From positions 1 through 64,000 of the forward strand of contig JAKQGX010000008.1 in assembly GCA_029573235.1 (NCBI GenBank): a stretch of 64,000 nucleotides of DNA, in the 5' to 3' direction. The position numbers were made by a program, and so were the translations under genes. Positions 1-64,000 of the stretch are shown one piece after another. Source of the DNA: Bacteroidota bacterium. GTDB lineage: Bacteria > Bacteroidota > Bacteroidia > Chitinophagales > Chitinophagaceae. Each line of letters begins with the position of its first letter. Positions within the stretch are counted from its first letter, which is position 1. The notes under the pieces are model-generated. The model saw only the letters and a list, made by a program, of their open reading frames with translations, was not told the DNA's origin and did no database searches.

Positions 1-143
1 GTTTTACTTTTTTGTCTTGGTGGATAGGCGTTGGAAAGAAATAATTAATTTCACCGCATTGAAATCTTTTTTCTTTAGTAAGGTTTCAATGATGCATCAC
101 CTCTACATACCTTTTCATGGACACTACTTCGTTCTCCTCAAAA

Positions 144-1076
144 ATGCCCATGTTTCAAAACAGGCTCACCAAAATGTGGAAACACTACAGCAAGCCGGCT
201 CGTAAGCAGGAGATAACTTGTTTTCGATTTTACGACCACGATCTGCCTGAGTTTCCCTTTGCGATTGATTATTACGATGGTGCGGTACACGTTTCAGAGT
301 ATAAACGCAAGCATGGTATGGAAGAAGAAGAACATATGGCTTGGCTCGCTGCTTGCAAAGAAGTGATTGCACAAGTGCTTGCAGTGCCGGCAACAGAGAT
401 ATTTGTAAAAGTGCGTCAACGCAAAGAAGGGAAGCAAGGACAGTATGATAAGTTTGACGTTGCCAAACAAGAAAAGATTGTTGCAGAAGGAGGGTTGAAA
501 TTTATTATAAACCTGACCGATTATTTGGACACCGGTTTGTTTTTAGATCATCGTATTACAAGGCAGATGGTGCGTGAGGCGGCAAAGGATAAAAAGGTAT
601 TGAACTTATTTTGCTACACAGGTTCTTTTAGTGTGTATGCCGCTGCCGGCGGTGCTGCTGCGGTTACTTCTGTTGATTTATCGAAGACGTATATTAATTG
701 GGCAAAGCGAAACATGCAGTTTAATAAATTGTATGATGATGAGAAGCACGAATTCATTCAAGCAGATGTGATGGAGGTAATAGAAGAGCTGCCTACAGAA
801 ATGTATGATTTAATTATCTGCGACCCGCCCACCTTTAGTAATAGTAAACGAATGGATGACACCTTTGACGTGCAACGCGACCATGTAACCTTATTGAAAA
901 AATTACTAAAAGCAACCAAGATAAACGGGCAAATATTTTTCAGCAACAACTATCGGAAATTTCAAATAGACCGTGAAGCAATTCCTGCGTTTGAAGTCAA
1001 AGACATAACCGGTGCTACAACTTCATTTGATTTCCACGGCAGGTTACATCGTTCTTGTTTTCTAATAACCAAATAG
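144..1076 (+). CDS. RlmK-like 23S rRNA guanine methyltransferase (class I SAM)
   Basis: This looks like the stand-alone counterpart of the C-terminal half of E. coli RlmKL, which makes m7G in 23S rRNA. The N-terminal part carries the FRFYDHDLPEFPFAIDYYDG region typical of that half, followed by DTGLFLDHR. The SAM fold follows with motif I LFCYTGSFSVYAAAGG and the acidic SVDLS. The catalytic-loop motif is DPPTFSNSKRM. An ATG at 117 is also in frame, but family members begin close to the FQNRL segment, so 144 (or 150) is the better start. A hairpin terminator follows the stop. The family assignment is firm. The exact target base is inferred from E. coli. Confidence 0.85.
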   Translation: MPMFQNRLTKMWKHYSKPARKQEITCFRFYDHDLPEFPFAIDYYDGAVHVSEYKRKHGMEEEEHMAWLAACKEVIAQVLAVPATEIFVKVRQRKEGKQGQYDKFDVAKQEKIVAEGGLKFIINLTDYLDTGLFLDHRITRQMVREAAKDKKVLNLFCYTGSFSVYAAAGGAAAVTSVDLSKTYINWAKRNMQFNKLYDDEKHEFIQADVMEVIEELPTEMYDLIICDPPTFSNSKRMDDTFDVQRDHVTLLKKLLKATKINGQIFFSNNYRKFQIDREAIPAFEVKDITGATTSFDFHGRLHRSCFLITK

Positions 1077-1120
1077 ACATCCCTGTTTGTTGACAATGGT
1101 ACTTTCTTAAGGGTATATAA

Positions 1121-1146
1121 AAAGCCACCTAATAAGGTGGTTTTGT
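1121..1146 (+). terminator. Rho-independent terminator after the rRNA methyltransferase
   Basis: A 6-bp stem CCACCT/AGGTGG (1125-1130 with 1135-1140) closes an AATA loop. It is flanked by A-rich sequence on the left and TTTT on the right, so the stem can be extended. It lies about 45 nt past the methyltransferase stop. Confidence 0.65.
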
Positions 1147-1287
1147 GCCCGGAGTGGGTATTTCAATCCAGAATATTTCGAGTTGCAAATAGGAACTATC
1201 CCCAATAGCTCTGTCAAAATTTTCTAACGTAGTATCCTGCAGTAGGGTTGTTATTAACTAAGTGTCGATTGTTCTTTTATATACATT

Positions 1288-1316
1288 GCAAAAGAGCGCA
1301 TTCGCGCCCTTTTTTA
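1288..1316 (-). terminator. Probable terminator for lipoprotein A
   Basis: The inverted repeat GCGC/GCGC (1296-1299 with 1304-1307) has outer A-T pairs and one mismatch. It is bordered by a T-run on the plus strand and a shorter TTTT on the minus strand. It sits just downstream of the stop of the convergent minus-strand lipoprotein gene and may act in both directions. Confidence 0.45.
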
Positions 1317-1338
1317 CTATGATACATGAAAAAACTAT

Positions 1339-3774
1339 TTACTTGAGCCAAACGGTCACTTCCGCCATTCCCATTAAGGGAACACCTTGATGGTTGGGAT
1401 TATCGAGACCATAGTTACGTTGACGTGTAACGGAAGCTGATACAGTATAATAGTTGCCGTTTATCCCGCGGGGATGCCCGTAACCGACAAACCATTGAGG
1501 ATGGTTGCCAGGTGTCCAGGTATGCACCTTGTCCCACAAGCCACCGAAGGTACCCATGACACGGACAGAGTATTTGATAGCATCCGGTTCTATCTTAACA
1601 TTGGCAACACCACGACCCATGCAAACACCTATGTTGGGTCCATCAGTAGTATCAGTATGCACTTCATACAGTGATACATAGTATATTTTCTTTTTTACAT
1701 CGTTTTCAATATTCACGGTACCATTTATAGTTTCACGGTGCATCCAGGGTGTCCATCCGCTACCTTGGGTAATTCTGAACTCAACAACAGCAGAAATAGT
1801 TTCGGTGGCTTTTGTTACTTCATCGTCGGTGGCTATGTAAGTAATGTTGTTGACGCTAGTAGTCTGTTGTTTTACTCCACCTGTAAAATGCCCATAGCTC
1901 CCGGAGGTGCTCCATCTTACACGGTATTGTACGCTGCTGTTGTTTACAATTGGGTCGGTACCGTCAGGATTTCTTAGATAGAGCTTTATTGATGAGACTC
2001 CTTGTTTGGGAGAGAGAGTCGCTCCGTTCGGAATCATAACTATTTTTATTTTCTTCACATTAATGGTGGCAGTATCAGCACCGTATTTTGTTCTTCCGTT
2101 GCTTCCCTTCACGTAAGCGGTTACCACTACCTGTTCCATATTATTTTCATTAGGCGTTGTTTTGCCATAGTAGTTGATGGTTTTTGTAGTAGTAGTAAAA
2201 GAGGTTCCTTCTTGCGAACCGTCTTTCAGTACTCCGAAGGTGCCTGTGGTTGTCCATTCGTATTCTATGCTCTCCCCATTACTCAAAGAAGGATTGGCTT
2301 CTACGGTAAGCGGATGATTGGTAAATGCCATTACATCCGATTTGCGGGGAGAGATCTTCACATCGTTATCTTTGGCTTTTACAGTAAATTCTTCCATTGT
2401 GTTAAAATAGTCGTGTGCGGCAAGTATAAACTTGGATGAGGTAGTACCGGTGAGGTATTCCATTAAATCCAATCCCTTATTCAATCCCTTTTCTACTTGT
2501 GTAATCTGTTGGGAAGTTGGCAAAGTCCTATTGGGAAATTGTGCGCGGAAGCCATCCAAAAAACTATTGACTAGATTGACTCTGCTTTGACCGGCATTAT
2601 CCATTGCTTTAAAAAACTTACCGGGAATAAAGTTGTAACCATTCCCGTTTTTCAAGTCTTGAAGAATACTGGGGTCTAGTTGAGCAATGGTTTTTACTTT
2701 TTGCAAATAGGTGCTCAGGTTATCTTCGTTGATGGTATATTTTGACCGTACACCCACTACTTCAGCAAGAAATGGCGCAAGGATATTGTATGCGAGGTAT
2801 TCTTCATACAGTTCATCTAATTTGGTTTTTTCTGCATCCGTAAGGGTAGCGCCGGGTTTGCCGGGTCCGATAACTCGTATTTTATAGGTCGCTTCTTTTT
2901 CGTTGGAGGCAAGCGGTATTGCTATCGGTCCGGTAATGGCGGGATTGGAGGCATAGTATTGGGCGTACATGTCAATGGCGTTTTTTACATACTGTACTTT
3001 TTCTACTTTGATATCCTTATCCGCTTTGTCATCATAGTCTATATTGTACAACAGTGTTGTTACCTTGTCGCTCATGTCTTTGTAGGCTGTTTTATATACA
3101 AAAGCATGTGCCCTGCGGTAAGATGTATTTTTGATATTCACGTTTTCGTCGTCAATTTTCTCTATCTGTATCTGGCTTCTCACATCATTATCCACCACGT
3201 CTAGCTGCTTGGCATAAATATCTACTGGTTTCACATCGGTGATCATGCTTACGGCTTCATTGAGGGGTGTCATGAAGCTGCGTTTTTCCAGCATTAGTAC
3301 ATCTGTTTTGAATGCCTGCTCGATCTTGGTATAATAATCGGTAAGGCGCACATTATTTATGTTTTTTGTAAGAAATATCTGGCGTGTGCTGTCCGGCAGG
3401 ATGTTCAACCCCAGCCCTTGATATAGTAAAAAGAGAGCTGTAGATTTTACCGATATTTCTTTATTGCCATCATAGATATAGCCCGCCAGCAAAAGGTTGT
3501 CGGAGTTATCGAAAAGAAAAGCCAATTCGCAGCCGTTCGTTACAAAAGGCACCTTTGCATTGCCATTGCTGCTTACGGAGTTCATTTGAGCCATCGTCCA
3601 AATCTTAGTCTTAGATAAGTCCACGCTGCTGCCTGCGGGTAGCACTACTTTTACATCCGTAGTGGTGTATGTTCCTCCACCTCCTCCTCCCGTTTGGTTT
3701 TTGGGTTCTTTTTTACAGGCATCCAGCAATACGATGCTTAGAAAAGCCAATGATAAAGCAAGTAATTTTTTCAT
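1339..3774 (-). CDS. Large surface/periplasmic lipoprotein A (811 aa), paralogue of lipoprotein B
   Basis: The N-terminus is a lipoprotein signal peptide ending in the lipobox LLDAC with Cys20, followed by a charged KKEP linker and a Gly tract, so the protein is exported and lipidated. I recognise no catalytic family. Residues about 35-110 (KVVLPAGSSVDLS..., EISVKSTALFLLYQGLG) and about 480-811 align by eye with the lipoprotein at 45777-48212, which is also exactly 811 residues. The C-terminal third looks like Ig/PKD-type beta-sandwich repeats, with motifs such as YEWTTTGTFGVL, YYGKTTPNENN and VVMxPNGATLSPK. The middle is probably helical (RRAHAFVYKTAYKDM). It is divergent from the two-component system at 3943. 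Function unknown. Surface adhesion or binding is a guess from the Ig-like fold. Confidence 0.8.
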   Translation of the reverse strand: MKKLLALSLAFLSIVLLDACKKEPKNQTGGGGGGTYTTTDVKVVLPAGSSVDLSKTKIWTMAQMNSVSSNGNAKVPFVTNGCELAFLFDNSDNLLLAGYIYDGNKEISVKSTALFLLYQGLGLNILPDSTRQIFLTKNINNVRLTDYYTKIEQAFKTDVLMLEKRSFMTPLNEAVSMITDVKPVDIYAKQLDVVDNDVRSQIQIEKIDDENVNIKNTSYRRAHAFVYKTAYKDMSDKVTTLLYNIDYDDKADKDIKVEKVQYVKNAIDMYAQYYASNPAITGPIAIPLASNEKEATYKIRVIGPGKPGATLTDAEKTKLDELYEEYLAYNILAPFLAEVVGVRSKYTINEDNLSTYLQKVKTIAQLDPSILQDLKNGNGYNFIPGKFFKAMDNAGQSRVNLVNSFLDGFRAQFPNRTLPTSQQITQVEKGLNKGLDLMEYLTGTTSSKFILAAHDYFNTMEEFTVKAKDNDVKISPRKSDVMAFTNHPLTVEANPSLSNGESIEYEWTTTGTFGVLKDGSQEGTSFTTTTKTINYYGKTTPNENNMEQVVVTAYVKGSNGRTKYGADTATINVKKIKIVMIPNGATLSPKQGVSSIKLYLRNPDGTDPIVNNSSVQYRVRWSTSGSYGHFTGGVKQQTTSVNNITYIATDDEVTKATETISAVVEFRITQGSGWTPWMHRETINGTVNIENDVKKKIYYVSLYEVHTDTTDGPNIGVCMGRGVANVKIEPDAIKYSVRVMGTFGGLWDKVHTWTPGNHPQWFVGYGHPRGINGNYYTVSASVTRQRNYGLDNPNHQGVPLMGMAEVTVWLK

Positions 3775-3942
3775 ATCATGGTAGTTTATTGTGGTTAACT
3801 AATTTTCTACATACAAAAGAACTTATGATAATCGACTAAAAAAATAATCCAAACGGATACCATAGAAGCTCATTATTCTTATTTTTATTTGTGCTTCAAT
3901 TGTTCCGAAAGATTAGACCAGCACCATATTTGAGCACCTGCT

Positions 3943-6900
3943 ATGCAATTTTTACTAAAAAAATGGATAGGGTATATTGCCTTGCTGTTTCCCTTTCTTA
4001 CACAGGCGCAGCAGGAGGAGCGGGTGCGTGCATATGGATACAGCGTGAACGAGGGCCTGCTGCAAACTACGATTACCGATGCTGCCTGTGATAGATACGA
4101 TCGGTTGTGGCTGTCATTTCCTAACGGTATTCAGCGGTTTAATGGTCTTTGTTTTGAAACAATATCTGTGCAAGAAGGGTTGCCAGATGATAAATTCATC
4201 CGTTTTTTTAAGACAGGGAACGAAAATTTCTTTATACTCCACAGCAAGGGCATCAGTAGGTATAATGAGGCTACTAACAAAATGGAACTCGTTTGCAAGG
4301 TGCACTTTGATCCGGTTATCCATCAAGTCAAAGTGTTGGGAGAATGGGATCAACAAATCTATCTTTCTGACAAAGAACGTTTTTATGTATTTGATACCCG
4401 AAGTTTCAGGATAAGCTCGGTAAGATTTCCTAATTTCTATAACGAAGCAATTCCAGATAGAAGTAGTAACAATATATACTCTAACATCAAGCAGGGTTTA
4501 ATTTTTATCCATAATACCAGCCGATGGGCTTTGATGTCTTTAGGTAATTTCAGTCTATTACGTTCAGGGGCTTTACCAGGGCATATCTCTGCCACGTGGA
4601 AGCCGTTTTTAAGAACGGATACAACAGTGCTGCTGGCAGATCCGTTTTCAAAATATCCATTGCGCATTTGGTCTCCTTTTAAAGAGTCTTTCGTTGGACA
4701 GGTTCTGCTTACCACTCCAAACCGTGAAAGTTTTTTAGCAAACTTGGGCGACTGGAAGGAAGATATGCTTTTACAAGTAAAAGATTCATTGCTTTTACTC
4801 AATGACAAAATGCAAGTGGTAAGAAAGTTGGTTAACCACAATTCCGTACCGGCAACTGAAGGGTTACATTTTCAAAAAATGATTACGGATCGTTGGGCAA
4901 ATCTTTATCTGATAAGCATTAATGATGGAATTACTATGATACCGGGGTATCGGTTACCGTTCCGTCATTTTCGTAACAAAGACCAACCCGGCAAGGATAA
5001 TATACTAAGTATTGCAGTAGATAAAACGACCGGCAGGGTAACAACCGCAGGAAGGTTGGGAATAGCGGTTTACGATACCAATCAACAACGATTATTCAGC
5101 CTTACAAAAATTACAACCGATAATAATATTTGCATTACACAGGTAGTCAATGCCCCGGATGGGGGGTATGTTTTTACCACCTTTGCACCATTTGCTATAT
5201 GGCAGTGCGATGCGTCCCTTAAGAACGTAAGGAAGTTGAAGGTGGTACCTTATACCCAAACTGAGCGTTTTCGCAGAAGATATTTTACCAAAACACTGTT
5301 GAATAATTCCAAAGAAGCCATCCTGGCTCAGGCGAATATGTTGATAAGAATAGATTGGAATACCCAAACTGCATCTTGCCACATATTTCCGAGGATAGGC
5401 TATACCATGTCGGCTCATTTACAAGACTCAATGATATGGATGCATGCGGAAGACAGCATGTATTTTATCAACAGCCGAAACAATAAAATATCTGAAGTCC
5501 GTTATTTTCCCCACACCGGCAATGTACGCTGCTACACAAGCCTTAAGAGTGGGCTTTCGGCTATGGGTACCAATAAAGGACTCTTTATTTTAGATAAACA
5601 GGGAGGTGTCAAATACCGGATAGATAAATCTAAAGGTTTGCCGGATGAGTGTGTTTATTCCGTACAAGAAGATGCGGAGGGTAATCTCTGGTATGGCAGC
5701 AATAAAGGAATATTGAAGATAAGCCATAAGGGCATCACGCAGTACACTAAAGAAGATGGCTTGCAGGAAAATGAATTTAACACTAATGTATCATTAGTTG
5801 CGCCCGATGGAGAGCTGTATTTTGGAGGTATTAACGGGGTGAACAGCTTTTATCCATCGGAGCTTATGGTAAACAAAGAAAACCCGGAATTAAGATTGCT
5901 GGGCGTTGAGGTAAATAACGAGCCAGCTTTTCTTGAAGAATCACTCATTGCTTTAGATAAAATTTCATTACCCTATAATAAGAACAGCCTCAGTTTTGCT
6001 TTCATTGCAAAGGGTAAAAGCCACTTGTCCCAATATGTTTACCAATACCGCATCAGCAAGTTGGAAGAGAAATGGCAAAGTTTTTTGCCGGGTCAAAGCC
6101 TGCGTTTTTTGCTGCCTCCCGGCACCTATGAACTTCAGGTAGCTGCCTCCCGTAATTTTCAACAGAGCCCCCGTCCGCTCAAGACAATAACAATAGAAAT
6201 TACTCCACCCTTTTGGCGCACTATATGGTTTCTTTCTCTATGCTTTCTGGGGTTTATCGGGGTCATTTTTTTTATAGCTAAGCAATATGTAAAACATCGT
6301 ATCTGGAAACAAAACGTAAAGCTGGAGGCAGAAAAAAAACTACAAACCGAAAAAGAACGCATAAGCCGTGACTTGCATGATAACATCGGAGCGTATGCTA
6401 ATGCCCTTCTATATGGAGCTGAACTTATAGAAACGGATGTGACGCCCATTCAACGTGAACATTATATCAGAGATATAAAATTCGCAGCTAAGGATATCGT
6501 TACCTCACTAAGAGAAACAGTTTGGGCTTTGCAACAGGACGCACATACTGCGGAAGAGATTTTTATAAGACTTAAAAGCTATATGCAATCATTGAGAGAT
6601 TACTATCCGAATATTAAATTTCAGTTATTGGGCAGCGCTCCTGCTGAACTGAGATTGCCAAGCCAAGCATCGCTCAATTTCATCAGGATTGGACAGGAGG
6701 CAATAACCAATGCCATAAAGCACAGCCAAGCTACTATCATTACCCTAAAAAGTGAAACAGAAGATAATGGATATTGGAGCATGACCATCGAGGACAACGG
6801 CATGGGATTCGATTGGGAAAATGTAAAAATGGGCAGCACTGGCAATGGGCTGAGCAACATACACTACCGTGCGCAGCAGTCTGCTATCCTTTTATTAATA

Positions 6901-6978
6901 TGGAGTGATAGCAACGGCACAAAGATCAAAATGAGCTATCCATACAAGCGTGAAAACACAAGTACATTGATAAGCTAA
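3943..6978 (+). CDS. Two-component sensor histidine kinase with Reg_prop propeller and Y_Y_Y sensor domain
   Basis: The 1011-residue protein starts with a signal sequence (ending near FLTQAQQ). A long periplasmic region made of two-component regulator-propeller repeats follows (for example LPDECVYSVQEDAEGNLWYGSNKGI at about 565-590), then a Y_Y_Y domain (about 640-750). One transmembrane helix spans about 760-782. The cytoplasmic part is a HisKA_3 dimerisation domain with ERISRDLHDNIG, where His812 is the likely phospho-acceptor. A HATPase domain follows with EAITNAIKHS (Asn923) and DNGMGFD. The response regulator gene begins 19 nt after the stop, so the pair is an operon. The ligand is unknown. 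The closest-known architecture senses glycans in gut Bacteroides, but here it lies beside lipoprotein A and not a polysaccharide locus. Confidence 0.93.
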   Translation: MQFLLKKWIGYIALLFPFLTQAQQEERVRAYGYSVNEGLLQTTITDAACDRYDRLWLSFPNGIQRFNGLCFETISVQEGLPDDKFIRFFKTGNENFFILHSKGISRYNEATNKMELVCKVHFDPVIHQVKVLGEWDQQIYLSDKERFYVFDTRSFRISSVRFPNFYNEAIPDRSSNNIYSNIKQGLIFIHNTSRWALMSLGNFSLLRSGALPGHISATWKPFLRTDTTVLLADPFSKYPLRIWSPFKESFVGQVLLTTPNRESFLANLGDWKEDMLLQVKDSLLLLNDKMQVVRKLVNHNSVPATEGLHFQKMITDRWANLYLISINDGITMIPGYRLPFRHFRNKDQPGKDNILSIAVDKTTGRVTTAGRLGIAVYDTNQQRLFSLTKITTDNNICITQVVNAPDGGYVFTTFAPFAIWQCDASLKNVRKLKVVPYTQTERFRRRYFTKTLLNNSKEAILAQANMLIRIDWNTQTASCHIFPRIGYTMSAHLQDSMIWMHAEDSMYFINSRNNKISEVRYFPHTGNVRCYTSLKSGLSAMGTNKGLFILDKQGGVKYRIDKSKGLPDECVYSVQEDAEGNLWYGSNKGILKISHKGITQYTKEDGLQENEFNTNVSLVAPDGELYFGGINGVNSFYPSELMVNKENPELRLLGVEVNNEPAFLEESLIALDKISLPYNKNSLSFAFIAKGKSHLSQYVYQYRISKLEEKWQSFLPGQSLRFLLPPGTYELQVAASRNFQQSPRPLKTITIEITPPFWRTIWFLSLCFLGFIGVIFFIAKQYVKHRIWKQNVKLEAEKKLQTEKERISRDLHDNIGAYANALLYGAELIETDVTPIQREHYIRDIKFAAKDIVTSLRETVWALQQDAHTAEEIFIRLKSYMQSLRDYYPNIKFQLLGSAPAELRLPSQASLNFIRIGQEAITNAIKHSQATIITLKSETEDNGYWSMTIEDNGMGFDWENVKMGSTGNGLSNIHYRAQQSAILLLIWSDSNGTKIKMSYPYKRENTSTLIS

Positions 6979-6997
6979 ATCTTAAAAGAACTGATTT

Positions 6998-7669
6998 ATG
7001 ACTCTGAAAGTAGCTATTGTAGATGATAAAGGAAGAAACCGACTGATTACTCAAGACAAACTGACCCGAAGTGGTAGTTTTGAGATAGTGTTGGCAGCAT
7101 CTGATGGACATGAATTTCTCACAAAAATGAAATTGCTTCCCAAAGAAAACCTTCCCCACATAGTGTTGATGGATCTAGAAATGCCCGGGATAAACGGTAT
7201 TGACACTATTGCAGCCGCTTCAACTTTTTACCCGGATGTCAAATATGTAGTACTCACGATATTTGATGACGATGAACGAATATTCAAGGCAATAAAGGCA
7301 GGTGCTTGTGGTTATCTTTTAAAAGATGATACTGCCAGTAACCTGACAACGCAAATGCTTCAATTGCATGAAAGTGGCGTCGGCCCCGTATCTCCAGGCA
7401 TAGCCCATAAGATTCTTCAAATGATGCATCATGAAATAAGCAATCCGCGTACACACCCGGTTGAGGTTGAAATGAATTTCTCTCTCACAGTTCGTGAAAG
7501 ACAAATTCTTCAACTATTAATAGATGGTTTGCCCTATCGAGAAATTGGCGAACAACTTCATATAAGTACCAACACGGCTAAAAAACATGTGCTCAATATT
7601 TACCAAAAGCTGCATGTAAATAACAGGACACAAGCACTGAAGCTGGCAGTAAAAAATGGTTTGCTGTAA
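6998..7669 (+). CDS. NarL/LuxR-family response regulator
   Basis: The 223-residue protein has a receiver domain with the acidic pair Asp9-Asp10, phospho-acceptor Asp59 in VLMDLEMPG, Thr87 and Lys109. A LuxR-type helix-turn-helix lies at about 160-223 (LTVRERQILQLLIDGLPYRE..., ISTNTAKKHVLNIYQKL). It follows the HisKA_3 kinase by 19 nt, the matching partner type for a NarL-class regulator. The targets are not visible. The divergent lipoprotein A gene is the obvious candidate. Confidence 0.95.
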   Translation: MTLKVAIVDDKGRNRLITQDKLTRSGSFEIVLAASDGHEFLTKMKLLPKENLPHIVLMDLEMPGINGIDTIAAASTFYPDVKYVVLTIFDDDERIFKAIKAGACGYLLKDDTASNLTTQMLQLHESGVGPVSPGIAHKILQMMHHEISNPRTHPVEVEMNFSLTVRERQILQLLIDGLPYREIGEQLHISTNTAKKHVLNIYQKLHVNNRTQALKLAVKNGLL

Positions 7670-8007
7670 TATGCCTTTCTTCTTTTTCGAGAACAACGAC
7701 AACTGGTATATCGCTTATAGGGTTTACAACGCTATATTCTATCCATCGTTACTACCTGAGTTGCTGTGCAGAAAATCACTTCATTTTTCTTTTGTAGTTC
7801 TTGGCTTGGGTAGCTTGGTGTTTTGTATTATTAGGATGTCTTTGGTCGGCAAAAATGATGCTGATAAAGAATAATTCCATCAAATTATTTTGCTCCTAAA
7901 CCTATCTTAGAGCGCCTTTTCTGTTAATATTATTGAGTGTGTAAGCAGCAGTATACAAAAAAGGTTGCAAATCCATGATTTACAACCTTTTTTGTATTTG
8001 TTTAAGG
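7670..8007. other. Gene-free stretch between response regulator and tRNA-Leu
   Basis: This 338-nt gap holds one strong hairpin terminator (7954-7996). A short plus-strand reading frame of about 70 codons has one hydrophobic segment, but I see no ribosome binding site or recognisable motif, so I do not call it a gene. Confidence 0.6.
7954..7996. terminator. Strong bidirectional terminator downstream of hscB/tRNA-Leu
   Basis: Arms TACAAAAAAGGTTG (7954-7967) and CAACCTTTTTTGTA (7983-7996) pair perfectly over 14 bp. A further AAAT/ATTT pairing surrounds the small loop CCATG. T-runs occur on both strands. It lies directly 3' of the minus-strand tRNA and also faces the plus-strand response regulator. 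Confidence 0.8.
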
Positions 8008-8091
8008 TGCCCAGAACAGGAATCGAACCTGCACTCCCTTGCGAAAACCAGATTTTGAGTCTAGCGCGTCTACCAGTTCCGCCATCTGGGC
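8008..8091 (-). tRNA. tRNA-Leu (anticodon CAA)
   Basis: The 84-nt gene folds with acceptor arm GCCCAGA/TCTGGGC, discriminator A, a D-arm with GG, and anticodon stem CTAGA/TCTGG around loop CTCAAAA (anticodon CAA). It has a long class-II variable arm and the T-loop TTCGATT. Leu(CAA) reads UUG. CCA is not encoded, since CCT follows. Its first base is the G of the hscB TAG stop codon, so hscB and the tRNA are probably co-transcribed and separated by RNase P. Confidence 0.95.
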
Positions 8092-8612
8092 TAATGGGTT
8101 GCAAATGTATTTATTCTTTCTCGAATCCGCAACAAATATTTTTTACGAAAGTAATAATCCTTTATTTCTGTCAAGAGGCTTGCCGTTTTGTTTCGGTCAT
8201 ACTCGTTGGTCAGTGTATTAATACGCTCTTGAATGGCGAGTGTTAGTTCCCCCAACGTATCGGTAGCTTGTTTTAACATGTCGGTTTCTTTTGTTGCTTC
8301 ATACTCGCTAATAGCTTCATTGAGTTCCATTACTTCCATTAGAAATGCCGGGGGTAAGGCATATTTTTCATCCTCTTGCAATACACCTTCCAGCTGTAAG
8401 ACATAAGCTATCACGGCATCCGGTTGGCTCAATGTTTTATAGGCGGCATTGTTTAACGCTGCCATGTCCAAGGCTGTATGTGTTTCTTCGGGTGGAGCCG
8501 ACATATAACGATCGGGATGGTACTTTTTGCTGAGGGCGTAAAATGTTGCTTTCACTTTCTCTTTATTTACGTGAAAGCAGACAGGTATATCGTATAGCTC
8601 GAAATAATTCAT
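8091..8612 (-). CDS. hscB: Fe-S cluster co-chaperone HscB (J-domain type III)
   Basis: The 173-residue protein is of normal HscB length. The N-terminal J domain (1-75) contains the YHPDRY motif at His32-Pro33-Asp34. The C-terminal three-helix HSCB domain carries the typical LNEAISEYEATKETDML pattern that binds the scaffold IscU. It would stimulate the HscA/DnaK ATPase during Fe-S transfer. Neither hscA nor iscU is nearby. Its stop codon overlaps the 5' end of tRNA-Leu by one base. Confidence 0.88.
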   Translation of the reverse strand: MNYFELYDIPVCFHVNKEKVKATFYALSKKYHPDRYMSAPPEETHTALDMAALNNAAYKTLSQPDAVIAYVLQLEGVLQEDEKYALPPAFLMEVMELNEAISEYEATKETDMLKQATDTLGELTLAIQERINTLTNEYDRNKTASLLTEIKDYYFRKKYLLRIRERINTFATH

Positions 8613-8613
8613 A

Positions 8614-8642
8614 TTGACGCAAAAGTGATTACATTATCTTTG
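8614..8642 (+). promoter_or_regulatory. Bacteroidota-type promoter for the oxidoreductase at 8663
   Basis: A TTG (8614-8616) is separated by 18 nt from TATCTTTG (8635-8642), which matches the TAnnTTTG -7 consensus. The start codon follows 20 nt later. It lies in the divergent hscB/oxidoreductase gap. Confidence 0.6.
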
Positions 8643-8662
8643 TTTTCAAAATAGAAAATACT

Positions 8663-9871
8663 ATGGTGACAATAGGGTTGATAAGAGAGGAGAAAGTACC
8701 AAAAGACGTTCGTGTAGCACTCACGCCAGAGCAGTGCAAGATGGTTCAAGAAAAATATGGTGTGAGAATATTGGTAGAATCATCTCCTGATAGATGTTTT
8801 GCAGATACACTTTACGAAGATGCCGGTATGGAAGTAGTGAAAGATTTATCCCCTTGCGATATTATTCTTGGAATTAAAGAAGTGCCTATTGATAAGTTGA
8901 TTGCCGGAAAAACTTATTTGTTTTTTTCTCACACCAAGAAAAAGCAACCTTACAATCAGAAGTTGATGCATGCTTTGATTGCAAAGAAAGTCCGAATGAT
9001 CGATTATGAAGCGCTTACCCATTCGGATGGTCAGCGTATTCTTGGGTTTGGCTTCTTTGCCGGTATTGTAGGAGCTCATAACGGATTGCTCACGTATGGA
9101 AAGAAATATGACTTATATTCTTTAAAGCCGGCGCACGAATGCAGCGACCTCAATGAACTGACCAACCAATACCAACATATTCATATACCCCCTATAAAAA
9201 TAGCTGTTACGGGGTCGGGTAGAGTAGCCTCCGGCATAGTAGATATGATGGATCGTGCTGATATCGAATATGTAGAGCCGGAAGATTTTTTAAATAGCCG
9301 TTTTGACTATCCAGTATATACACATCTCAAGGGTAGCTCGCTGTACCGTAGAAAAGATAATGGTACGTATTTGCGGAATGATTTTCATGAAAACCCTACA
9401 GATTATGAGTGCCTGTTTGAGAATTACTTTCCAGTGGCAGACATACTGATGAATGGCATTTACTGGGATACGAACATTGCCCGATTGTTTGAAAAAGCAG
9501 ATATTCAAAAAGAAAACTTCAATACCAATGTGGTTGCTGATATTACCTGCGATGTAGATGGTTCTGTGCCGATCAATATAGGTGCTAGCAGCATTGCTAT
9601 TCCTGTATATGGTATTGATAAAAAGAACCTCAATAAAACACAACCTTATCAAAATACGACCTCTGTAGTAGATGTAATGGCTGTTGATAATTTGCCGAAT
9701 GAATTGCCCAAAGATGCCTCCTTTCATTTCGGACAGCATTTAGAGAAATTTGTATTATCGGAGTTGTTGTTGAAGGAGCACAGCGATATTTTAGACCGCG
9801 CTACGATTTGCCAAAACGGGAAACTCACCCCACCTTTTGAGTACTTAAGTGATTACGCATATCCCTTGTAG
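8663..9871 (+). CDS. Saccharopine dehydrogenase-like / AlaDH-PNT family NAD(P) oxidoreductase
   Basis: The 402-residue protein has an alanine-dehydrogenase/PNT-type N-terminal domain: GLIREEKVPKDVRVALTPEQ, and FFSHTKKKQPYNQ as in lysine-forming saccharopine dehydrogenases. A Rossmann segment IAVTGSGRVASGI (about 180-192) and the later DITCDVDGSVP follow. The best match is the LYS1-type saccharopine dehydrogenase (NAD+, L-lysine-forming). In Bacteroidota the physiological reaction is not settled, and it could serve lysine breakdown or another amino acid. It is monocistronic, with its own promoter at 8614-8642 and divergent from hscB. Confidence 0.75.
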   Translation: MVTIGLIREEKVPKDVRVALTPEQCKMVQEKYGVRILVESSPDRCFADTLYEDAGMEVVKDLSPCDIILGIKEVPIDKLIAGKTYLFFSHTKKKQPYNQKLMHALIAKKVRMIDYEALTHSDGQRILGFGFFAGIVGAHNGLLTYGKKYDLYSLKPAHECSDLNELTNQYQHIHIPPIKIAVTGSGRVASGIVDMMDRADIEYVEPEDFLNSRFDYPVYTHLKGSSLYRRKDNGTYLRNDFHENPTDYECLFENYFPVADILMNGIYWDTNIARLFEKADIQKENFNTNVVADITCDVDGSVPINIGASSIAIPVYGIDKKNLNKTQPYQNTTSVVDVMAVDNLPNELPKDASFHFGQHLEKFVLSELLLKEHSDILDRATICQNGKLTPPFEYLSDYAYPL

Positions 9872-9931
9872 TTTTTGCGTTGTGATTGTGCAGCTTGGTT
9901 CATGAATGTGCTATGGGTACTTATTTCTTAG

Positions 9932-10213
9932 CTATCGTACCACCATATCTTTTACTACAATTTCTTGAAAATGCTCGTTCACACGAGCGATTAATTGTTG
10001 TTTGCTAAGTTGCAACTCATGTTTCAGTGCTGCTACATCAGTCGTGATGGTGAGGACTTGATGGCTCAAGAAGACCGTGCGAGTATATTTTGCAATCGTT
10101 TTGCCTACTATCTGCTCCCACTCTTGCTGCAATCGAAGCTCATGCACTTTATGCTTCCATTTGCTTTTTTCAATAAGCAGGTTTAGTGCCTCGCCAACGC
10201 TATACTGTGCCAT
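9932..10213 (-). CDS. DUF721/DciA-like protein
   Basis: The 93-residue protein has the DUF721 pattern, including WEQIVGKTIAKYT and the following VLTITTDVAALKHELQLSKQQLIARVNE stretch, whose second half is typical of the family (LxxELxxxKxxLLxxIN). DciA members of DUF721 load the replicative helicase. Short Bacteroidota members are usually left unassigned, so the role is inferred. It starts 7 nt after the stop of the XRE gene, so the two form one transcript. Confidence 0.75.
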   Translation of the reverse strand: MAQYSVGEALNLLIEKSKWKHKVHELRLQQEWEQIVGKTIAKYTRTVFLSHQVLTITTDVAALKHELQLSKQQLIARVNEHFQEIVVKDMVVR

Positions 10214-10220
10214 CGTTTAT

Positions 10221-10502
10221 TTATTCTATAGTGAATGATATTTTTTTCTCTAAGCCTACTTCTACTATCCGAAACAACGTAGAAAGCTGTACATCGCACT
10301 TCCCATTTTCTATACGTGAGATGTACGACTTTTTGGTACCTAATTTTCTGGCAAGATCCTCCTGTGTTAATCCGTTCTCCTTACGAATATCTTTAATGGC
10401 ACTACATAGCGTGTGCAACCATGCTTGGCTTTCAAAGTTATTTCTTTTGGCGGTGCCGGGCTTTCCGTAGGTTGTATCTAAAAGCTCTTCAAAGGTTTTC
10501 AT
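10221..10502 (-). CDS. XRE-family HTH regulator (HigA-like, no toxin partner)
   Basis: The 93-residue protein has a Cro/C1-type helix-turn-helix at about 36-85 (IRKENGLTQEDLARKLG, KKSYISRIENGK). The N-terminal MKTFEELLD... arm resembles HigA-type antitoxins. No HigB-like toxin lies next to it. The upstream 250 nt has no coding sequence, and the downstream gene is DUF721. It is probably a small transcription regulator or an orphan antitoxin. Confidence 0.8.
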   Translation of the reverse strand: MKTFEELLDTTYGKPGTAKRNNFESQAWLHTLCSAIKDIRKENGLTQEDLARKLGTKKSYISRIENGKCDVQLSTLFRIVEVGLEKKISFTIE

Positions 10503-10557
10503 GAAAGGTACAATAGCGGGTCAAAATGAGGTATTAAGCCTGTATTTTTTTGAAGAA

Positions 10558-10588
10558 CAAAGATAGGACATCCATCTCCTATATTAAA
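10558..10588 (-). promoter_or_regulatory. Promoter for the XRE-DUF721 operon
   Basis: Read on the minus strand, TTTA (10588-10585) is followed after 19 nt by TATCTTTG (10565-10558), a full match to TAnnTTTG. The XRE start codon is about 55 nt further on. Confidence 0.5.
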
Positions 10589-10732
10589 CATTACTTGAAA
10601 ATACCAAAGGGATAAAGCTTAAAAGAAGGTTAGTGAAGCCATTAGTGAAGCAGGTATTATTCACTCACAAAACGTATGAATAGGAAGTAAAAAAGCTTTT
10701 TTCAAAGAAGGATAATAATTAGTAATAATCAT

Positions 10733-10740
10733 TATTTTTG
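10733..10740 (+). promoter_or_regulatory. Candidate -7 box for infC
   Basis: TATTTTTG matches TAnnTTTG and lies 21 nt before the infC ATG. No clear TTTG lies at the expected -33 distance. Confidence 0.4.
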
Positions 10741-10761
10741 CGCCTAATTTAATAATCATTA

Positions 10762-11319
10762 ATGCAAAAAAGACCGAAAGGTAAACCACAGTTTAGACCA
10801 AGGGTAAAAGAAAGGGAGCACAATATCAATGAAGATATCACTGCTCCGGAAATACGTTTAATAAAGGAAGGTGAAGAGCCAGCCATAGTCAGGACTTCGG
10901 AGGCCTTAGCACTGGCTAAGAGTATGGAAGTGGACTTGGTAGAGATATCTCCCAATGCAACACCGCCCGTTTGCCGCCTGATTGACTACAATAAGTTTCT
11001 TTACGAAAAGAAGAAAAAGGAAAAAGAACAGAAGGCCAAATCAAAGCAATCTGAAATCAAGGAAATTCGATTTACACCTAATACGGATGACCATGATTTT
11101 GATTTTAAATCAAAACATGCTGAAAAGTTTTTGCAAGATGGCGATAAAGTAAAATGTTACGTACAATTTAAAGGACGTGCCATCATGTTTCAGGAACGGG
11201 GTGAATTGTTGCTATTGAAATTTGCAGAACGTTTAGCAGAAGTAGGTAGCTTAGAGTCTATGCCTAAAATGGAAGGGCGTAGAATGATAGCGATCTTTAC
11301 ACCGAAGAAGAAAAAATAA
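10762..11319 (+). CDS. infC: Translation initiation factor IF-3
   Basis: The 185-residue protein contains the IF-3 N domain (INEDITAPEIRLI, SPNATPPVCRLIDYNKF), the basic linker helix (YEKKKKEKEQKAKSKQ) and the C domain (FTPNTDDHDFDFKSKHAEKF, MFQERG). It binds the 30S subunit and checks initiator tRNA. It uses ATG, unlike the AUU start of E. coli infC. The usual neighbours thrS upstream and rpmI-rplT downstream are absent. A strong terminator follows 120 nt later. Confidence 0.97.
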   Translation: MQKRPKGKPQFRPRVKEREHNINEDITAPEIRLIKEGEEPAIVRTSEALALAKSMEVDLVEISPNATPPVCRLIDYNKFLYEKKKKEKEQKAKSKQSEIKEIRFTPNTDDHDFDFKSKHAEKFLQDGDKVKCYVQFKGRAIMFQERGELLLLKFAERLAEVGSLESMPKMEGRRMIAIFTPKKKK

Positions 11320-11439
11320 CAATTGGGAAACTGTTTATCTATAAAAATTAAAAAGGTTGATTTTTTTTGAAATAATATTTTTCATTTACTAACTTTTTTT
11401 ACTTTTACATCAGTTTTCATAGTGATAGGGTTTATAGGG

Positions 11440-11468
11440 GCCGGTCTGTTCTCAGACCGGCTTTTTTT
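11440..11468 (+). terminator. Rho-independent terminator downstream of infC
   Basis: A perfect 9-bp GC-rich stem GCCGGTCTG/CAGACCGGC (11440-11448 with 11453-11461) closes a TTCT loop and is followed by seven T residues. Confidence 0.9.
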
Positions 11469-11604
11469 ATAGGTTCAAAAACCTATTTTTACACAGTTAT
11501 TATTGTATAGCATTACCATTTCATCGAATAGTTTGCTTTTTATGCAGCGACAGTACAATTTATTGGAATGGTATTTTGTATATATCATGGCTAATACCAA
11601 CTTC

Positions 11605-12687
11605 ATGAAAAAAAACTTCCTTTTTGCTTTAATTTTTTGTTTCTGTTTTATCCAATCTGCAATTGCTCAACCGTTGTCTGCGTATGTCAACCTACAAAAT
11701 CAAGTAATGGTTTGGGATAATGGTATGGTGCGCAAAATAGACTATTTGCCTCCATTAGAGATGCGTACCGGCAGAATAGCCATTCCATATATCGATAATT
11801 CTCGCTCGTTTAAGATATACTACAACGGTGGTGTACGACCCATTAATGCAGGATTTACCAGAGAGTTTAAAGTGACTGACAACTTAATCACCTACATGAA
11901 TGCCTCCTCTTTAAATGTGTTTGATAAAGGTGTGACAAAAAATTTGAGTACACTAGTAGAAACCTATTACGTTGGGGACAGCGTTGTGTTGTTTTATGAT
12001 GGACTGCGAAGAGAGTATAAAGCCTATTACAATGGTGGCTTGTATCCTATTGAAAACTTCTTAGCCGGCAATGCTATTGATGCCGTAAAAACCTCAGACA
12101 ATATCATTGCTTATACAAATTATGCCAACCAGTTCCGCATCTTTTATCATGGGCAAATCATATCTCAGGAGGCATATTCTGTTAACAGTTTTGACGTGGG
12201 AAGAAACACTGTTGCATATGTTGATATCAACCGCACATTCAAAATCTTTCATAACGGGAAGACTAGCACTGTAGAGGATTTCCCACCGGAGAGTTATATG
12301 GTAGGCGACAATGTAGTAGCGTATATTTCTAACGATGGTTATTTCAAAGTTTTCTATAATGATGATGTAAAAGTAATAGGTTTTATGCGCCCCCAATACA
12401 AGGTAAAGGATAATGTGGTTGCCTATCAAGACATCAGCGGATACTTTCGTGCCTACTACAAAGGAGATATCACCAACTTAGAAAGTTATTATCCCGAAAG
12501 CTACGAGATGCAATACAACTCAATAGCCTATGTTAACAGAGCTGGCATGCTTCGCTTGTTTTCGGAAGGAGAAGTATATGATGTTACCAATGCCATCACC
12601 GAAAGCTGGGAACTCAGCTACGATGTTATTAAATATCGAATTGGCAGTAGCTTGTATAAAATATTTTACAAAGGAGAAGAATATTAA
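11605..12687 (+). CDS. Secreted protein made of about nine ~35-residue YxxYNG-type repeats
   Basis: The start at 11605 gives a clean signal peptide (MKKNFLFALIF... ending SAIAQ). An in-frame ATG at 11544 or 11587 would put extra residues in front. The mature 335-residue region is a tandem array with period about 34-40. Each unit reads roughly aromatic-Y or V-V-A-Y, then D/N, then F-K-x-F/Y-Y-N-G, then P-x-S-Y-x-V-x-D-N, for example VVAYISNDGYFKVFYNDDVK and VVAYQDISGYFRAYYKGDIT. I recognise no named family. The periodic aromatic beta-strand pattern suggests a beta-propeller or solenoid. It is flanked by the infC terminator and prmA, and seems to be transcribed alone or with prmA, whose start is 40 nt after its stop. 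Confidence 0.8.
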   Translation: MKKNFLFALIFCFCFIQSAIAQPLSAYVNLQNQVMVWDNGMVRKIDYLPPLEMRTGRIAIPYIDNSRSFKIYYNGGVRPINAGFTREFKVTDNLITYMNASSLNVFDKGVTKNLSTLVETYYVGDSVVLFYDGLRREYKAYYNGGLYPIENFLAGNAIDAVKTSDNIIAYTNYANQFRIFYHGQIISQEAYSVNSFDVGRNTVAYVDINRTFKIFHNGKTSTVEDFPPESYMVGDNVVAYISNDGYFKVFYNDDVKVIGFMRPQYKVKDNVVAYQDISGYFRAYYKGDITNLESYYPESYEMQYNSIAYVNRAGMLRLFSEGEVYDVTNAITESWELSYDVIKYRIGSSLYKIFYKGEEY

Positions 12688-12727
12688 TGGCACAACCTTC
12701 ATCACGAAGTATAACCGATATTATTAG

Positions 12728-13540
12728 ATGTACCGATTAATTACTATTGCCACCCCAAGCGAATCATACGATACCCTCATTGCTTTTTTAACAGATATTG
12801 GCTACGAAGGTTTTGAAGAAACGCCCGATGCACTGTTGGCTTATATCACCGAGGAGCATTTTTCTGAAGAGGAGCTGCAGCAAGTATTATCTCCTTTGGG
12901 ATTAAATGCTACTCAATCTTCCATTGCTTTAAAAAACTGGAATGAAGAATGGGAAAGAAACTTCCAACCGGTAGTTGTAGATGGATTTTGTACGGTGCGT
13001 GCTGACTTTCATGAACCGAATCTGACTACTCCCCTCGAGATTATCATTACTCCCAAAATGTCATTTGGTACAGGGCATCATGCTACTACCCAATTGATGA
13101 TAGAAGCCATGCGAAACATGGATATGAAGCAACAAAAAGTGCTTGATTTTGGGACGGGCACCGGCATTCTTGGCATCCTGGCTTCCAAGATGGGGGCTGC
13201 AGAAATTGTAGGGGTTGAAACCGAAGAATGGTCTTGCGAAAATGCAGAAGACAATGCGGCTCGTAATGGTATTACAAACTTCAGCGTGTTGCAGGGTTCT
13301 ATTGAAGTACTGGACAACCATAGCCGGTATGATATTTTACTCGCTAATATCAATCGACACATCCTATTGCAATACATGACTGCCATGTATGACCACCTAC
13401 AAAAGGGTGGACGAATGCTGCTGAGCGGTATTCTTATCGAAGACCAAGATATCATTACCCAATCGGCTACAGACGCAGGGTTTCACTTTGAAGATGCTCA
13501 ATCAAAGGATAATTGGATGATGATCTGCTTTAGCAAATAA
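12728..13540 (+). CDS. prmA: Ribosomal protein L11 methyltransferase
   Basis: The 270-residue protein has the PrmA N-terminal substrate-binding domain (FEETPDALLAYI, NWNEEWERNFQPVVV). The SAM domain follows with SFGTGHHATTQLM, motif I LDFGTGTGILGILASKMGA, VGVETEEWSCENA, and catalytic-region LLANINRHIL. It trimethylates L11 of the large ribosomal subunit. The assignment is firm. Confidence 0.93.
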   Translation: MYRLITIATPSESYDTLIAFLTDIGYEGFEETPDALLAYITEEHFSEEELQQVLSPLGLNATQSSIALKNWNEEWERNFQPVVVDGFCTVRADFHEPNLTTPLEIIITPKMSFGTGHHATTQLMIEAMRNMDMKQQKVLDFGTGTGILGILASKMGAAEIVGVETEEWSCENAEDNAARNGITNFSVLQGSIEVLDNHSRYDILLANINRHILLQYMTAMYDHLQKGGRMLLSGILIEDQDIITQSATDAGFHFEDAQSKDNWMMICFSK

Positions 13541-13634
13541 TCATTATAACATTAGCTGGTGCTTCCTCCGGAATGTTGAAACATCGATGCAACAATGCTT
13601 TCTTAACATCCAATCAACTGAAAAGGAAATAAAC

Positions 13635-14333
13635 ATGCCTACAAAAAATATTATTGTTAGCGGTGCCGCAGGTAATCTGGGAAAAGCTGTAGTGTCTCAA
13701 TTTTTACAACAAGGATGGAAAGTTGTTGGGTTGGTGCATCACCGTTCTACTACACAAGAAATGCATCCCAAAGATTATCAAGAATGGGAGGTAGATTTGC
13801 TAAACGCTAATGCTACTACTCAAACTGTTCAAGCTATCATAAGTCAACTGGGTACTATTGATGCAGCCGTATTAACTGCTGGAGGTTTTACAATGGGTAC
13901 CATTGCCACTACATCGCTTCTGGATATTCAGCAGCAGCTCCAACTCAATTTCGAAACGGCCTATAATGTTGCAAAACCGGTCTTTGCACAAATGCAATTA
14001 CAACAAAGCGGAACATTGTTTTTCATAGGCTCTTTAGCAGGTATGAATACCCAAAATGGAAACGGTGTAACGGCGTATAGTCTTTCCAAATCTTTGCTGT
14101 TTCAACTGGCAAATATTATCCAAGCAGAAGCTGCTGGATCTGCTATAAAAGCACATGTTGTAGTGCCGAGTATTATAGACACACCACAAAACAGAGCAGT
14201 GATGCCGGATGCCGACTTTAGCCAGTGGGAAACACCGCTGCAAATCGCTACAGTCATTGCCCAGTATGCCAATGGCAATTGCACTGACACCAATTCGATT
14301 ATTATCATTCGTGATAGATTATTGCGTCAATAG
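13635..14333 (+). CDS. Short-chain dehydrogenase/reductase
   Basis: From the ATG at 13635, which has an AAGGA ten nucleotides upstream, the protein is 232 residues. It shows the cofactor motif VSGAAGNLGKAVV, a variant of the classical TGxxxGxG. The NNAG-like segment is replaced by LTAGGF. The catalytic tyrosine lies in TAYSLSKSL with Lys four residues later. Ser in FFIGSLAG is the usual third member. The substrate is unknown. An earlier in-frame ATG at 13587 is less likely because the SDR fold begins right after 13635. Confidence 0.85.
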   Translation: MPTKNIIVSGAAGNLGKAVVSQFLQQGWKVVGLVHHRSTTQEMHPKDYQEWEVDLLNANATTQTVQAIISQLGTIDAAVLTAGGFTMGTIATTSLLDIQQQLQLNFETAYNVAKPVFAQMQLQQSGTLFFIGSLAGMNTQNGNGVTAYSLSKSLLFQLANIIQAEAAGSAIKAHVVVPSIIDTPQNRAVMPDADFSQWETPLQIATVIAQYANGNCTDTNSIIIIRDRLLRQ

Positions 14334-14396
14334 CCGGCATAGTAATGTATGATCGCCACACGTTTGCACTTATTTCGTAACTTGTGTTATTCATTA

Positions 14397-14469
14397 GCGG
14401 AAGTAGCTCAGTTGGTAGAGCATCAGCTTCCCAAGCTGAGGGTCGCGGGTTCGAGTCTCGTCTTCCGCT
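14397..14469 (+). tRNA. tRNA-Gly (anticodon CCC)
   Basis: The 73-nt gene has acceptor arm GCGGAAG/CTTCCGC, D-arm GCTC...GAGC, and anticodon stem TCAGC/GCTGA around TTCCCAA (anticodon CCC). The T-arm carries TTCGAGT. The discriminator base is T, normal for bacterial tRNA-Gly. CCA is not encoded. It reads GGG codons. Confidence 0.95.
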
Positions 14470-14581
14470 CCTGTATTGCGACATACTAATTTTTAAGCCA
14501 TACAGAAAAAAACGTTAGGGCACCTTTTATTTTGGCACTGCAAAGAGGTTGCCAACTATTATTTATAAATATTTTATTTGC

Positions 14582-15151
14582 ATGACTTTGAAAAAGAATC
14601 TGTTTTTTGCCTTGCTGCTCTTGTTATCCTTTAGCAGTTGTGATTTAAAAGAAAGAGAAGAAAACCTGAAAGCAAAAGAGGCAGCACTAGCTCTTCGAGA
14701 GCAGCAACTATCCTTGCGCGAGCAAGATATAGCCATGCGTGAAGAACAGTTGCGAAAACTACAGGAGAAAGATAGCCTTCAACATGTGCAAGACAGTGTG
14801 GGAGTGTATAACGAGCTATTAGTGGGCAATTGGAATGTGAAGATGCAATGTACCGAAACGAACTGTACCGGTTCTGCTATTGGCGATGTGAAGTCTGAGC
14901 AATGGACAATTGCATATGAAAATAATCAAGTTGTGGCAACTGCATTTACCAAAAAAACATTATCACGTGTGTACAACGGATTCTACACGGGTAGTCAGTT
15001 GAAAATATCTTTTACAGATACTGCTTCTGCCATAGAAATGTTGGTAGAGCTAACGCCAGAAGAAAAAGATGCAAAAAAGATGAAAGGCACCCGCGCCATC
15101 ATAAAGCCTAATTGTAAGATTGTATATAGCATCGAAGCCAATAAATCATAG
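14582..15151 (+). CDS. Small lipoprotein with heptad coiled coil
   Basis: From the ATG at 14582 the 189-residue product has a lipoprotein signal (LLLLSFSSC, Cys17). A long coiled-coil segment follows (about 20-60) with repeated L-x-LREQ(Q/D) heptads. The C-terminal beta-rich domain of about 110 residues (GNWNVKMQCTETNCTGSAIGD...) resembles a lipocalin-like strand pattern, but I cannot name it. The two cysteines in CTETNC could form a disulfide. It precedes the antiporter gene by 35 nt and may be co-transcribed. Function unknown. Confidence 0.75.
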   Translation: MTLKKNLFFALLLLLSFSSCDLKEREENLKAKEAALALREQQLSLREQDIAMREEQLRKLQEKDSLQHVQDSVGVYNELLVGNWNVKMQCTETNCTGSAIGDVKSEQWTIAYENNQVVATAFTKKTLSRVYNGFYTGSQLKISFTDTASAIEMLVELTPEEKDAKKMKGTRAIIKPNCKIVYSIEANKS

Positions 15152-15186
15152 GAAGGAATCAAGTTATAACACACAACATTTGGATC

Positions 15187-17355
15187 ATGGTTTTTCTCAC
15201 TGCATTAGATTTTTCACTGCCGCTCACCAATCCCGTTATTATCTTTTCGATAGTACTTTTCATTATTTTGTTTGCTCCTATTTTATTAAACAAAATAAAA
15301 GTACCTCACATCATTGGACTTATCGTTGCCGGTATTATTGTAGGTCCTTATGGGTTTAATTTATTAACTAGGGACAGCAGCATCGTTTTGTTTGGTACTG
15401 TGGGCTTGCTGTATATCATGTTTTTGGCTGGACTAGAAATAGACCTTGCCGAGTTTAAAAAGAATACAAAGAAGATACTATTTTTTGGATTGGCTACCTT
15501 CCTCTTACCCTTTGTTATCGGCACTTTAGCCAGTCATTATATTTTAGGGTACAGCTACTTATCTTCTATGTTGCTCGCCAGTATGTTTTCTACACATACC
15601 CTCGTATCCTACCCCATTGTAAGCAAATACGGAGTGGTGCGCAATAATGCCGTGACCTTAGTAGTAGGTGGTACCATGATTACGGATATATTGGCGTTAT
15701 TGATATTAGCCATTATTGCGGGTGCTACCAAAGAGAATGTGACATCTGCTTTTTGGATTCAATTAGGGCTTTCTTGTATCGCCTTTGTAGCTATCATCTT
15801 TTTTCTTTTTCCACCTTTGATTCAATGGTTTTTCAAGAAATTTGATGACAGTATCTCTCAATATATTTTTGTACTTGCTACCGTTTTTCTATCCTCCTTT
15901 TTAGCGGAAGCTGCCGGTATCGAAGCTATTATTGGTGCTTTTTTCTCGGGGCTTGTGTTGAATAAATTTATTCCCCATCAATCCGCATTGATGAATCGTA
16001 TCAACTTTGTGGGCAATGCTATTTTTATTCCTTTCTTCTTGATAGGCGTTGGTATGTTGGTGGATATTAAGGTCATCATCAAAGGTTGGGAAGCATTAAA
16101 GGTTGCGGGTGTCATCATTATTGTAGCCATACTCACCAAGTTTGTTGCTGCATGGATTACCCAAAAAGTATTTGGTATGAAAGCGCTCCAACGCAACTTG
16201 CTTTTCGGATTGAGCACGGCACATGCAGCCGCCACACTAGCCATCATCTTAGTGGGTTACAATATTATCATTGGTGAAACGGCAGCGGGTGTGCCCATTC
16301 GTTTGTTGAATGAAGATGTGTTGAATGGCACTATCCTATTAATTCTTTTCAGTTGTGCCATCAGCTCTTTTGTAGTAGAAAAAGCCGCCCGAAATATTGC
16401 CACATCCGAGGAGCAACCCGAACACAGCAGCGACAAAAAAGAAAAAATACTCGTTTCTATTTTGAATATGGAAATGGTGGCGCCCATGGTAGATCTGGCA
16501 TTGATGCTAAAGCCATCCAAACGAAAAGACCCTATCTACGCCTTGCAAGTAGTGGATGATGCCTCCGATACCAATGGACATCACAGTAGTGCTATCAATA
16601 GTAAAAAAATATTGGACAGAGCTATCATGCATGGTTCTGCAACAGAGAATACGATTATTCCTATCATTCGGTATGATGCCAATATTGCCAATGGTATCGT
16701 TTATACCATCAAAGAACAATCTATCACTGATACCTTAATTGGTTTGCACCAAAATGCTAATCAGCAAATTTTCTTTGGACCAACGGCCGAAAGGATTCTT
16801 CGTCGCAATTGGGGAAATGTCTTTGTGTATAAGCCTATGCAACCTTTTAATACACTAAAGCGCATAGTAGCCATTGTGCCGGATAAAGCTGAAACAGAGC
16901 CGGGCTTTTTACATTGGTTTAAAAAGTTGACCTCACTTGCCAAAGCTTCCGGTATGCCTTTGCATTTTTATGGCGCTGCTGCCATACTTAACGAAATACA
17001 ATTGCTCAGCATTAAGTCGCAAGCACAGGCTCCCATACATTTTACAGAATATGACAACTCAAAAGACTTTGTCATTTTTTCGAAAGAGCTGAAACCCGAT
17101 GATTTGTTGGTGGTTATTTCTGCACGAAAAAACACCAACTCTTACCAAAATTATTTAAGTTTTTTGCCGCAAGACCTCACCCGATATTGCGATGGGCATA
17201 GTTTTATTATCCTCTTTCCGGAGCAGATAGAAACCGGTATCAATATGGAAAACATCGAGCAATCGGATGGTGCCTTAATTGAAACGATAACGGATAAGAT
17301 TGGGGTGCTTAGTGAAGCCGGTAGAGTCTTGAAAAAACTCTTCAGAAAAAAATAG
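15187..17355 (+). CDS. CPA2-type cation/proton antiporter with C-terminal UspA-like region
   Basis: The 722-residue protein has about 12 membrane helices (1-400) of the Na+/H+ exchanger fold. Visible features are PHIIGLIVAGIIVGPYGFNL, LFLAGLEIDLAEFKKN, the broken-helix region TMITDILALLILAI with its Asp, and EAAGIEAIIGAFFSGLVL. The soluble C-terminal half (about 410-715) contains universal-stress-protein-like segments such as KILVSILNMEMVAPMVDLALML and RIVAIVPDKAETEPG. It probably exchanges Na+ or K+ for protons and may bind a nucleotide. It converges on the ureohydrolase at 17390, and the gap holds no obvious hairpin. Confidence 0.88.
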   Translation: MVFLTALDFSLPLTNPVIIFSIVLFIILFAPILLNKIKVPHIIGLIVAGIIVGPYGFNLLTRDSSIVLFGTVGLLYIMFLAGLEIDLAEFKKNTKKILFFGLATFLLPFVIGTLASHYILGYSYLSSMLLASMFSTHTLVSYPIVSKYGVVRNNAVTLVVGGTMITDILALLILAIIAGATKENVTSAFWIQLGLSCIAFVAIIFFLFPPLIQWFFKKFDDSISQYIFVLATVFLSSFLAEAAGIEAIIGAFFSGLVLNKFIPHQSALMNRINFVGNAIFIPFFLIGVGMLVDIKVIIKGWEALKVAGVIIIVAILTKFVAAWITQKVFGMKALQRNLLFGLSTAHAAATLAIILVGYNIIIGETAAGVPIRLLNEDVLNGTILLILFSCAISSFVVEKAARNIATSEEQPEHSSDKKEKILVSILNMEMVAPMVDLALMLKPSKRKDPIYALQVVDDASDTNGHHSSAINSKKILDRAIMHGSATENTIIPIIRYDANIANGIVYTIKEQSITDTLIGLHQNANQQIFFGPTAERILRRNWGNVFVYKPMQPFNTLKRIVAIVPDKAETEPGFLHWFKKLTSLAKASGMPLHFYGAAAILNEIQLLSIKSQAQAPIHFTEYDNSKDFVIFSKELKPDDLLVVISARKNTNSYQNYLSFLPQDLTRYCDGHSFIILFPEQIETGINMENIEQSDGALIETITDKIGVLSEAGRVLKKLFRKK

Positions 17356-17389
17356 TGTTGGCAATATACCGATAGTATGTAATGTTGGC

Positions 17390-18406
17390 TTATGATATCC
17401 GTTGCTCGCACCCTTTAATGAAATCGCTAAATAAGTATGCAATGAGTTTTGGCGTAAGTGCATTTTCGCGCCCATCCTCTAAGCGAACAGCGCCTTCTGT
17501 AAGATGCAAATAGCCCACATTCGTATGTTCGGCAAAATAGGAAACGTATTTTCTGGCTTGCAAGGTGCTAATGCCACAAGGGGTAGCGGCACTAGATAAT
17601 GTGTTGGATATACAATCTAAATCTAATTCTACGCCAACGGGTGCATCATTCAGTGCTATGGCTGTTTGCTTTAACACCGTTGCATAATCAATCTTTTCTT
17701 GTAAGAAGATAGCTTCGTAAGTCGTGTAATGCACATCGGGATGTTGGTAGATATCTGCCATTACAGCGGCGCTATTATAGTTTTCGTGCAAGCCGATGAT
17801 ATGGTATTTTCTTAAAAATCCTTCTGCATGAGCATAACGAAATCCATTACCACTATGCCTTCCCTCCATAATTCGATAGTCGCTATGTGCATCTAAATTG
17901 ACGCTGTTCAGCGCTTTGCCTATTGCAAGGGAGGAGCCTTTCAATAGCGGATAAGCATTATTATGACCACCGCCAATGATGATGGGAGTTTTGCCGGCAG
18001 CTACTATTGTTTGGATGATGGGAAAAACCAGTTCATCAATTTGCGACACACGATTGCGCAATGTGGCGATGTCTTCTTGCTGACTGATTTTTATCCAATC
18101 GGAAAAATCAAAATAACCTAAAGCCAAGATGGATGCACCCTTTAGCTTTTCGGTTTCTTGTATGTTGAGGATGGCTTTCAACGCCGGCTGCCACAAACTT
18201 TGGGTACCACCAATTCCATAATTTGCTCTGACACCAATATCCTCGGGAATACCTATCAATACATAAGAAGCACTATTTTTTTTTAATGCATCTTCCCATC
18301 TGTCTGCAATTATCGTTTGTATGGTTTGCCCCAGCTTTGTTTCCCCTTCTCTGGTAGAAGTAAGTGTGGCAATGGTTTGTGGGCTAAGAATATTAAAATG
18401 ACTCAC
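17390..18406 (-). CDS. Formimidoylglutamase-like ureohydrolase (arginase superfamily)
   Basis: The 338-residue protein keeps the six metal ligands of the arginase superfamily in variant contexts: His in GGGHNNAYP, Asp/His/Asp in NLDAHSDYR, and Asp/Asp in ELDLDCI. The divergent loops and the longer N-terminal region match Bacteroidota proteins annotated as formimidoylglutamase (HutG-like, histidine breakdown). No other hut gene is nearby, so the substrate is uncertain. The initiation codon is GTG (GTG AGT CAT). A second, more typical arginase-family enzyme lies at 61809. Confidence 0.75.
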   Translation of the reverse strand: MSHFNILSPQTIATLTSTREGETKLGQTIQTIIADRWEDALKKNSASYVLIGIPEDIGVRANYGIGGTQSLWQPALKAILNIQETEKLKGASILALGYFDFSDWIKISQQEDIATLRNRVSQIDELVFPIIQTIVAAGKTPIIIGGGHNNAYPLLKGSSLAIGKALNSVNLDAHSDYRIMEGRHSGNGFRYAHAEGFLRKYHIIGLHENYNSAAVMADIYQHPDVHYTTYEAIFLQEKIDYATVLKQTAIALNDAPVGVELDLDCISNTLSSAATPCGISTLQARKYVSYFAEHTNVGYLHLTEGAVRLEDGRENALTPKLIAYLFSDFIKGCEQRIS

Positions 18407-18477
18407 GGTGGTGCAGTTTCAGAAATGGGTTATTCGCAAATTGAAACTAACAATACAATCGGTATGCATGTATTAGT

Positions 18478-18485
18478 TAGTTTTG
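18478..18485 (+). promoter_or_regulatory. Candidate -7 box for the bacilliredoxin gene
   Basis: TAGTTTTG fits TAnnTTTG and lies 21 nt before the ATG at 18507. The -33 region is not convincing. Confidence 0.35.
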
Positions 18486-18506
18486 TGCTCTAAAAGTATC
18501 AAAAAA

Positions 18507-18920
18507 ATGTATCCTACTGAATTTGTATTGCCCATGAAGGCAGAAATGACGGATAGAGGTTTCGAAGAATTATTGACTCCCGAAAAAGTGGATGAAGCCA
18601 TGAAAAAATCCGGAACGACATTGTTGTTCATCAATTCCGTTTGTGGCTGCTCTGCCGGAACTGCCCGCCCCGGCACCTTATTAGCCGTACAAAACGCTTC
18701 AAAGAAACCCACTCATCTGACGACTGCTTTTGCCGGTTACGATACCGATGCCGTAAAGCAAGCACGCACTTATTTGATGCCTTATCCTCCTTCTTCGCCT
18801 TCTATCGCTTTATTAAAAGACGGTCAGTTAGTGTTCATGTTAGAAAGACATGATATCGAAGGATTTTCGGCTCAGATGATTGCTAATAGACTGACAGAAG
18901 CCTTTGATAAGTTCTGCTAA
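18507..18920 (+). CDS. BrxA/BrxB-family bacilliredoxin
   Basis: The 137-residue protein has the family's redox motif Cys46-Gly47-Cys48 in NSVCGCSAG, the ARPG segment, and the PSSPSIALLKDGQLVFMLERHDIEG region. Bacilliredoxins remove bacillithiol from S-bacillithiolated proteins in Firmicutes. Some Bacteroidota also make bacillithiol, so the role here is plausible but not shown. An ATG (18507) right after an A-rich tract is preferred to the in-frame TTG/GTG codons upstream. A hairpin terminator follows. Confidence 0.88.
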   Translation: MYPTEFVLPMKAEMTDRGFEELLTPEKVDEAMKKSGTTLLFINSVCGCSAGTARPGTLLAVQNASKKPTHLTTAFAGYDTDAVKQARTYLMPYPPSSPSIALLKDGQLVFMLERHDIEGFSAQMIANRLTEAFDKFC

Positions 18921-18945
18921 TGTCCTCAATTTAATTTCGCATACG

Positions 18946-18984
18946 AAAAATAGCGCTCATAATAATGTTGAGTGCTATTTTTTT
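18946..18984 (+). terminator. Rho-independent terminator after bacilliredoxin
   Basis: Arms AAAAATAGCGCTCA (18946-18959) and TGAGTGCTATTTTT (18969-18982) pair over 14 positions with one G-T wobble. The loop is 9 nt and a T-run continues after the stem. Confidence 0.8.
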
Positions 18985-19039
18985 ATTCAGCCCAATCGTC
19001 TATCAAACATTTATCAAACAGTAGTATTTTGTGCCCGTA

Positions 19040-19627
19040 ATGGCATCATCCACTTTAAATGCAGGAAAAATCATCATCATCACCGCGCCTTCCGGGTCGG
19101 GGAAAACTACGCTGGTAAAGCGTTTACTAAAAGAGATACCTTGGCTACGGTTCTCTGTTTCGGCATGTACACGACAGCCGCGTCCTGGTGAAATAAATGG
19201 GAAAGACTATCATTTTTTCTCAGAAGAAGCGTTTAAAAAAATGATTGCTGAAGATGCATTTGCCGAATGGGAAATGGTTTACACCGGCAAGTATTATGGC
19301 ACTTTAAAGTCAGAACTTGCAGCCACATGGAACAGCAATGAAGTGCCGTTAGTTGATATTGATGTACAAGGAGCCTTGAATATTCAAAAGACATACCCTG
19401 ATACATCACTTACTATTTTTATTCAAGCACCTTCTATCGAAGTTTTGCGAGATCGATTGCAAAAGCGAGGTACAGAAACACCACAAAGTCTTAATGAACG
19501 CATAGACAAAGCCGTTGTAGAATTAAGTTTTGCTTCTCAATTTGATACCATCATCATCAACGATGATTTGGAAACAGCCCTACAGCAACTCCGACAAACC
19601 GTTATTCAGTTTGTCGGAAGATCTTAA
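19040..19627 (+). CDS. gmk: Guanylate kinase
   Basis: The 195-residue protein has the P-loop APSGSGKTTLVKRLL, then FSVSACTRQPRPGEINGKDYHF (GMP-binding region), FAEWEMVYTGKYYGT and LVDIDVQGALNI. The RGTETPQSLNERI lid follows. It phosphorylates GMP to GDP. A GTG at 19031 is in frame three codons earlier, but the ATG at 19040 starts nearer the P-loop in line with the family. Confidence 0.95.
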   Translation: MASSTLNAGKIIIITAPSGSGKTTLVKRLLKEIPWLRFSVSACTRQPRPGEINGKDYHFFSEEAFKKMIAEDAFAEWEMVYTGKYYGTLKSELAATWNSNEVPLVDIDVQGALNIQKTYPDTSLTIFIQAPSIEVLRDRLQKRGTETPQSLNERIDKAVVELSFASQFDTIIINDDLETALQQLRQTVIQFVGRS

Positions 19628-19650
19628 TATGGGATGGGTTCTTTGTAACG

Positions 19651-20994
19651 TCAGAAGGGAACGCCGGTGTAGTTATGTGGCGTAATAGCTTTCAATTCTT
19701 TCTTTACGGCAGCAGTCACTTTTAGCCCTTCAATAAAGGTGGTGATAGCTTCTTTGGTAATTCCTTCTTTTCCTCTGGTCAATTCTTTTAGGGCTTCATA
19801 AGGTTGCGGGTAGTTCTCGCGGCGCAAGATAGTTTGAATGGCTTCTGCTACTACTGCCCAGTTGTTATCCAAATCGGATTTTATTTTGCTTTCATGCAGC
19901 AATAGTTTTCCAAGACCTTTTTCAATAGAACGCAAAGCAAGGTAAGCATGTGATAATGGAACTCCCACATTTCTCAAAACAGTACTATCGGTTAGGTCGC
20001 GCTGCAAGCGGCTGATGGGCAGCTTGGCACTTAGGTGCTCATATATGGCATTAGCAATACCCAGGTTGCCTTCTGCATTCTCAAAGTCGATAGGGTTTAC
20101 TTTATGTGGCATGGCAGAAGAGCCTATTTCTCCCTGCTTTGTTTTTTGTTTAAAGTAATCCATCGAGATGTATGTCCACACATCTCTACAGAAATCTATC
20201 AAGATGGTGTTGATTCGTTTCAAACAATCAAACTGCGCAGCAATATTATCGTAGTGTTCTATCTGCGTGGTGTATTGCATACGCTCCAGCCCTAGTTTGT
20301 TCTGCACAAAATCATTAGCAAACTTTATCCAATCCTTTTTGGGGAAGGATACATAGTGTGCATTGAAGTTGCCGGTAGCACCGCCAAATTTTGCTGCAAA
20401 GGGAATATGAGATAGTTGTTTTATTTGCCCTTCCAATCGTTCTACAAAAACCATTATTTCTTTTCCCAATGTAGTAGGAGAGGCAGGCTGCCCGTGCGTT
20501 CTTGCCAATAAAGGAATCCCTTTCCATTCTTTTGCTAACCGTTTGAGGTGAAGGACTAGGTTTTGTAAGTCCGGAAGGTATTGTTCTTCCAAGGCTTCTT
20601 TCCACAACAAAGGAACGGCCGTGTTGTTGATATCCTGAGAAGTGAGTCCGAAGTGTACCCATTCTAAGGCATCGGTTGCACCCAATGCACTCAGTTTTTC
20701 TTTTAGGAAATATTCAACCGCCTTTACGTCGTGGTTGGTTGTTTTCTCAATCGTTTTTATTTGCAATGCATCTGCTTCGGTGAACTGCTCATATATCGCA
20801 CGCAATTTTGAAGGTTTAATAGTTGCCGGAAAAGAAAAGATTTTTTGTTGAGCCAGTAGTAAGAAATACTCTACTTCTATCCGAACCCTGTATTTTATTA
20901 ATCCATATTCTGAAAAATAAGGCGCCAATGCGGCTACCTGAGAACGATAGCGTCCATCAATGGGGCTGATGGCGGAAAGCGGTGATAATTCCAT
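19651..20994 (-). CDS. purB: Adenylosuccinate lyase
   Basis: The 447-residue protein contains the fumarase/aspartase-superfamily signature SSAMPHKVNPIDFENAEG, the N-terminal LSPLSAISPIDGRYRSQV and the catalytic His region ARTHGQPASPTTLGKE. It acts twice in purine synthesis (SAICAR and adenylosuccinate cleavage). A -7 promoter box ends only four nucleotides upstream of the ATG (20999-21006), suggesting a nearly leaderless mRNA. Confidence 0.96.
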   Translation of the reverse strand: MELSPLSAISPIDGRYRSQVAALAPYFSEYGLIKYRVRIEVEYFLLLAQQKIFSFPATIKPSKLRAIYEQFTEADALQIKTIEKTTNHDVKAVEYFLKEKLSALGATDALEWVHFGLTSQDINNTAVPLLWKEALEEQYLPDLQNLVLHLKRLAKEWKGIPLLARTHGQPASPTTLGKEIMVFVERLEGQIKQLSHIPFAAKFGGATGNFNAHYVSFPKKDWIKFANDFVQNKLGLERMQYTTQIEHYDNIAAQFDCLKRINTILIDFCRDVWTYISMDYFKQKTKQGEIGSSAMPHKVNPIDFENAEGNLGIANAIYEHLSAKLPISRLQRDLTDSTVLRNVGVPLSHAYLALRSIEKGLGKLLLHESKIKSDLDNNWAVVAEAIQTILRRENYPQPYEALKELTRGKEGITKEAITTFIEGLKVTAAVKKELKAITPHNYTGVPF

Positions 20995-20998
20995 GCGG

Positions 20999-21006
20999 CA
21001 AAGATA
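20999..21006 (-). promoter_or_regulatory. -7 box directly before purB start
   Basis: On the minus strand TATCTTTG is followed by CCGC and the ATG of purB. With a transcription start about 4-7 nt past the box, the mRNA would begin at or next to the start codon. Confidence 0.45.
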
Positions 21007-21140
21007 AAAGAATAGTGATGTATGATGCTTATGGAAGGGGTAATATTATTCATTCTGCCTTGGTTTTATTATTTTTATTCGTTTCATAAAAAGACGAATC
21101 ATCTAATCCAAAAGATATCCGGAAAATATAGTACGGATAT

Positions 21141-21148
21141 TATTTTTG
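21141..21148 (+). promoter_or_regulatory. -7 box close to the PD40-OmpA gene start
   Basis: TATTTTTG is followed after 9 nt by the ATG at 21158, leaving room for only a few untranslated nucleotides. Confidence 0.4.
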
Positions 21149-21157
21149 TACCCATTC

Positions 21158-23041
21158 ATGAATTTCCGCTTTCTGATACTCGGTATTTGGCTTTTGTGTT
21201 TCTCTACAGATACAATAGCGCAAACCCAAGCAGATGCATATTATGCTTGGGTCATGAATTTTCAGGCAAAGAAAAACTATACAAAAGCAAGAGAAGAAAT
21301 GGGAAAGTTATTGCAACGTTTCCCAACTTATACGGCAGCATACAGCACTTTGGCGGAGTGGTATTTTACCGATCATCAGTTTGCAAAAGCAAGGGATGTT
21401 TTAGCGAAGGCATATGCTTTCAATAAAGAGTTTGCCTATCCTTATGCGAAATCATTAGTGTACACCGGTAATGCGGAAACTGCTTTATCTATTATTAACG
21501 CTCATCTTTCCTCCAACAGAAATGAATGGCAATTCTTGCAACGGCAAGCAATGTTTGTAGCATCTGCCATCAACCATCCTGTTAAAGACTCCATCTACAA
21601 CTTGGGAAGACCCAACACGTCCGACCCGGAATTATATCCATGGATTACCGCCGATAGCACAACACTATTTTTTACCAGACGCATTAGCGGTATGGATGAG
21701 GATTTCTTTTACAGCACCATCGATACCTGTGGAGGATGGTTTACAGGAACCAACTTGGGTAGACCTCCCAATACCTTGGATCAAGAAAGTGCACAAATGA
21801 TTTCTGCGGACGAACATTATCTTTTTTATACCAAATGCGATACCCGAAGCGAGAACGGTTGGGCGTTGGGTGGTTGCGATTTGTATATGAGTTATCGGGT
21901 AGCTAAAGACAGTCCTTGGTCGGTGCCGGAGGGCTTTGGTGCTACTATTAATACACCCAATTACGAAGGCATGGGGTGTCTTTCTGCCGACAACAAAACC
22001 TTGTACTTTGTAAGTGATCGAGCGGGTGGATTTGGAGGCAAAGATATTTGGATGTCAAGATTTGAAAATGGACTTTGGCAAATTCCTCAGAACCTGGGAG
22101 CCAATATTAATACTCCATTTGACGAAGCCGCTCCTTATTTGCATATTGACAATCAAACCCTCTACTTTTCCAGCAATGGACATCCGGGCATGGGAGGTAG
22201 TGATTTTTTTATGAGTAGGTTGCAGCAGGATACTGTTTGGACAAAAGCTGTAAATCTTGGCTTTCCTATCAACACGGCAGCGGATGAGTTGGGCATTTGC
22301 CTTACACCCAGTGGTAAACATGCCTACTTCTCTTCGGATCGTGACAGCTCAGCCGGAAATTTTGATATTTACCACATGCAGCTCCCAATTCGGTTACAAC
22401 CATTACCGGTAGCCATATTGGAAGGAGTGGTGCAAGACAGTATCGAGAAAAGTACTCTCAACTATGCTCGTATGAGTATTGTGGATGCTGCTTCACAAAA
22501 AGAAATGTATAATTTTTTGTCGAATAAAGGTGATGGCTCTTTTATGTGTACACTTCCTCTGGGGAAATGGTACTATATCAAAACGCTTCGCTTTGGTTAT
22601 AGCGAAACAACAGATACCATCAACTTGATGGATGTACAAGCGAATGATCGCCTTGTTCATAACGTATCGATGTTGCCATATGATTATATAGCACCTGTAC
22701 ACGATAGCTTGATTCTGACCATATATTTTCCCAAAAATGTGACCACGCTTTCGGATAGCGTAAAACAGGTTTTGCTTGAAGCAATGAACCCTTGGATGGA
22801 TAATATTCAAAGCACTGCTTTTTTTATTAATAGCTATACCGACAATAGTGGTACCCCACTCATCAACGAGCAAATATCTTTTAATCGGGCTACTACAGTT
22901 GCTAATTACATAATAGCCATGGGTGCTTATGATATGAATGTGCATCCTCAAGGATGGGGCGAAGCCAATCCCTTATATACAAACGATACCGAAGAAGGTA
23001 AAAATGCTAATCGCAGAGTGGAGGTGATCATAAGAAGATAG
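21158..23041 (+). CDS. PD40-repeat OmpA-family outer-membrane/peptidoglycan-binding protein
   Basis: The product from 21158 is 627 residues with a signal peptide ending near DTIAQ. A TPR-like helical region follows (about 20-110: YTKAREEMGKLLQRFPTYTAAY). Next come WD40-like PD40 beta-propeller repeats (for example LYFVSDRAGGFGGKDIWMSRFENGLW) and a small CnaB/carboxypeptidase-regulatory-like domain (about 410-500). The C-terminus is an OmpA peptidoglycan-binding domain (SYTDNSGTPLINEQISFNRA, NRRVEVIIRR). The architecture matches Bacteroidota PorE-like or OmpA proteins linked to gliding/T9SS anchoring, but this specific role is not shown. Confidence 0.9.
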   Translation: MNFRFLILGIWLLCFSTDTIAQTQADAYYAWVMNFQAKKNYTKAREEMGKLLQRFPTYTAAYSTLAEWYFTDHQFAKARDVLAKAYAFNKEFAYPYAKSLVYTGNAETALSIINAHLSSNRNEWQFLQRQAMFVASAINHPVKDSIYNLGRPNTSDPELYPWITADSTTLFFTRRISGMDEDFFYSTIDTCGGWFTGTNLGRPPNTLDQESAQMISADEHYLFYTKCDTRSENGWALGGCDLYMSYRVAKDSPWSVPEGFGATINTPNYEGMGCLSADNKTLYFVSDRAGGFGGKDIWMSRFENGLWQIPQNLGANINTPFDEAAPYLHIDNQTLYFSSNGHPGMGGSDFFMSRLQQDTVWTKAVNLGFPINTAADELGICLTPSGKHAYFSSDRDSSAGNFDIYHMQLPIRLQPLPVAILEGVVQDSIEKSTLNYARMSIVDAASQKEMYNFLSNKGDGSFMCTLPLGKWYYIKTLRFGYSETTDTINLMDVQANDRLVHNVSMLPYDYIAPVHDSLILTIYFPKNVTTLSDSVKQVLLEAMNPWMDNIQSTAFFINSYTDNSGTPLINEQISFNRATTVANYIIAMGAYDMNVHPQGWGEANPLYTNDTEEGKNANRRVEVIIRR

Positions 23042-23188
23042 CGATACAACTTATTTGTTAGAGATGCATCATGTTCATTAGCATATAGCAAGCAAATGTT
23101 GGGTATCACCCTTTTCTCAATGGTGGTGGTGATGCCATCTTCGGAAATAGAAGCAACGCTATTGTTTAGAATTAGAATATAGTAGCAT

Positions 23189-23227
23189 AATAACAGAGGC
23201 TGTCTTTTGAAGACAGCCTCTGTTATT
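23189..23227. terminator. Bidirectional terminator between PD40-OmpA and ctaD
   Basis: An 18-bp perfect inverted repeat (AATAACAGAGGCTGTCTT at 23189-23206 with its complement at 23210-23227) has a 3-nt loop. It sits between two convergent genes and is flanked by T/A-rich sequence on each side. Confidence 0.85.
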
Positions 23228-23249
23228 ATTTGGATTTCTTGTATAATGC

Positions 23250-25064
23250 TTAATGTACTTCTTCTCCAGGCGCCAATGGCTTGGTTTGAGGAATAAAGTC
23301 ATCACCATTTTCATTAGGCTTATAATCGTATGCCCATCTGTGCACTTCAGGAATCGCACCTTCCCAGTTTCCGTGTCCTGGAACGATAGGCGTTGTCCAT
23401 TCAAGTGTATTGGCGCCAAATGGGTTTTGCTTGGTTACTTTTCTGCCCCAGAAAATACTAGCAAAGAAATTGATGATAAATAAGAACTGGCTTAAGAACA
23501 CAATAACTACTACAATACTGATGAATGTGTTAAGACTCTCGAAGGGTTTGAAAGTAACCCATGCACTGATATCATAATAGCGTCTTGGCATACCGGCAAT
23601 ACCTTCGTAGTGCATTGGCCAGAAAATTAAGTAAGAACCTATAAACGTAATAAAGAAGTGGATGTAACCTAATGTATTGTTCATGTATCGACCATACATT
23701 TTAGGGAACCAATGATACACCCCCGCAAACATACCCATGAAGGCAGATACCCCCATTACTATGTGGAAGTGGGCAATAACGAAATAAGTATCGTGTAAGT
23801 GAATATCCAACACAGAGTTCCCTACCCAAATACCGGTAAGACCACCTGAAATGAAGGTTGAAATAAAACCTAAAGCGAACATCATCGGAACGGTAAATTG
23901 AATGTTTCCTTTCCAAATAGTCGTAAGCCAGTTAAAGGTTTTGATAGAAGATGGAATGGCTATCAATAACGTCATGAGGGTAAAAACAGAACCCAAAAAT
24001 GGACTCATCCCCGATACAAACATATGATGCGCCCATACCAAGAAAGATAAGAACATAATCCCTGCTAATGAGATAATCATGGCAAAATATCCAAAGATGG
24101 GTTTGCGACTGTAGATAGATAATACTTCAGAAACAATACCCATGGCAGGTAGAATAATGATATACACCTCAGGGTGTCCTAAGAACCAGAATAAGTGTTG
24201 GTATAAGATGGCTGAACCTCCAATATGTGGCAATGCTTTTCCGGCAACAAATAATTCGGATAAGTAGAAGCTAGTACCGAAGTTTCTATCAAATATGAGT
24301 AATACAAAACCGGAAAGCAAAACAGGGAAAGAGAGAATACCAATGATAGCGGTGAACATAAACGCCCAAATGGTCAATGGTAATCTACGCATGCTCATCC
24401 CTTTGGTACGCATATTTAGGATGGTGCTCACATAGTTTACGCCGCCTAATAAAGTAGATACTACAAATAGTGCCAAGCTGATGAGCCACAAATCCATACC
24501 CAAACCGGAACCTAATGATGCTTCTTTTAGTGCACTTAATGGAGGGTAAGAAGTCCATCCACCAGAGGCTGGTCCTGTTTGTACAAATAATGAGGCAAAC
24601 ATAACGATACCTGCTGCAAAGAAGAACCAGTAAGACAGCATGTTCATAAAGGGAGAAGCCATATCACGAGCGCCTACCTGCAACGGAATTAAGAAGTTGC
24701 TGAAGGTACCACTTAACCCTGCGGTCAGTACAAAAAATACGAGAATCGTGCCGTGCATGGTAGTTAATGCATAGTAAAACTCAGGTGTTATCTTGCCTCC
24801 TTTTGCCCATTCTCCCAAGAAGGTTTCGAGCATAGGAAAGGTATCGTTCGGGAAACCTAATTGAATACGAAACAAGACAGAAAACAAGCCGCCAATAACT
24901 GCCCAGATAATACCGGTAATTAAAAACTGCTTGGCAATAACCTTGTGGTCTTGACTGAAAATGTACTTTTGGATAAAGTGTTGTTCGTGGTGAACATGTT
25001 CATGTTCGTGTGCGGAACTAGATACGTGTTGTGAAGATACTTCAGAAGTAACTGCAATGCTCAT
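23250..25064 (-). CDS. ctaD: Cytochrome c oxidase subunit I
   Basis: The product from 25064 is 604 residues. It has the heme-copper oxidase ligands: His in LTTMHGTIL (low-spin heme), GHPEVY with the His-Tyr cross-link pair, WAHHMF (CuB), and HDTYFVIAHFHIVMG (heme a3 and a). It would reduce O2 to water at the inner membrane and pump protons. The N-terminus has a His cluster (HEHEHVHHEQH, about residues 19-29) before the first helix. An upstream in-frame ATG at 25163 would add 33 residues of poor quality. No ctaC, ctaE or quinol:cytochrome oxidoreductase (Act) genes are adjacent. The 395 nt upstream are gene-free. Confidence 0.96.
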   Translation of the reverse strand: MSIAVTSEVSSQHVSSSAHEHEHVHHEQHFIQKYIFSQDHKVIAKQFLITGIIWAVIGGLFSVLFRIQLGFPNDTFPMLETFLGEWAKGGKITPEFYYALTTMHGTILVFFVLTAGLSGTFSNFLIPLQVGARDMASPFMNMLSYWFFFAAGIVMFASLFVQTGPASGGWTSYPPLSALKEASLGSGLGMDLWLISLALFVVSTLLGGVNYVSTILNMRTKGMSMRRLPLTIWAFMFTAIIGILSFPVLLSGFVLLIFDRNFGTSFYLSELFVAGKALPHIGGSAILYQHLFWFLGHPEVYIIILPAMGIVSEVLSIYSRKPIFGYFAMIISLAGIMFLSFLVWAHHMFVSGMSPFLGSVFTLMTLLIAIPSSIKTFNWLTTIWKGNIQFTVPMMFALGFISTFISGGLTGIWVGNSVLDIHLHDTYFVIAHFHIVMGVSAFMGMFAGVYHWFPKMYGRYMNNTLGYIHFFITFIGSYLIFWPMHYEGIAGMPRRYYDISAWVTFKPFESLNTFISIVVVIVFLSQFLFIINFFASIFWGRKVTKQNPFGANTLEWTTPIVPGHGNWEGAIPEVHRWAYDYKPNENGDDFIPQTKPLAPGEEVH

Positions 25065-25459
25065 ACGGTGAATGTTTGCTTTATTTTCGGTTTTAGCTAT
25101 ACTTTTTTCTAATAAAAAATTATCCACGAGCCTTTGCAGGCACGCTTCAGTGACGAAAATCATTAGAAAAGGATATTATTATCCTTCATAAGACAAAAGT
25201 AGTCACAATAATGTCATTGAACTTGTTTATTATGGACTTATTTTTATTAATTACAGACATTGATGTTTTTGCTGCTTTGACACATTAAGGTAATAAATTG
25301 ATAATAATATAGCATCTTTCGGAGCATTTCAGGTAGAATATTTTTGTACGATTATTGCTCAATTTTACATGTTCATTCCTTCATAGATAATAATGACTAT
25401 TGTCAGTTAAAAAAACATAGGAATAAAAGTCTTGTGTGTGAAAATATAATACCGCTGAA
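25065..25459. other. Gene-free region between ctaD and the AraC regulator
   Basis: The stretch is AT-rich. It holds the candidate ctaD -7 box (25194-25201) about 130 nt before the start codon, so the ctaD leader may be long. I see no open frame or structured RNA I can name. Confidence 0.5.
25194..25201 (-). promoter_or_regulatory. Candidate -7 box for ctaD
   Basis: TACTTTTG on the minus strand fits TAnnTTTG. It is 129 nt from the ATG at 25064. No clear -33 TTTG accompanies it. Confidence 0.35.
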
Positions 25460-26254
25460 TCACTCTTGTTTTTTCTTGCGCAACTCTGATGGTCGGTAGT
25501 GGGTAAGAGCATAAAACGTATTACTGAAAGAACCAATAGAGTCGTATCCTACTTGATAGGCAATATCACTGATGGTAATGTTGGTTTTCTGAAGTAGGTC
25601 TATTGCTTTTATTATCCTCAATGTAGTAAGGTATTGCAGGAAGGTAAGTTTCAAATGAGTTTGAAACATTCTGGAAATGGTGCGCTCGCTAACACTAAAT
25701 TGCTCACTCAATAGTTTTAGGCTAAGCGGTTCCGAAATGTTTTTTTCGAGGTATTTGATAATTTGTAGCAATCGCTCGTCTTGTGTAGAGGGAAGCGAAA
25801 AAGAATGTGATTGTTGCAGCTTCTCGGAAGCTAATTTTATCAAAGCGTTACAAAAATCAAAATGCAAATGGGTAGAAGATATATGCTGCCCGTTCCATTT
25901 TGCAGTATGAGCAATCATAAGAATTAATAACTCGCTGGCGGGGTTAATGCTCCATTGGCTATAAAAGCCACCGGCGATTGCTTCATAGTTGTCATAAAAT
26001 AAGGAGCGCAATACGGTAGCCGTACTGCCCATTCGGATGGTGCAAGCATGATTTTTAGGAATCCAAAAAAAATGTCTCACCGGTATAAGGTGCGTTTCGC
26101 CCAATAGTGTTAGTTGCGCATTGCCCCCTTCTACATATCCCAATTGTCCTTTTTGAAGCGCCGGTATAGAAATGATTTTCTCTGTTTTTTCATGTAAGAT
26201 AAATACCGCTTTCGGATGCAAATCTATTTCGGGTATGGATGCAATAAAACTCAT
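25460..26254 (-). CDS. AraC-family transcriptional regulator
   Basis: The 264-residue protein has an N-terminal cupin-like sensor region (about 10-110: IISIPALQKGQLGYVEGGNAQL). The C-terminal double helix-turn-helix (about 165-262) reads LSLKLLSEQFSVSERTISRMFQTHLKLTFLQYL and ISDIAYQVGYDSIGSFSNTFYALT. It is transcribed away from DUF488 and lies downstream of no obvious target. The effector is unknown. Confidence 0.93.
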   Translation of the reverse strand: MSFIASIPEIDLHPKAVFILHEKTEKIISIPALQKGQLGYVEGGNAQLTLLGETHLIPVRHFFWIPKNHACTIRMGSTATVLRSLFYDNYEAIAGGFYSQWSINPASELLILMIAHTAKWNGQHISSTHLHFDFCNALIKLASEKLQQSHSFSLPSTQDERLLQIIKYLEKNISEPLSLKLLSEQFSVSERTISRMFQTHLKLTFLQYLTTLRIIKAIDLLQKTNITISDIAYQVGYDSIGSFSNTFYALTHYRPSELRKKKQE

Positions 26255-26498
26255 GGTATTGGGAATCTCCTATAGGGTGTTGTGACAGATTGAAATCTTT
26301 CTTTCGTCGCTGTTTCAAAGATAAGGAGATTGCGTGGAGCACCCTAAAGAATGCAGCTGAAGTGTGTTTTTTGTTACTCAAATTGGATGTAGTCATTTCT
26401 TTAGTTATCAATTTTTGTTGGGAGTCTATAGAGCATGCTTACGAAGTAAGACGGAACTTTGTCAATAGGGAAAGAAAAGAGGTTAAATATATTTTATT

Positions 26499-26855
26499 AT
26501 GAAACCGATTATTCGAATAAAACGAGCGTATGAACCTGCCGAAAATACAGATGGTTACAGGGTGCTGGTAGATAAGCTATGGCCACGTGGCATTGATAAA
26601 AAACATGCGGCAATTGAAGAATGGGCTAAGTCCTTGGCTCCCTCAGATGCCTTGCGAAAGTGGTTTGGGCACGACCCTGCCTTATGGGAAGGTTTTCAGC
26701 AGCAATATCGCGCAGAGTTGGAACAAAATCCCGCAGTGGCTGAGTTTGTACACCATCATAAAAGCATCAAGCTACTGACGTTGGTATATGGTGCAAAAGA
26801 TACCTTGCATAACAATGCCGTGGTGCTGCAATCATTTTTGGAAACGAAGTTTTAG
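26499..26855 (+). CDS. DUF488-family protein
   Basis: The 118-residue protein has the family pattern IRIKRAYEPAENTDGYRVLVDKLWPRGI, then EEWAKSLAPSDALRKWFGHDP, and TLVYGAKDTLHNNAVVL near the end. The family is widespread with no settled activity. It lies alone between the AraC gene and a convergent porin gene. Confidence 0.92.
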   Translation: MKPIIRIKRAYEPAENTDGYRVLVDKLWPRGIDKKHAAIEEWAKSLAPSDALRKWFGHDPALWEGFQQQYRAELEQNPAVAEFVHHHKSIKLLTLVYGAKDTLHNNAVVLQSFLETKF

Positions 26856-26889
26856 GCTGGTTGTATGAATGAATGATATGAGGTGGGCG

Positions 26890-28881
26890 TTAATTTATCA
26901 TTACCCAATTAAACCCGAAGCGTAACATCATGTTCTGAGCCGGATAGTTCGGAGCAAGGATAATATTGCGATAGGCGAGTTGTTGCAATTGATCGAGCAT
27001 GATATATGCTCTGAATTTTTTTACTTTAAAATTGAAAAATACACTACAAGACGGAGGGTTGCTTATCGTTTGCGCATCTTGGTAATAATATCGGTTTAAA
27101 AAAGGTGCATAACCGGAAGGCGCATAGCGGCTGTGGTAACGAACGTCAATGCCGGTAGTCAGCAGCAATGCTTTTTTAAAGGCTCTTGTTTCGATGGCAA
27201 GTTGGTGTCTGCCCATCAAAACCGGTACGTTTACCGGTGCTTGGTCTGTCTTTTGTTGATACACCCATTCATTATCCAAATAAAACATCCGCCATTGAAA
27301 ACGTTTTTGCAGCCACACTTGCGTCAGGTTGAAAGCAGAAGCATGTTGGCTGAATTGCTGTGCCGCATTGAGGTAAATATAGTTGGCGATAAGATAGTTT
27401 CGAACACCGGCTTGCAGCTTCCATGCAGGGTGTGTCCATTCGGCAAATAGTTTTGTAATACTTTCCTTGTCATAGCTTCTTCCGAAAGCGAAATATTGGT
27501 TTTGATACAGTTGATAATTGTATGGTGCACTGTTCAACTCTTGTCGGAAGCCCAAGCGCACATGCCCAATGGTAGAAGAAAGGGTCTTATCTACCTGAGC
27601 ATCTACCCAAAAATTGCCGGCAGTTTGTCCAGAGAAATAGAGTTTCGCCATCAAGTCGAAGCCCCATTGTTTTTCTTGCAATGCTTCTTTGCGTATGCTT
27701 CCCGTGAGGTAGTTGCTGGCAAAGTTATTACTGGATTTGCCCCATACGAATTGGGTATTAAATTGGTCGGTGCGTATGCCCCATCCGGCTTGAAATGAAA
27801 TGGCTTTGTCGCGCTTTCCTAAAAAGCCACTCAACATAAACGCATTATCAATCTTGTTCCAATTCTGTTGCATGAATACCGAATCGGTAGCGGTATTAAA
27901 TCCCTGTTCAAAAAATCCGGTGTATTTCATGCTGTCCGGACGCTGGTCTTTGTATTGATAGCGTTCCGAAACAAAATCGAAGCGGTGTGTAATGCGAAAC
28001 CTCGGAGTAAGCACTGCGCTATACTGCGTTGAATCTTCATTGTAGGTTGTATCTGATTTGCCAAAGGTATAGCTGTGCTGCAGCATCACGCCTACATCTC
28101 TGAGCATGTTGCTCACCGGTGAACGGCGGGTACCATACGTATTGCTTTGAAAGAACACCGGTATTACAGAGCGATTGCTATAATCGGGTTGCCCCAGTAA
28201 TGAGTCCGAAAGAATACCGCCATTCTCATCGTTTTGCTCTTTGTTATACACTACTGCGCCATACAATTCATAATGATTGTTACGAGAAGTATAATGGGTA
28301 GTCAAGAAAGAATTATCGTTATTAGTGCGTTGTATTTTATAATACCCGGGTGAATTTGTTTTTCGATATTGTACGGCTACATTCCAATTGGGCTTTATGT
28401 TTTGTGTATGAAGAATGGATACTTGTTGCTCTGCCTTGCTGCCCAGTTGATAGGCAAATTCAGAATAGGGTCTGGTAGTATTGTAGTAATGCAAACTATC
28501 TACTTGAAACCGATACACGTCAAAGCTATGGTATCCCAATGTAGGTCCGGTTCTAAAGTCGGGTGTAAATAACAAACTATTGGAAGGGCTACCGAAATTT
28601 CCGGTATTGATATACCAAGGCAACGAAAACGGTCTTCGATGAAAGTAATGTAACAGGGTATCTGGATATCTTTTTTTAGAAGAGTTTAATGTTTGGAAAT
28701 AGATGCGTGCTTTTTCATCTTGCCAATCGGCAGTATTCGTTTTGTTGGAGCTGTCCCGCTGTGGTGCATTGTTCAAGGTCATGGGAGCACCCGTCACAGC
28801 CTGCGCCCACAACCGGCTCGTATAGGCACTACACAAGACAATAAAAAAAATAAAACAAATAATGGATGAAAAAAGACGCAA
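26890..28881 (-). CDS. Putative porin (Bacteroidota outer-membrane beta-barrel)
   Basis: The 663-residue protein has a signal sequence (ending SRLWAQ) and alternating-strand beta-barrel sequence ending in FGFNWVMIN. It matches the Bacteroidota 'putative porin' family, with conserved segments such as YINTGNFGSPSNSLLFTPDF and DRTGPTLGYHSFDVY-like spacing. The initiation codon appears to be TTG (TTG CGT CTT). A -7 box (28904-28911) lies 22 nt upstream. It is 75 nt downstream of the phosphoribosyltransferase gene and may be partly co-transcribed with it. Substrate unknown. Confidence 0.8.
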   Translation of the reverse strand: MRLFSSIICFIFFIVLCSAYTSRLWAQAVTGAPMTLNNAPQRDSSNKTNTADWQDEKARIYFQTLNSSKKRYPDTLLHYFHRRPFSLPWYINTGNFGSPSNSLLFTPDFRTGPTLGYHSFDVYRFQVDSLHYYNTTRPYSEFAYQLGSKAEQQVSILHTQNIKPNWNVAVQYRKTNSPGYYKIQRTNNDNSFLTTHYTSRNNHYELYGAVVYNKEQNDENGGILSDSLLGQPDYSNRSVIPVFFQSNTYGTRRSPVSNMLRDVGVMLQHSYTFGKSDTTYNEDSTQYSAVLTPRFRITHRFDFVSERYQYKDQRPDSMKYTGFFEQGFNTATDSVFMQQNWNKIDNAFMLSGFLGKRDKAISFQAGWGIRTDQFNTQFVWGKSSNNFASNYLTGSIRKEALQEKQWGFDLMAKLYFSGQTAGNFWVDAQVDKTLSSTIGHVRLGFRQELNSAPYNYQLYQNQYFAFGRSYDKESITKLFAEWTHPAWKLQAGVRNYLIANYIYLNAAQQFSQHASAFNLTQVWLQKRFQWRMFYLDNEWVYQQKTDQAPVNVPVLMGRHQLAIETRAFKKALLLTTGIDVRYHSRYAPSGYAPFLNRYYYQDAQTISNPPSCSVFFNFKVKKFRAYIMLDQLQQLAYRNIILAPNYPAQNMMLRFGFNWVMIN

Positions 28882-28903
28882 CGAATGATGATTGAATACG
28901 GCT

Positions 28904-28911
28904 CAAAAATA
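28904..28911 (-). promoter_or_regulatory. Candidate -7 box for the porin
   Basis: TATTTTTG on the minus strand fits TAnnTTTG, 22 nt before the TTG start. No convincing -33 element was seen. Confidence 0.35.
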
Positions 28912-28956
28912 GGATGAAAAACAATATGAGATTTCGTAGAAATGGCGGCTATTGTT

Positions 28957-29454
28957 TTATAACAAGTAAGCACCAACAATGGTCGTGCCCTTGCATTCTA
29001 CTTCTATATGATCTTGCAGGGTGGTAGCCATCGAATAGCCAACAATATCCGGTGTTACCGGGAAGAATTTATGCTTCCTGTCTACTAGCACGGTGATTAA
29101 TATCTTCTTTACCGCATAATCCAATAATGGTTTGATGGCATACAGCAAGGTGCGCCCGCTATTGGCTACATCATCAACCAATACAACGGATTTGCCGGTT
29201 ACATTTGTTTCAATAATTGCTGGAGTTGCCAAAGGATCTTTTTTATTGATGACAATACTGCAAACAGTTACTTTCAAAGGGCTGATTTCATGCAGCAACG
29301 CTGCTAAGGCATTCGCTAATATGCGCCCCGATTGTTCTACGCCGATAAGGATAAGTTCTTTCTCATCATTGTTGCGTTCCCATATTTGAAACGCCATACG
29401 CTTTAGCTTGAGCGTTATTTGTTCTTGGTTGAGGATTCGAGTTTTTTGAGGCAT
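28957..29454 (-). CDS. PyrR-like phosphoribosyltransferase
   Basis: The 165-residue protein has the PRPP-binding signature VVLVDDVANSGRTLLYAI, and the N-terminal LIGVEQSGRILANALA resembles PyrR/hypoxanthine PRTases. PyrR proteins regulate pyrimidine genes and have UPRTase activity. No pyr gene is adjacent, so regulation of pyrimidine synthesis is only a possibility. It starts 9 nt after the stop of the permease gene, which indicates an operon. Confidence 0.85.
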   Translation of the reverse strand: MPQKTRILNQEQITLKLKRMAFQIWERNNDEKELILIGVEQSGRILANALAALLHEISPLKVTVCSIVINKKDPLATPAIIETNVTGKSVVLVDDVANSGRTLLYAIKPLLDYAVKKILITVLVDRKHKFFPVTPDIVGYSMATTLQDHIEVECKGTTIVGAYLL

Positions 29455-29463
29455 GTTGGCTGC

Positions 29464-30729
29464 TTAATTTGACCGCATGGCTACTACTGCATTTAAGCGA
29501 GACGCTGTGCGTGCCGGAATAAAGCCGGCTAATACGCCCACTAAAATAGAAATAGATATGCCGATAATAAAATTATTTATAGATAGTGTAATGGGGAAAT
29601 CCAAGGTTTTAGAAATCACAAAGCCGGCGATTAATACAATGAGTATGCCGATGATGCCACCCACCACACAAAGGGTAATGGCTTCCACCAAAAACTCCAT
29701 TAATATGCTGGTGGATCTCGCCCCGATTGCCTTTTTCAACCCAATTACTTTGGTGCGCTCTTTTACGGTTACAAACATGATATTGGCAATGCCAAATCCT
29801 CCCACGACCAACGAAAAACCGGCAATCACAAAGCCTATTAAATTGATGGTGCCAAAGATTGCATCAACCGCCGCCATTGCCGTACTCAATTGATTGATGG
29901 CAAAATCTTTTTTAGCACCCGGACTGTTTCTCCTGGCTATTCGTAAGGAGCCTTCTACTTCATCTTTAAAGTCGCTCAGGTTTTCGCTATTATTGGACTT
30001 AGCCATGATTAAAGGGTCGGTTCCCCAATCAATAGCTTTCAGGTTTTTAAATGATTTGGCAGTTTGATAAGCGTAAACTATAGCGTTGTCAAAATTGAAA
30101 CCCGTTACATTTTGCCCTGTTTTTTTAAGGGTGCCTACTATTTCAAACTTTCGACCATTAAAACTGATATAGCTTCCTACGGCACTGCCTTCATGCACAA
30201 ACAAAGAATTTTTTAACTCCTCTCCAATCACGCACACATAGCTGCCTGTTGCTAATTCAGAAGCTGTCATGTAGCGCCCTTCCTGTATATCCACCGTTTG
30301 CAGTTTGTCAAAATGATCAGTTACTGCATACGATACGACGCTGTTGGCTTCCTGCCCACCATGCTTTACTACCGATAATACATCTGTATAACATAAGGTT
30401 GCATATTGCAGTCCGCTCACATTTTTGTTGATAGCTCGCAATTCTGTTTCCGTCATCGGTGGGCGTTTCAGGTATTCCCACCATTTATATTCGGCTTCTT
30501 CTGGTATCCAAGGTTGCTTGTTGATATACAACACATCGTTGCCCAGATATGCCATGCTTTCATTGATATTGTTTTTCAAACTATCGACTACCGTAAAGAC
30601 AGCGATGATGCAAAAGATGCCAATGGTGACGCCCAGCAACGAGAGAAATGTACGAAGCTTGTTGGCTCTAAACTCCTGAAAGGCTTGTGAAATACTGGTG
30701 ATGATAATATGTCCCTGCTGTAGCAACAT
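29464..30729 (-). CDS. MacB-type ABC transporter permease
   Basis: The protein has an N-terminal membrane helix (about 20-50: RTFLSLLGVTIGIFCIIAV) and a periplasmic MacB_PCD domain. Three C-terminal FtsX helices follow (IGFVIAGFSLVVGGFGIANIMFVTVKERTKVIGLKKAIGAR, and onward). It works with an ATPase not encoded here, and its cargo is unknown. The start at 30729 is chosen because a -7 promoter box (30736-30743) overlaps the in-frame ATG at 30738 and ends six nucleotides before the ATG at 30729. The PyrR-like gene follows in the same operon. Confidence 0.9.
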   Translation of the reverse strand: MLLQQGHIIITSISQAFQEFRANKLRTFLSLLGVTIGIFCIIAVFTVVDSLKNNINESMAYLGNDVLYINKQPWIPEEAEYKWWEYLKRPPMTETELRAINKNVSGLQYATLCYTDVLSVVKHGGQEANSVVSYAVTDHFDKLQTVDIQEGRYMTASELATGSYVCVIGEELKNSLFVHEGSAVGSYISFNGRKFEIVGTLKKTGQNVTGFNFDNAIVYAYQTAKSFKNLKAIDWGTDPLIMAKSNNSENLSDFKDEVEGSLRIARRNSPGAKKDFAINQLSTAMAAVDAIFGTINLIGFVIAGFSLVVGGFGIANIMFVTVKERTKVIGLKKAIGARSTSILMEFLVEAITLCVVGGIIGILIVLIAGFVISKTLDFPITLSINNFIIGISISILVGVLAGFIPARTASRLNAVVAMRSN

Positions 30730-30735
30730 CTTTGG

Positions 30736-30743
30736 CAAATGTA
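30736..30743 (-). promoter_or_regulatory. -7 box directly before the MacB-like permease start
   Basis: On the minus strand TACATTTG is followed by CCAAAG and ATG. The spacing matches that seen at the arginase gene. Confidence 0.45.
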
Positions 30744-30956
30744 AAATATTGTAAACACTCTATGACATTTGCATTGAATCGTTTGGGTGTATCGACAGGC
30801 ATATTCTTTTGTTACCATAATGAGGAGATGTTGAATGTTGAAAAATCTACTTGTTTTGACTGCTCGTGTGGCATGATTGATAACGGTGCAATGCCCTATC
30901 ACAAGGAATGAATAAGCCACAATTCAATACTTTCGCAAAAAAGAACATCATTTCCC

Positions 30957-32225
30957 TTGGAAGCATTTCTCAAGTTTCTGATAAAAAATAAAGCACTCAA
31001 CTACCCGTTATTTCGCTCTTATTTATTATTCCGGCTGACGTTGATTTTAGCCCTCAATATGCAAATGGCTATCATTAGCTATATGGTGTATCGTCTTACC
31101 AAAGACGAGTTGTCGTTGGGCATGATAGGGCTGGCAGAAGTGATACCGGCTATTGGGTTCTCCTTATTCTCCGGTCATTTGGTAGATAGTCGTGAAAAAA
31201 GAAATTTATTATTAGGCTGCACCATTGGATATTTATTACTCACCGTGTTTTTTATTGTATTGTCACTGCCTACCCTGCAAGCCGGTACCGGTTTGGACAC
31301 TATTAAATGGCTTATTTACGCAGGCGTATTTGTAGGAGGGGTATTACGCTCTTTCCTCAGCCCATCTGCATTTTCCTTATTTGGTCTCATTATTCCCAGA
31401 CGGTTGTATGCCAATGCCACCACATGGAGCAGCACGGCATGGCAATTGGGTGCCGTATTTGGACCATTACTTGGCGGCACAATGATAGCGATAACCGATT
31501 TTAAGATGAGTTTAATCGGAGTGTTATTTATCGAAATCATTGCCTTGTTGGCGATCCTTCGTATCCCACGACAGGCTATTTTGAAAAAAGAAAAAGAACC
31601 AATTTTAAAGAGTTTGGGCGAAGGGTTACAATTTGTTTTTAAAACACAAATCGTGCTTGCTGCATTGGCGCTTGATATGTTTGCCGTACTATTTGGTGGA
31701 GCTGTAGCCTTGTTGCCCGTTTTTGCTGATGATATTTTGAAAGTGGGAGAAGTGGGCTATGGTTGGCTGCGAGCCGCACCGGGTATAGGTTCTATCCTTA
31801 CGCTGTTGTTGCTTTCTGTCATACCGCTTCGGTCGAAACCGGGCATCAAGTTGTTGCTATGTATTTCGGGTTTTGGCATCACCACTATATTGTTTGGTAT
31901 CTCCCAATGGTTTTTATTATCATTCTTCCTGCTATTGTTGGGAGGTATGTTTGATGCCGTGAGCGTAGTCATTAGAGGTACCATCTTACAACTCTATACG
32001 CCCGATGCTATGCGAGGAAGAGTAGCCGCCGTCAATACCATGTTCATTAGTTCTTCAAATGAATTAGGTGCTTTTGAAAGTGGTGTTGCCGCCAAGCTGA
32101 TGGGAACCGTCACCTCAGTAGTCTTTGGTGGTGCTATGACCTTAGTAGTCGCTGCTATCAGCTATCGCAAAGCACCGGCACTACGACAATTGGATTTTAA
32201 TAAAGCAATAACACCCGCCGGTTGA
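30957..32225 (+). CDS. MFS exporter (EntS/MFS_3-like)
   Basis: The 422-residue protein has about 12 hydrophobic helices of an MFS_3-type exporter, with the N-terminal YPLFRSYLLFRLTLILALNMQM and LVDSREKRNLLL loop. The first Met codon in frame is late (after about 35 residues), and the reading frame opens with TTG at 30957, which I take as the start. An alternative start further in would remove helix 1. The TACTTTCG near 30928 is one base off the -7 consensus. Substrate unknown. Confidence 0.85.
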   Translation: MEAFLKFLIKNKALNYPLFRSYLLFRLTLILALNMQMAIISYMVYRLTKDELSLGMIGLAEVIPAIGFSLFSGHLVDSREKRNLLLGCTIGYLLLTVFFIVLSLPTLQAGTGLDTIKWLIYAGVFVGGVLRSFLSPSAFSLFGLIIPRRLYANATTWSSTAWQLGAVFGPLLGGTMIAITDFKMSLIGVLFIEIIALLAILRIPRQAILKKEKEPILKSLGEGLQFVFKTQIVLAALALDMFAVLFGGAVALLPVFADDILKVGEVGYGWLRAAPGIGSILTLLLLSVIPLRSKPGIKLLLCISGFGITTILFGISQWFLLSFFLLLLGGMFDAVSVVIRGTILQLYTPDAMRGRVAAVNTMFISSSNELGAFESGVAAKLMGTVTSVVFGGAMTLVVAAISYRKAPALRQLDFNKAITPAG

Positions 32226-32248
32226 TAAGTTGATGCGAGTTTATTGCG

Positions 32249-33037
32249 CTATACTTCACTTGCTTTTCCCTCTTTTCGTTGCACTCTGAAGGCAACACAA
32301 GCATAATTATTTGCTGCGGCAAAACATTCTAAGCGCAGATAAGTAAAGGACTTCAGAAAGTCTTCGTAAGCCAGGTATTCATGTTGCGGAGATGAGAACT
32401 CATCGAAAATAAAGATATCGCCATCTTTGAGAAAAGGAGCGATGGTGCTTAATACAAATAAAGTAGCGCTATACAAGTCGGCATCCAGCAAGATGACATT
32501 GGTTTTTGCATTGTCAAAAGTTTTCAGAAAATCATGCAAGGTATCTTGAAAGAGTCCTTTGTGTAGTGCTGCGCGAGGGTCTTTTACATCGGGTATATTG
32601 CCTTCCAAACTAAAAGCTCCTTTAGGATAACTGCCCCATTGCTCCGGTAATCCGGTGAAGGTGTCAAAGCCATTAAACCGCGAAGCTTCGTTCTTATTTC
32701 GTTGCAGCCACCAGAAAAAAGTTTCACAATCAGCCGTTCCAAATTCGAGGTAGTTGATGGCAGAATGTGGTAATAATTGATCCGCTATATATTCATGTAC
32801 ACGATAGCGTTTTCGGTATTCGGTAGCAGTAGGGTAGTCGTTTACTTCCAACTGACGATGAGTAGCCATCCATTTGCAAAAACGGATGAAATGCACTATG
32901 GACAATAGTTTTGTTGCCGGCTTCTCCAAAAGTTGATATAGGCGCAATTGAAAGAATAGTTTCTTGAATGGACTCACAAACGAAGCATTATTTTGACGGA
33001 TAAAACATAAAATACACCGCAGCCAAGATACATACAA
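32249..33037 (-). CDS. TylF/MycF-like class I SAM O-methyltransferase
   Basis: The C-terminal 200 residues match the TylF (macrocin O-methyltransferase) fold. They include EFGTADCETFFWWLQRN, the Rossmann FNGFDTFTGLPEQWG and the metal/SAM segment VILLDADLYSATLFVLSTIAPFLKDGDIFIFDEF. The natural substrate is not predictable. The start is uncertain. An ATG at 33037 overlaps the preceding DUF486 gene by 50 nt, while a GTG at 32977 (in NASFVSPFKK) or later Met codons would avoid that. Confidence 0.8.
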   Translation of the reverse strand: MYVSWLRCILCFIRQNNASFVSPFKKLFFQLRLYQLLEKPATKLLSIVHFIRFCKWMATHRQLEVNDYPTATEYRKRYRVHEYIADQLLPHSAINYLEFGTADCETFFWWLQRNKNEASRFNGFDTFTGLPEQWGSYPKGAFSLEGNIPDVKDPRAALHKGLFQDTLHDFLKTFDNAKTNVILLDADLYSATLFVLSTIAPFLKDGDIFIFDEFSSPQHEYLAYEDFLKSFTYLRLECFAAANNYACVAFRVQRKEGKASEV

Positions 33038-33332
33038 ACGCTACGGCATAGTTCCATTTGAATGGCTCTTTTAAAAAGAAAATAGCAAAGCCGCAAAATA
33101 CCACCAAAGAAATGACTTCTTGTATGGTCTTCAACTGAAAAGCCGAAAATCCTTCTTGTTTGCCAAAGCGATTGTTTGCCGGCACCATAAATAAGTATTC
33201 AAAAAAGGCAATACCCCAACTCAATACTATTAATTTGAAAAGTGGGATGTTGGAAGTGTCTTTTTTCAGATGCCCATACCAGGCATAAGTCATAAAGCAA
33301 TTGGAGATAAGCAAGCTGATGATGGTGCGCAT
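32988..33332 (-). CDS. DUF486-family small membrane protein
   Basis: The 114-residue protein has four hydrophobic helices of the EmrE-like DUF486 family (SLLISNCFMTYAWYGHL, LSWGIAFFEYLFMVPANNRFG, QEVISLVVFCGFAIFFLKEPFKWNY). It may move a small solute, but no substrate is known. Its coding end overlaps the next gene's 5' end. The fbp terminator lies about 38 nt upstream of it. Confidence 0.9.
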   Translation of the reverse strand: MRTIISLLISNCFMTYAWYGHLKKDTSNIPLFKLIVLSWGIAFFEYLFMVPANNRFGKQEGFSAFQLKTIQEVISLVVFCGFAIFFLKEPFKWNYAVAFVCILAAVYFMFYPSK

Positions 33333-33362
33333 AATATCCTTGCAGTGTGAATGAAGGGGATA

Positions 33363-33420
33363 AAAAAACAGGGCTTCTGATACGGCTAATGATGAAAAAA
33401 ATAGCTGGTAAGAAGCCCTG
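33363..33420 (-). terminator. fbp terminator with a long structured loop
   Basis: On the minus strand a 10-bp stem CAGGGCTTCT/AGAAGCCCTG (arms 33411-33420 and 33370-33379) is followed by a seven-T run. The 31-nt loop has partial inner pairing (TAC/GTA and GCTA/TAGC). It is placed after the fbp stop and before the DUF486 gene. Confidence 0.75.
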
Positions 33421-33444
33421 TGATACTATGTGTGAAATGAAAAA

Positions 33445-34449
33445 TTAGGAGTGCATTTCGAGTGCTTTCGCTACTAATTTTTTGGAGCCGATATATATAG
33501 GTACACGTTGATGTAATTCTGCAGGCTCTACATCCAATACCCGTTGGTTGCCGGTGCTGGATACCCCTCCGGCTGCTTCAATGATGAAGGACATAGGATT
33601 GCATTCATATTGCAAACGCAGTTTTCCATTTTTGTTTTTCTTATCGGCAGGGTACATGAAGATGCCACCTTTTATCAACGTCCGGTGCATATCTGCTACC
33701 ATCGAGCCAATATAGCGGTGCGAGTATGGACGGTCTTCTTCTTTGTTTTCTTCCATGCAATAGTTTAGAAAAGCTCTGGTGCCATCGCTGTACTTGTTGG
33801 TGTTCCCTTGGTTTATCGAATAAATCTTGCCATTTTCTTTGCATTTCATGCTCGGATGCGAAAGACAAAACTCGCCAATGGAGGGCTCTAATGTGAAGCC
33901 ATTCACCCCCAGTTTGGTAGCATATACCATCATGGTGCTGGAGCCATAAATGACATATCCTGCTGCCATCAACTTATTACCAGGTTGCAAGAAATCAGCT
34001 TCTGTGCAAGGGCTGCCCAATGGACTTACTCGACGGTAAATAGAGAAGATGGTGCCAATAGAAGCATTCACATCGATATTGGAAGAACCATCTAATGGGT
34101 CGAAGAGTACCACGTACTTTGAGTTTAATGAATACTCATCATCAAAGCTGATATGCTCATCGTTTTCTTCGGAGGCAATGCCGGCACACTCAGAGCTGTT
34201 TCGCAACACATTCACCAATGTCTGGTCGGCATATACATCGAGTTTCATTTGCTCTTCTCCTTGCACATTGGTAGCCCCATGTGAGCCTAATATATCTACG
34301 AGTCCTGCTTTTAATACTTGTTTGTTGATAATCTTACAGGCTAGTCCGATGTCTCTGAGAATGGCAGATAATTCCCCTGTTGCTTGAGGGAATTTACGGG
34401 TTTCCTGAATAGTGAATTCGTCGAGGGTAATCAGTTTACGTCCGGGCAT
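33445..34449 (-). CDS. fbp: Class I fructose-1,6-bisphosphatase
   Basis: The 334-residue protein has the class I FBPase signature DPLDGSSNIDVNASIGTIFSIY, the acidic GIASEENDEH upstream of it, and the AMP-site N-terminal GxLSAILRDIG. The substrate-binding segment RYIGSMVADMHRTLIKGGIFMYP is also clear. It performs the last irreversible step of gluconeogenesis. A promoter (34473-34504) lies upstream and a long-loop terminator follows. The assignment is firm. Confidence 0.96.
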   Translation of the reverse strand: MPGRKLITLDEFTIQETRKFPQATGELSAILRDIGLACKIINKQVLKAGLVDILGSHGATNVQGEEQMKLDVYADQTLVNVLRNSSECAGIASEENDEHISFDDEYSLNSKYVVLFDPLDGSSNIDVNASIGTIFSIYRRVSPLGSPCTEADFLQPGNKLMAAGYVIYGSSTMMVYATKLGVNGFTLEPSIGEFCLSHPSMKCKENGKIYSINQGNTNKYSDGTRAFLNYCMEENKEEDRPYSHRYIGSMVADMHRTLIKGGIFMYPADKKNKNGKLRLQYECNPMSFIIEAAGGVSSTGNQRVLDVEPAELHQRVPIYIGSKKLVAKALEMHS

Positions 34450-34472
34450 AATATTTTATTTTTTTGTGCTGC

Positions 34473-34504
34473 AAAAGTATAAAACTAGGGCTATAGTATG
34501 AAAC
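34473..34504 (-). promoter_or_regulatory. Promoter of fbp
   Basis: On the minus strand TTTC is separated by 20 nt from TACTTTTG (34480-34473), an exact TAnnTTTG match. The fbp ATG is 23 nt beyond it. Confidence 0.55.
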
Positions 34505-34535
34505 GGAGTTTGCCCTTTCGTGTAGTGCTATTCCG

Positions 34536-35960
34536 TTATTTTGAAGTGTGATGGCGGCGAAGGGAAAAGAAAAGCAAGACGCCGCTCAACGTCATCGTAG
34601 CCAACATTCCCAACAACAAAATGAAATTACTTTTCAAAGACGTTTGTTGTAGCCCATAATACATCCCACCGATTATGGCTATCGAAGCCAACATGATTTT
34701 TACCCAATAGAAAGCCGGTATTAAAGACAACATTGACCTTCCAACCATCTTTGCCGTATAGTACAAGTAAAAAGCGGCTTGCAAATAGGTACTTATGACA
34801 AAGCTGAATGCAACACCCGGCAAGCCTATGAGCCTATACATAGGATACATCAGAACCACCGCCAAAAATAAATCAAGAAAGGCACCCAGGTTGATGATGT
34901 TTCCTTTTTGTCTTTTTTGCAACATGGTTGTAAATCCGTAGCACCGCAAAGGAATTACGCCGATAGCAAACATAAATACCGGTACTGCTGCTCGGTATTT
35001 TTCGGTGAATACAACATCAAATAGTTCATGCCTAAAAAACAATAGCCAAGCAAACAGTGGGAACACGATACCCGTTAATATCCTTGAGGCATAAAGCACC
35101 GTTTGAATGTCTTGTTCTTGGCTCTGACGATTATTGTCGCTGATGTGAATGAGTGCGGCACTGCTTACCGCACCTAATAATATCGGCAGAAACGGAATAT
35201 CTATCGAGCCATTAAAATACACCGCAAACAAGGCTTTGGTGAGAAATAAGGAAAGGATAAACTTGTCAATGTACTTAAAGAGAAACTGGGATAAATCATA
35301 CAGGTACATATGGAGCCAGTGCTTCTGCACGCTACGCATCGAAAGTATCGATGATGATTCGATACCGCGCAATGCTATGATGAAAATGCGCACCACCGTC
35401 ATCGTTTTTAAGGTTACTAATACGGTGAGTGCTGAAAACAAAGTACTGAGGCTATACGATTGCATTACAGCTACCACATGAATAACCACAAAGGCAATAC
35501 TGTAAAGCAAATTGACGATTAATAACGAACGAAATTCTTTAAATATCAACAACACACTTTCGGTTATCATCGATATCACATAAAGCCCAAAAAACAATCC
35601 TGCGGGCAACCAATCAATCTGGGTTTGGTATTGTTGAAAGAGAGCAAATGCAAGTGTGATAATGGTAATGAATGCAGCATAAAGCAACCTGTATCGATAG
35701 GAAATGGAACGGATAATATAAGCAAGCGAAGCCGCACTGTAAGATAAGGTAGCTACCTGAATGCCCACACCGGCAAGTGCTCCGAATAGGTATAGATACA
35801 CCCAAAAACTTTGGTAGCTTCCGTAAGTGGCTTCGGGCAAAGCCCTCGACAAAAGCATCATAACCAATAGCGTTGATAGCGTAGGAAAGAACCGTATTAA
35901 AAAGATAAATGAGGAACTTTTTAACAGTGGTCTATTTTCGGCTCGAGGCAAATTGCTCAC
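34536..35960 (-). CDS. Polysaccharide/lipid-linked oligosaccharide flippase (MATE/Wzx-like)
   Basis: The 474-residue protein has about 14 predicted helices and the Wzx/MATE pattern, with SSSFIFLIRFFPTLSTLLVMMLLSRALPEATYGSY at the N-terminus. It probably flips a lipid-linked glycan for the surface layer. The start overlaps the acyltransferase gene by 29 nt, consistent with translational coupling. No glycosyltransferase lies nearby, so the glycan is unknown. Confidence 0.85.
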   Translation of the reverse strand: MSNLPRAENRPLLKSSSFIFLIRFFPTLSTLLVMMLLSRALPEATYGSYQSFWVYLYLFGALAGVGIQVATLSYSAASLAYIIRSISYRYRLLYAAFITIITLAFALFQQYQTQIDWLPAGLFFGLYVISMITESVLLIFKEFRSLLIVNLLYSIAFVVIHVVAVMQSYSLSTLFSALTVLVTLKTMTVVRIFIIALRGIESSSILSMRSVQKHWLHMYLYDLSQFLFKYIDKFILSLFLTKALFAVYFNGSIDIPFLPILLGAVSSAALIHISDNNRQSQEQDIQTVLYASRILTGIVFPLFAWLLFFRHELFDVVFTEKYRAAVPVFMFAIGVIPLRCYGFTTMLQKRQKGNIINLGAFLDLFLAVVLMYPMYRLIGLPGVAFSFVISTYLQAAFYLYYTAKMVGRSMLSLIPAFYWVKIMLASIAIIGGMYYGLQQTSLKSNFILLLGMLATMTLSGVLLFFSLRRHHTSK

Positions 35961-36468
35961 ACGCTTCGCGGTTTAGTAGTTTAATAATACGCGCCGGATT
36001 GCCGGCAAGCACACAATAACCCTCGGGAAAACTTTTGGTCACTACACAGCCGGCACCCACTATGGTAAAGTCTCCCAGCACCACATTGGGCAATACCACC
36101 GCGTGGCTGCCCAACCAACAATGCTTGCCAATGCGAATGGGTTGTGCCTCGTCAAATGAATGGTTGTTGATAGCATTATGATTGGCAGAGATAATCGATA
36201 CATGGGGGCCGATATTCGTATAGTCGCCAACCGATACACCATGCAAAGCATTGATGTACACGTTGGGCGAATCGCCCGGATAGACTTGCTTTCCGCGTGT
36301 TACCATCTCCGGACATTTGATGGTGCTGGTATGATGAATAGCCCATTTCACACGAACATTTTGCCGAAGCAATTTTCTAAAAAGAAAATCGATCACATAA
36401 AAACTGAACGGCATATCCTCCCGTAAATGCAAGACTCTTTTTATAGATATGGATATGCGGTTGCTCAT
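35932..36468 (-). CDS. Hexapeptide-repeat acyltransferase
   Basis: The 178-residue protein has left-handed beta-helix hexapeptide repeats (for example SVGDYTNIGPHVSIISANHNAIN, PIRIGKHCWLGSHAVVLPNVVLGDFTIVGAGCVVTKSF). It resembles WcaF/CysE-type sugar O-acetyltransferases. A likely catalytic His lies in SANHNAINNHSF. It sits 13 nt after yfhO-like and overlaps the flippase, so the three genes form an operon probably concerned with envelope glycans. Confidence 0.88.
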   Translation of the reverse strand: MSNRISISIKRVLHLREDMPFSFYVIDFLFRKLLRQNVRVKWAIHHTSTIKCPEMVTRGKQVYPGDSPNVYINALHGVSVGDYTNIGPHVSIISANHNAINNHSFDEAQPIRIGKHCWLGSHAVVLPNVVLGDFTIVGAGCVVTKSFPEGYCVLAGNPARIIKLLNREACEQFASSRK

Positions 36469-36481
36469 TTTGAATAGGCAA

Positions 36482-38977
36482 TTATAGGGCTACTTCAGAC
36501 GCTGTTTCGGCAGTGCTTTTTTCTTTTCCCGTAAGTATAAAATACAAGGCTGCCACAAAAATCAATATTAAAATGATGTTGCTGTAAGTGGTCAGTTGGC
36601 TACCCAATGCATAGCTTTTGGGTTTAAAGTGGAAAGCAATTTCGTGTTTGCCCGCAGGAATTTTTAAAGCACGTAACACGTAGTTGGCTCTGAGGATGGT
36701 TGCCGGTTTCCCATCGATGGTGGCTTCCCATCCGTATGGATACCACACTTCAGAGAATACCGCAAGTCCGTCTTGGCTGTTGTTGGATACATAACTCAGG
36801 TCATTCAATCCGTATTTGGTGAGATGAATAGAGGCTGCACTGTCTTTGCCAAAACGATACCCTTTCAGTTCCTTAGCGTAGCTCTCACGCAATACAGCCG
36901 TAGTTTTTGAGTTGAATGGATTTGCCATTGTTGCGGTATCTCCTAATGCCGGTGCATTCAAAGCATGCATTTCATCATCTGCAGTAGCTACTGTTTTCGC
37001 TTCATTTACAAACCATGCATTACCGTTGGCTTCATGATTGGGTTGGAAGGCTACAGGCTGTTGCTGTTGTCCGGTTTGGAAGATGATATATTTTGCATTC
37101 AGCATGTTCAATACTTGCGCATTAAACTTGCCACCGGTTTGCACACCGCCCAATTGCATATCGATAAGATCTTGGTAAATTTCCATTTTAGCAGGAGAGT
37201 ATCCGCCAATATTTTTAAAATGATAGGCAGAGATGGCATCGTTGTAGGTGCTTCTGGAAAGGTCTAATACACGGAAGTATGGGTCGGGATCTTTTAGGAT
37301 TTCTGCATCCACCGGACGTGGAGTGAAAGCTGCTTCATACTCTGATTCTTCTTCGTAGTTGTCATCATTGAGGTAGTTTTTAGAAGCCGCAAACAAATCA
37401 ATAAACACTAATATTCCGATACCGGCAACTAAAATGTTTTTGTTGATTTTATCTTTCATGAAAGCCCAAAGCAAACCGGCTGCCAACAAGATATAGACGG
37501 CACTGGTCAAAGCACTTTTTGTAGCCAAGGCTTGGCGGTCGGCTTTGAGAGGCTCTAATAATTGTTTGGGTAATTGCGCATCTATAGCGGGATTGGAATA
37601 GTCGAAAAACATAGAACCACCGAAGGCAAATAACAAACACAATCCTGCGGTAATACCGGCAGCTATTTTCAGCTTCTTAAGGGCTTCATCTTTTGCTACA
37701 GTGCCTTTTGCAATTTCCATCAATCCCCACATGCCCAGCATTAGAAACAGCAATTGCGGCACCAGCAACACCATCGTTGGCGAGCGGAATTTGTTGTACA
37801 TCGGCAAGTGGTCGAAAAGGAAATAATTAAAGGCTTTGAAATTGTCACCCCACGACATCATAATGGTAATGGTACACACCGCCAGCATCCACCACTTGTG
37901 TTTGCTTTTTACAATGAAAGCACCTAATACAAATAAGAAACAGACAATGGCACCAAAGTATATAGGCCCGGAGATACCCATGCGCTGCGGCCCCCAATAC
38001 AAGGGTATGGAAGAAGTTTGTCCGCCAACGAGCGCTTCAGTTTCCGGTGCTTTTTCAATGGATTCGCTGGAAGAGCCACCATACAAGTAAGGTATCATCA
38101 TACTGAAGGTCTCACCTATACCATTGCTCCACAAGAAGGCGTAATCTTTATCCAACCCACCTGCTTTTTTGTTTTCTTTTTTGTTGCTTTTCAATTCACT
38201 CTCGCCACCACGCATAGTCACCTTTGCATATTCTTTGGTGGGAAGGATAAAAGACATACATGTACCTACGGATACTATCGCTACTACAATGGCTACGGCA
38301 GTGGCTATTATGAAATTTTTCAAACTGCCTTTTTCGGTAATAACCGATATCAATTTTGAAATGAAATAGCCGCCGAAAACAAAGAAGGAATAATAGAATA
38401 CCTGAAAGTGATTGGTGCCTATCATCAATGCCAGGCTGACGCCCATCAACAAGGAACCCATCAACCAACGTTGCCGATAGATGAGTATCAAACCGGCTAA
38501 TACCGCTGGCAGCCAGCCCATTGCCAATACTTTGGTTTCGTGCCCTACGGATATGAGCACTATGGTATTGGTGGCAAAGGCATAAGCGAAAGAACCAATG
38601 ACCGCTATCCAACGATCGATGCGCATCACGCTCATCAAGGCGTAAAAGCAAGCCATGGCAATGAAAAAGAAGTAGGCAGGCTTTACTAATATAGACGTGA
38701 TCACCAATGCTATATTACCAACATAGTTATTAGAATGGGGGTAGCCAATGGTGTATGAGGGCATACCGCCAAACATGCTATTCGTCCAAAGTGGGTTAAT
38801 GCCCGTAGAATCATAATATGTTTTGGACTGTTGGTACATCCCTTGCCAGTTCATCAAATCATGTTGTGCCAGCACCCTGCCTTGCAACGCCGGATAAGCA
38901 TACAACAATGAAAACACGGCAAAGCCTGCAAGAATGAGCAAATGAGGGGTTAGTTTCTTAAAATCAATGGATCCCAT
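36482..38977 (-). CDS. YfhO-family polytopic membrane protein
   Basis: The 831-residue protein has many N-terminal membrane helices and a C-terminal extracytoplasmic domain of the YfhO family: GGYSPAKMEIYQDLIDMQL, VWYPYGWEATIDGKPATILRANYVLRALKIPAGKHEI near the end. Bacillus YfhO is linked to glycosylation of lipoteichoic acid as a GT-C type transferase. A similar sugar-transferring role in the envelope is inferred from the adjacent acyltransferase and flippase. Confidence 0.9.
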   Translation of the reverse strand: MGSIDFKKLTPHLLILAGFAVFSLLYAYPALQGRVLAQHDLMNWQGMYQQSKTYYDSTGINPLWTNSMFGGMPSYTIGYPHSNNYVGNIALVITSILVKPAYFFFIAMACFYALMSVMRIDRWIAVIGSFAYAFATNTIVLISVGHETKVLAMGWLPAVLAGLILIYRQRWLMGSLLMGVSLALMIGTNHFQVFYYSFFVFGGYFISKLISVITEKGSLKNFIIATAVAIVVAIVSVGTCMSFILPTKEYAKVTMRGGESELKSNKKENKKAGGLDKDYAFLWSNGIGETFSMMIPYLYGGSSSESIEKAPETEALVGGQTSSIPLYWGPQRMGISGPIYFGAIVCFLFVLGAFIVKSKHKWWMLAVCTITIMMSWGDNFKAFNYFLFDHLPMYNKFRSPTMVLLVPQLLFLMLGMWGLMEIAKGTVAKDEALKKLKIAAGITAGLCLLFAFGGSMFFDYSNPAIDAQLPKQLLEPLKADRQALATKSALTSAVYILLAAGLLWAFMKDKINKNILVAGIGILVFIDLFAASKNYLNDDNYEEESEYEAAFTPRPVDAEILKDPDPYFRVLDLSRSTYNDAISAYHFKNIGGYSPAKMEIYQDLIDMQLGGVQTGGKFNAQVLNMLNAKYIIFQTGQQQQPVAFQPNHEANGNAWFVNEAKTVATADDEMHALNAPALGDTATMANPFNSKTTAVLRESYAKELKGYRFGKDSAASIHLTKYGLNDLSYVSNNSQDGLAVFSEVWYPYGWEATIDGKPATILRANYVLRALKIPAGKHEIAFHFKPKSYALGSQLTTYSNIILILIFVAALYFILTGKEKSTAETASEVAL

Positions 38978-39290
38978 ACTATTTTTTTGAAGTCGGAAAA
39001 TTACTATTTCCTAAAACGATTTGCGAATATCTGCAAAATATTCTCTTTTAAGTGTTGCAACCATTAGTTGTTGATGAAACGACACCGGATATTCCTCAAA
39101 TGTTTGCGCTTAAGAAGTTCACCCCTTTTACGCAAGATGGATGTTGGAAAATAGAAGAATTACAGCAATTGACACATCTCCTAAGAATACCCTAAAATTT
39201 TTCAAATGCTATGTGTACCAACTATTACAGCCTCTATATCTTTTACTTTTGGCCCCAACTTTGCAACTTGCTTGCTTTTTTTACTTTTTT
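38978..39290. other. Divergent intergenic region (yfhO-like / TonB-type receptor)
   Basis: This 313-nt stretch separates divergent genes. The rightward -7 box at 39244-39251 is the one element I can name. No clear box for the leftward gene was found. No open frame is supported. Confidence 0.5.
39244..39251 (+). promoter_or_regulatory. Candidate -7 box for the TonB-type receptor
   Basis: TACTTTTG fits TAnnTTTG, 39 nt before the ATG at 39291. A second near-match, CAACTTTG, follows about 7 nt later. Confidence 0.35.
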
Positions 39291-42239
39291 ATGACTTCAT
39301 ACAAGACGCTTTTTCTTACGCTTCTCGGCATTATGTTGCTCTCCAAGGGTTGGGCACAATCATTTTCGGTAACCGGCAAAGTGTTGGATGGCGCCGATAA
39401 ATCTCCTTTAGTAGGTGCAACTGTTGTGCTTCTTTCTGCAAAAGATACTAATAATACCTACGGTAGTGTAACGGAGGCTGATGGAACGTTTAAAATAGAG
39501 CATGCACCTTCCGGTAGCTACAATGTAAAGGTGCTGTATGTTGGTTTCGAAAATTTCCACCGCACTATCACGCTTTCACAAGCAATGGATTTGGGCACTA
39601 TTACGTTGAAGCCATTAAGTACTCAATTGAAAAATGTAGATGTACGAGCCGAAGCGATACGGGCTACACAATCCGGCGATACCACCAGTTTTAATGCTGG
39701 TGCATATAAAGTAAATAAAGATGCAACTGCCGAAGACCTAATCAATAAAATGCCCGGTATCTCTACACAAGATGGTACGCTGAAAGCCGGAGGGGAGGAA
39801 GTAAAGAAAGTATTAGTTGACGGAAAGCCTTTCTTCGGTGATGATCCCAATGCAGCTATCAAAAATTTACCTGCAGAGATTATCGACAAGATTCAAGTAT
39901 TCGACAAACTAAGCGACCAATCGCAACTGACCGGTTTTGATGATGGCAATGCATTAAAAACAATCAACATTATGACCAAACCCGGAAGGAACAATGGTCA
40001 ATTTGGAAAGATATACGGAGGAATAGGCGACCGCGATTTTCGTTTTAATAACACACTGTACCTAGCCGGTGGCAACTATAATTATTTCAAAGGTGCTCAG
40101 CGTATTTCTGTATTAGCGCTAACCAATAATATCAACCAACAAAATTTTTCAACCGAAGACCTGACCGGCGTAATGAGTGCCTCTTCATCGGGCAGCCGCG
40201 GCGGGCGAGGCGGCATGGGTGGTCCCGGTGGACCGGGGGGCTTTGGTGGCGGTGTAGGTAGTTTCCTTGTTGGGCAACAAGGTGGTGTTACCAAAACCAA
40301 TTCTATAGGCGTCAACTATAGTGATGAATGGGGAAAAAAGATAAAAGTTTCCGGCAGTTATTTTTTCAATAACACCGACAATGAAAATAATACCAGCCTT
40401 TTCAGAAGATACATGACACCATCGGATAGCGGTATGGTATATCAAGAGAACAGCTATACCCATTCTAAAAATACCAATCATCGTGCGAACCTGAGAGTGG
40501 AGTATGAAATAGATTCTAATAACACCCTCATCATTACACCACGCATCAGCGTACAGCAAAATGAATATGCTAAAATGCTGAACGGTAGCACTACACTGCC
40601 CGGCAGCTTGGCGGTCAGCGCTACAGACAACAATACGCAATCAAAAAATTATGGTCTCAACTTAGGTAACACCCTTGTGTATATGCACCGATTTGCTAAA
40701 AAAGGGCGCACCATTTCTTTGCATGCCAATACACAGTTTAATCATAGAGACGGATCAGGTTCTCTACAGTCTTTAAATGAATATGCAAAAGGCGATACCG
40801 ATGTTATCAACCAGCGCAACGAATTAGTAGGAAAAGAGTACACCTACTCGGGAAGCCTCAATTATACCGAGCCAATTACAAACAGCTCGCAGTTGATGGT
40901 GAACTACTCTCCTTCGTATGCAACTAATACATCGGACAAGAAAACCATGAACGGAAACGGTAGTGGTGATTATATCCTTATGGATACACTTTTGTCCAAT
41001 CAATACGACAATACTTATGTCACACAGCGAGGCGGACTGAGTTATCGTTTTTCTAAAGCCCAACTCCAGTTTTCGTTGGGCACCGATTACCAATATGCCA
41101 CATTGGATGGTCAACAGGTTTTCCCCTATACCTTTCAATTACAAAAAAGTTTTTCCAATCTATTGCCCAATGCTTGGATGAATTACAAATTTTCCAAATC
41201 CAAAAACCTACGAGTAGTGTACAGAGCCAGTACCAGTGTGCCCAGTACCTCGCAGTTGCAAAGTGTGGTGGATAACTCCAATCCCTTATTGCTAAAAACC
41301 GGAAACCCTAATCTGTTGCAAAGCAATCGACATTTCAACATGGTACGATACAGCAGTACCAATTCCACAAAGGCAACCAGTTTCAACTTCATGTTGTTTC
41401 AAAACTATACACAAAACTATATCGCCAATCAAACCATTATTCCTACAAAAGATACGATGCTGAATGATGGGATTCGATTGAATGCCGGTAGTCAATTAGT
41501 AAAGCCGGTGAACCTTGATGGATATTACAATCTAAACAGCTTCATCAATTATGGTATGCCGCTAAAAGGGCTAAAAACCAATTTGAATTTGAATGCCGGT
41601 GTCAATTACAGCCATACGCCGGGTATGATTAATCAAGACATCAACTACTCCAACAATTATGGGTTGAATGGTGGCATTGTACTCAGTAGCAACATTAGCG
41701 AAAACTTTGACTTTACCGTAGCTTACAACGCCAACTACAATGTGGTCAAAAACACGCTTCAAAAGCAACTGAACAATAACTATTTTTCTCAAAACACATC
41801 ATTACGGTTGAATTATATTTTCTTGGATGGATTTGTATTCAACACAACAGTGAACCATCAGTACTACTCCGGACTGTCGCAGGGTTACAACCAAAGCTAT
41901 CTGTTATGGAATGCCGGCATGGGATATAAATTCTTAAGTGACCGCTCGTTGGATGTTCGGTTGAATGTATATGATATATTAAATCAAAACAGAGCCATTA
42001 CTCGTAACGTTACCGAAACATATATCGAAGACAGCCGCACCAATATCTTGCAGCGCTACTTGATGCTCACAGCTACCTATACCTTGCGTCGCTTTGGAGG
42101 TAAAAAAATTAGTGAGCAAGAATTGGATAAGCGCATTGACAGCGATGGAGAAATTAAAGAAAGACAAAACTTCATGAAAGGAGGTAATATGCCACCACCA
42201 TCTCATCGACCACCACATGGCGGCGGAATGGGCTTTTAA
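39291..42239 (+). CDS. TonB-dependent-receptor-like outer-membrane beta-barrel protein with CarboxypepD_reg domain
   Basis: From the ATG at 39291 the 982-residue protein has a signal peptide (ending KGWAQ). A CarboxypepD_reg domain follows (about 25-105: VTGKVLDGADKSPLVGATVVLLS), then a plug-like domain (DLINKMPGISTQDGTLKAGGEEVKKVLVDGKPFFGDDPNAAIKNLPAEIIDKIQVFDK). A long beta-barrel ends in a Pro/His/Gly-rich tail (PPPSHRPPHGGGMGF). A Gly-rich insert (about residues 298-325) interrupts the early barrel. It belongs to the 'outer membrane beta-barrel family' group that lacks an adjacent SusD. Substrate unknown. Confidence 0.9.
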   Translation: MTSYKTLFLTLLGIMLLSKGWAQSFSVTGKVLDGADKSPLVGATVVLLSAKDTNNTYGSVTEADGTFKIEHAPSGSYNVKVLYVGFENFHRTITLSQAMDLGTITLKPLSTQLKNVDVRAEAIRATQSGDTTSFNAGAYKVNKDATAEDLINKMPGISTQDGTLKAGGEEVKKVLVDGKPFFGDDPNAAIKNLPAEIIDKIQVFDKLSDQSQLTGFDDGNALKTINIMTKPGRNNGQFGKIYGGIGDRDFRFNNTLYLAGGNYNYFKGAQRISVLALTNNINQQNFSTEDLTGVMSASSSGSRGGRGGMGGPGGPGGFGGGVGSFLVGQQGGVTKTNSIGVNYSDEWGKKIKVSGSYFFNNTDNENNTSLFRRYMTPSDSGMVYQENSYTHSKNTNHRANLRVEYEIDSNNTLIITPRISVQQNEYAKMLNGSTTLPGSLAVSATDNNTQSKNYGLNLGNTLVYMHRFAKKGRTISLHANTQFNHRDGSGSLQSLNEYAKGDTDVINQRNELVGKEYTYSGSLNYTEPITNSSQLMVNYSPSYATNTSDKKTMNGNGSGDYILMDTLLSNQYDNTYVTQRGGLSYRFSKAQLQFSLGTDYQYATLDGQQVFPYTFQLQKSFSNLLPNAWMNYKFSKSKNLRVVYRASTSVPSTSQLQSVVDNSNPLLLKTGNPNLLQSNRHFNMVRYSSTNSTKATSFNFMLFQNYTQNYIANQTIIPTKDTMLNDGIRLNAGSQLVKPVNLDGYYNLNSFINYGMPLKGLKTNLNLNAGVNYSHTPGMINQDINYSNNYGLNGGIVLSSNISENFDFTVAYNANYNVVKNTLQKQLNNNYFSQNTSLRLNYIFLDGFVFNTTVNHQYYSGLSQGYNQSYLLWNAGMGYKFLSDRSLDVRLNVYDILNQNRAITRNVTETYIEDSRTNILQRYLMLTATYTLRRFGGKKISEQELDKRIDSDGEIKERQNFMKGGNMPPPSHRPPHGGGMGF

Positions 42240-42365
42240 TGAAGCACCTCCTTGAAAACTTGGTTTAGTATCCCATAACGACACGCTGGACTGGTGAGCA
42301 ACCATACTTTGCTGCTATGAAAGTTGCTGCTTCGTGTTGGGCGCAATACATACCGCAGTTATAGT

Positions 42366-42373
42366 TACTTTTG
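42366..42373 (+). promoter_or_regulatory. Candidate -7 box for the radical SAM gene
   Basis: TACTTTTG fits TAnnTTTG and lies 16 nt before the ATG at 42390. Spacing to a -33 element is not convincing. Confidence 0.4.
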
Positions 42374-42389
42374 CGCTTTCAAACGGCAC

Positions 42390-43673
42390 ATGCAACCATA
42401 TTTATTATACTCCGACGGGAAGGGAAATATTTTTGAAGATACCTCGCTATATGCCTTGGGGCGCAGCGGTTGGGATGCTATGCCCGTTGCGGCTGAAGAT
42501 TGGATACCATTGCCCCATGGTGGAAATTTATATGAACTGCCGGAACGCAGAGGCATTGGCTTGGATGTAGTAACCGGCGAGCCGCGCATTTGCGAAAAAG
42601 GCTGGGCGGTTGCAGCTTTTATTCCACCGGCACACACGGGCTTACACTTGGCTGCCTTCGAAACCCTACCTAATGCGGCTACTTTGCCTTTGCATTGCTA
42701 TACTGCTGCTGGTTGGTACGATAATCAGTTTTATGTTACGGCCATCCGCATAGAACAAGATATACGGCAAGAAGCTTGGGGCTATGATGAAGGATTGATA
42801 AAAGAAGGAGTAGCCCATTTGCTCAAAGAATATCCCCATAATCGATTGGTAAAACACATTGCCGAAAACTGCGCCTTGACCTATCATTGCCCTGCTGCTC
42901 GAAATTATTTTTTAGGTCGCTGGGAATGTCCTATACCGGCTTCGCCCGCCTGCAATGCCAATTGTTTGGGTTGTATTTCATTTCAGCCGGATGATGAAGA
43001 GTTGGTAGCCGCACAAGACCGACTAACCTTTAAACCTACAGTAGAAGAAATAGTAGAATATACGGTGCCCCATCTGGAAACAGCACCCTTTCCGATAGTC
43101 AGCTTCGGGCAAGGCTGCGAAGGAGAGCCTTTGCTAATGGGAGATGTACTGCGCGATTCCATTATTGAAATACGGAAGCACAGCCAGAAAGGAAGCATCA
43201 ACATCAATACCAATGGCAGTCGACCGGATGTGGTAGAGAAATTATTTAAAGCCGGATTGAACAGCATTCGCGTCAGCCTCAATTCGGTACAAGAGTCGAT
43301 ATACACCCGTTATTACTTGCCCAATAATTATCAGTTTGAGGATGTGTTAGAAAGTTTGAGAATCGCCCATCGATACAAAGGCTGGTCTTCTATCAATTAC
43401 TTTACTTTCCCTGGTATGACGGATAGTGTAGCCGAGTACGAAGCCCTGAGAAAGGTCATTGCCGACACACACCTGAACATGATTCAATGGCGCAATTTTA
43501 ATATCGACCCTGATTGGTACTTGGGCAAGATTGGTGTTTCCGATATTGGAGAGATATTGGGGATGCGGCAAATGTTGGAGTTGTTGCAAGAAGAATTCCC
43601 TCATTTGAAATATGGTTATTACAACCCACCCATCGAGCGTATGAAAAATTTTGAAACCGATTTTGCTCATTAG
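42390..43673 (+). CDS. Radical SAM protein of unknown substrate
   Basis: The 427-residue protein has the 4Fe-4S cluster motif CxxxCxxC in CNANCLGCISFQPDD (about residues 190-200). Later radical-SAM strand motifs are NTNGSRPDVV and SVQESIYTRYYLPNNYQF. An N-terminal extension of about 190 residues with an unrecognised beta-rich domain precedes the barrel. An in-frame TTG at 42324 is less likely than the ATG at 42390. It lies 54 nt upstream of prmC and may be co-transcribed. The substrate and product cannot be predicted from sequence. Confidence 0.85.
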   Translation: MQPYLLYSDGKGNIFEDTSLYALGRSGWDAMPVAAEDWIPLPHGGNLYELPERRGIGLDVVTGEPRICEKGWAVAAFIPPAHTGLHLAAFETLPNAATLPLHCYTAAGWYDNQFYVTAIRIEQDIRQEAWGYDEGLIKEGVAHLLKEYPHNRLVKHIAENCALTYHCPAARNYFLGRWECPIPASPACNANCLGCISFQPDDEELVAAQDRLTFKPTVEEIVEYTVPHLETAPFPIVSFGQGCEGEPLLMGDVLRDSIIEIRKHSQKGSININTNGSRPDVVEKLFKAGLNSIRVSLNSVQESIYTRYYLPNNYQFEDVLESLRIAHRYKGWSSINYFTFPGMTDSVAEYEALRKVIADTHLNMIQWRNFNIDPDWYLGKIGVSDIGEILGMRQMLELLQEEFPHLKYGYYNPPIERMKNFETDFAH

Positions 43674-43727
43674 AAAAAATACGGACGAACCCATGCTCCG
43701 CTGCCTTCGTTACCGGTTGCTGCCTCT

Positions 43728-44591
43728 ATGATTACGTTGCAAGAAGCATTCTATCAATTGAAAAATGCCTTAGCTGCACACTACGATGTGGGTGAAGCTA
43801 CTGCTATTAGCCATGAACTATTAAACCACTTGACAGGGCTATCAAAATTTGACCGATTGCTGCACAAAGACCAACTCCTCACGCAACACCAGTGGCAGCT
43901 ATATACCGATGCACAAACGAGATTGATAAAAGGAGAACCTTTGCAATATATTACCGGCATAGGATGGTTTATGGGAGAAGCCTTTGAGGTCAACAAACAA
44001 GTGCTGATACCTCGACCCGAGACCGAAGAATTGGTACATTGGATGGTTCAAGAACAAAAAGAGAATCCCTCGCTACGCTTATTGGATATCGGTACCGGCA
44101 GCGGTTGTATTCCTATTAGTATAAAAACAATGCTCCCTTCATCCAATGTTACCTCATGTGATATTAGTGCGGAAGCCATATTAGTAGCCGCATGCAATGC
44201 AGAAAAAATGGGAGTGGAAGTATGTTTTAAAATTGTTGATTTCTTAGAAGAAAAAAACTGGGATGATTTTGAGCAATATAATGTCATTGTTTCTAATCCA
44301 CCATACATACCCTTGAAAGAAAAACAACTGCTACATACGAATGTGGTGGACTATGAGCCGGCATTGGCGCTGTTTGTACCGGATAATGACCCCCTGCTTT
44401 TCTACCGAAAAATAGCCCGTTTTGCACAAGCGCATCTTGCACCAGATGGAGCGGTATATTTTGAAGTGCATCAATCGATGGCGGGCGATACCCAAAAGAT
44501 GTTGTTAGATTTTTTTGATGTAGTAGCACTACAAAAGGATATGAGTGGCAACGATCGGATGATAAAAGCTACTAAAGCTCGCCTGTTATAA
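43728..44591 (+). CDS. prmC: Peptide chain release factor N5-glutamine methyltransferase
   Basis: The 287-residue protein has the N-terminal helical domain and the SAM domain with IPRPETEELVHWMV, motif I LLDIGTGSGCIPISI, and the catalytic NPPY motif (SNPPYIPLKE). It methylates the Gln of the GGQ motif in RF1/RF2. It probably belongs to one operon with the radical SAM gene and converges with the XRE repressor gene with only 3 nt between stops. Confidence 0.95.
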   Translation: MITLQEAFYQLKNALAAHYDVGEATAISHELLNHLTGLSKFDRLLHKDQLLTQHQWQLYTDAQTRLIKGEPLQYITGIGWFMGEAFEVNKQVLIPRPETEELVHWMVQEQKENPSLRLLDIGTGSGCIPISIKTMLPSSNVTSCDISAEAILVAACNAEKMGVEVCFKIVDFLEEKNWDDFEQYNVIVSNPPYIPLKEKQLLHTNVVDYEPALALFVPDNDPLLFYRKIARFAQAHLAPDGAVYFEVHQSMAGDTQKMLLDFFDVVALQKDMSGNDRMIKATKARLL

Positions 44592-44594
44592 CTA

Positions 44595-45410
44595 CTATTT
44601 CTTTTGTGCCATTTTTTTTAGCGCTGCTTTTATTTCTTGCATATTGCGCGATAGCTCTTGCATGGGCACTTCTGCTTGCGGTATCGTGTCGGATAGATAG
44701 GTTACAAACTGCCATATTTCTACCACATTCTCTACCGATACTTCATAGGGTGGATAGTAGCTATTGAGTGATGCCAGTGTGAACGAGCGATTTTTTTTGA
44801 TGTTGCCGGTCACGAGCTTAAAAACAATGCCTTCCTCTTTGGTTACTACCAGACAAGGTGTTTCGGGTTTGATGTTGTTCCAATCATCGACATACTTACC
44901 TATTACCAAGGCATTCTCCGGAATGGGAAACATGCTATCGCCCACAGTAGGAAACATACGGTATTTGGTATCAGATGGAAGGTGAGGCAAGCTAAACATG
45001 GGTAGCTTGTTGATGTATTCAGGGTCGGCATAGCCATCGAGATAGCCTGCTTTTGCTTTATGGGTTACGTACTCGATATGGTCTTTGTTGTTGGCATTAA
45101 CGGTGGTTGCCAATATTCGTAGCTGGCTACCGGTGCTGTAGATATCGTTTCCGGCTTCCAGTTCCCGTAGTTTTAGTTCCGACAGTTTTGAAAGGTCGGT
45201 TTTGATGAGGTTGTCAATGCTCAATTTAAAATAACTCGAAAAGTTGATTAGGTCTTCTACCGTTGGGTTTACGGTTTGTCCATTCTCATGGGCATTTAGT
45301 TTGGAACGTGAAATGGATAGGCAGAAAGCCATTTCATCCTGACTCAGATTCTTTCTTCTGCGGAGGTGACGGATATTTGAAGACCAATAAATAGTTGCTG
45401 ACTTTGACAT
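44595..45410 (-). CDS. XRE regulator with LexA/CI-like autocleavage domain
   Basis: The 271-residue protein has an N-terminal Cro/CI helix-turn-helix (about 12-65: LRRRKNLSQDEMAFCLSISRSKLNAHENG). The C-terminal S24-like domain has an Ala121-Gly122 cleavage-type bond, Ser159 in TVGDSMFPIP and Lys198 in GIVFKLVTG, all in order for a self-cleaving repressor. A coiled C-terminal tail follows. It is divergent from lipoprotein B, separated by 366 nt, and is not next to any phage gene. A stress-inducible repressor of the neighbouring genes is possible but unproven. Confidence 0.88.
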   Translation of the reverse strand: MSKSATIYWSSNIRHLRRRKNLSQDEMAFCLSISRSKLNAHENGQTVNPTVEDLINFSSYFKLSIDNLIKTDLSKLSELKLRELEAGNDIYSTGSQLRILATTVNANNKDHIEYVTHKAKAGYLDGYADPEYINKLPMFSLPHLPSDTKYRMFPTVGDSMFPIPENALVIGKYVDDWNNIKPETPCLVVTKEEGIVFKLVTGNIKKNRSFTLASLNSYYPPYEVSVENVVEIWQFVTYLSDTIPQAEVPMQELSRNMQEIKAALKKMAQKK

Positions 45411-45776
45411 TTTTAGTAGCGTTTAGTTGTTACTTATAATGCTAATGTAGGAACTATTTTTTATTTAAACACTTTTTTAGGTAGAACAGAAGTGCCTCTC
45501 TGGAAATGAACATTGGGTATAGTCTCTTCATTTTTTGATACTATTATCTGTTTTAATAAATATGGTTTGTGTAGTGGATTATGTTTATTGGAAATCTTTT
45601 CAACAGGGATTGCATTAATCATCTGGTTGAGCGATGTTATTATGCAAAAATGTAAAATGGGTTTTGGTACGTTCTTTTTGTAGTTCCTCACGTTTTAATT
45701 ACAATTGATAATTATAGTACAGATCGCATATGTTTTATATAAATGTTTTATATTTGTTGTATCTAAAACTACTGTT
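45411..45776. other. Divergent region between XRE/S24 repressor and lipoprotein B
   Basis: This 366-nt AT-rich region contains the lipoprotein B -7 box at 45749-45756. A minus-strand frame of 76 codons (45461-45691) has no recognised motif and is not called. Operator palindromes for the repressor could lie here, but I did not find a clear one. Confidence 0.5.
45749..45756 (+). promoter_or_regulatory. Candidate -7 box for lipoprotein B
   Basis: TATATTTG fits TAnnTTTG and lies 20 nt before the ATG at 45777. Confidence 0.45.
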
Positions 45777-48212
45777 ATGAAACAATCTTACAACATTATC
45801 CGTAATAGTTTTATCATAATGTCAGTTGCAATTATTTTGATGACAGCAGCCTGTAAAAAGAATAAAGATGACCCTAAGAAACAAGTAGCTACTACCAGTA
45901 TTCAAGTGATATTGCCTGCAGGTTCTTCTTTGAATCTTTCCAATACAGAAGTTTACTCATTGTCTCAATCTTTCAGTGTGGGAAGCGACGGCAAATCCAA
46001 TATTGCCTTTAATGCCGGAAGCAATGAAGTGGTCTTTCTTTTTGATGGAAATATACCGGTAATGGCAGGTATCATTTCAGATGATAATAAAGAAATATCT
46101 ATTGCTACCACCGCTCAGGCATTATTGTATTACGGACTGGGAACAATGTATGTAAGTAGCAAGAAAGAGCGTGTCGCGCAAATAAAAAAAATAACTACTT
46201 ATCCGCAGTTTACAGTGTTAAAAACATCACTCGAGAAGCTTTTTATAGATAATCCGCTGATGCTCTCAACGGATGCTTATAAAGATGCATATGTAAAAGC
46301 GGTAAGCGAAATACATAACAAGCCCGTACTAGATTTAATAGGTAAGCAGATAAAAGTGAATGATGCGGATGACACCAAAAGCGGAATGACTGTAAGAGCA
46401 CAAAGTGGTAGTGATGAAAATATGGAAGTGCTCAACAATTACGCTCGCAGAGGTCATGCCTATATGTACAAAGTAGCATACCGCGACAATAACAATTTTC
46501 CATATACACTGCTTTCAGAAATACAAAGCAATACCCCGGCAGATTATAATATGGCAGTACGCGGAGCGTCAGGTATAACTCCTGAAACGTCGGGACCACA
46601 ATCGCTTCCATTACAGAACTACGAAAGTGAATCAACTTGGAAAGTACGTGTTGTAGGTGTTGGAGGAAAAGGGTCAAGCATCAAAATGACTGATGCAGAA
46701 AAAGCTAAGTACGAGGAAATGTGTGTCGATTTTTTTGCTGTTGACTTACTAATGCCTCTTATCCTTGATAACTTAAACCAGTCTAAAGTGGTATATAGCG
46801 TATTGCCCAACAACATTGATAAAGTACGCGCTTACATCAACGAGGTAAAATCACTTGTAAAACCAGAAACTATTGAATTGGTAAAGGATGGTGACTATAC
46901 GCAAGCGATAACTGATTTCAGCGATTATGCACTATGGGATTCGTATAACCGCGAACATATTTATGAAAAATTGTTGGAGTGCATTAGTGATATAGTATCT
47001 GCAAATGAACTACAGGCATTGTCTGACATAAAAGCAAATGAAGAGCGCCAACAGTCATTTGTTAAAATCATAAAAGGAGGATTGTTTTCCTGGCTCATAA
47101 ACGCAAATGTTGATGATAAAGCAAATCCAATAGATTCACGCTTTACGCATATTAGTAATAGCAGCACACTCAATGAATGGACTGTAATAAGTAAAGACAA
47201 TGATGTAACAATTACTCCAAAACATTCGAAAATAATGAAGCTAGCAGATCATACGCTCACAGCCTCTGCAACGGCTGCGCTCAGTGCGGGAGAAAAGATA
47301 GAATATGTATGGTCTACACCTGGTTTGTTTGGTGTTTTCAAGCAAAACGGAGCAGAAGTAACCACTACAACTTCCTCCGCAAGCAAAACGATTACTTACT
47401 ATGGCAAACTAGCTCCCAATGATGATAATGTTGAAACCATTTTTGTTAAGGCATCCATCATTGGTCCAAGTGGAACCAGAGTATTGGGAACCGATACTGC
47501 CTATGTAAATGTGAAAAAACTTACAGTTGTAATGAAGCCCAACGGAGCCACACTCACACCTAAAAACGGAACAAAATCAATTACGTTAAAGTTACTGAAT
47601 GCTGACGGAAGCTATCCTTTTTCTAAAGGTACTGGGGTGCAGTTTAAAGTCGTGTGGAGTACTCCTGGCAATTACGGACTTTTGGATGGTAACGTAACAA
47701 CATATGAGACACCAAAAAACACTGTTGTTTATACGGCTACTGATGAAAATGTGTTATCGGCTACAGAAAATATTAAGGCAAGTGTTTTCTTCAAACTCTC
47801 AGATACCGGTTGGCGGCTCCGTGATGAAATAACAGGTACCGTAAAAATAAGCAACGACCCCAAGAAGATTATTTACTACGCACCACTCACCACTTATCAT
47901 CTGGATAGAAATGATCAAACCGGATACTTGTGGCATTACTCAAATTGCGGTGTAGCCATAACCCCAGTGGTAGACGCAGTAACCTATTCAGCAAAAATAA
48001 CATTGGGGAGCGGCAGTACTTACTCCGAAACTTGGTCTGCAACAAATCCGGGCTGGCTATATGGTTATATGTATGCTATAGACCCGGCAACTACTGGAAC
48101 CTACTATATTGGCTATGGCGCCAATTGGGGTAGCTGTGTGCATAATGACTGTGAACATCGCATATCTGATTGTAGCGGAGGAGAAGCACAAATAACCATC
48201 ATCGTTAAGTAA
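45777..48212 (+). CDS. Large lipoprotein B (811 aa), paralogue of lipoprotein A
   Basis: From the ATG at 45777 the product is 811 residues, the same length as lipoprotein A. The signal ends in the lipobox MTAAC, followed by KKNKDDPKK. The same blocks occur in the same order: VILPAGSSLNLSN near residue 45, NKEISIATTAQALLYYGLG, RRGHAYMYKVAYRDNNN, and the Ig-like C-terminal part with YVWSTPGLFGVF, YYGKLAPNDDN and VVMKPNGATLTPK. An in-frame ATG at 45705 is upstream of the promoter box and is not used. It is followed after 32 nt by the T9SS-sorted protein, so the two are one transcript. No function is known. Confidence 0.8.
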   Translation: MKQSYNIIRNSFIIMSVAIILMTAACKKNKDDPKKQVATTSIQVILPAGSSLNLSNTEVYSLSQSFSVGSDGKSNIAFNAGSNEVVFLFDGNIPVMAGIISDDNKEISIATTAQALLYYGLGTMYVSSKKERVAQIKKITTYPQFTVLKTSLEKLFIDNPLMLSTDAYKDAYVKAVSEIHNKPVLDLIGKQIKVNDADDTKSGMTVRAQSGSDENMEVLNNYARRGHAYMYKVAYRDNNNFPYTLLSEIQSNTPADYNMAVRGASGITPETSGPQSLPLQNYESESTWKVRVVGVGGKGSSIKMTDAEKAKYEEMCVDFFAVDLLMPLILDNLNQSKVVYSVLPNNIDKVRAYINEVKSLVKPETIELVKDGDYTQAITDFSDYALWDSYNREHIYEKLLECISDIVSANELQALSDIKANEERQQSFVKIIKGGLFSWLINANVDDKANPIDSRFTHISNSSTLNEWTVISKDNDVTITPKHSKIMKLADHTLTASATAALSAGEKIEYVWSTPGLFGVFKQNGAEVTTTTSSASKTITYYGKLAPNDDNVETIFVKASIIGPSGTRVLGTDTAYVNVKKLTVVMKPNGATLTPKNGTKSITLKLLNADGSYPFSKGTGVQFKVVWSTPGNYGLLDGNVTTYETPKNTVVYTATDENVLSATENIKASVFFKLSDTGWRLRDEITGTVKISNDPKKIIYYAPLTTYHLDRNDQTGYLWHYSNCGVAITPVVDAVTYSAKITLGSGSTYSETWSATNPGWLYGYMYAIDPATTGTYYIGYGANWGSCVHNDCEHRISDCSGGEAQITIIVK

Positions 48213-48244
48213 TTATTTTCTATAATAGCTAAACCAGAAAAATT

Positions 48245-50017
48245 ATGAAACATGTATTTCTTATCTCAAGTCTTTTGTTGTTTGCAGGTATTGTCCATGC
48301 ACAAAGTATAGACTGGGCGACTGCAATCGGTAGCAACTATACGGATCGTGCGCTCTCAGTCATCATCGATAATCAGGGCAACAAATATATTGGTGGTCAC
48401 TTCAATGATACGGTAGATTTTGACTTTGGTGCTGGTACGGCTATCAAAGCTTGTAAGCCCGATGCACTTGGCAGAGGTAATGCTTTTGTACTCAAGTTGG
48501 ATGCTTCCAATAATTTTGTAAAGGTGCTTACATTCGGTTATCCAACAGTGCCGCGCTATATTGGTGTTACTAGTATGAGCAAAGATGCTTCGGGCAATTT
48601 GTTTTTGTTAGGATACTTCAATACTAAGGTTGATTTCGACCCGGACACTGCACTAACACACGATATTGATCCAATAAATAACAACGAGATATTTTTAGTG
48701 AAGTTGGATGCCAATGAAAAATTTTTGTGGGCAAAGAATTGGGCTTATAATTACCCGGAAGGAGCTAATAATGGCGGGGATGAAGAAGGTCCGGCAATGA
48801 TGGTTATTGATGCATTGGGAAATATATGCCTGACAGGACGGTACAAAGGAACGGTAGATTTCGATCCCGGTTCCGGTAATAAAAAATTGACCTCTAACGG
48901 GCAATGGGGCTATGTACTGAAATTAGATAACAACGGAAATTTTCAATGGGCTAAAAATATTGCTACCGACACAGTTGTGGGAGATATTGTCGTTCCCCGC
49001 TCTATTGCTACAGACGCATCAGGTAATTTATACATTTCCGGAGATTTTTTTGGAACCGTTGATTTTAACCCCGATACTACCACAACCTATAATTTATCGG
49101 ACAGCGTGCAAAAGGCCTTTCTCTTAAAACTGGCTTCTGATGGTAGTTTTCAATGGGTGAAGAAGATAGGAGGCGAGGACAATAATCCCATCAGTTCATA
49201 TAATTATGCCAATGCTGTAGCTGTAGATGGTGCTTCGAATATATTATTGACGGGCAGTTTTATGGGTACGATAACGATGGGTGCTACTACTTTGGTGTCA
49301 AATGGTTATTCTGATATTTTCATAACAAAGTTGGATGCTTCGGGTAACTATTTGTGGGCAAAAAGTATAGGCAATACTTGGGATAGCGAACGTGCCACAC
49401 GATTGACGGTGGATGCAGCCAATAATATTTATATAGCGGGTACTTATAAAGGAGGGTTAGATTTTGACCCGGGTGCTTACGTGAAAAACATTACTTCTGA
49501 TGGTGCGTTGGATGCTTTCTTGTTAAAGCTCAACACCCATGGAATGTTTGCTTGGGCAAAAAGTTTTGGTGGTTCAGACAATTCCGAACGTATCTATAGT
49601 GTAGCTGCGAAAGATAACAGTGTATATGTAGTAGGTAGGTTCATGACCCAAATAAATTGTGATAATGATGGCAGCTATTATATCAACGCAGCCTATATTG
49701 GTTCTGGTACCCCGCGATATGATGGATGGATTGCCAAAGTCAATCAGGGAAATACTTCCATTGCCGATATCGCAAACAATCTCGAAGCGGCCATATATCC
49801 CAATCCCGCCTCTGAAGAAGTTGTAATTGATTTAACGGACTTTAATCAAACGAATATACAAGCTACAATTTTTGATATCGGAGGAAGAAAAGTACGCGAA
49901 CTTTTCATAGACAAGCCGATTACTAAAGTAGATATTCGCAATCTTCACAAAGGGCTATACATAATACAACTGAAAGGTGCTCAAACCCTGAACAGGATGA
50001 AACTATTAGTGAAGTAG
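48245..50017 (+). CDS. SBBP-repeat secreted protein with type IX secretion sorting domain
   Basis: The 590-residue protein has a signal peptide (ending GIVHAQ). A series of about seven to nine SBBP-type beta-propeller repeats follows (for example LFLLGYFNTKVDFDPDTALT, LYISGDFFGTVDFNPDTTTT). The C-terminus (about 510-590) is a T9SS type A sorting domain with AIYPNPASEEVVIDLTDF, IFDIGGRKVRELFI and LHKGLYIIQLKG. It should be exported across the outer membrane by T9SS and attached to the cell surface. It is co-transcribed with lipoprotein B. Confidence 0.9.
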   Translation: MKHVFLISSLLLFAGIVHAQSIDWATAIGSNYTDRALSVIIDNQGNKYIGGHFNDTVDFDFGAGTAIKACKPDALGRGNAFVLKLDASNNFVKVLTFGYPTVPRYIGVTSMSKDASGNLFLLGYFNTKVDFDPDTALTHDIDPINNNEIFLVKLDANEKFLWAKNWAYNYPEGANNGGDEEGPAMMVIDALGNICLTGRYKGTVDFDPGSGNKKLTSNGQWGYVLKLDNNGNFQWAKNIATDTVVGDIVVPRSIATDASGNLYISGDFFGTVDFNPDTTTTYNLSDSVQKAFLLKLASDGSFQWVKKIGGEDNNPISSYNYANAVAVDGASNILLTGSFMGTITMGATTLVSNGYSDIFITKLDASGNYLWAKSIGNTWDSERATRLTVDAANNIYIAGTYKGGLDFDPGAYVKNITSDGALDAFLLKLNTHGMFAWAKSFGGSDNSERIYSVAAKDNSVYVVGRFMTQINCDNDGSYYINAAYIGSGTPRYDGWIAKVNQGNTSIADIANNLEAAIYPNPASEEVVIDLTDFNQTNIQATIFDIGGRKVRELFIDKPITKVDIRNLHKGLYIIQLKGAQTLNRMKLLVK

Positions 50018-50185
50018 TATAAGCATTGCTTTCACAATCATAAAAATCATTTTTGAAAATTTGAATGACCTTCTGATGGGCAATGGTGTGTGACATTTTT
50101 TAAAGTTGAAGGTGCCAAACTTAAAGTGGGTGGTAATGGCAAGTAGCAGTTTTGTTTGAACAACGTATTGCTGGCTCAACTAATA

Positions 50186-51286
50186 CTATTGCTTTTTAAA
50201 TTCGACTCTTCTGTTGTTTGCTTTTCCCTCAGCTGTATTATTTGTATCAATGGGTCTTGATTCTCCAGCACCCTCTGTTACCAATCTTGATGGGTCGATT
50301 CCAAAGTTTTTTACAAGAAAGGACTTTACTGCTTCTGCCCGTTTCTGAGAGAGTGTTAGGTTGCTGGCATCACTACCATCACTATCCGTATGACCAATGA
50401 TTTTTATAGTGCCTTGAGAAGATTTTATTGCTTTTGCTGCTAGGTTTAGTGCTGGCCATGATTCCGGTCTAATAACCGAAGCGTTTGTATTGAAATATAT
50501 TGCATTTGTGACAAAATTATTTTTGTCATCAATTTTTGCCTCTACTGTTTCAACTTCTGCTACCTTAAAATTCGTGAAATACAACCCATCTCCCCACATA
50601 TTCGTTGCGAGTATAAACGTGTAGTTCGTTTTCATCGGCAAGCCATTGGGCAAGTCAAGAAACTTTTTCTCTCCTACATAAACTTTGATGTGCGTACCCA
50701 TTCTTGAAATAGATATTCTGTGTACTTTCCCTTTCTTCCAGCCATTCCTAATATCTTTCCTGTCTAGTATTCTTTCACCATCATAGTTTTCTTTTGTGGC
50801 AAGGCAATAAAGAAGTGCTTCTGACGGATGGATGTCAATCTGTATTTGCGGGTTTTCATCAAATGCTGTGCTGTATTCATTTTTATTCACTTTACTCCCT
50901 ACGATGGAAACAATTAAACCACTTTCCATTTCACTCATTTTTTCAGCATCAGCCCACATGTCAAATTCAATGGTGAAATTGTGAGGTAAGGTTTTTAGAT
51001 TAAGGGGATATAATATACCTCGTTTGGGTGTTTTGAGCCAATTGCCGGTGCTGGTTGCAATTTTTTTGATGCCGGGAGGGACTACATCATCTGATGGGTC
51101 ATGTTCAATGATTTTCCACTTGCTGAGTCCTGAAGAAAAATCGTCATAAAAGAACGTTTTAGTGCCGGCCACAAAATCAAAGTTGCTATAAGCTTTGTTC
51201 TCAGCGCTATTTATGTCATCATCTTGAGCATACAAAGACAGACTACCTATTGATACGATTATCAGTGTTAAAAACAATTTCAGCAT
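50186..51286 (-). CDS. OmpA-family protein with N-terminal concanavalin/LamG-like region
   Basis: From the ATG at 51286 (an ATG four codons earlier at 51298 is also in frame) the 366-residue protein has a signal peptide (ending SLSLYAQ). A beta-sandwich segment follows with FFYDDFSSGLSKWKIIEHD and FTIEFDMWADAEKMSEMESGLIVSIVG, which resembles a LamG/concanavalin fold. The C-terminal OmpA domain (about 250-366) has GTIKIIGHTDSDGSDASNLTLSQKRAE and NRRVEFKKQ. It likely links the outer membrane to peptidoglycan. It converges with the T9SS-sorted gene. Confidence 0.9.
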   Translation of the reverse strand: MLKLFLTLIIVSIGSLSLYAQDDDINSAENKAYSNFDFVAGTKTFFYDDFSSGLSKWKIIEHDPSDDVVPPGIKKIATSTGNWLKTPKRGILYPLNLKTLPHNFTIEFDMWADAEKMSEMESGLIVSIVGSKVNKNEYSTAFDENPQIQIDIHPSEALLYCLATKENYDGERILDRKDIRNGWKKGKVHRISISRMGTHIKVYVGEKKFLDLPNGLPMKTNYTFILATNMWGDGLYFTNFKVAEVETVEAKIDDKNNFVTNAIYFNTNASVIRPESWPALNLAAKAIKSSQGTIKIIGHTDSDGSDASNLTLSQKRAEAVKSFLVKNFGIDPSRLVTEGAGESRPIDTNNTAEGKANNRRVEFKKQ

Positions 51287-51578
51287 GTTTGATTGCATAG
51301 TGGTAAATGTTCTAAATAAAAAAATATGGGTTTCGGTACCACTTAAAGTACGGTACAGTTTTATTATGATTCAAAAAATACGCTTCAACAAATGTAGTGA
51401 ATGTTTTACCATACTTAGAGCTAAGATTCTCTTGGTATAAAGTTTTTGATATTGTTCAATAGGTGGAGTAATATGTCATTTGTTATAGTACAAAGCAAAG
51501 TGGAGAAGGTAGCTTTGGAAAGGAAGAATTGTATTGTTTTAACCGATTTTGCTGATAGCTAGCCTTTACTACTGCTGT

Positions 51579-52196
51579 TTATTTACCAATCAACACATGG
51601 TATTCCGTTGGGATTTTGACTCCTCTAAAATGATTGGTTAATCCAAAGAGTGTTATCAAGGTGATGCAAATACCCATCACTAGAATAATCTTTGATTGCT
51701 TTGCAGGGGATAATCCCAATACATTTAGTTTCATTTTTTTGTAATGAATTGTTGCAATGTGCCCAAAGAAAGAGATAATTGCAAATGTGTAATAAGGGAC
51801 AAAAAACAAGTTTGTTGGGAAACTATTCAATCCTGCTGCACCAAAGTAATAGTTAGTGTCTAGCAGCAAATAGAATCGCCCAACGAAAACAACGCCCACA
51901 TGAAAAATGATGAAAAAAACCAAGTAGCCTCCTGTCCATACTTGCTACTTGTCAATGGTATTCCATGCATTTCTTTTTCGGATAAGGATTTGTATAAAGC
52001 CAGACAATATTTTAACTGATAACGCAAGTAACAGTACAATTTCTACAAACATATTTCGATAGAAACGTCGTAATGTATTCATCAATGTAACATGCATTTC
52101 TACCCCAAAAACGCTAGATATATGATTGAATAAATGCATCCCAACAAAGGCAGTTACAATCATCCCTGAAATGAAATGTACCTTCTTAATACTCAT
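51579..52196 (-). pseudogene. Cytochrome-b/SdhC-like 5-helix membrane protein interrupted by an in-frame TAG
   Basis: Two segments lie in the same frame. The upstream one (52196-51945, 83 residues) contains HLFNH in helix 1. The downstream one (51923-51579, 114 residues) has IIFHVGVVF and FFGHIATIHYKK. Between them the TAG at 51945-51947 is followed by seven sense codons (QVWTGGY) and then LVFFIIFHV. Read through, the product is about 205 residues, with paired histidines of the kind that ligate b-type heme in succinate dehydrogenase-like anchors. No Met starts the second part (it begins at a TTG). It is the last gene of the OMP-DUF6326 operon. It could be a pseudogene, a readthrough case or a sequencing error. 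Confidence 0.75.
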
Positions 52197-52221
52197 GATA
52201 ACTATTGAATGATGACTTTAC

Positions 52222-52653
52222 TTAATGAGAGATATCCACTTTAACATGAGGCCATTTCCAAGCATAATATATAATTAGGGAAAGGAGCAATATTTCTACA
52301 GCCGCACCAAACACCATATGAACCCATGCCTCCCCAGCCAGATTAAACAGCATATAAGGAACATGAATGATAGCAGCCGTAATGTTTACGATTCGATTGA
52401 TCGTTGCTTGTAGCAGCACGGAAAGAAAAATCATAAGAATAGGTAATGTGGCTAATGCAAGGGCTGTAAATAGAAACCCTTGTGTAATGTCAAAAACAAA
52501 AACTTTCCCGTTTATGATATTTTCAATCTTGTGGGGCATGTACAATGCGAATACATCCACGTAGATATAGAGAAACATAAAACTTACCCAAAGTGCAGCA
52601 AGCTTCAGTTTTACATTGATGCTCACTTCTTCAAATCTCTTTTTTGAATGCAT
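52222..52653 (-). CDS. DUF6326-family four-helix membrane protein
   Basis: The 143-residue protein has four hydrophobic helices and begins like family members (KLKLAALWVSFMFLYIYVDVFALYMPHKIENI). The family has no known activity. It sits 25 nt upstream of the cytochrome-b-like gene and 3 nt after the outer-membrane protein gene, so it is the middle of an operon. Confidence 0.75.
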   Translation of the reverse strand: MHSKKRFEEVSINVKLKLAALWVSFMFLYIYVDVFALYMPHKIENIINGKVFVFDITQGFLFTALALATLPILMIFLSVLLQATINRIVNITAAIIHVPYMLFNLAGEAWVHMVFGAAVEILLLSLIIYYAWKWPHVKVDISH

Positions 52654-52656
52654 ATA

Positions 52657-53286
52657 CTAAAAGTTAATTCCAATATTAAGCCCCGGTTCAGGGAAGACAA
52701 ACTTTGACCATTTATCATCCAATTGTTTAAACCCATCCGGTAGCTCGGTGTGATAAGCACGGTGTGTCATACAAATAGATGGTTGAAAGAATATTTTGTC
52801 TTTAAAGAGTTTGAAGTGATAACCGATACGATACGAATTAAAAACCTGAAACCCATCATCAATTTTAGTACGATAATCATTCACGAAAATTTGATAGGTA
52901 GGCATTATATCCAGTTGTGCATAAAATTCCTTCCATAAAAAACGGGTGTATGATGCCGTAATGCCATATTCACGTACATATCCAGGGAATTTTTCATCCG
53001 CCTTTTTGTATGCGTTGTTTAGGAAAGGATGAATACCATTTGGCCAGGCGTATTTCCAAGTTTTGGGCGACAATGCAATAACATCTTTCCGCGTAATTCG
53101 GTACCCCAAGTTGAGTTCAAAAAATTGAGGTGGGTTCTTTGTATCCAAATTGCCCAATAAAACAAATAAGGATGTGCCAACGAACCATTGTTTGTATGTT
53201 TTTTCCTCTTTGGTATTTTGTGCATTCGCCTTAGTGCAGTTGGTCAATAGAAGCAAAAGCCCTATTCCAATAATCTTCTTTTGCAT
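52657..53286 (-). CDS. Small outer-membrane beta-barrel-like protein
   Basis: The 209-residue protein has a signal sequence (LLLLTNCTKANAQ), cleaved either as a lipoprotein at Cys17 or after ANAQ. The mature part has alternating-strand segments (PQFFELNLGYRITRKDVIAL, YGITASYTRFLWKEFYAQLDI) and ends in LNIGINF, as outer-membrane barrels do. No named family. It is the first gene of the operon with DUF6326 and the cytochrome-b-like gene, and a -7 box (53315-53322) is upstream. Confidence 0.7.
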   Translation of the reverse strand: MQKKIIGIGLLLLLTNCTKANAQNTKEEKTYKQWFVGTSLFVLLGNLDTKNPPQFFELNLGYRITRKDVIALSPKTWKYAWPNGIHPFLNNAYKKADEKFPGYVREYGITASYTRFLWKEFYAQLDIMPTYQIFVNDYRTKIDDGFQVFNSYRIGYHFKLFKDKIFFQPSICMTHRAYHTELPDGFKQLDDKWSKFVFPEPGLNIGINF

Positions 53287-53314
53287 GTTGTTTGTCAGAT
53301 ATTGTTTGATGATG

Positions 53315-53322
53315 CAAAAGTA
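53315..53322 (-). promoter_or_regulatory. -7 box of the outer-membrane protein/DUF6326/cytochrome-b-like operon
   Basis: TACTTTTG on the minus strand is an exact TAnnTTTG match, 28 nt before the ATG at 53286. Confidence 0.45.
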
Positions 53323-53369
53323 GATGGGCTGGTGCGCTACACTCGTTCACTTAAGTTAAGAAATATTCC

Positions 53370-53948
53370 TTATTGCTTTTTTTCAAGAATCCTTGCCCTT
53401 AGCCTACTTAAGGATTGAGGTTGGATGCCTAGATAATTGGCTAATTGGTGTTGTGGTACCCGCTGGATAAGGTCAGGTCTTCGTTGCAATAAATTCAGAT
53501 ATCGTTGTTCGGGTGATGAGGTTTTGAATAAATCAAAGTCTGTTTGTTGTATTGCCAACCGTTCTTCAGACAGCTTTCTGCAAAGGGTTTCAAACTTCGG
53601 AAACCTACCATTGATCTCGCTCTCCATATCTGCCCGTGAAATAATTAATATGCTATCCTCAACACAACTGATGTAATATTCTGATGGTGTATCGTTCATT
53701 ACACAGTGCGGTGTTAATCCTTCCATTTCTGTGTAAAAGGCGGTTGTTTTTTCTTCCCCTTCAATTATATAATAGGTGCGGATACAGCCCTTTAATACGA
53801 AGAAACTTTCTTTTGACTGTTGTCCTTCTTTGAGCAATGTGGTGCCTTTCTTTACGGTATGGATAATGTCTAAAGAAGTAATGGCATTCATCTCTTCTGT
53901 TGTCAGAGAAACGTACTTAGCCAAGAAGGTAAATAGAATGTCGTGCAT
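53370..53948 (-). CDS. Crp/Fnr-family transcriptional regulator (copy 1)
   Basis: The 192-residue protein has an N-terminal cyclic-nucleotide-binding-like fold (KKGTTLLKEGQQSKESFFVLKGCIRTYY). The C-terminal winged HTH (about 150-190) has LIQRVPQHQLANYLGIQPQSLSRLRARI. No cysteine cluster typical of Fnr is visible. The next gene (53286, same strand) is a probable target operon. A second regulator of this family is at 55306. Confidence 0.9.
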   Translation of the reverse strand: MHDILFTFLAKYVSLTTEEMNAITSLDIIHTVKKGTTLLKEGQQSKESFFVLKGCIRTYYIIEGEEKTTAFYTEMEGLTPHCVMNDTPSEYYISCVEDSILIISRADMESEINGRFPKFETLCRKLSEERLAIQQTDFDLFKTSSPEQRYLNLLQRRPDLIQRVPQHQLANYLGIQPQSLSRLRARILEKKQ

Positions 53949-54078
53949 GGTTCGATATGATGCGGTTGCAGGCGCAGCAATTACCTATTAGAAGATAGTA
54001 TTTGCAAGTGCATTTTATAGAATGTAAATATATCCAAAATTACACCTCAATTTCCCATAACAATATTTGTTCTTCACT

Positions 54079-55293
54079 TTAAGAAATCACCTTTTGCGCA
54101 AAGTGCTTGAGCTGTGTAAGCAGTAGGAATACGGCACTCAAAAAGAGTAATAGTGCCACAGCAAACAACATTTGATTGATATAGGGTATAGGTATATAAG
54201 CAAATGCTGCCATTCCTTGAACGCCCAATAGTAACTCGTTTAAGAATACGCCTACTAAAAATAGGATGGAAGCCGTTTTAGCTGAAGGAGTGGTAGCCAT
54301 CCAACCTTTGGCAAACAAAAATCCAATAAAGAATAAGCTGAACACACCTAATAATACCAAGTGTAAGTAGGCAATTACAATGGGACGGATACCAAATACC
54401 AATTGACTGAGAGAAGGAATGACTGAAATGGTTTGTAGTACAAATTTGATGGTCATAGCAAATGCAGCAGCGTAAAAAAAGATATTCACCCAAGTCGGAA
54501 AGTTAGTTTTATAGGTGCGTAAACACAGCAGTTTTTTTAACAACATAAACCACGCTACCATTTGAATAACCGTAAACAAAACCGTAATGATATAAAGCCA
54601 AGTGGGTAAATGTGTCCATAATATGGAGAGGAAAAATGTGGGAATTGCCGATGCTGCCAAGATGCGAAATTCATTCTTTATAGATGGAAAATCCTTGGGT
54701 AGCGCATGAACCACCAATGCCATTGCCCCAAAGAAAAACCAGCCACTGTATTGGAAGTGCAAGTAATAATACACCGATCCTAAGTAAAAATAGGAGTTAA
54801 CATTCTTGGTAATCATCGTATAGGCAAGCGATAGCGGGCCCGCAGAAGAAAGAATGTTTAGCAACAAAGCCGTAACAATCCATGGGGTTGCCAAATTGTT
54901 TGCAGGAAAATGCTTGATGTCCTTGATGTAAAACCACGCATAAACAATACCGATGATAATCGTAAGCCCGGAGAAAATAAAAGACCCCATGGCATAGCCC
55001 TGATACGTAAACGTAACCAACATGCCAAATGCCGCGACCAAATTGGCTATGATAATCGTATAGTATTTGGAAAGTTGCTTTTGAGTAAGGTGCTTAGATG
55101 CCATCCAAGTGAGGCAGGTGTAGAGCAAATGACTAATCCATCCATTGAACGCAAAATGTGAGTGTGCGTGTAATAAATTTTTCTGGTTTAAGTATGGGAA
55201 GTCGAAGGCTATCTTATAGCGCATTAGTGTTCCATAAAATGCTACAATAATGATACTGATAATTGCCAGGCGAAACCATTTATTTGTACTCAT
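54079..55293 (-). CDS. Heme-copper-oxidase-like 12-helix membrane protein
   Basis: The 404-residue protein has about 12 membrane helices with conserved histidines at positions like those of the COX1/NorB fold: LLHAHSHFAFNGWISH in helix 2, YYLHFQYSGWFFFGAM in the middle and AYLHLVLLGVFSLFF later. The HPEVY and paired-HH CuB motifs of true cytochrome oxidases are not visible, so it may be NO-related or a heme-containing relative without oxidase activity. It starts 12 nt after the stop of the Crp/Fnr gene at 55306, so the pair is an operon. Confidence 0.65.
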   Translation of the reverse strand: MSTNKWFRLAIISIIIVAFYGTLMRYKIAFDFPYLNQKNLLHAHSHFAFNGWISHLLYTCLTWMASKHLTQKQLSKYYTIIIANLVAAFGMLVTFTYQGYAMGSFIFSGLTIIIGIVYAWFYIKDIKHFPANNLATPWIVTALLLNILSSAGPLSLAYTMITKNVNSYFYLGSVYYYLHFQYSGWFFFGAMALVVHALPKDFPSIKNEFRILAASAIPTFFLSILWTHLPTWLYIITVLFTVIQMVAWFMLLKKLLCLRTYKTNFPTWVNIFFYAAAFAMTIKFVLQTISVIPSLSQLVFGIRPIVIAYLHLVLLGVFSLFFIGFLFAKGWMATTPSAKTASILFLVGVFLNELLLGVQGMAAFAYIPIPYINQMLFAVALLLFLSAVFLLLTQLKHFAQKVIS

Positions 55294-55305
55294 ACATTCA
55301 GAAGA

Positions 55306-55893
55306 TTAGTAGTAAATTTTATGATTGATGATGTTCAGCTTTTTCTCTTTATGCATTTTAATTAGGGTGCGAATGACCGTTTCTATGCGTAGTCCGGTGA
55401 ACTCTGCAATTTGCTTTCGGGTATAGGGTACTAGTTGTGGAGTTTCCTGATTATAACTTGGAGTGTTCTTTAAAAATTGAACGATCTTTTCCTCCGGAGT
55501 GGTGCTCACCCATATCTGCGCTGATTTAGACTTGTCGTAAATCCTTTTGGCAAAGGTAAACAGCATCTCTTGCGCAATCTCTGGATAGTCGCGGATAATA
55601 TCCAATAGACCTTCTCGAGCAATACGAATGATCGTACTTTCCTCTTTGGCTTTTGCCGAATTAGGATAGGGGAGTGACAGTAAAATAGGTGGTTCCCCAA
55701 AGCTATCTCCATTTTTAAAAATGCTTTGTGCAAGTGTCTTTCCCTCAGCATTGGAAGTATAAACTTTGATGGTGCCTTCCAACACTTGATAATAATAATT
55801 GGGAAGATCACCTTCATGAAATATCATTGCTTCTTTTTCGTATTTAATGGCATAGCCACCGTATGTAATCAGTATGTTATTATCAATTTGCAT
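55306..55893 (-). CDS. Crp/Fnr-family transcriptional regulator (copy 2)
   Basis: The 195-residue protein has a cNMP-binding fold (MIFHEGDLPNYYYQVLEGTIKVY, FGEPPILLSLPYPNSAKA) and a C-terminal HTH (about 155-190) with YTRKQIAEFTGLRIETVIRTLIKMHKE. The spacing of the binding domain and the lack of Fnr-type cysteines leave the effector open (cNMP, heme or redox). It is co-transcribed with the heme-copper-oxidase-like gene. Confidence 0.9.
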   Translation of the reverse strand: MQIDNNILITYGGYAIKYEKEAMIFHEGDLPNYYYQVLEGTIKVYTSNAEGKTLAQSIFKNGDSFGEPPILLSLPYPNSAKAKEESTIIRIAREGLLDIIRDYPEIAQEMLFTFAKRIYDKSKSAQIWVSTTPEEKIVQFLKNTPSYNQETPQLVPYTRKQIAEFTGLRIETVIRTLIKMHKEKKLNIINHKIYY

Positions 55894-56180
55894 GCTTTGT
55901 GGCTATCTACAAGAAGGCGAAAAATAATTTAGTAGCCATAAAATTAATACGGAAATACGAAACCGGTAATAATGCTATTCGCAACTAAACATAGTTTGCT
56001 ATTCGTACTTGCAAAGGTACTGACAGGCTGCATTACGCTAATATCATCCTTTCTGATTTTAAACAGCGTTCCATTTCTATCGCGCTGACATTCATCATGG
56101 GTGCATCGCATCACCCGATTGAAATAATCAAATACTACAATCACATGACAAGATGGAGCAATAATTTTGGTGAAAATGGC

Positions 56181-57773
56181 TTATGTCGTTGCCGTCTTAA
56201 ATTCGCTGGTGAAGTGAAATTCGATGTCGGGATTGTTTTGTCGCTCGGTATTTAAAAACCATTCGCTCTGTGCCAAATACACTAGGTTGCCATCTTTATC
56301 TTCCATGACATTCGATTGCTTGAAACGAACAAAATCTTCAACTTTCTTTTTATCTCCGGTTATCCAACAAGCTTTATAGAAGCTCAAAGGCATAAAGGCT
56401 ACCGAAGCACCATACTCTTGCAAGAGTCGGTATTGTATCACCTCAAACTGTAGTTCACCTACACAACCGATGATTTTTCTGTTGCCACCATGCTGGGTAA
56501 ACAATTGCGCAACCCCTTCATCGGTAAGCTGTCGAATGCCTTTTTCCAGTTGCTTTGTCTTCATGGGGTCTTTGTTGACCAACTCTTTAAAGATTTCCGG
56601 AGAGAAAGTAGGAATGCCTGTAAACTGTAACAATTCACCTTCGGTTAAGGTATCTCCAATTTTAAAATTGCCGGTGTCAAATAAGCCCACCACATCGCCC
56701 GGAAAGGCTTCTTCAATAATGTCTTTATCTCTGGCAAGGAAGGAATAAGGGTTACTGAAACGCACGTCTTTTTCTAATCTTGTGTGCTTATAATAGGTGT
56801 TGCGTTCAAACTTTCCGGAACATACTCTTAAAAAGGCGATACGGTCGCGATGGCGAGGGTCGAGGTTGGCATGTATTTTAAAAATAAATCCGGTAAACTT
56901 ATCTTCACTGACATCCACAAAACGCTTATCCGTTTGTCTTCCCAAAGGTTTGGGTGCAATGCTGATAAAGGTATCCAGCAATTCTTTCACCCCAAAATTA
57001 TTGACCGCACTGCCAAAAAACACAGGGGCAACTTCGCCCTTCAAATACTTGTCGGTATCCAGCACTCCATATACTCCTTCCAATAGCTCTACGTCTTCAC
57101 GCAGTTGTTTGGCATCGCGATCACCTACTTTTTTATCCAGTAACTCGTCATGGATGTCCGGAATGGGAAAGGTATTTTCAGTAGTTGCTTTTTGGTTGGC
57201 GGTAAACAGGTTTAGGCTTTTGTCATAAAGGTTGTACACTCCCTTAAACTCCTTTCCCATGTTGATGGGCCAAGTCAAGGGGTGTAAGGATAGTTTTAGT
57301 TCCTTTTCAATTTCGTCCAGCAAATCGAAAGGAAACTTTCCATCACGGTCCAGTTTGTTTACAAATACAATCACGGGCGTGTCGCGCATTCGGCACACTT
57401 CTACCAGCCTTCTGGTTTGCTCTTCCACCCCATTCACGCTATCTATCACTAATATGACGCTGTCCACCGCTGTTAATGTACGATAGGTGTCTTCTGCAAA
57501 GTCCTTGTGCCCGGGCGTATCCAGAAGATTAATCAAAGCCCCGTTATACTCAAAGCTCATTACAGATGTAGCCACCGAAATACCCCGCTGGCGCTCAATT
57601 TCCATAAAATCACTCGTGGCACTCTTCTTTATTTTATTGCTTTTCACGGCACCGGCTACTTGTATGGCACCGCCAAACAACAATAGCTTTTCGGTCAATG
57701 TAGTCTTACCGGCATCCGGGTGCGATATGATGGCAAAGGTTCGGCGCTTGTTAATTTCTTTATCGTATTTCAT
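56181..57773 (-). CDS. prfC: Peptide chain release factor 3
   Basis: The 530-residue GTPase has G1 PDAGKTTL, G3 [13 protein letters not shown]4 NKLDRDG, and RF3-specific segments: [20 protein letters not shown] and later [20 protein letters not shown]. It recycles RF1/RF2 after peptide release. It is transcribed alone. Position and length fit the family. Confidence 0.96.
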
Positions 57774-57902
57774 GCTATGGTGTCAACAAATGGACGTAAT
57801 ACTTTCTAATCCGTTACGGGCAATTGCCGGCGGCGTGCAAAGTTGCAAAAAAATATTAAATGCTCGGAAGCCAGTTCAGCACCTCCATTCGAATAAGACG
57901 TG

Positions 57903-58910
57903 TTAGGATGCGTTCATGTCATGCGCTAATTCGTAGATAACCTGAAGCAGGGTCTCACCAACGGCTTTCAACGTGGCTTTATCAATAATGCTCATGTTGT
58001 CTTTGTGAGTATGCCAATGTGGTGCAAAGGGCGATTCGGTATGGGTGCTGAGGTTAATAATGTCAACCGTTGGAATGCGTGTCAGCTCGTTGATATAGGC
58101 ATGGTCGTCGGTAATGTAGCCGCCCGCAGTAAAGGGAAAGTAAGAAGAGTATCCGGCTCTTCCGGCTGCCTTCCAAATGTTTTGCTGTATGTTGCCGGCA
58201 AATTTGGTCGAGATTCCTTCCAATGGAAATCGTGCGTCACGCGCACCTACCATATCCAGCAATATGCCGAAGGAAGCCGTATATCCGGGTACATGTGGGT
58301 TCTTCGCCCAGTATTGGGTGCCCAATGCGTAGCTATCATCTCCCCATTCTGTTTTGCCATAGTCTTCCACATCGGTAAAAAAGATGTCAATGCCTAGGTC
58401 TGCCGGTAAGGGTTGGGATTTTATCTGTCGTGCCAACTCCAGCAGTACTCCTACACCGCTTCCACCATCGTCGGCAGCTACAATTGGCTTATTGGTGTCT
58501 TTCACATCTCGGTCTGCCCAAGGACGACTATCCCAGTGTGCCAGCAACAGTATGCGCTTGCTTGCTGCGGGATGAATGCTGCCAATTAGATTGATACAAG
58601 GAAGTATGGTGCCATTGCCGGCACGCACTTTTACATCTTGTACATAAACGGTATCGCAAAATTCTGCGAGACGTTGCTGCATCCAAGTAGCCGCTTTCCG
58701 TTGAGCAGCTGTACCCGGCACTCTTGGTCCAAAATCGACTTGCGCTTGAATATACGCATAAGCACTATCGGCATTAAAACTGGGTTTGCTTATGACGGGT
58801 TGTTCTCCGGTTGTTTCGGAAGATTCTGTATCCGTTGAGGGCTGGTCTTTGCAAGAAAAAAATACAATCGAAAGAAGGAATAATAGCGTTGTGAAATGGA
58901 TATTGCGCAT
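57903..58910 (-). CDS. M28-family metallopeptidase / glutaminyl-cyclase-like lipoprotein
   Basis: The 335-residue protein has a lipoprotein signal (VFFSC, Cys20). The M28/QC fold follows: LAHWDSRPWADRD, AADDGGSGVGVLLELAR (metal ligands), DVEDYGKTEWGDDSYALGTQYW, and HWHTHKDNMSIID. The Asp/Glu/His pattern fits both an aminopeptidase and glutaminyl-peptide cyclotransferase. A hairpin with a T-tract ends six nucleotides before its ATG, so its translation-start region is unusual. It lies 73 nt from omp28. Confidence 0.85.
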   Translation of the reverse strand: MRNIHFTTLLFLLSIVFFSCKDQPSTDTESSETTGEQPVISKPSFNADSAYAYIQAQVDFGPRVPGTAAQRKAATWMQQRLAEFCDTVYVQDVKVRAGNGTILPCINLIGSIHPAASKRILLLAHWDSRPWADRDVKDTNKPIVAADDGGSGVGVLLELARQIKSQPLPADLGIDIFFTDVEDYGKTEWGDDSYALGTQYWAKNPHVPGYTASFGILLDMVGARDARFPLEGISTKFAGNIQQNIWKAAGRAGYSSYFPFTAGGYITDDHAYINELTRIPTVDIINLSTHTESPFAPHWHTHKDNMSIIDKATLKAVGETLLQVIYELAHDMNAS

Positions 58911-58942
58911 AAAAAAGCCTTGTCAGAATGGAATGACAAGGC
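58911..58942 (-). terminator. omp28 terminator ending at the next start codon
   Basis: On the minus strand, arms GCCTTGTCA (58942-58934) and TGACAAGGC (58925-58917) pair perfectly over 9 bp with an 8-nt loop, then TTTTTT and immediately ATG of the M28 gene. No ribosome binding site fits between hairpin and start. Confidence 0.75.
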
Positions 58943-58983
58943 AAAATAAACGAAAATGCTTTAGTGCAAAAAAGAGAATAATG

Positions 58984-59859
58984 TTAAGGCTTCAACTTTG
59001 CCTCTACCGATTGTTGTACTTCTTTGTCGCCGGTTTCGTTGTTATGCACAAAGGCAATAATGTTGAGGTTGTCCACATTCCAATCTTTTCCGGTGGGCAG
59101 TTTGTATTTTATTACTTTTTGAAACACCCTTCCCGCTTCTTTCGTAGCAAGGTTGTCCAGTAAAGCGTTACCCGTAACGTTGGTCAGCATATCGCGCAAT
59201 ACATGGTTGTGTTCATAGTCCGGAATTACGTCCAACCCCTTGTCTTGGGCATCAATGATTTTATCTTCTGTAATAACGATGGTGTAGCTCTGTTTCTTTG
59301 AAATGGCAGCCGTGTACGCCCCCTTTAGTACAATGGTAGCTTCGCCGGTGGCAGCGTCAAAGGTAGAACTTAGATATAGGTTGAGAGGAGCTGCCACCGC
59401 TAAACGTTGCTTGATGATGTCCATCCATTTGGTTCTGGCTTCAATAAAATAAGCAGTGCCTTGCAAGGTGCGGTCAAAAACAGCTGCCGGTTTGTTGGGC
59501 TCACCACCAAAATACGTGTTGAATAAATCTACGGCAAAGGTGGTTCGGAAATCATATTTCGAAAGTCCGGAAATGGGCGAAGTGAGGCTACCGCCATGTA
59601 GTCCAATAACTAACAATCGTCCGGGGTAGGTTGTATCAGCTTTATGTAATTCAGCAGCGCCATCCGGACAGTTGGGGCACTTCACACCGGTTGCTTCTTC
59701 TATCAATATCTTTCGAAGGCTTGCCGATTCTGGAATGGCTAAGTAAGTAGTATCACTTAAGGTTTGTCCGCTTTTTCCGGTATCCAAAGGGATTTTTTCA
59801 GTACAAGAAGTAAGTGCAATTGCCAATAAACTCGCAGCGGATAAAAAGATTTTTTTCAT
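58984..59859 (-). CDS. Omp28-related outer-membrane lipoprotein
   Basis: From the ATG at 59859 the 291-residue protein has a lipoprotein signal (LTSC, Cys19). The Omp28 pattern follows: KILIEEATGVKCPNCPDGAAELH, a thioredoxin-like CxxC (CPNC) segment, and VIGLHGGSLTSPISGLSKYDFRT. Omp28 proteins are Bacteroidota surface lipoproteins of unsettled role. A TTG at 59871 is in frame but weaker. The gene ends before the hairpin at 58911. Confidence 0.85.
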   Translation of the reverse strand: MKKIFLSAASLLAIALTSCTEKIPLDTGKSGQTLSDTTYLAIPESASLRKILIEEATGVKCPNCPDGAAELHKADTTYPGRLLVIGLHGGSLTSPISGLSKYDFRTTFAVDLFNTYFGGEPNKPAAVFDRTLQGTAYFIEARTKWMDIIKQRLAVAAPLNLYLSSTFDAATGEATIVLKGAYTAAISKKQSYTIVITEDKIIDAQDKGLDVIPDYEHNHVLRDMLTNVTGNALLDNLATKEAGRVFQKVIKYKLPTGKDWNVDNLNIIAFVHNNETGDKEVQQSVEAKLKP

Positions 59860-59922
59860 AAAAAATATCAACTCTAGCAGACGAAATTAGAAAGAAAATA
59901 GCACAATTTCTGAAGGAATATA

Positions 59923-60339
59923 ATGAAACAAGTATCTTTACCTACTAAAGCAAAAGGCATTATGGAAGAAACGAAAAGACAACGGCAAGTGGCACAGCTA
60001 GTGCTGGAGGAAATGAGTGATATTTTTCAAAGAGAAGGCATCAATGTCATACAGGGCGGTATGGTTTCCATTTCAAAAGTGACCATTACTCCGGATATAT
60101 TAGAAGCACGTATTTTCTTAAGCTTATTTAAGATTGAAGATCATAAAGCATTAATGACTGCTATAAAAGAGCGCACCAAAGAATTCAGAAATCAATTGGG
60201 AATGCGCGTCAGAAACCAATTACGTCGTGTGCCGGAATTACATTTCTTTGAAGACGATACCTTGGAATATGTAGATAAAATGGAAACCATTTTTAAACAA
60301 TTGAAACAAGAAAGAGAAGAGAAAGAAGGGAAAGCATAG
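59923..60339 (+). CDS. rbfA: Ribosome-binding factor A
   Basis: The protein has the RbfA pattern: KRQRQVAQLVLEEMSDIFQ at the N-terminus, GMVSISKVTITPDILEARIFLSL and RVPELHFFEDDTLEYVDKMETIF. It assists late 30S maturation. The ATG at 59923 has AAGGA upstream (138 residues). The ATG at 59962 is nearer the usual family start (125 residues). The functional start is therefore uncertain. Confidence 0.94.
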   Translation: MKQVSLPTKAKGIMEETKRQRQVAQLVLEEMSDIFQREGINVIQGGMVSISKVTITPDILEARIFLSLFKIEDHKALMTAIKERTKEFRNQLGMRVRNQLRRVPELHFFEDDTLEYVDKMETIFKQLKQEREEKEGKA

Positions 60340-60489
60340 CTCACAAGATGCGTTAATGCTTTTTCGACTATTATTATACATTGGTTTTAATATTTATCTC
60401 GATACTGGTGATTCATACACCTACCGGTTTAATATTTTTTCCTCACCATGGCAAGGTGCTTTGCCGCTAACAATCCATCTTATTACTGT

Positions 60490-60497
60490 TATATTTG
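60490..60497 (+). promoter_or_regulatory. -7 box directly before the LolC-like permease start
   Basis: TATATTTG is followed by TGCCTT and a GTG at 60504, the same 6-nt spacing as at the arginase and MacB-like genes. Confidence 0.45.
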
Positions 60498-60503
60498 TGC
60501 CTT

Positions 60504-61733
60504 GTGATACTCGTCCCACAATTGGCTTGGAGGTACTTGAAAGGCAAGCGAAGCAAAAACGCTGTACCCATTCTTTCGCGCATTAGTATGGCTGCTATTG
60601 CCGTAGCTGCCGGTGCCATGATGGTGTTATTTTCCGTATTTAATGGTTTTGAAAATCTGATAAAAGACCTTTATAAAGCTTTTTATCCTCCCATAAAAAT
60701 TACGGCAACTAAGGGAAAGTTTTTTTCACTGGAGGCTTCGCAATGGGAGCAACTGCAATCGGTAAATGGTGTAAGGTATATCAGCAGGGTTATTGAAGAC
60801 AACGTATGGCTCAATGCCAATGACGAAGATGCCCTTGCCACCATAAAGGGGATCGACACGTTGTATGGCGCAGTGAATAACTATCGGCAATATGTGGACG
60901 ATGGTGATAGCCTTGTATTGGCATCACCCGCAACCGCTATTATAGGTCGCCAGTTAGCAAACAAGCTAGGACTTTCTTCTATCACAGATCTCAGTCCATT
61001 GATGGTTTATTATCCGAATGCAACGGTTCAAAATCCCGCCTTACAACCCACCGATTTTTTACAATCACAAATGCTTAAAGTAACGGGAACGTTTACCGTT
61101 CAAGAAGAGTTCGACAGTCGTTATGTATTGGCAGCACTGCCGGTGGTGCAATCTTTGTTTTTACAAACCGGAAAATATTCTTCCTTAGAACTGAGCCTTA
61201 CGAAAGGGGCAAATCCGGATGCGGTGAAAGCCGCGCTTCAAAAAATAGTAGGCAGCAACATGCAAGTGCAAACACGCTACGAGCAAAACAAAACCCTGTA
61301 TATGGTGATGCAAACAGAGAAGTGGGCTGTTTATGCTATACTATTGCTGGTATTGATAATCGCCTCCTTTAACATGATAGGAGCACTCACCTTGCTCGTT
61401 CTTGAGAAACAAAAAGACATTGCCATATTGAAGGCATTAGGCGCTACACCATCTACGATTCGTACATTGTTCATAACTGAAGGAGTGATGTGGGCAATGG
61501 TAGGAGGCATAGTAGGGCTACTAGCTGGAGTATTATTATGCTTGGGGCAACAGCAGTTTCAATGGATAAAATTACAAGGCGCTTTTGTGGTTGAAGCCTA
61601 TCCGGTTGCGATACAATGGAAGGATATTTTGGTGATATTGGTTACGATTGTGACTATCGGAATAGCGGCATCATGGTATCCCGCTAAGCGTGCGGTTGCG
61701 GTGCGTGGTTCCCGCTTCTTCAGCACTTCGTAG
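60504..61733 (+). CDS. LolC/LolE-like lipoprotein-releasing ABC permease
   Basis: The 409-residue protein has an N-terminal MacB_PCD-like helix (SRISMAAIAVAAGAMMVLFSVFNGF) and a C-terminal FtsX-type three-helix unit (LLLVLIIASFNMIGALTLLVLEKQKDIAILKALGATPSTIRTLF, IAASWYPAKRAVAVRGSRF). In proteobacteria LolCDE releases lipoproteins from the inner membrane. The Bacteroidota counterpart probably has a similar role. No ATPase is adjacent. A GTG (60504) is preferred because a -7 box ends at 60497. A TTG at 60495 falls inside the box and another TTG lies at 60519. Confidence 0.85.
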   Translation: MILVPQLAWRYLKGKRSKNAVPILSRISMAAIAVAAGAMMVLFSVFNGFENLIKDLYKAFYPPIKITATKGKFFSLEASQWEQLQSVNGVRYISRVIEDNVWLNANDEDALATIKGIDTLYGAVNNYRQYVDDGDSLVLASPATAIIGRQLANKLGLSSITDLSPLMVYYPNATVQNPALQPTDFLQSQMLKVTGTFTVQEEFDSRYVLAALPVVQSLFLQTGKYSSLELSLTKGANPDAVKAALQKIVGSNMQVQTRYEQNKTLYMVMQTEKWAVYAILLLVLIIASFNMIGALTLLVLEKQKDIAILKALGATPSTIRTLFITEGVMWAMVGGIVGLLAGVLLCLGQQQFQWIKLQGAFVVEAYPVAIQWKDILVILVTIVTIGIAASWYPAKRAVAVRGSRFFSTS

Positions 61734-61808
61734 TGATGTGTATGTGGTGTTTGAAAAGTGGATTGCAAGATAATATTACAGCCGTCACTATCCCCCGAAA
61801 AACTTCCG

Positions 61809-62756
61809 CTAATTGAGTAGCAAAATATTCACACTGCGTTGCAATATATTGAAAGCAATCTCTGCCATCAGGTTTTCTTTGTCCAATGTAGGGTTGACCT
61901 CCGTAATTTCAAAACAGCAAATCTTGTGGTTTTGCATGAGGGAGGCAAGAATATCTTCTACCTCACGCTCTTTAAGACCATTGCTGACTGGGGTGCCTGT
62001 GCCGCGTGAAATAGAACTGTCCAACGAATCTACGTCAAAAGAAACATAGATGTCATCGCAATTGCTTAAGTGCATCAAGGCTTGGCGAACGATGTTTTCA
62101 ACTCCCTTTTTACGCACTTCTTGTACGGGTATTACTTTTATGTTGTGCTTTTTGATGAGGGCTTCTTCTTCTTTTTCATAATCGCGCAACGCAATAAAGA
62201 CAATATCTTCCGGCAATATCTTCGGTTGAATTTTGCCAATGTTTTTTAGTTTGTTCCACCAGTCTTTGGTTTTTTCATCTACTTCATGCAGTTTGTTTTC
62301 GATATTGTCTTCGCCCAAAGCTGTAGCCAAAGGCATACCATGCATATTGCCTGATGGGGTAGTGAAGGGGGTATGCATATCGGCGTGCGCATCTATCCAA
62401 ATCACACCTAATCGGTTTTTGGGTTTTGCCATTTTGATACCGGCAATGGTACCCCCGGCTGTACTGTGGTCGCCGGCGAGCACTAATGGAAACAAGCCTG
62501 ATTTGAGGGTATCGTTTACGGCTTGCGATACACGATCGTACATGGTGTAAATACCGTGAATCCGCTTTGCATAAGGGGATTGCACCGGCTCGTACAATAG
62601 TTTGTTTTCTGTTTCTACAAGTTCGGTTGGAAAGTTTACAAAGAAGTTGCTCATAAAGTCGAGTGCGGCTATTTGCATGGCATCTACTCCTAGGCTGGCA
62701 CCGCGTGTACCGGCACCTATCTCAGATTTTACTTCAATGATTTTTATGTTTCGCAT
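61809..62756 (-). CDS. Arginase/agmatinase-family ureohydrolase
   Basis: The 315-residue protein has all six classical metal ligands in canonical contexts: AGDHSTAGG, IDAHADMHTP, and SFDVDSLDSSISRGTGTPVSNGL. EITEVNPTLDKENLMAEIA follows. It is closer to arginase than the enzyme at 17390. Arginine breakdown is the likely role, but an agmatinase is possible. A Met codon at 62831 would overlap the BamA-like gene, so the ATG at 62756 is used. A -7 box ends six nucleotides upstream. Confidence 0.9.
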   Translation of the reverse strand: MRNIKIIEVKSEIGAGTRGASLGVDAMQIAALDFMSNFFVNFPTELVETENKLLYEPVQSPYAKRIHGIYTMYDRVSQAVNDTLKSGLFPLVLAGDHSTAGGTIAGIKMAKPKNRLGVIWIDAHADMHTPFTTPSGNMHGMPLATALGEDNIENKLHEVDEKTKDWWNKLKNIGKIQPKILPEDIVFIALRDYEKEEEALIKKHNIKVIPVQEVRKKGVENIVRQALMHLSNCDDIYVSFDVDSLDSSISRGTGTPVSNGLKEREVEDILASLMQNHKICCFEITEVNPTLDKENLMAEIAFNILQRSVNILLLN

Positions 62757-62762
62757 CGTGGG

Positions 62763-62770
62763 CAAATATA
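62763..62770 (-). promoter_or_regulatory. -7 box directly before the arginase-family gene
   Basis: On the minus strand TATATTTG is followed by CCCACG and ATG (62756). It lies in the 58-nt gap after the BamA-like stop, so the gene can be transcribed on its own. Confidence 0.5.
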
Positions 62771-62814
62771 GCACATTATCCTGCCGAATGGAAAAGCTAA
62801 AAGGCAGTTGTTCT

Positions 62815-64000
62815 TTAGAAGGGATAGCCAATAGCTACATTCAAAATGATATTGTTCCGGCGCCATTGTTGGGAGCCTAAAGCGATCTCATCTACTACCC
62901 AACCACTGTTGCTGCCATACGGTTTCTTAATAGGAAAGGCGGCATCAGCACGGAAAATAAAGAAACCTGCTAAGTCGAAGCGCAACCCCATACCGGTACT
63001 CACAGCCATCTCACGTCCCAGTTTCGATAGGCGAAATTCTCCTTCCGGAAAGCCTGAGGTTTTTCTTGCCAACCAAATATTACCCCCATCCGCAAAGATG
63101 GCTCCCTTCATTTTTATCACCCCATAAAACAACTGCATGATATCAAAACGATACTCAGTATTCAACTCAATTTTGATGTCGCCGGTTCGGTCGATAAATA
63201 CTCCTGAGCTATGTAGGGTGTCTTCCGCAGGGTTGAAATACCCTCCCGGACCCAGTGTTCGGATACGCCAGCCACGAATGCTGTAGGGTCCTCCGGTAAA
63301 ATATTGTTTGATATATGGAAGACTCACGGAGTGTCCGTATGGAATACCCACACCGCCATAAAAGCGAGTTGCCCATTGCGCATGGGGGCGGTTGTAGTAC
63401 CGTCTGATATCAAAATCTAATTTTACAAATTGCGCATAGTTGATGCGTAAATTACTCAAGCTATTGATACCTGCTAGGAGCCCGCCGGCTTCTTCTAAAC
63501 CGATTTTAGCGTAGGTATAGCTTTGTCCCTTATTAATAAATTGATTGGAAAAAGTATAATTGATGTTTTCTCCTTCAATGAAAACAGGGGTGTAGAGTTT
63601 CTTTAAAAACTCAACTGTATCCAACCTTCGCTGAAAAGAATCGGAGACGTAGGGGAGCCTGAAATTATTGATAAGAATAGGTGATAGTTCCCAACTTTGC
63701 GTAGCTGTTTGTCGCCAGTTGTAAGTATATCCTCCGGTAATATTAGTGGCGGTAAATAGAGAAACCCTTTCTAAGATATTAGCACCTATACTGATGATAG
63801 TACGTGGTGTGTTTTTGTTTTTGAACTTCACATGAAAGGGAACGATAAACTTCGGAAAGTTGAGGCTGGCAGTAATACCAGCATTGCGAGAAAAGAGTTG
63901 AAACCGTTTGAAAAGTTGCTCTCCTTTGTTTTGGTCAAGATTGGATTCTAATCCTCCACGAAGAGAGATGTTCAACAAGTTCCCTCCTTTCAAAAAGTTT
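62815..64000 (-). CDS. BamA/TamA-like surface-antigen barrel (5' end outside the window)
   Basis: The reading frame runs to the window edge without a stop, so only the C-terminal part (about 395 residues) is seen. It carries the Bac_surface_Ag barrel features: GGPYSIRGWRIRTLGPGGYF (the conserved RGW segment), GDIKIELNTEYRFDI, GAIFADGGNIWL and the C-terminal aromatic VAIGYPF signature recognised by the BAM complex. Full-length members are about 750-850 residues with POTRA-like domains upstream. Whether it is BamA or TamA cannot be decided here. Confidence 0.88.
   Translation of the reverse strand, partial: NFLKGGNLLNISLRGGLESNLDQNKGEQLFKRFQLFSRNAGITASLNFPKFIVPFHVKFKNKNTPRTIISIGANILERVSLFTATNITGGYTYNWRQTATQSWELSPILINNFRLPYVSDSFQRRLDTVEFLKKLYTPVFIEGENINYTFSNQFINKGQSYTYAKIGLEEAGGLLAGINSLSNLRINYAQFVKLDFDIRRYYNRPHAQWATRFYGGVGIPYGHSVSLPYIKQYFTGGPYSIRGWRIRTLGPGGYFNPAEDTLHSSGVFIDRTGDIKIELNTEYRFDIMQLFYGVIKMKGAIFADGGNIWLARKTSGFPEGEFRLSKLGREMAVSTGMGLRFDLAGFFIFRADAAFPIKKPYGSNSGWVVDEIALGSQQWRRNNIILNVAIGYPF

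Follow-up and report, generated by a model that had tools for sequence, protein, structure and literature searches.

Heme b binding has been shown for a protein with a DUF4405 domain, as reported in PMC11334425. Interrupted genes of the kind discussed below also have described counterparts. In-frame stop codons that persist briefly while under purifying selection have been reported to occur widely among bacteria, most of them, as the authors of that report assume, without functional recoding (PMC7918605). Many apparent bacterial pseudogenes have been described as assembly errors, internal stops tracking assembly quality (PMC11017572). The locus examined here, which encodes a b-type-cytochrome-like membrane protein and is cut by a single in-frame TAG, touches on both subjects. 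It lies in a stretch of 64,000 nucleotides (hereafter the window; contig JAKQGX010000008.1 of assembly GCA_029573235.1, positions 1 to 64,000 of the forward strand) from a member of the Chitinophagaceae (Bacteroidota). The source genome is a draft of 2.15 Mb in 43 contigs, 81% complete and probably metagenome-derived. We consider a recent nonsense mutation in a single, accessory and dispensable gene to be the probable explanation of the interruption. The features on which the discussion is based are:

51579–52196, minus strand: interrupted gene of 205 codons for a b-type-cytochrome-like membrane protein with five long predicted helices; frame open except for one TAG, homologues in Bacteroidota 48–60% identical, structural model with a pLDDT of 91.5
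51945–52196, minus strand: upstream part, codons 1–83 plus the TAG, with the first helices and H7, H21, H25 and H35
51945–51947, minus strand: the in-frame TAG (codon 84), which in the model falls where the fourth predicted helix (residues 80–109) has its N-terminal end; a sense codon in the homologues
51579–51944, minus strand: downstream part, codons 85–205 plus the TAA, with the remaining helices and H99, H146 and H151; 48 of 51 conserved columns agree with the homologues
52222–52653, minus strand: DUF6326 membrane protein, next gene upstream (PF19851, E 3.5e-15, 56.9 bits against a cut-off of 24)
52657–53286, minus strand: 209-residue protein with a signal-like N-terminus and no Pfam match; relatives in L077, L091, L097 and the sister locus L147
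53370–53948, minus strand: Crp/Fnr-type regulator that opens the apparent operon (PF00027, E 3.8e-07)

A first-pass annotation of the window had proposed one cytochrome-b-like frame, cut once by TAG at 51945–51947. The sequence bears this out. Read on the minus strand, which the annotation did not give, the frame runs from 52196 to 51579, begins with ATG and consists of 83 codons, the TAG (51947–51945), 121 codons and a TAA, i.e., 205 codons plus the stop, and the read-through protein contains the motifs HLFNH, IFHVGVV and GHIATIHYKK. The start has indeed been kept, with the normal operon spacing that had been claimed, the ATG lying 25 bases past the end of the DUF6326 gene. Because a random stretch of 205 codons of the same base composition would contain at most one stop with a probability of only about 4e-5, and because homology extends over both halves, the interrupted frame cannot be put down to chance. 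In the genome as a whole the gene is single-copy and carries the same single TAG.

The annotation had also supposed that the two halves form one protein, and the homologues retrieved with the read-through protein, with the TAG read as X, agree with this. A search of 394 genomes of the family gave 24 other matches in 22 other genomes, three of them weak (L022, L023 and L024); of these three, the 22-copy alignment includes L023 but neither L022 nor L024. L024 is probably a chance match (E 8.8e-4, 29% identity over 103 residues, three stops). Codon 84 is a sense codon in all 22 aligned copies (L 11, I 5, V 2, W 2, M 1, A 1). While a scan of genome contigs with the window protein as a single sequence found no relatives, an alignment-based profile scan of named genomes found 211, of which the best-scoring 80 were examined; badly broken copies could rank below these. 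The best 80 of the 211 include representatives of Flavobacterium, Chryseobacterium, Pontibacter, Pedobacter, Runella, Aquimarina, Chitinophagaceae and Saprospiraceae. Each of the 80 has a sense codon at the position of codon 84 (L 73, I 3, V 2, M 1, and L in L125), 79 have an unbroken frame and none carries TAG at that position, the 22-copy and 80-copy counts overlapping, as several loci of the family set appear to be identical to named loci (e.g., L005/L061 and L007/L077). Internal stops were likewise absent from the 36 other matches in a draw of 396 genomes from the order and from the eight other matches in a draw of 395 genomes from the phylum, draws that overlap one another and the family draw. 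No relatives were found among viral contigs. Since the homologues are continuous across the TAG position, the interrupted frame is, judged from sequence comparison, one gene; two separate genes, the arrangement that the annotation had named as a refutation, were considered and rejected, none of the examined homologues being split at this point.

The one broken frame among the named homologues, that of Flavobacterium oncorhynchi (L125:5995–6603), has an in-frame TAA at 6484–6486, near window codon 166. Compared by eye with the window protein, it lacks the conserved histidines that correspond to window H25 and H35 and the conserved glycine G106. It is an independent broken copy, interrupted at a different place, and such losses seem to happen in this family.

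The assignment of the protein as cytochrome-b-like, made in the first-pass annotation, is supported by weak profile matches among its relatives and by its predicted fold. Of the 80 aligned members (the best 80 of 211), all have H7, H99 and H146, and at least 90% have H21, H25, H35 and H151. The DUF4405 profile (PF14358) matches 77 of these 80 members and the prokaryotic cytochrome b561 profile 65 of them, both counted at E up to 1, with best values of 7.1e-07 and 8.4e-06, respectively. The window copy is absent from the DUF4405 and cytochrome b561 matches listed; its read-through protein matches no Pfam family at E up to 0.1, its first part reaches 10.6 bits against DUF4405 (cut-off 26.7), and two relatives scored singly also fell below the profile cut-offs. 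The model shows long helices at residues 3–30, 49–73, 80–109, 132–154 and 164–186, with short ones between. In a structural comparison the first nine rows were all cytochrome b subunits of complex II (quinol:fumarate reductase and succinate dehydrogenase; Z 12.8 to 7.7, 7–16% identity). The best two, 5xmj_C and 2bs4_C (Z 12.8 and 11.7), extend over nearly the whole model, the top one over 185 residues with an rmsd of 3.5, although helical bundles may reach such Z values by chance. Values below about 13 may reflect a common arrangement of helices, so that the match in fold is support and not proof. Foldseek returned no match for the model at E up to 0.001, and candidate relatives of known structure found by sequence were discarded as weak and unrelated-looking (E 0.7 or worse). 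Taken together, sequence profiles and model support a b-type-cytochrome-like protein that distantly resembles the DUF4405 and cytochrome b561 profiles and, by its fold, the cytochrome b of complex II. It would function as a b-type cytochrome that carries electrons inside the membrane and has its ligands encoded on either side of the TAG.

The effect of the TAG depends on how this organism reads it. The gene for release factor 1 (prfA) is present, with a score over the cut-off and no internal stop, and TAG terminates 16 of the 44 window frames of at least 150 codons; the codon is an ordinary stop here, and genome-wide recoding was rejected on these grounds. No tRNA with the anticodon CUA occurs among the 32 tRNAs found in the genome, which is 81% complete. 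In the same incomplete genome no match to pyrrolysyl-tRNA synthetase (PylS) was obtained with a loose search, which gave matches in 13 of 14 control genomes, only one of them over the cut-off, and which also catches other proteins. Nothing in these data would support recoding of TAG. A TAG flagged inside the release factor 2 gene (L028:1501–2637, G000:C5) as a possible second interruption proved to be that gene's own final stop. Its frame is continuous and lacks the programmed frameshift that is known from the release factor 2 genes of many bacteria.

Release factor 1 should, therefore, be expected to end translation at codon 84 in vivo, which would leave a piece of 83 residues containing no more than the first helices. 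Histidines of both parts are probably required for heme ligation, H21/H25 before the stop and H99 together with H146/H151 after it. Since the ligands probably lie on both sides of the TAG, the 83-residue piece should not work, and the gene would have lost its function.

If a suppressor tRNA or near-cognate decoding allowed some readthrough of the TAG, low amounts of full-length protein would be made instead. The sequence after the stop stays conserved, as this reading would have it, but the stop itself is not conserved: it is found in none of the 80 named loci (the best 80 of 211) and in none of the 36 order and eight phylum matches. The presence of release factor 1, the failure to find a CUA tRNA or PylS in the incomplete genome and the common use of TAG as a terminator also argue against readthrough, which we regard as improbable. 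A different fate, in which the gene became two co-assembling chains, the second starting at a TTG eight codons after the TAG, has two features in its favor. In the model the stop falls just past an inter-helix loop, at the start of helix 80–109, and an AGGAGG lies four bases before the in-frame TTG at 51923. However, none of the examined homologues is split at the TAG, the second chain would be without the first turns of its first helix, and of the 28 ATG starts placed mechanically in the window only one is preceded by an AGGAGG-type motif. Moreover, Bacteroidia ribosomes are reported not to recognize Shine-Dalgarno sites (PMC9976891; PMC6847099), which further weakens this explanation, and we give it hardly any credence. 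That the amber codon is retained for a purpose, be it leaky termination and a low dose of the full protein or two co-assembling chains with a TTG restart behind the AGGAGG, is accordingly a reading we hold to be very unlikely.

The age of the lesion can be approached from the conservation of the copy that carries it. Counted over the columns that are at least 90% conserved in the named homologues (79 full copies plus the short tail of L125, of which the residue at codon 84 was read directly), the window copy agrees in 22 of 24 upstream of the stop and in 48 of 51 downstream of it, a comparison in which the downstream part is made to look conserved, the 79 homologues having been fetched via motifs that lie after the stop, and in which the window copy has no close relative. 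Because the sequence after the TAG has not decayed, the stop would be recent, false or bypassed. The window copy is nevertheless somewhat unusual. It departs from the consensus at 5 of the 75 conserved columns, a number equalled or exceeded by three of 80 others, and it has 27 rare residues, a total that one other row reaches or surpasses. In a tree built from 86 copies, L125 not among them, its end branch is the third longest overall, the longest when only the part before the stop is considered and the ninth longest for the part after it. At column 62 it has K where 79 of 79 homologues have Q, and at column 69 it has Q where 78 of 79 have L. Four of the five deviations fall within the 12 of 75 columns at positions 62–102 (p 0.002), a clustering that, the region having been chosen post hoc, is only a hint. 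These departures hint at relaxed constraint on the window copy, but the excess of change appears to lie mainly before the stop, which truncation would not predict and which counts against a nonsense mutation.

The main rival to a nonsense mutation holds the real gene to be intact and attributes the TAG to an error of sequencing, assembly or strain consensus in the draft genome. The single lesion in an otherwise conserved frame is what such an error would produce, and a draft in 43 contigs that is 81% complete makes one conceivable. Such an error would, however, not explain the unusual residues and the long branch of the window copy. The window is also densely filled with open frames, with five gaps of more than 250 bases, all shorter than 300, which at most argues weakly against such an error. 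We therefore regard an error as possible but rather unlikely. Of the three explanations that the first-pass annotation had left side by side, recent inactivation is the best fit, an error in the reads or the assembly comes into consideration as its alternative, and readthrough finds no direct support.

The nonsense mutation that we favor would have struck a gene that seems dispensable. The cytochrome-like gene was found in none of the six other genomes of the genus. One sister genome (G005) preserves the order regulator, 209-residue protein, DUF6326 but lacks it, an absence that is less firm given the fragmentation of this draft (530 contigs, 88% complete), and another (G002) has the regulator and DUF6326 without it. 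In the sister loci L135, L136 and L147 no remnant of the gene was detected (best tblastn E 3.5). As two sister species carry genes of the operon without the cytochrome-like gene, its loss appears to be tolerated; it has either been lost in the sisters or gained in the window species.

The order of the apparent operon is Crp/Fnr-type regulator, 209-residue protein, which is probably an outer-membrane protein, DUF6326 and, in last position, the cytochrome-like gene. Since the interrupted gene comes last, the earlier genes need not be silenced by the lesion. The region 51000–53000 has a G+C content of about 0.355, against 0.408 for the window as a whole. The five neighbours scanned with Pfam comprised a Crp-like protein, DUF6326, OmpA and two without a match over the cut-off, no Rfam match over the gathering score was obtained in 49000–57000, and a search for papers on DUF6326 found none in the library used. 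Farther upstream, a 404-residue protein (54079–55293, minus strand) has many hydrophobic stretches, no Pfam match over the cut-off and no NCBIfam match; it adjoins a second Crp-like regulator (55306–55893) and has relatives in four of the six other genomes of the genus. A TGA flagged as another interruption, inside a second Crp-like gene of the genome, is that gene's own final stop.

Similar neighbourhoods occur elsewhere. In UBA7688 (L077) the same kinds of genes are found in a different order, and the locus of Thermoflexibacter ruber (L091) has counterparts of both the regulator and the 209-residue protein. Of the 80 best-scoring loci among the 211, 30 contain a relative of the regulator; some of these matches may be unrelated neighbours, Crp-like genes being numerous. 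In 18 of these best 80 of 211 (L067, L075, L089, L119 and 14 others) a Crp/Fnr-type regulator lies just upstream on the same strand. Gene order thus suggests a recurrent regulator–cytochrome pair.

Single nonsense lesions are a common finding in accessory genes, and taken alone this case matters little. It does point to a widespread, poorly characterized family of cytochrome-like membrane proteins in Bacteroidota, encoded partly beside a Crp/Fnr-type regulator, the singly scored members of which fall below current Pfam cut-offs. If readthrough or a functional split were true, the locus would bear on how Bacteroidota handle in-frame stops.

Compared with described cytochromes, the window protein resembles the cytochrome b subunit of complex II (FrdC/SdhC), which provides the best structural matches over nearly the whole model, but identity is low, helix 49–73 of the window protein contains no histidine, and no flavoprotein or iron-sulfur partner was recognized among the five neighbours scanned. 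With the DUF4405 heme b cytochromes (PF14358), i.e., FezC and relatives as described in PMC11334425, it shares a small size, a multi-helix membrane fold and conserved histidines in the membrane helices, which may correspond to the DUF4405 ligands; it differs from them in lacking a listed profile match, and no apbE or ferrosome gene was recognized among the same five neighbours. As regards the stop codon, an in-frame TAG within a conserved frame is also what amber recoding or suppression (pyrrolysine, suppressor tRNA) presents, but here the incomplete genome yielded no such machinery, and the stop lacks conservation. Set beside other nonsense-interrupted alleles, the locus offers nothing beyond a single-lesion case, the truth of which hangs on the reads. 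With such bacterial pseudogene alleles it shares a single in-frame stop, in an accessory gene that is conserved in other respects and is intact or missing in relatives.
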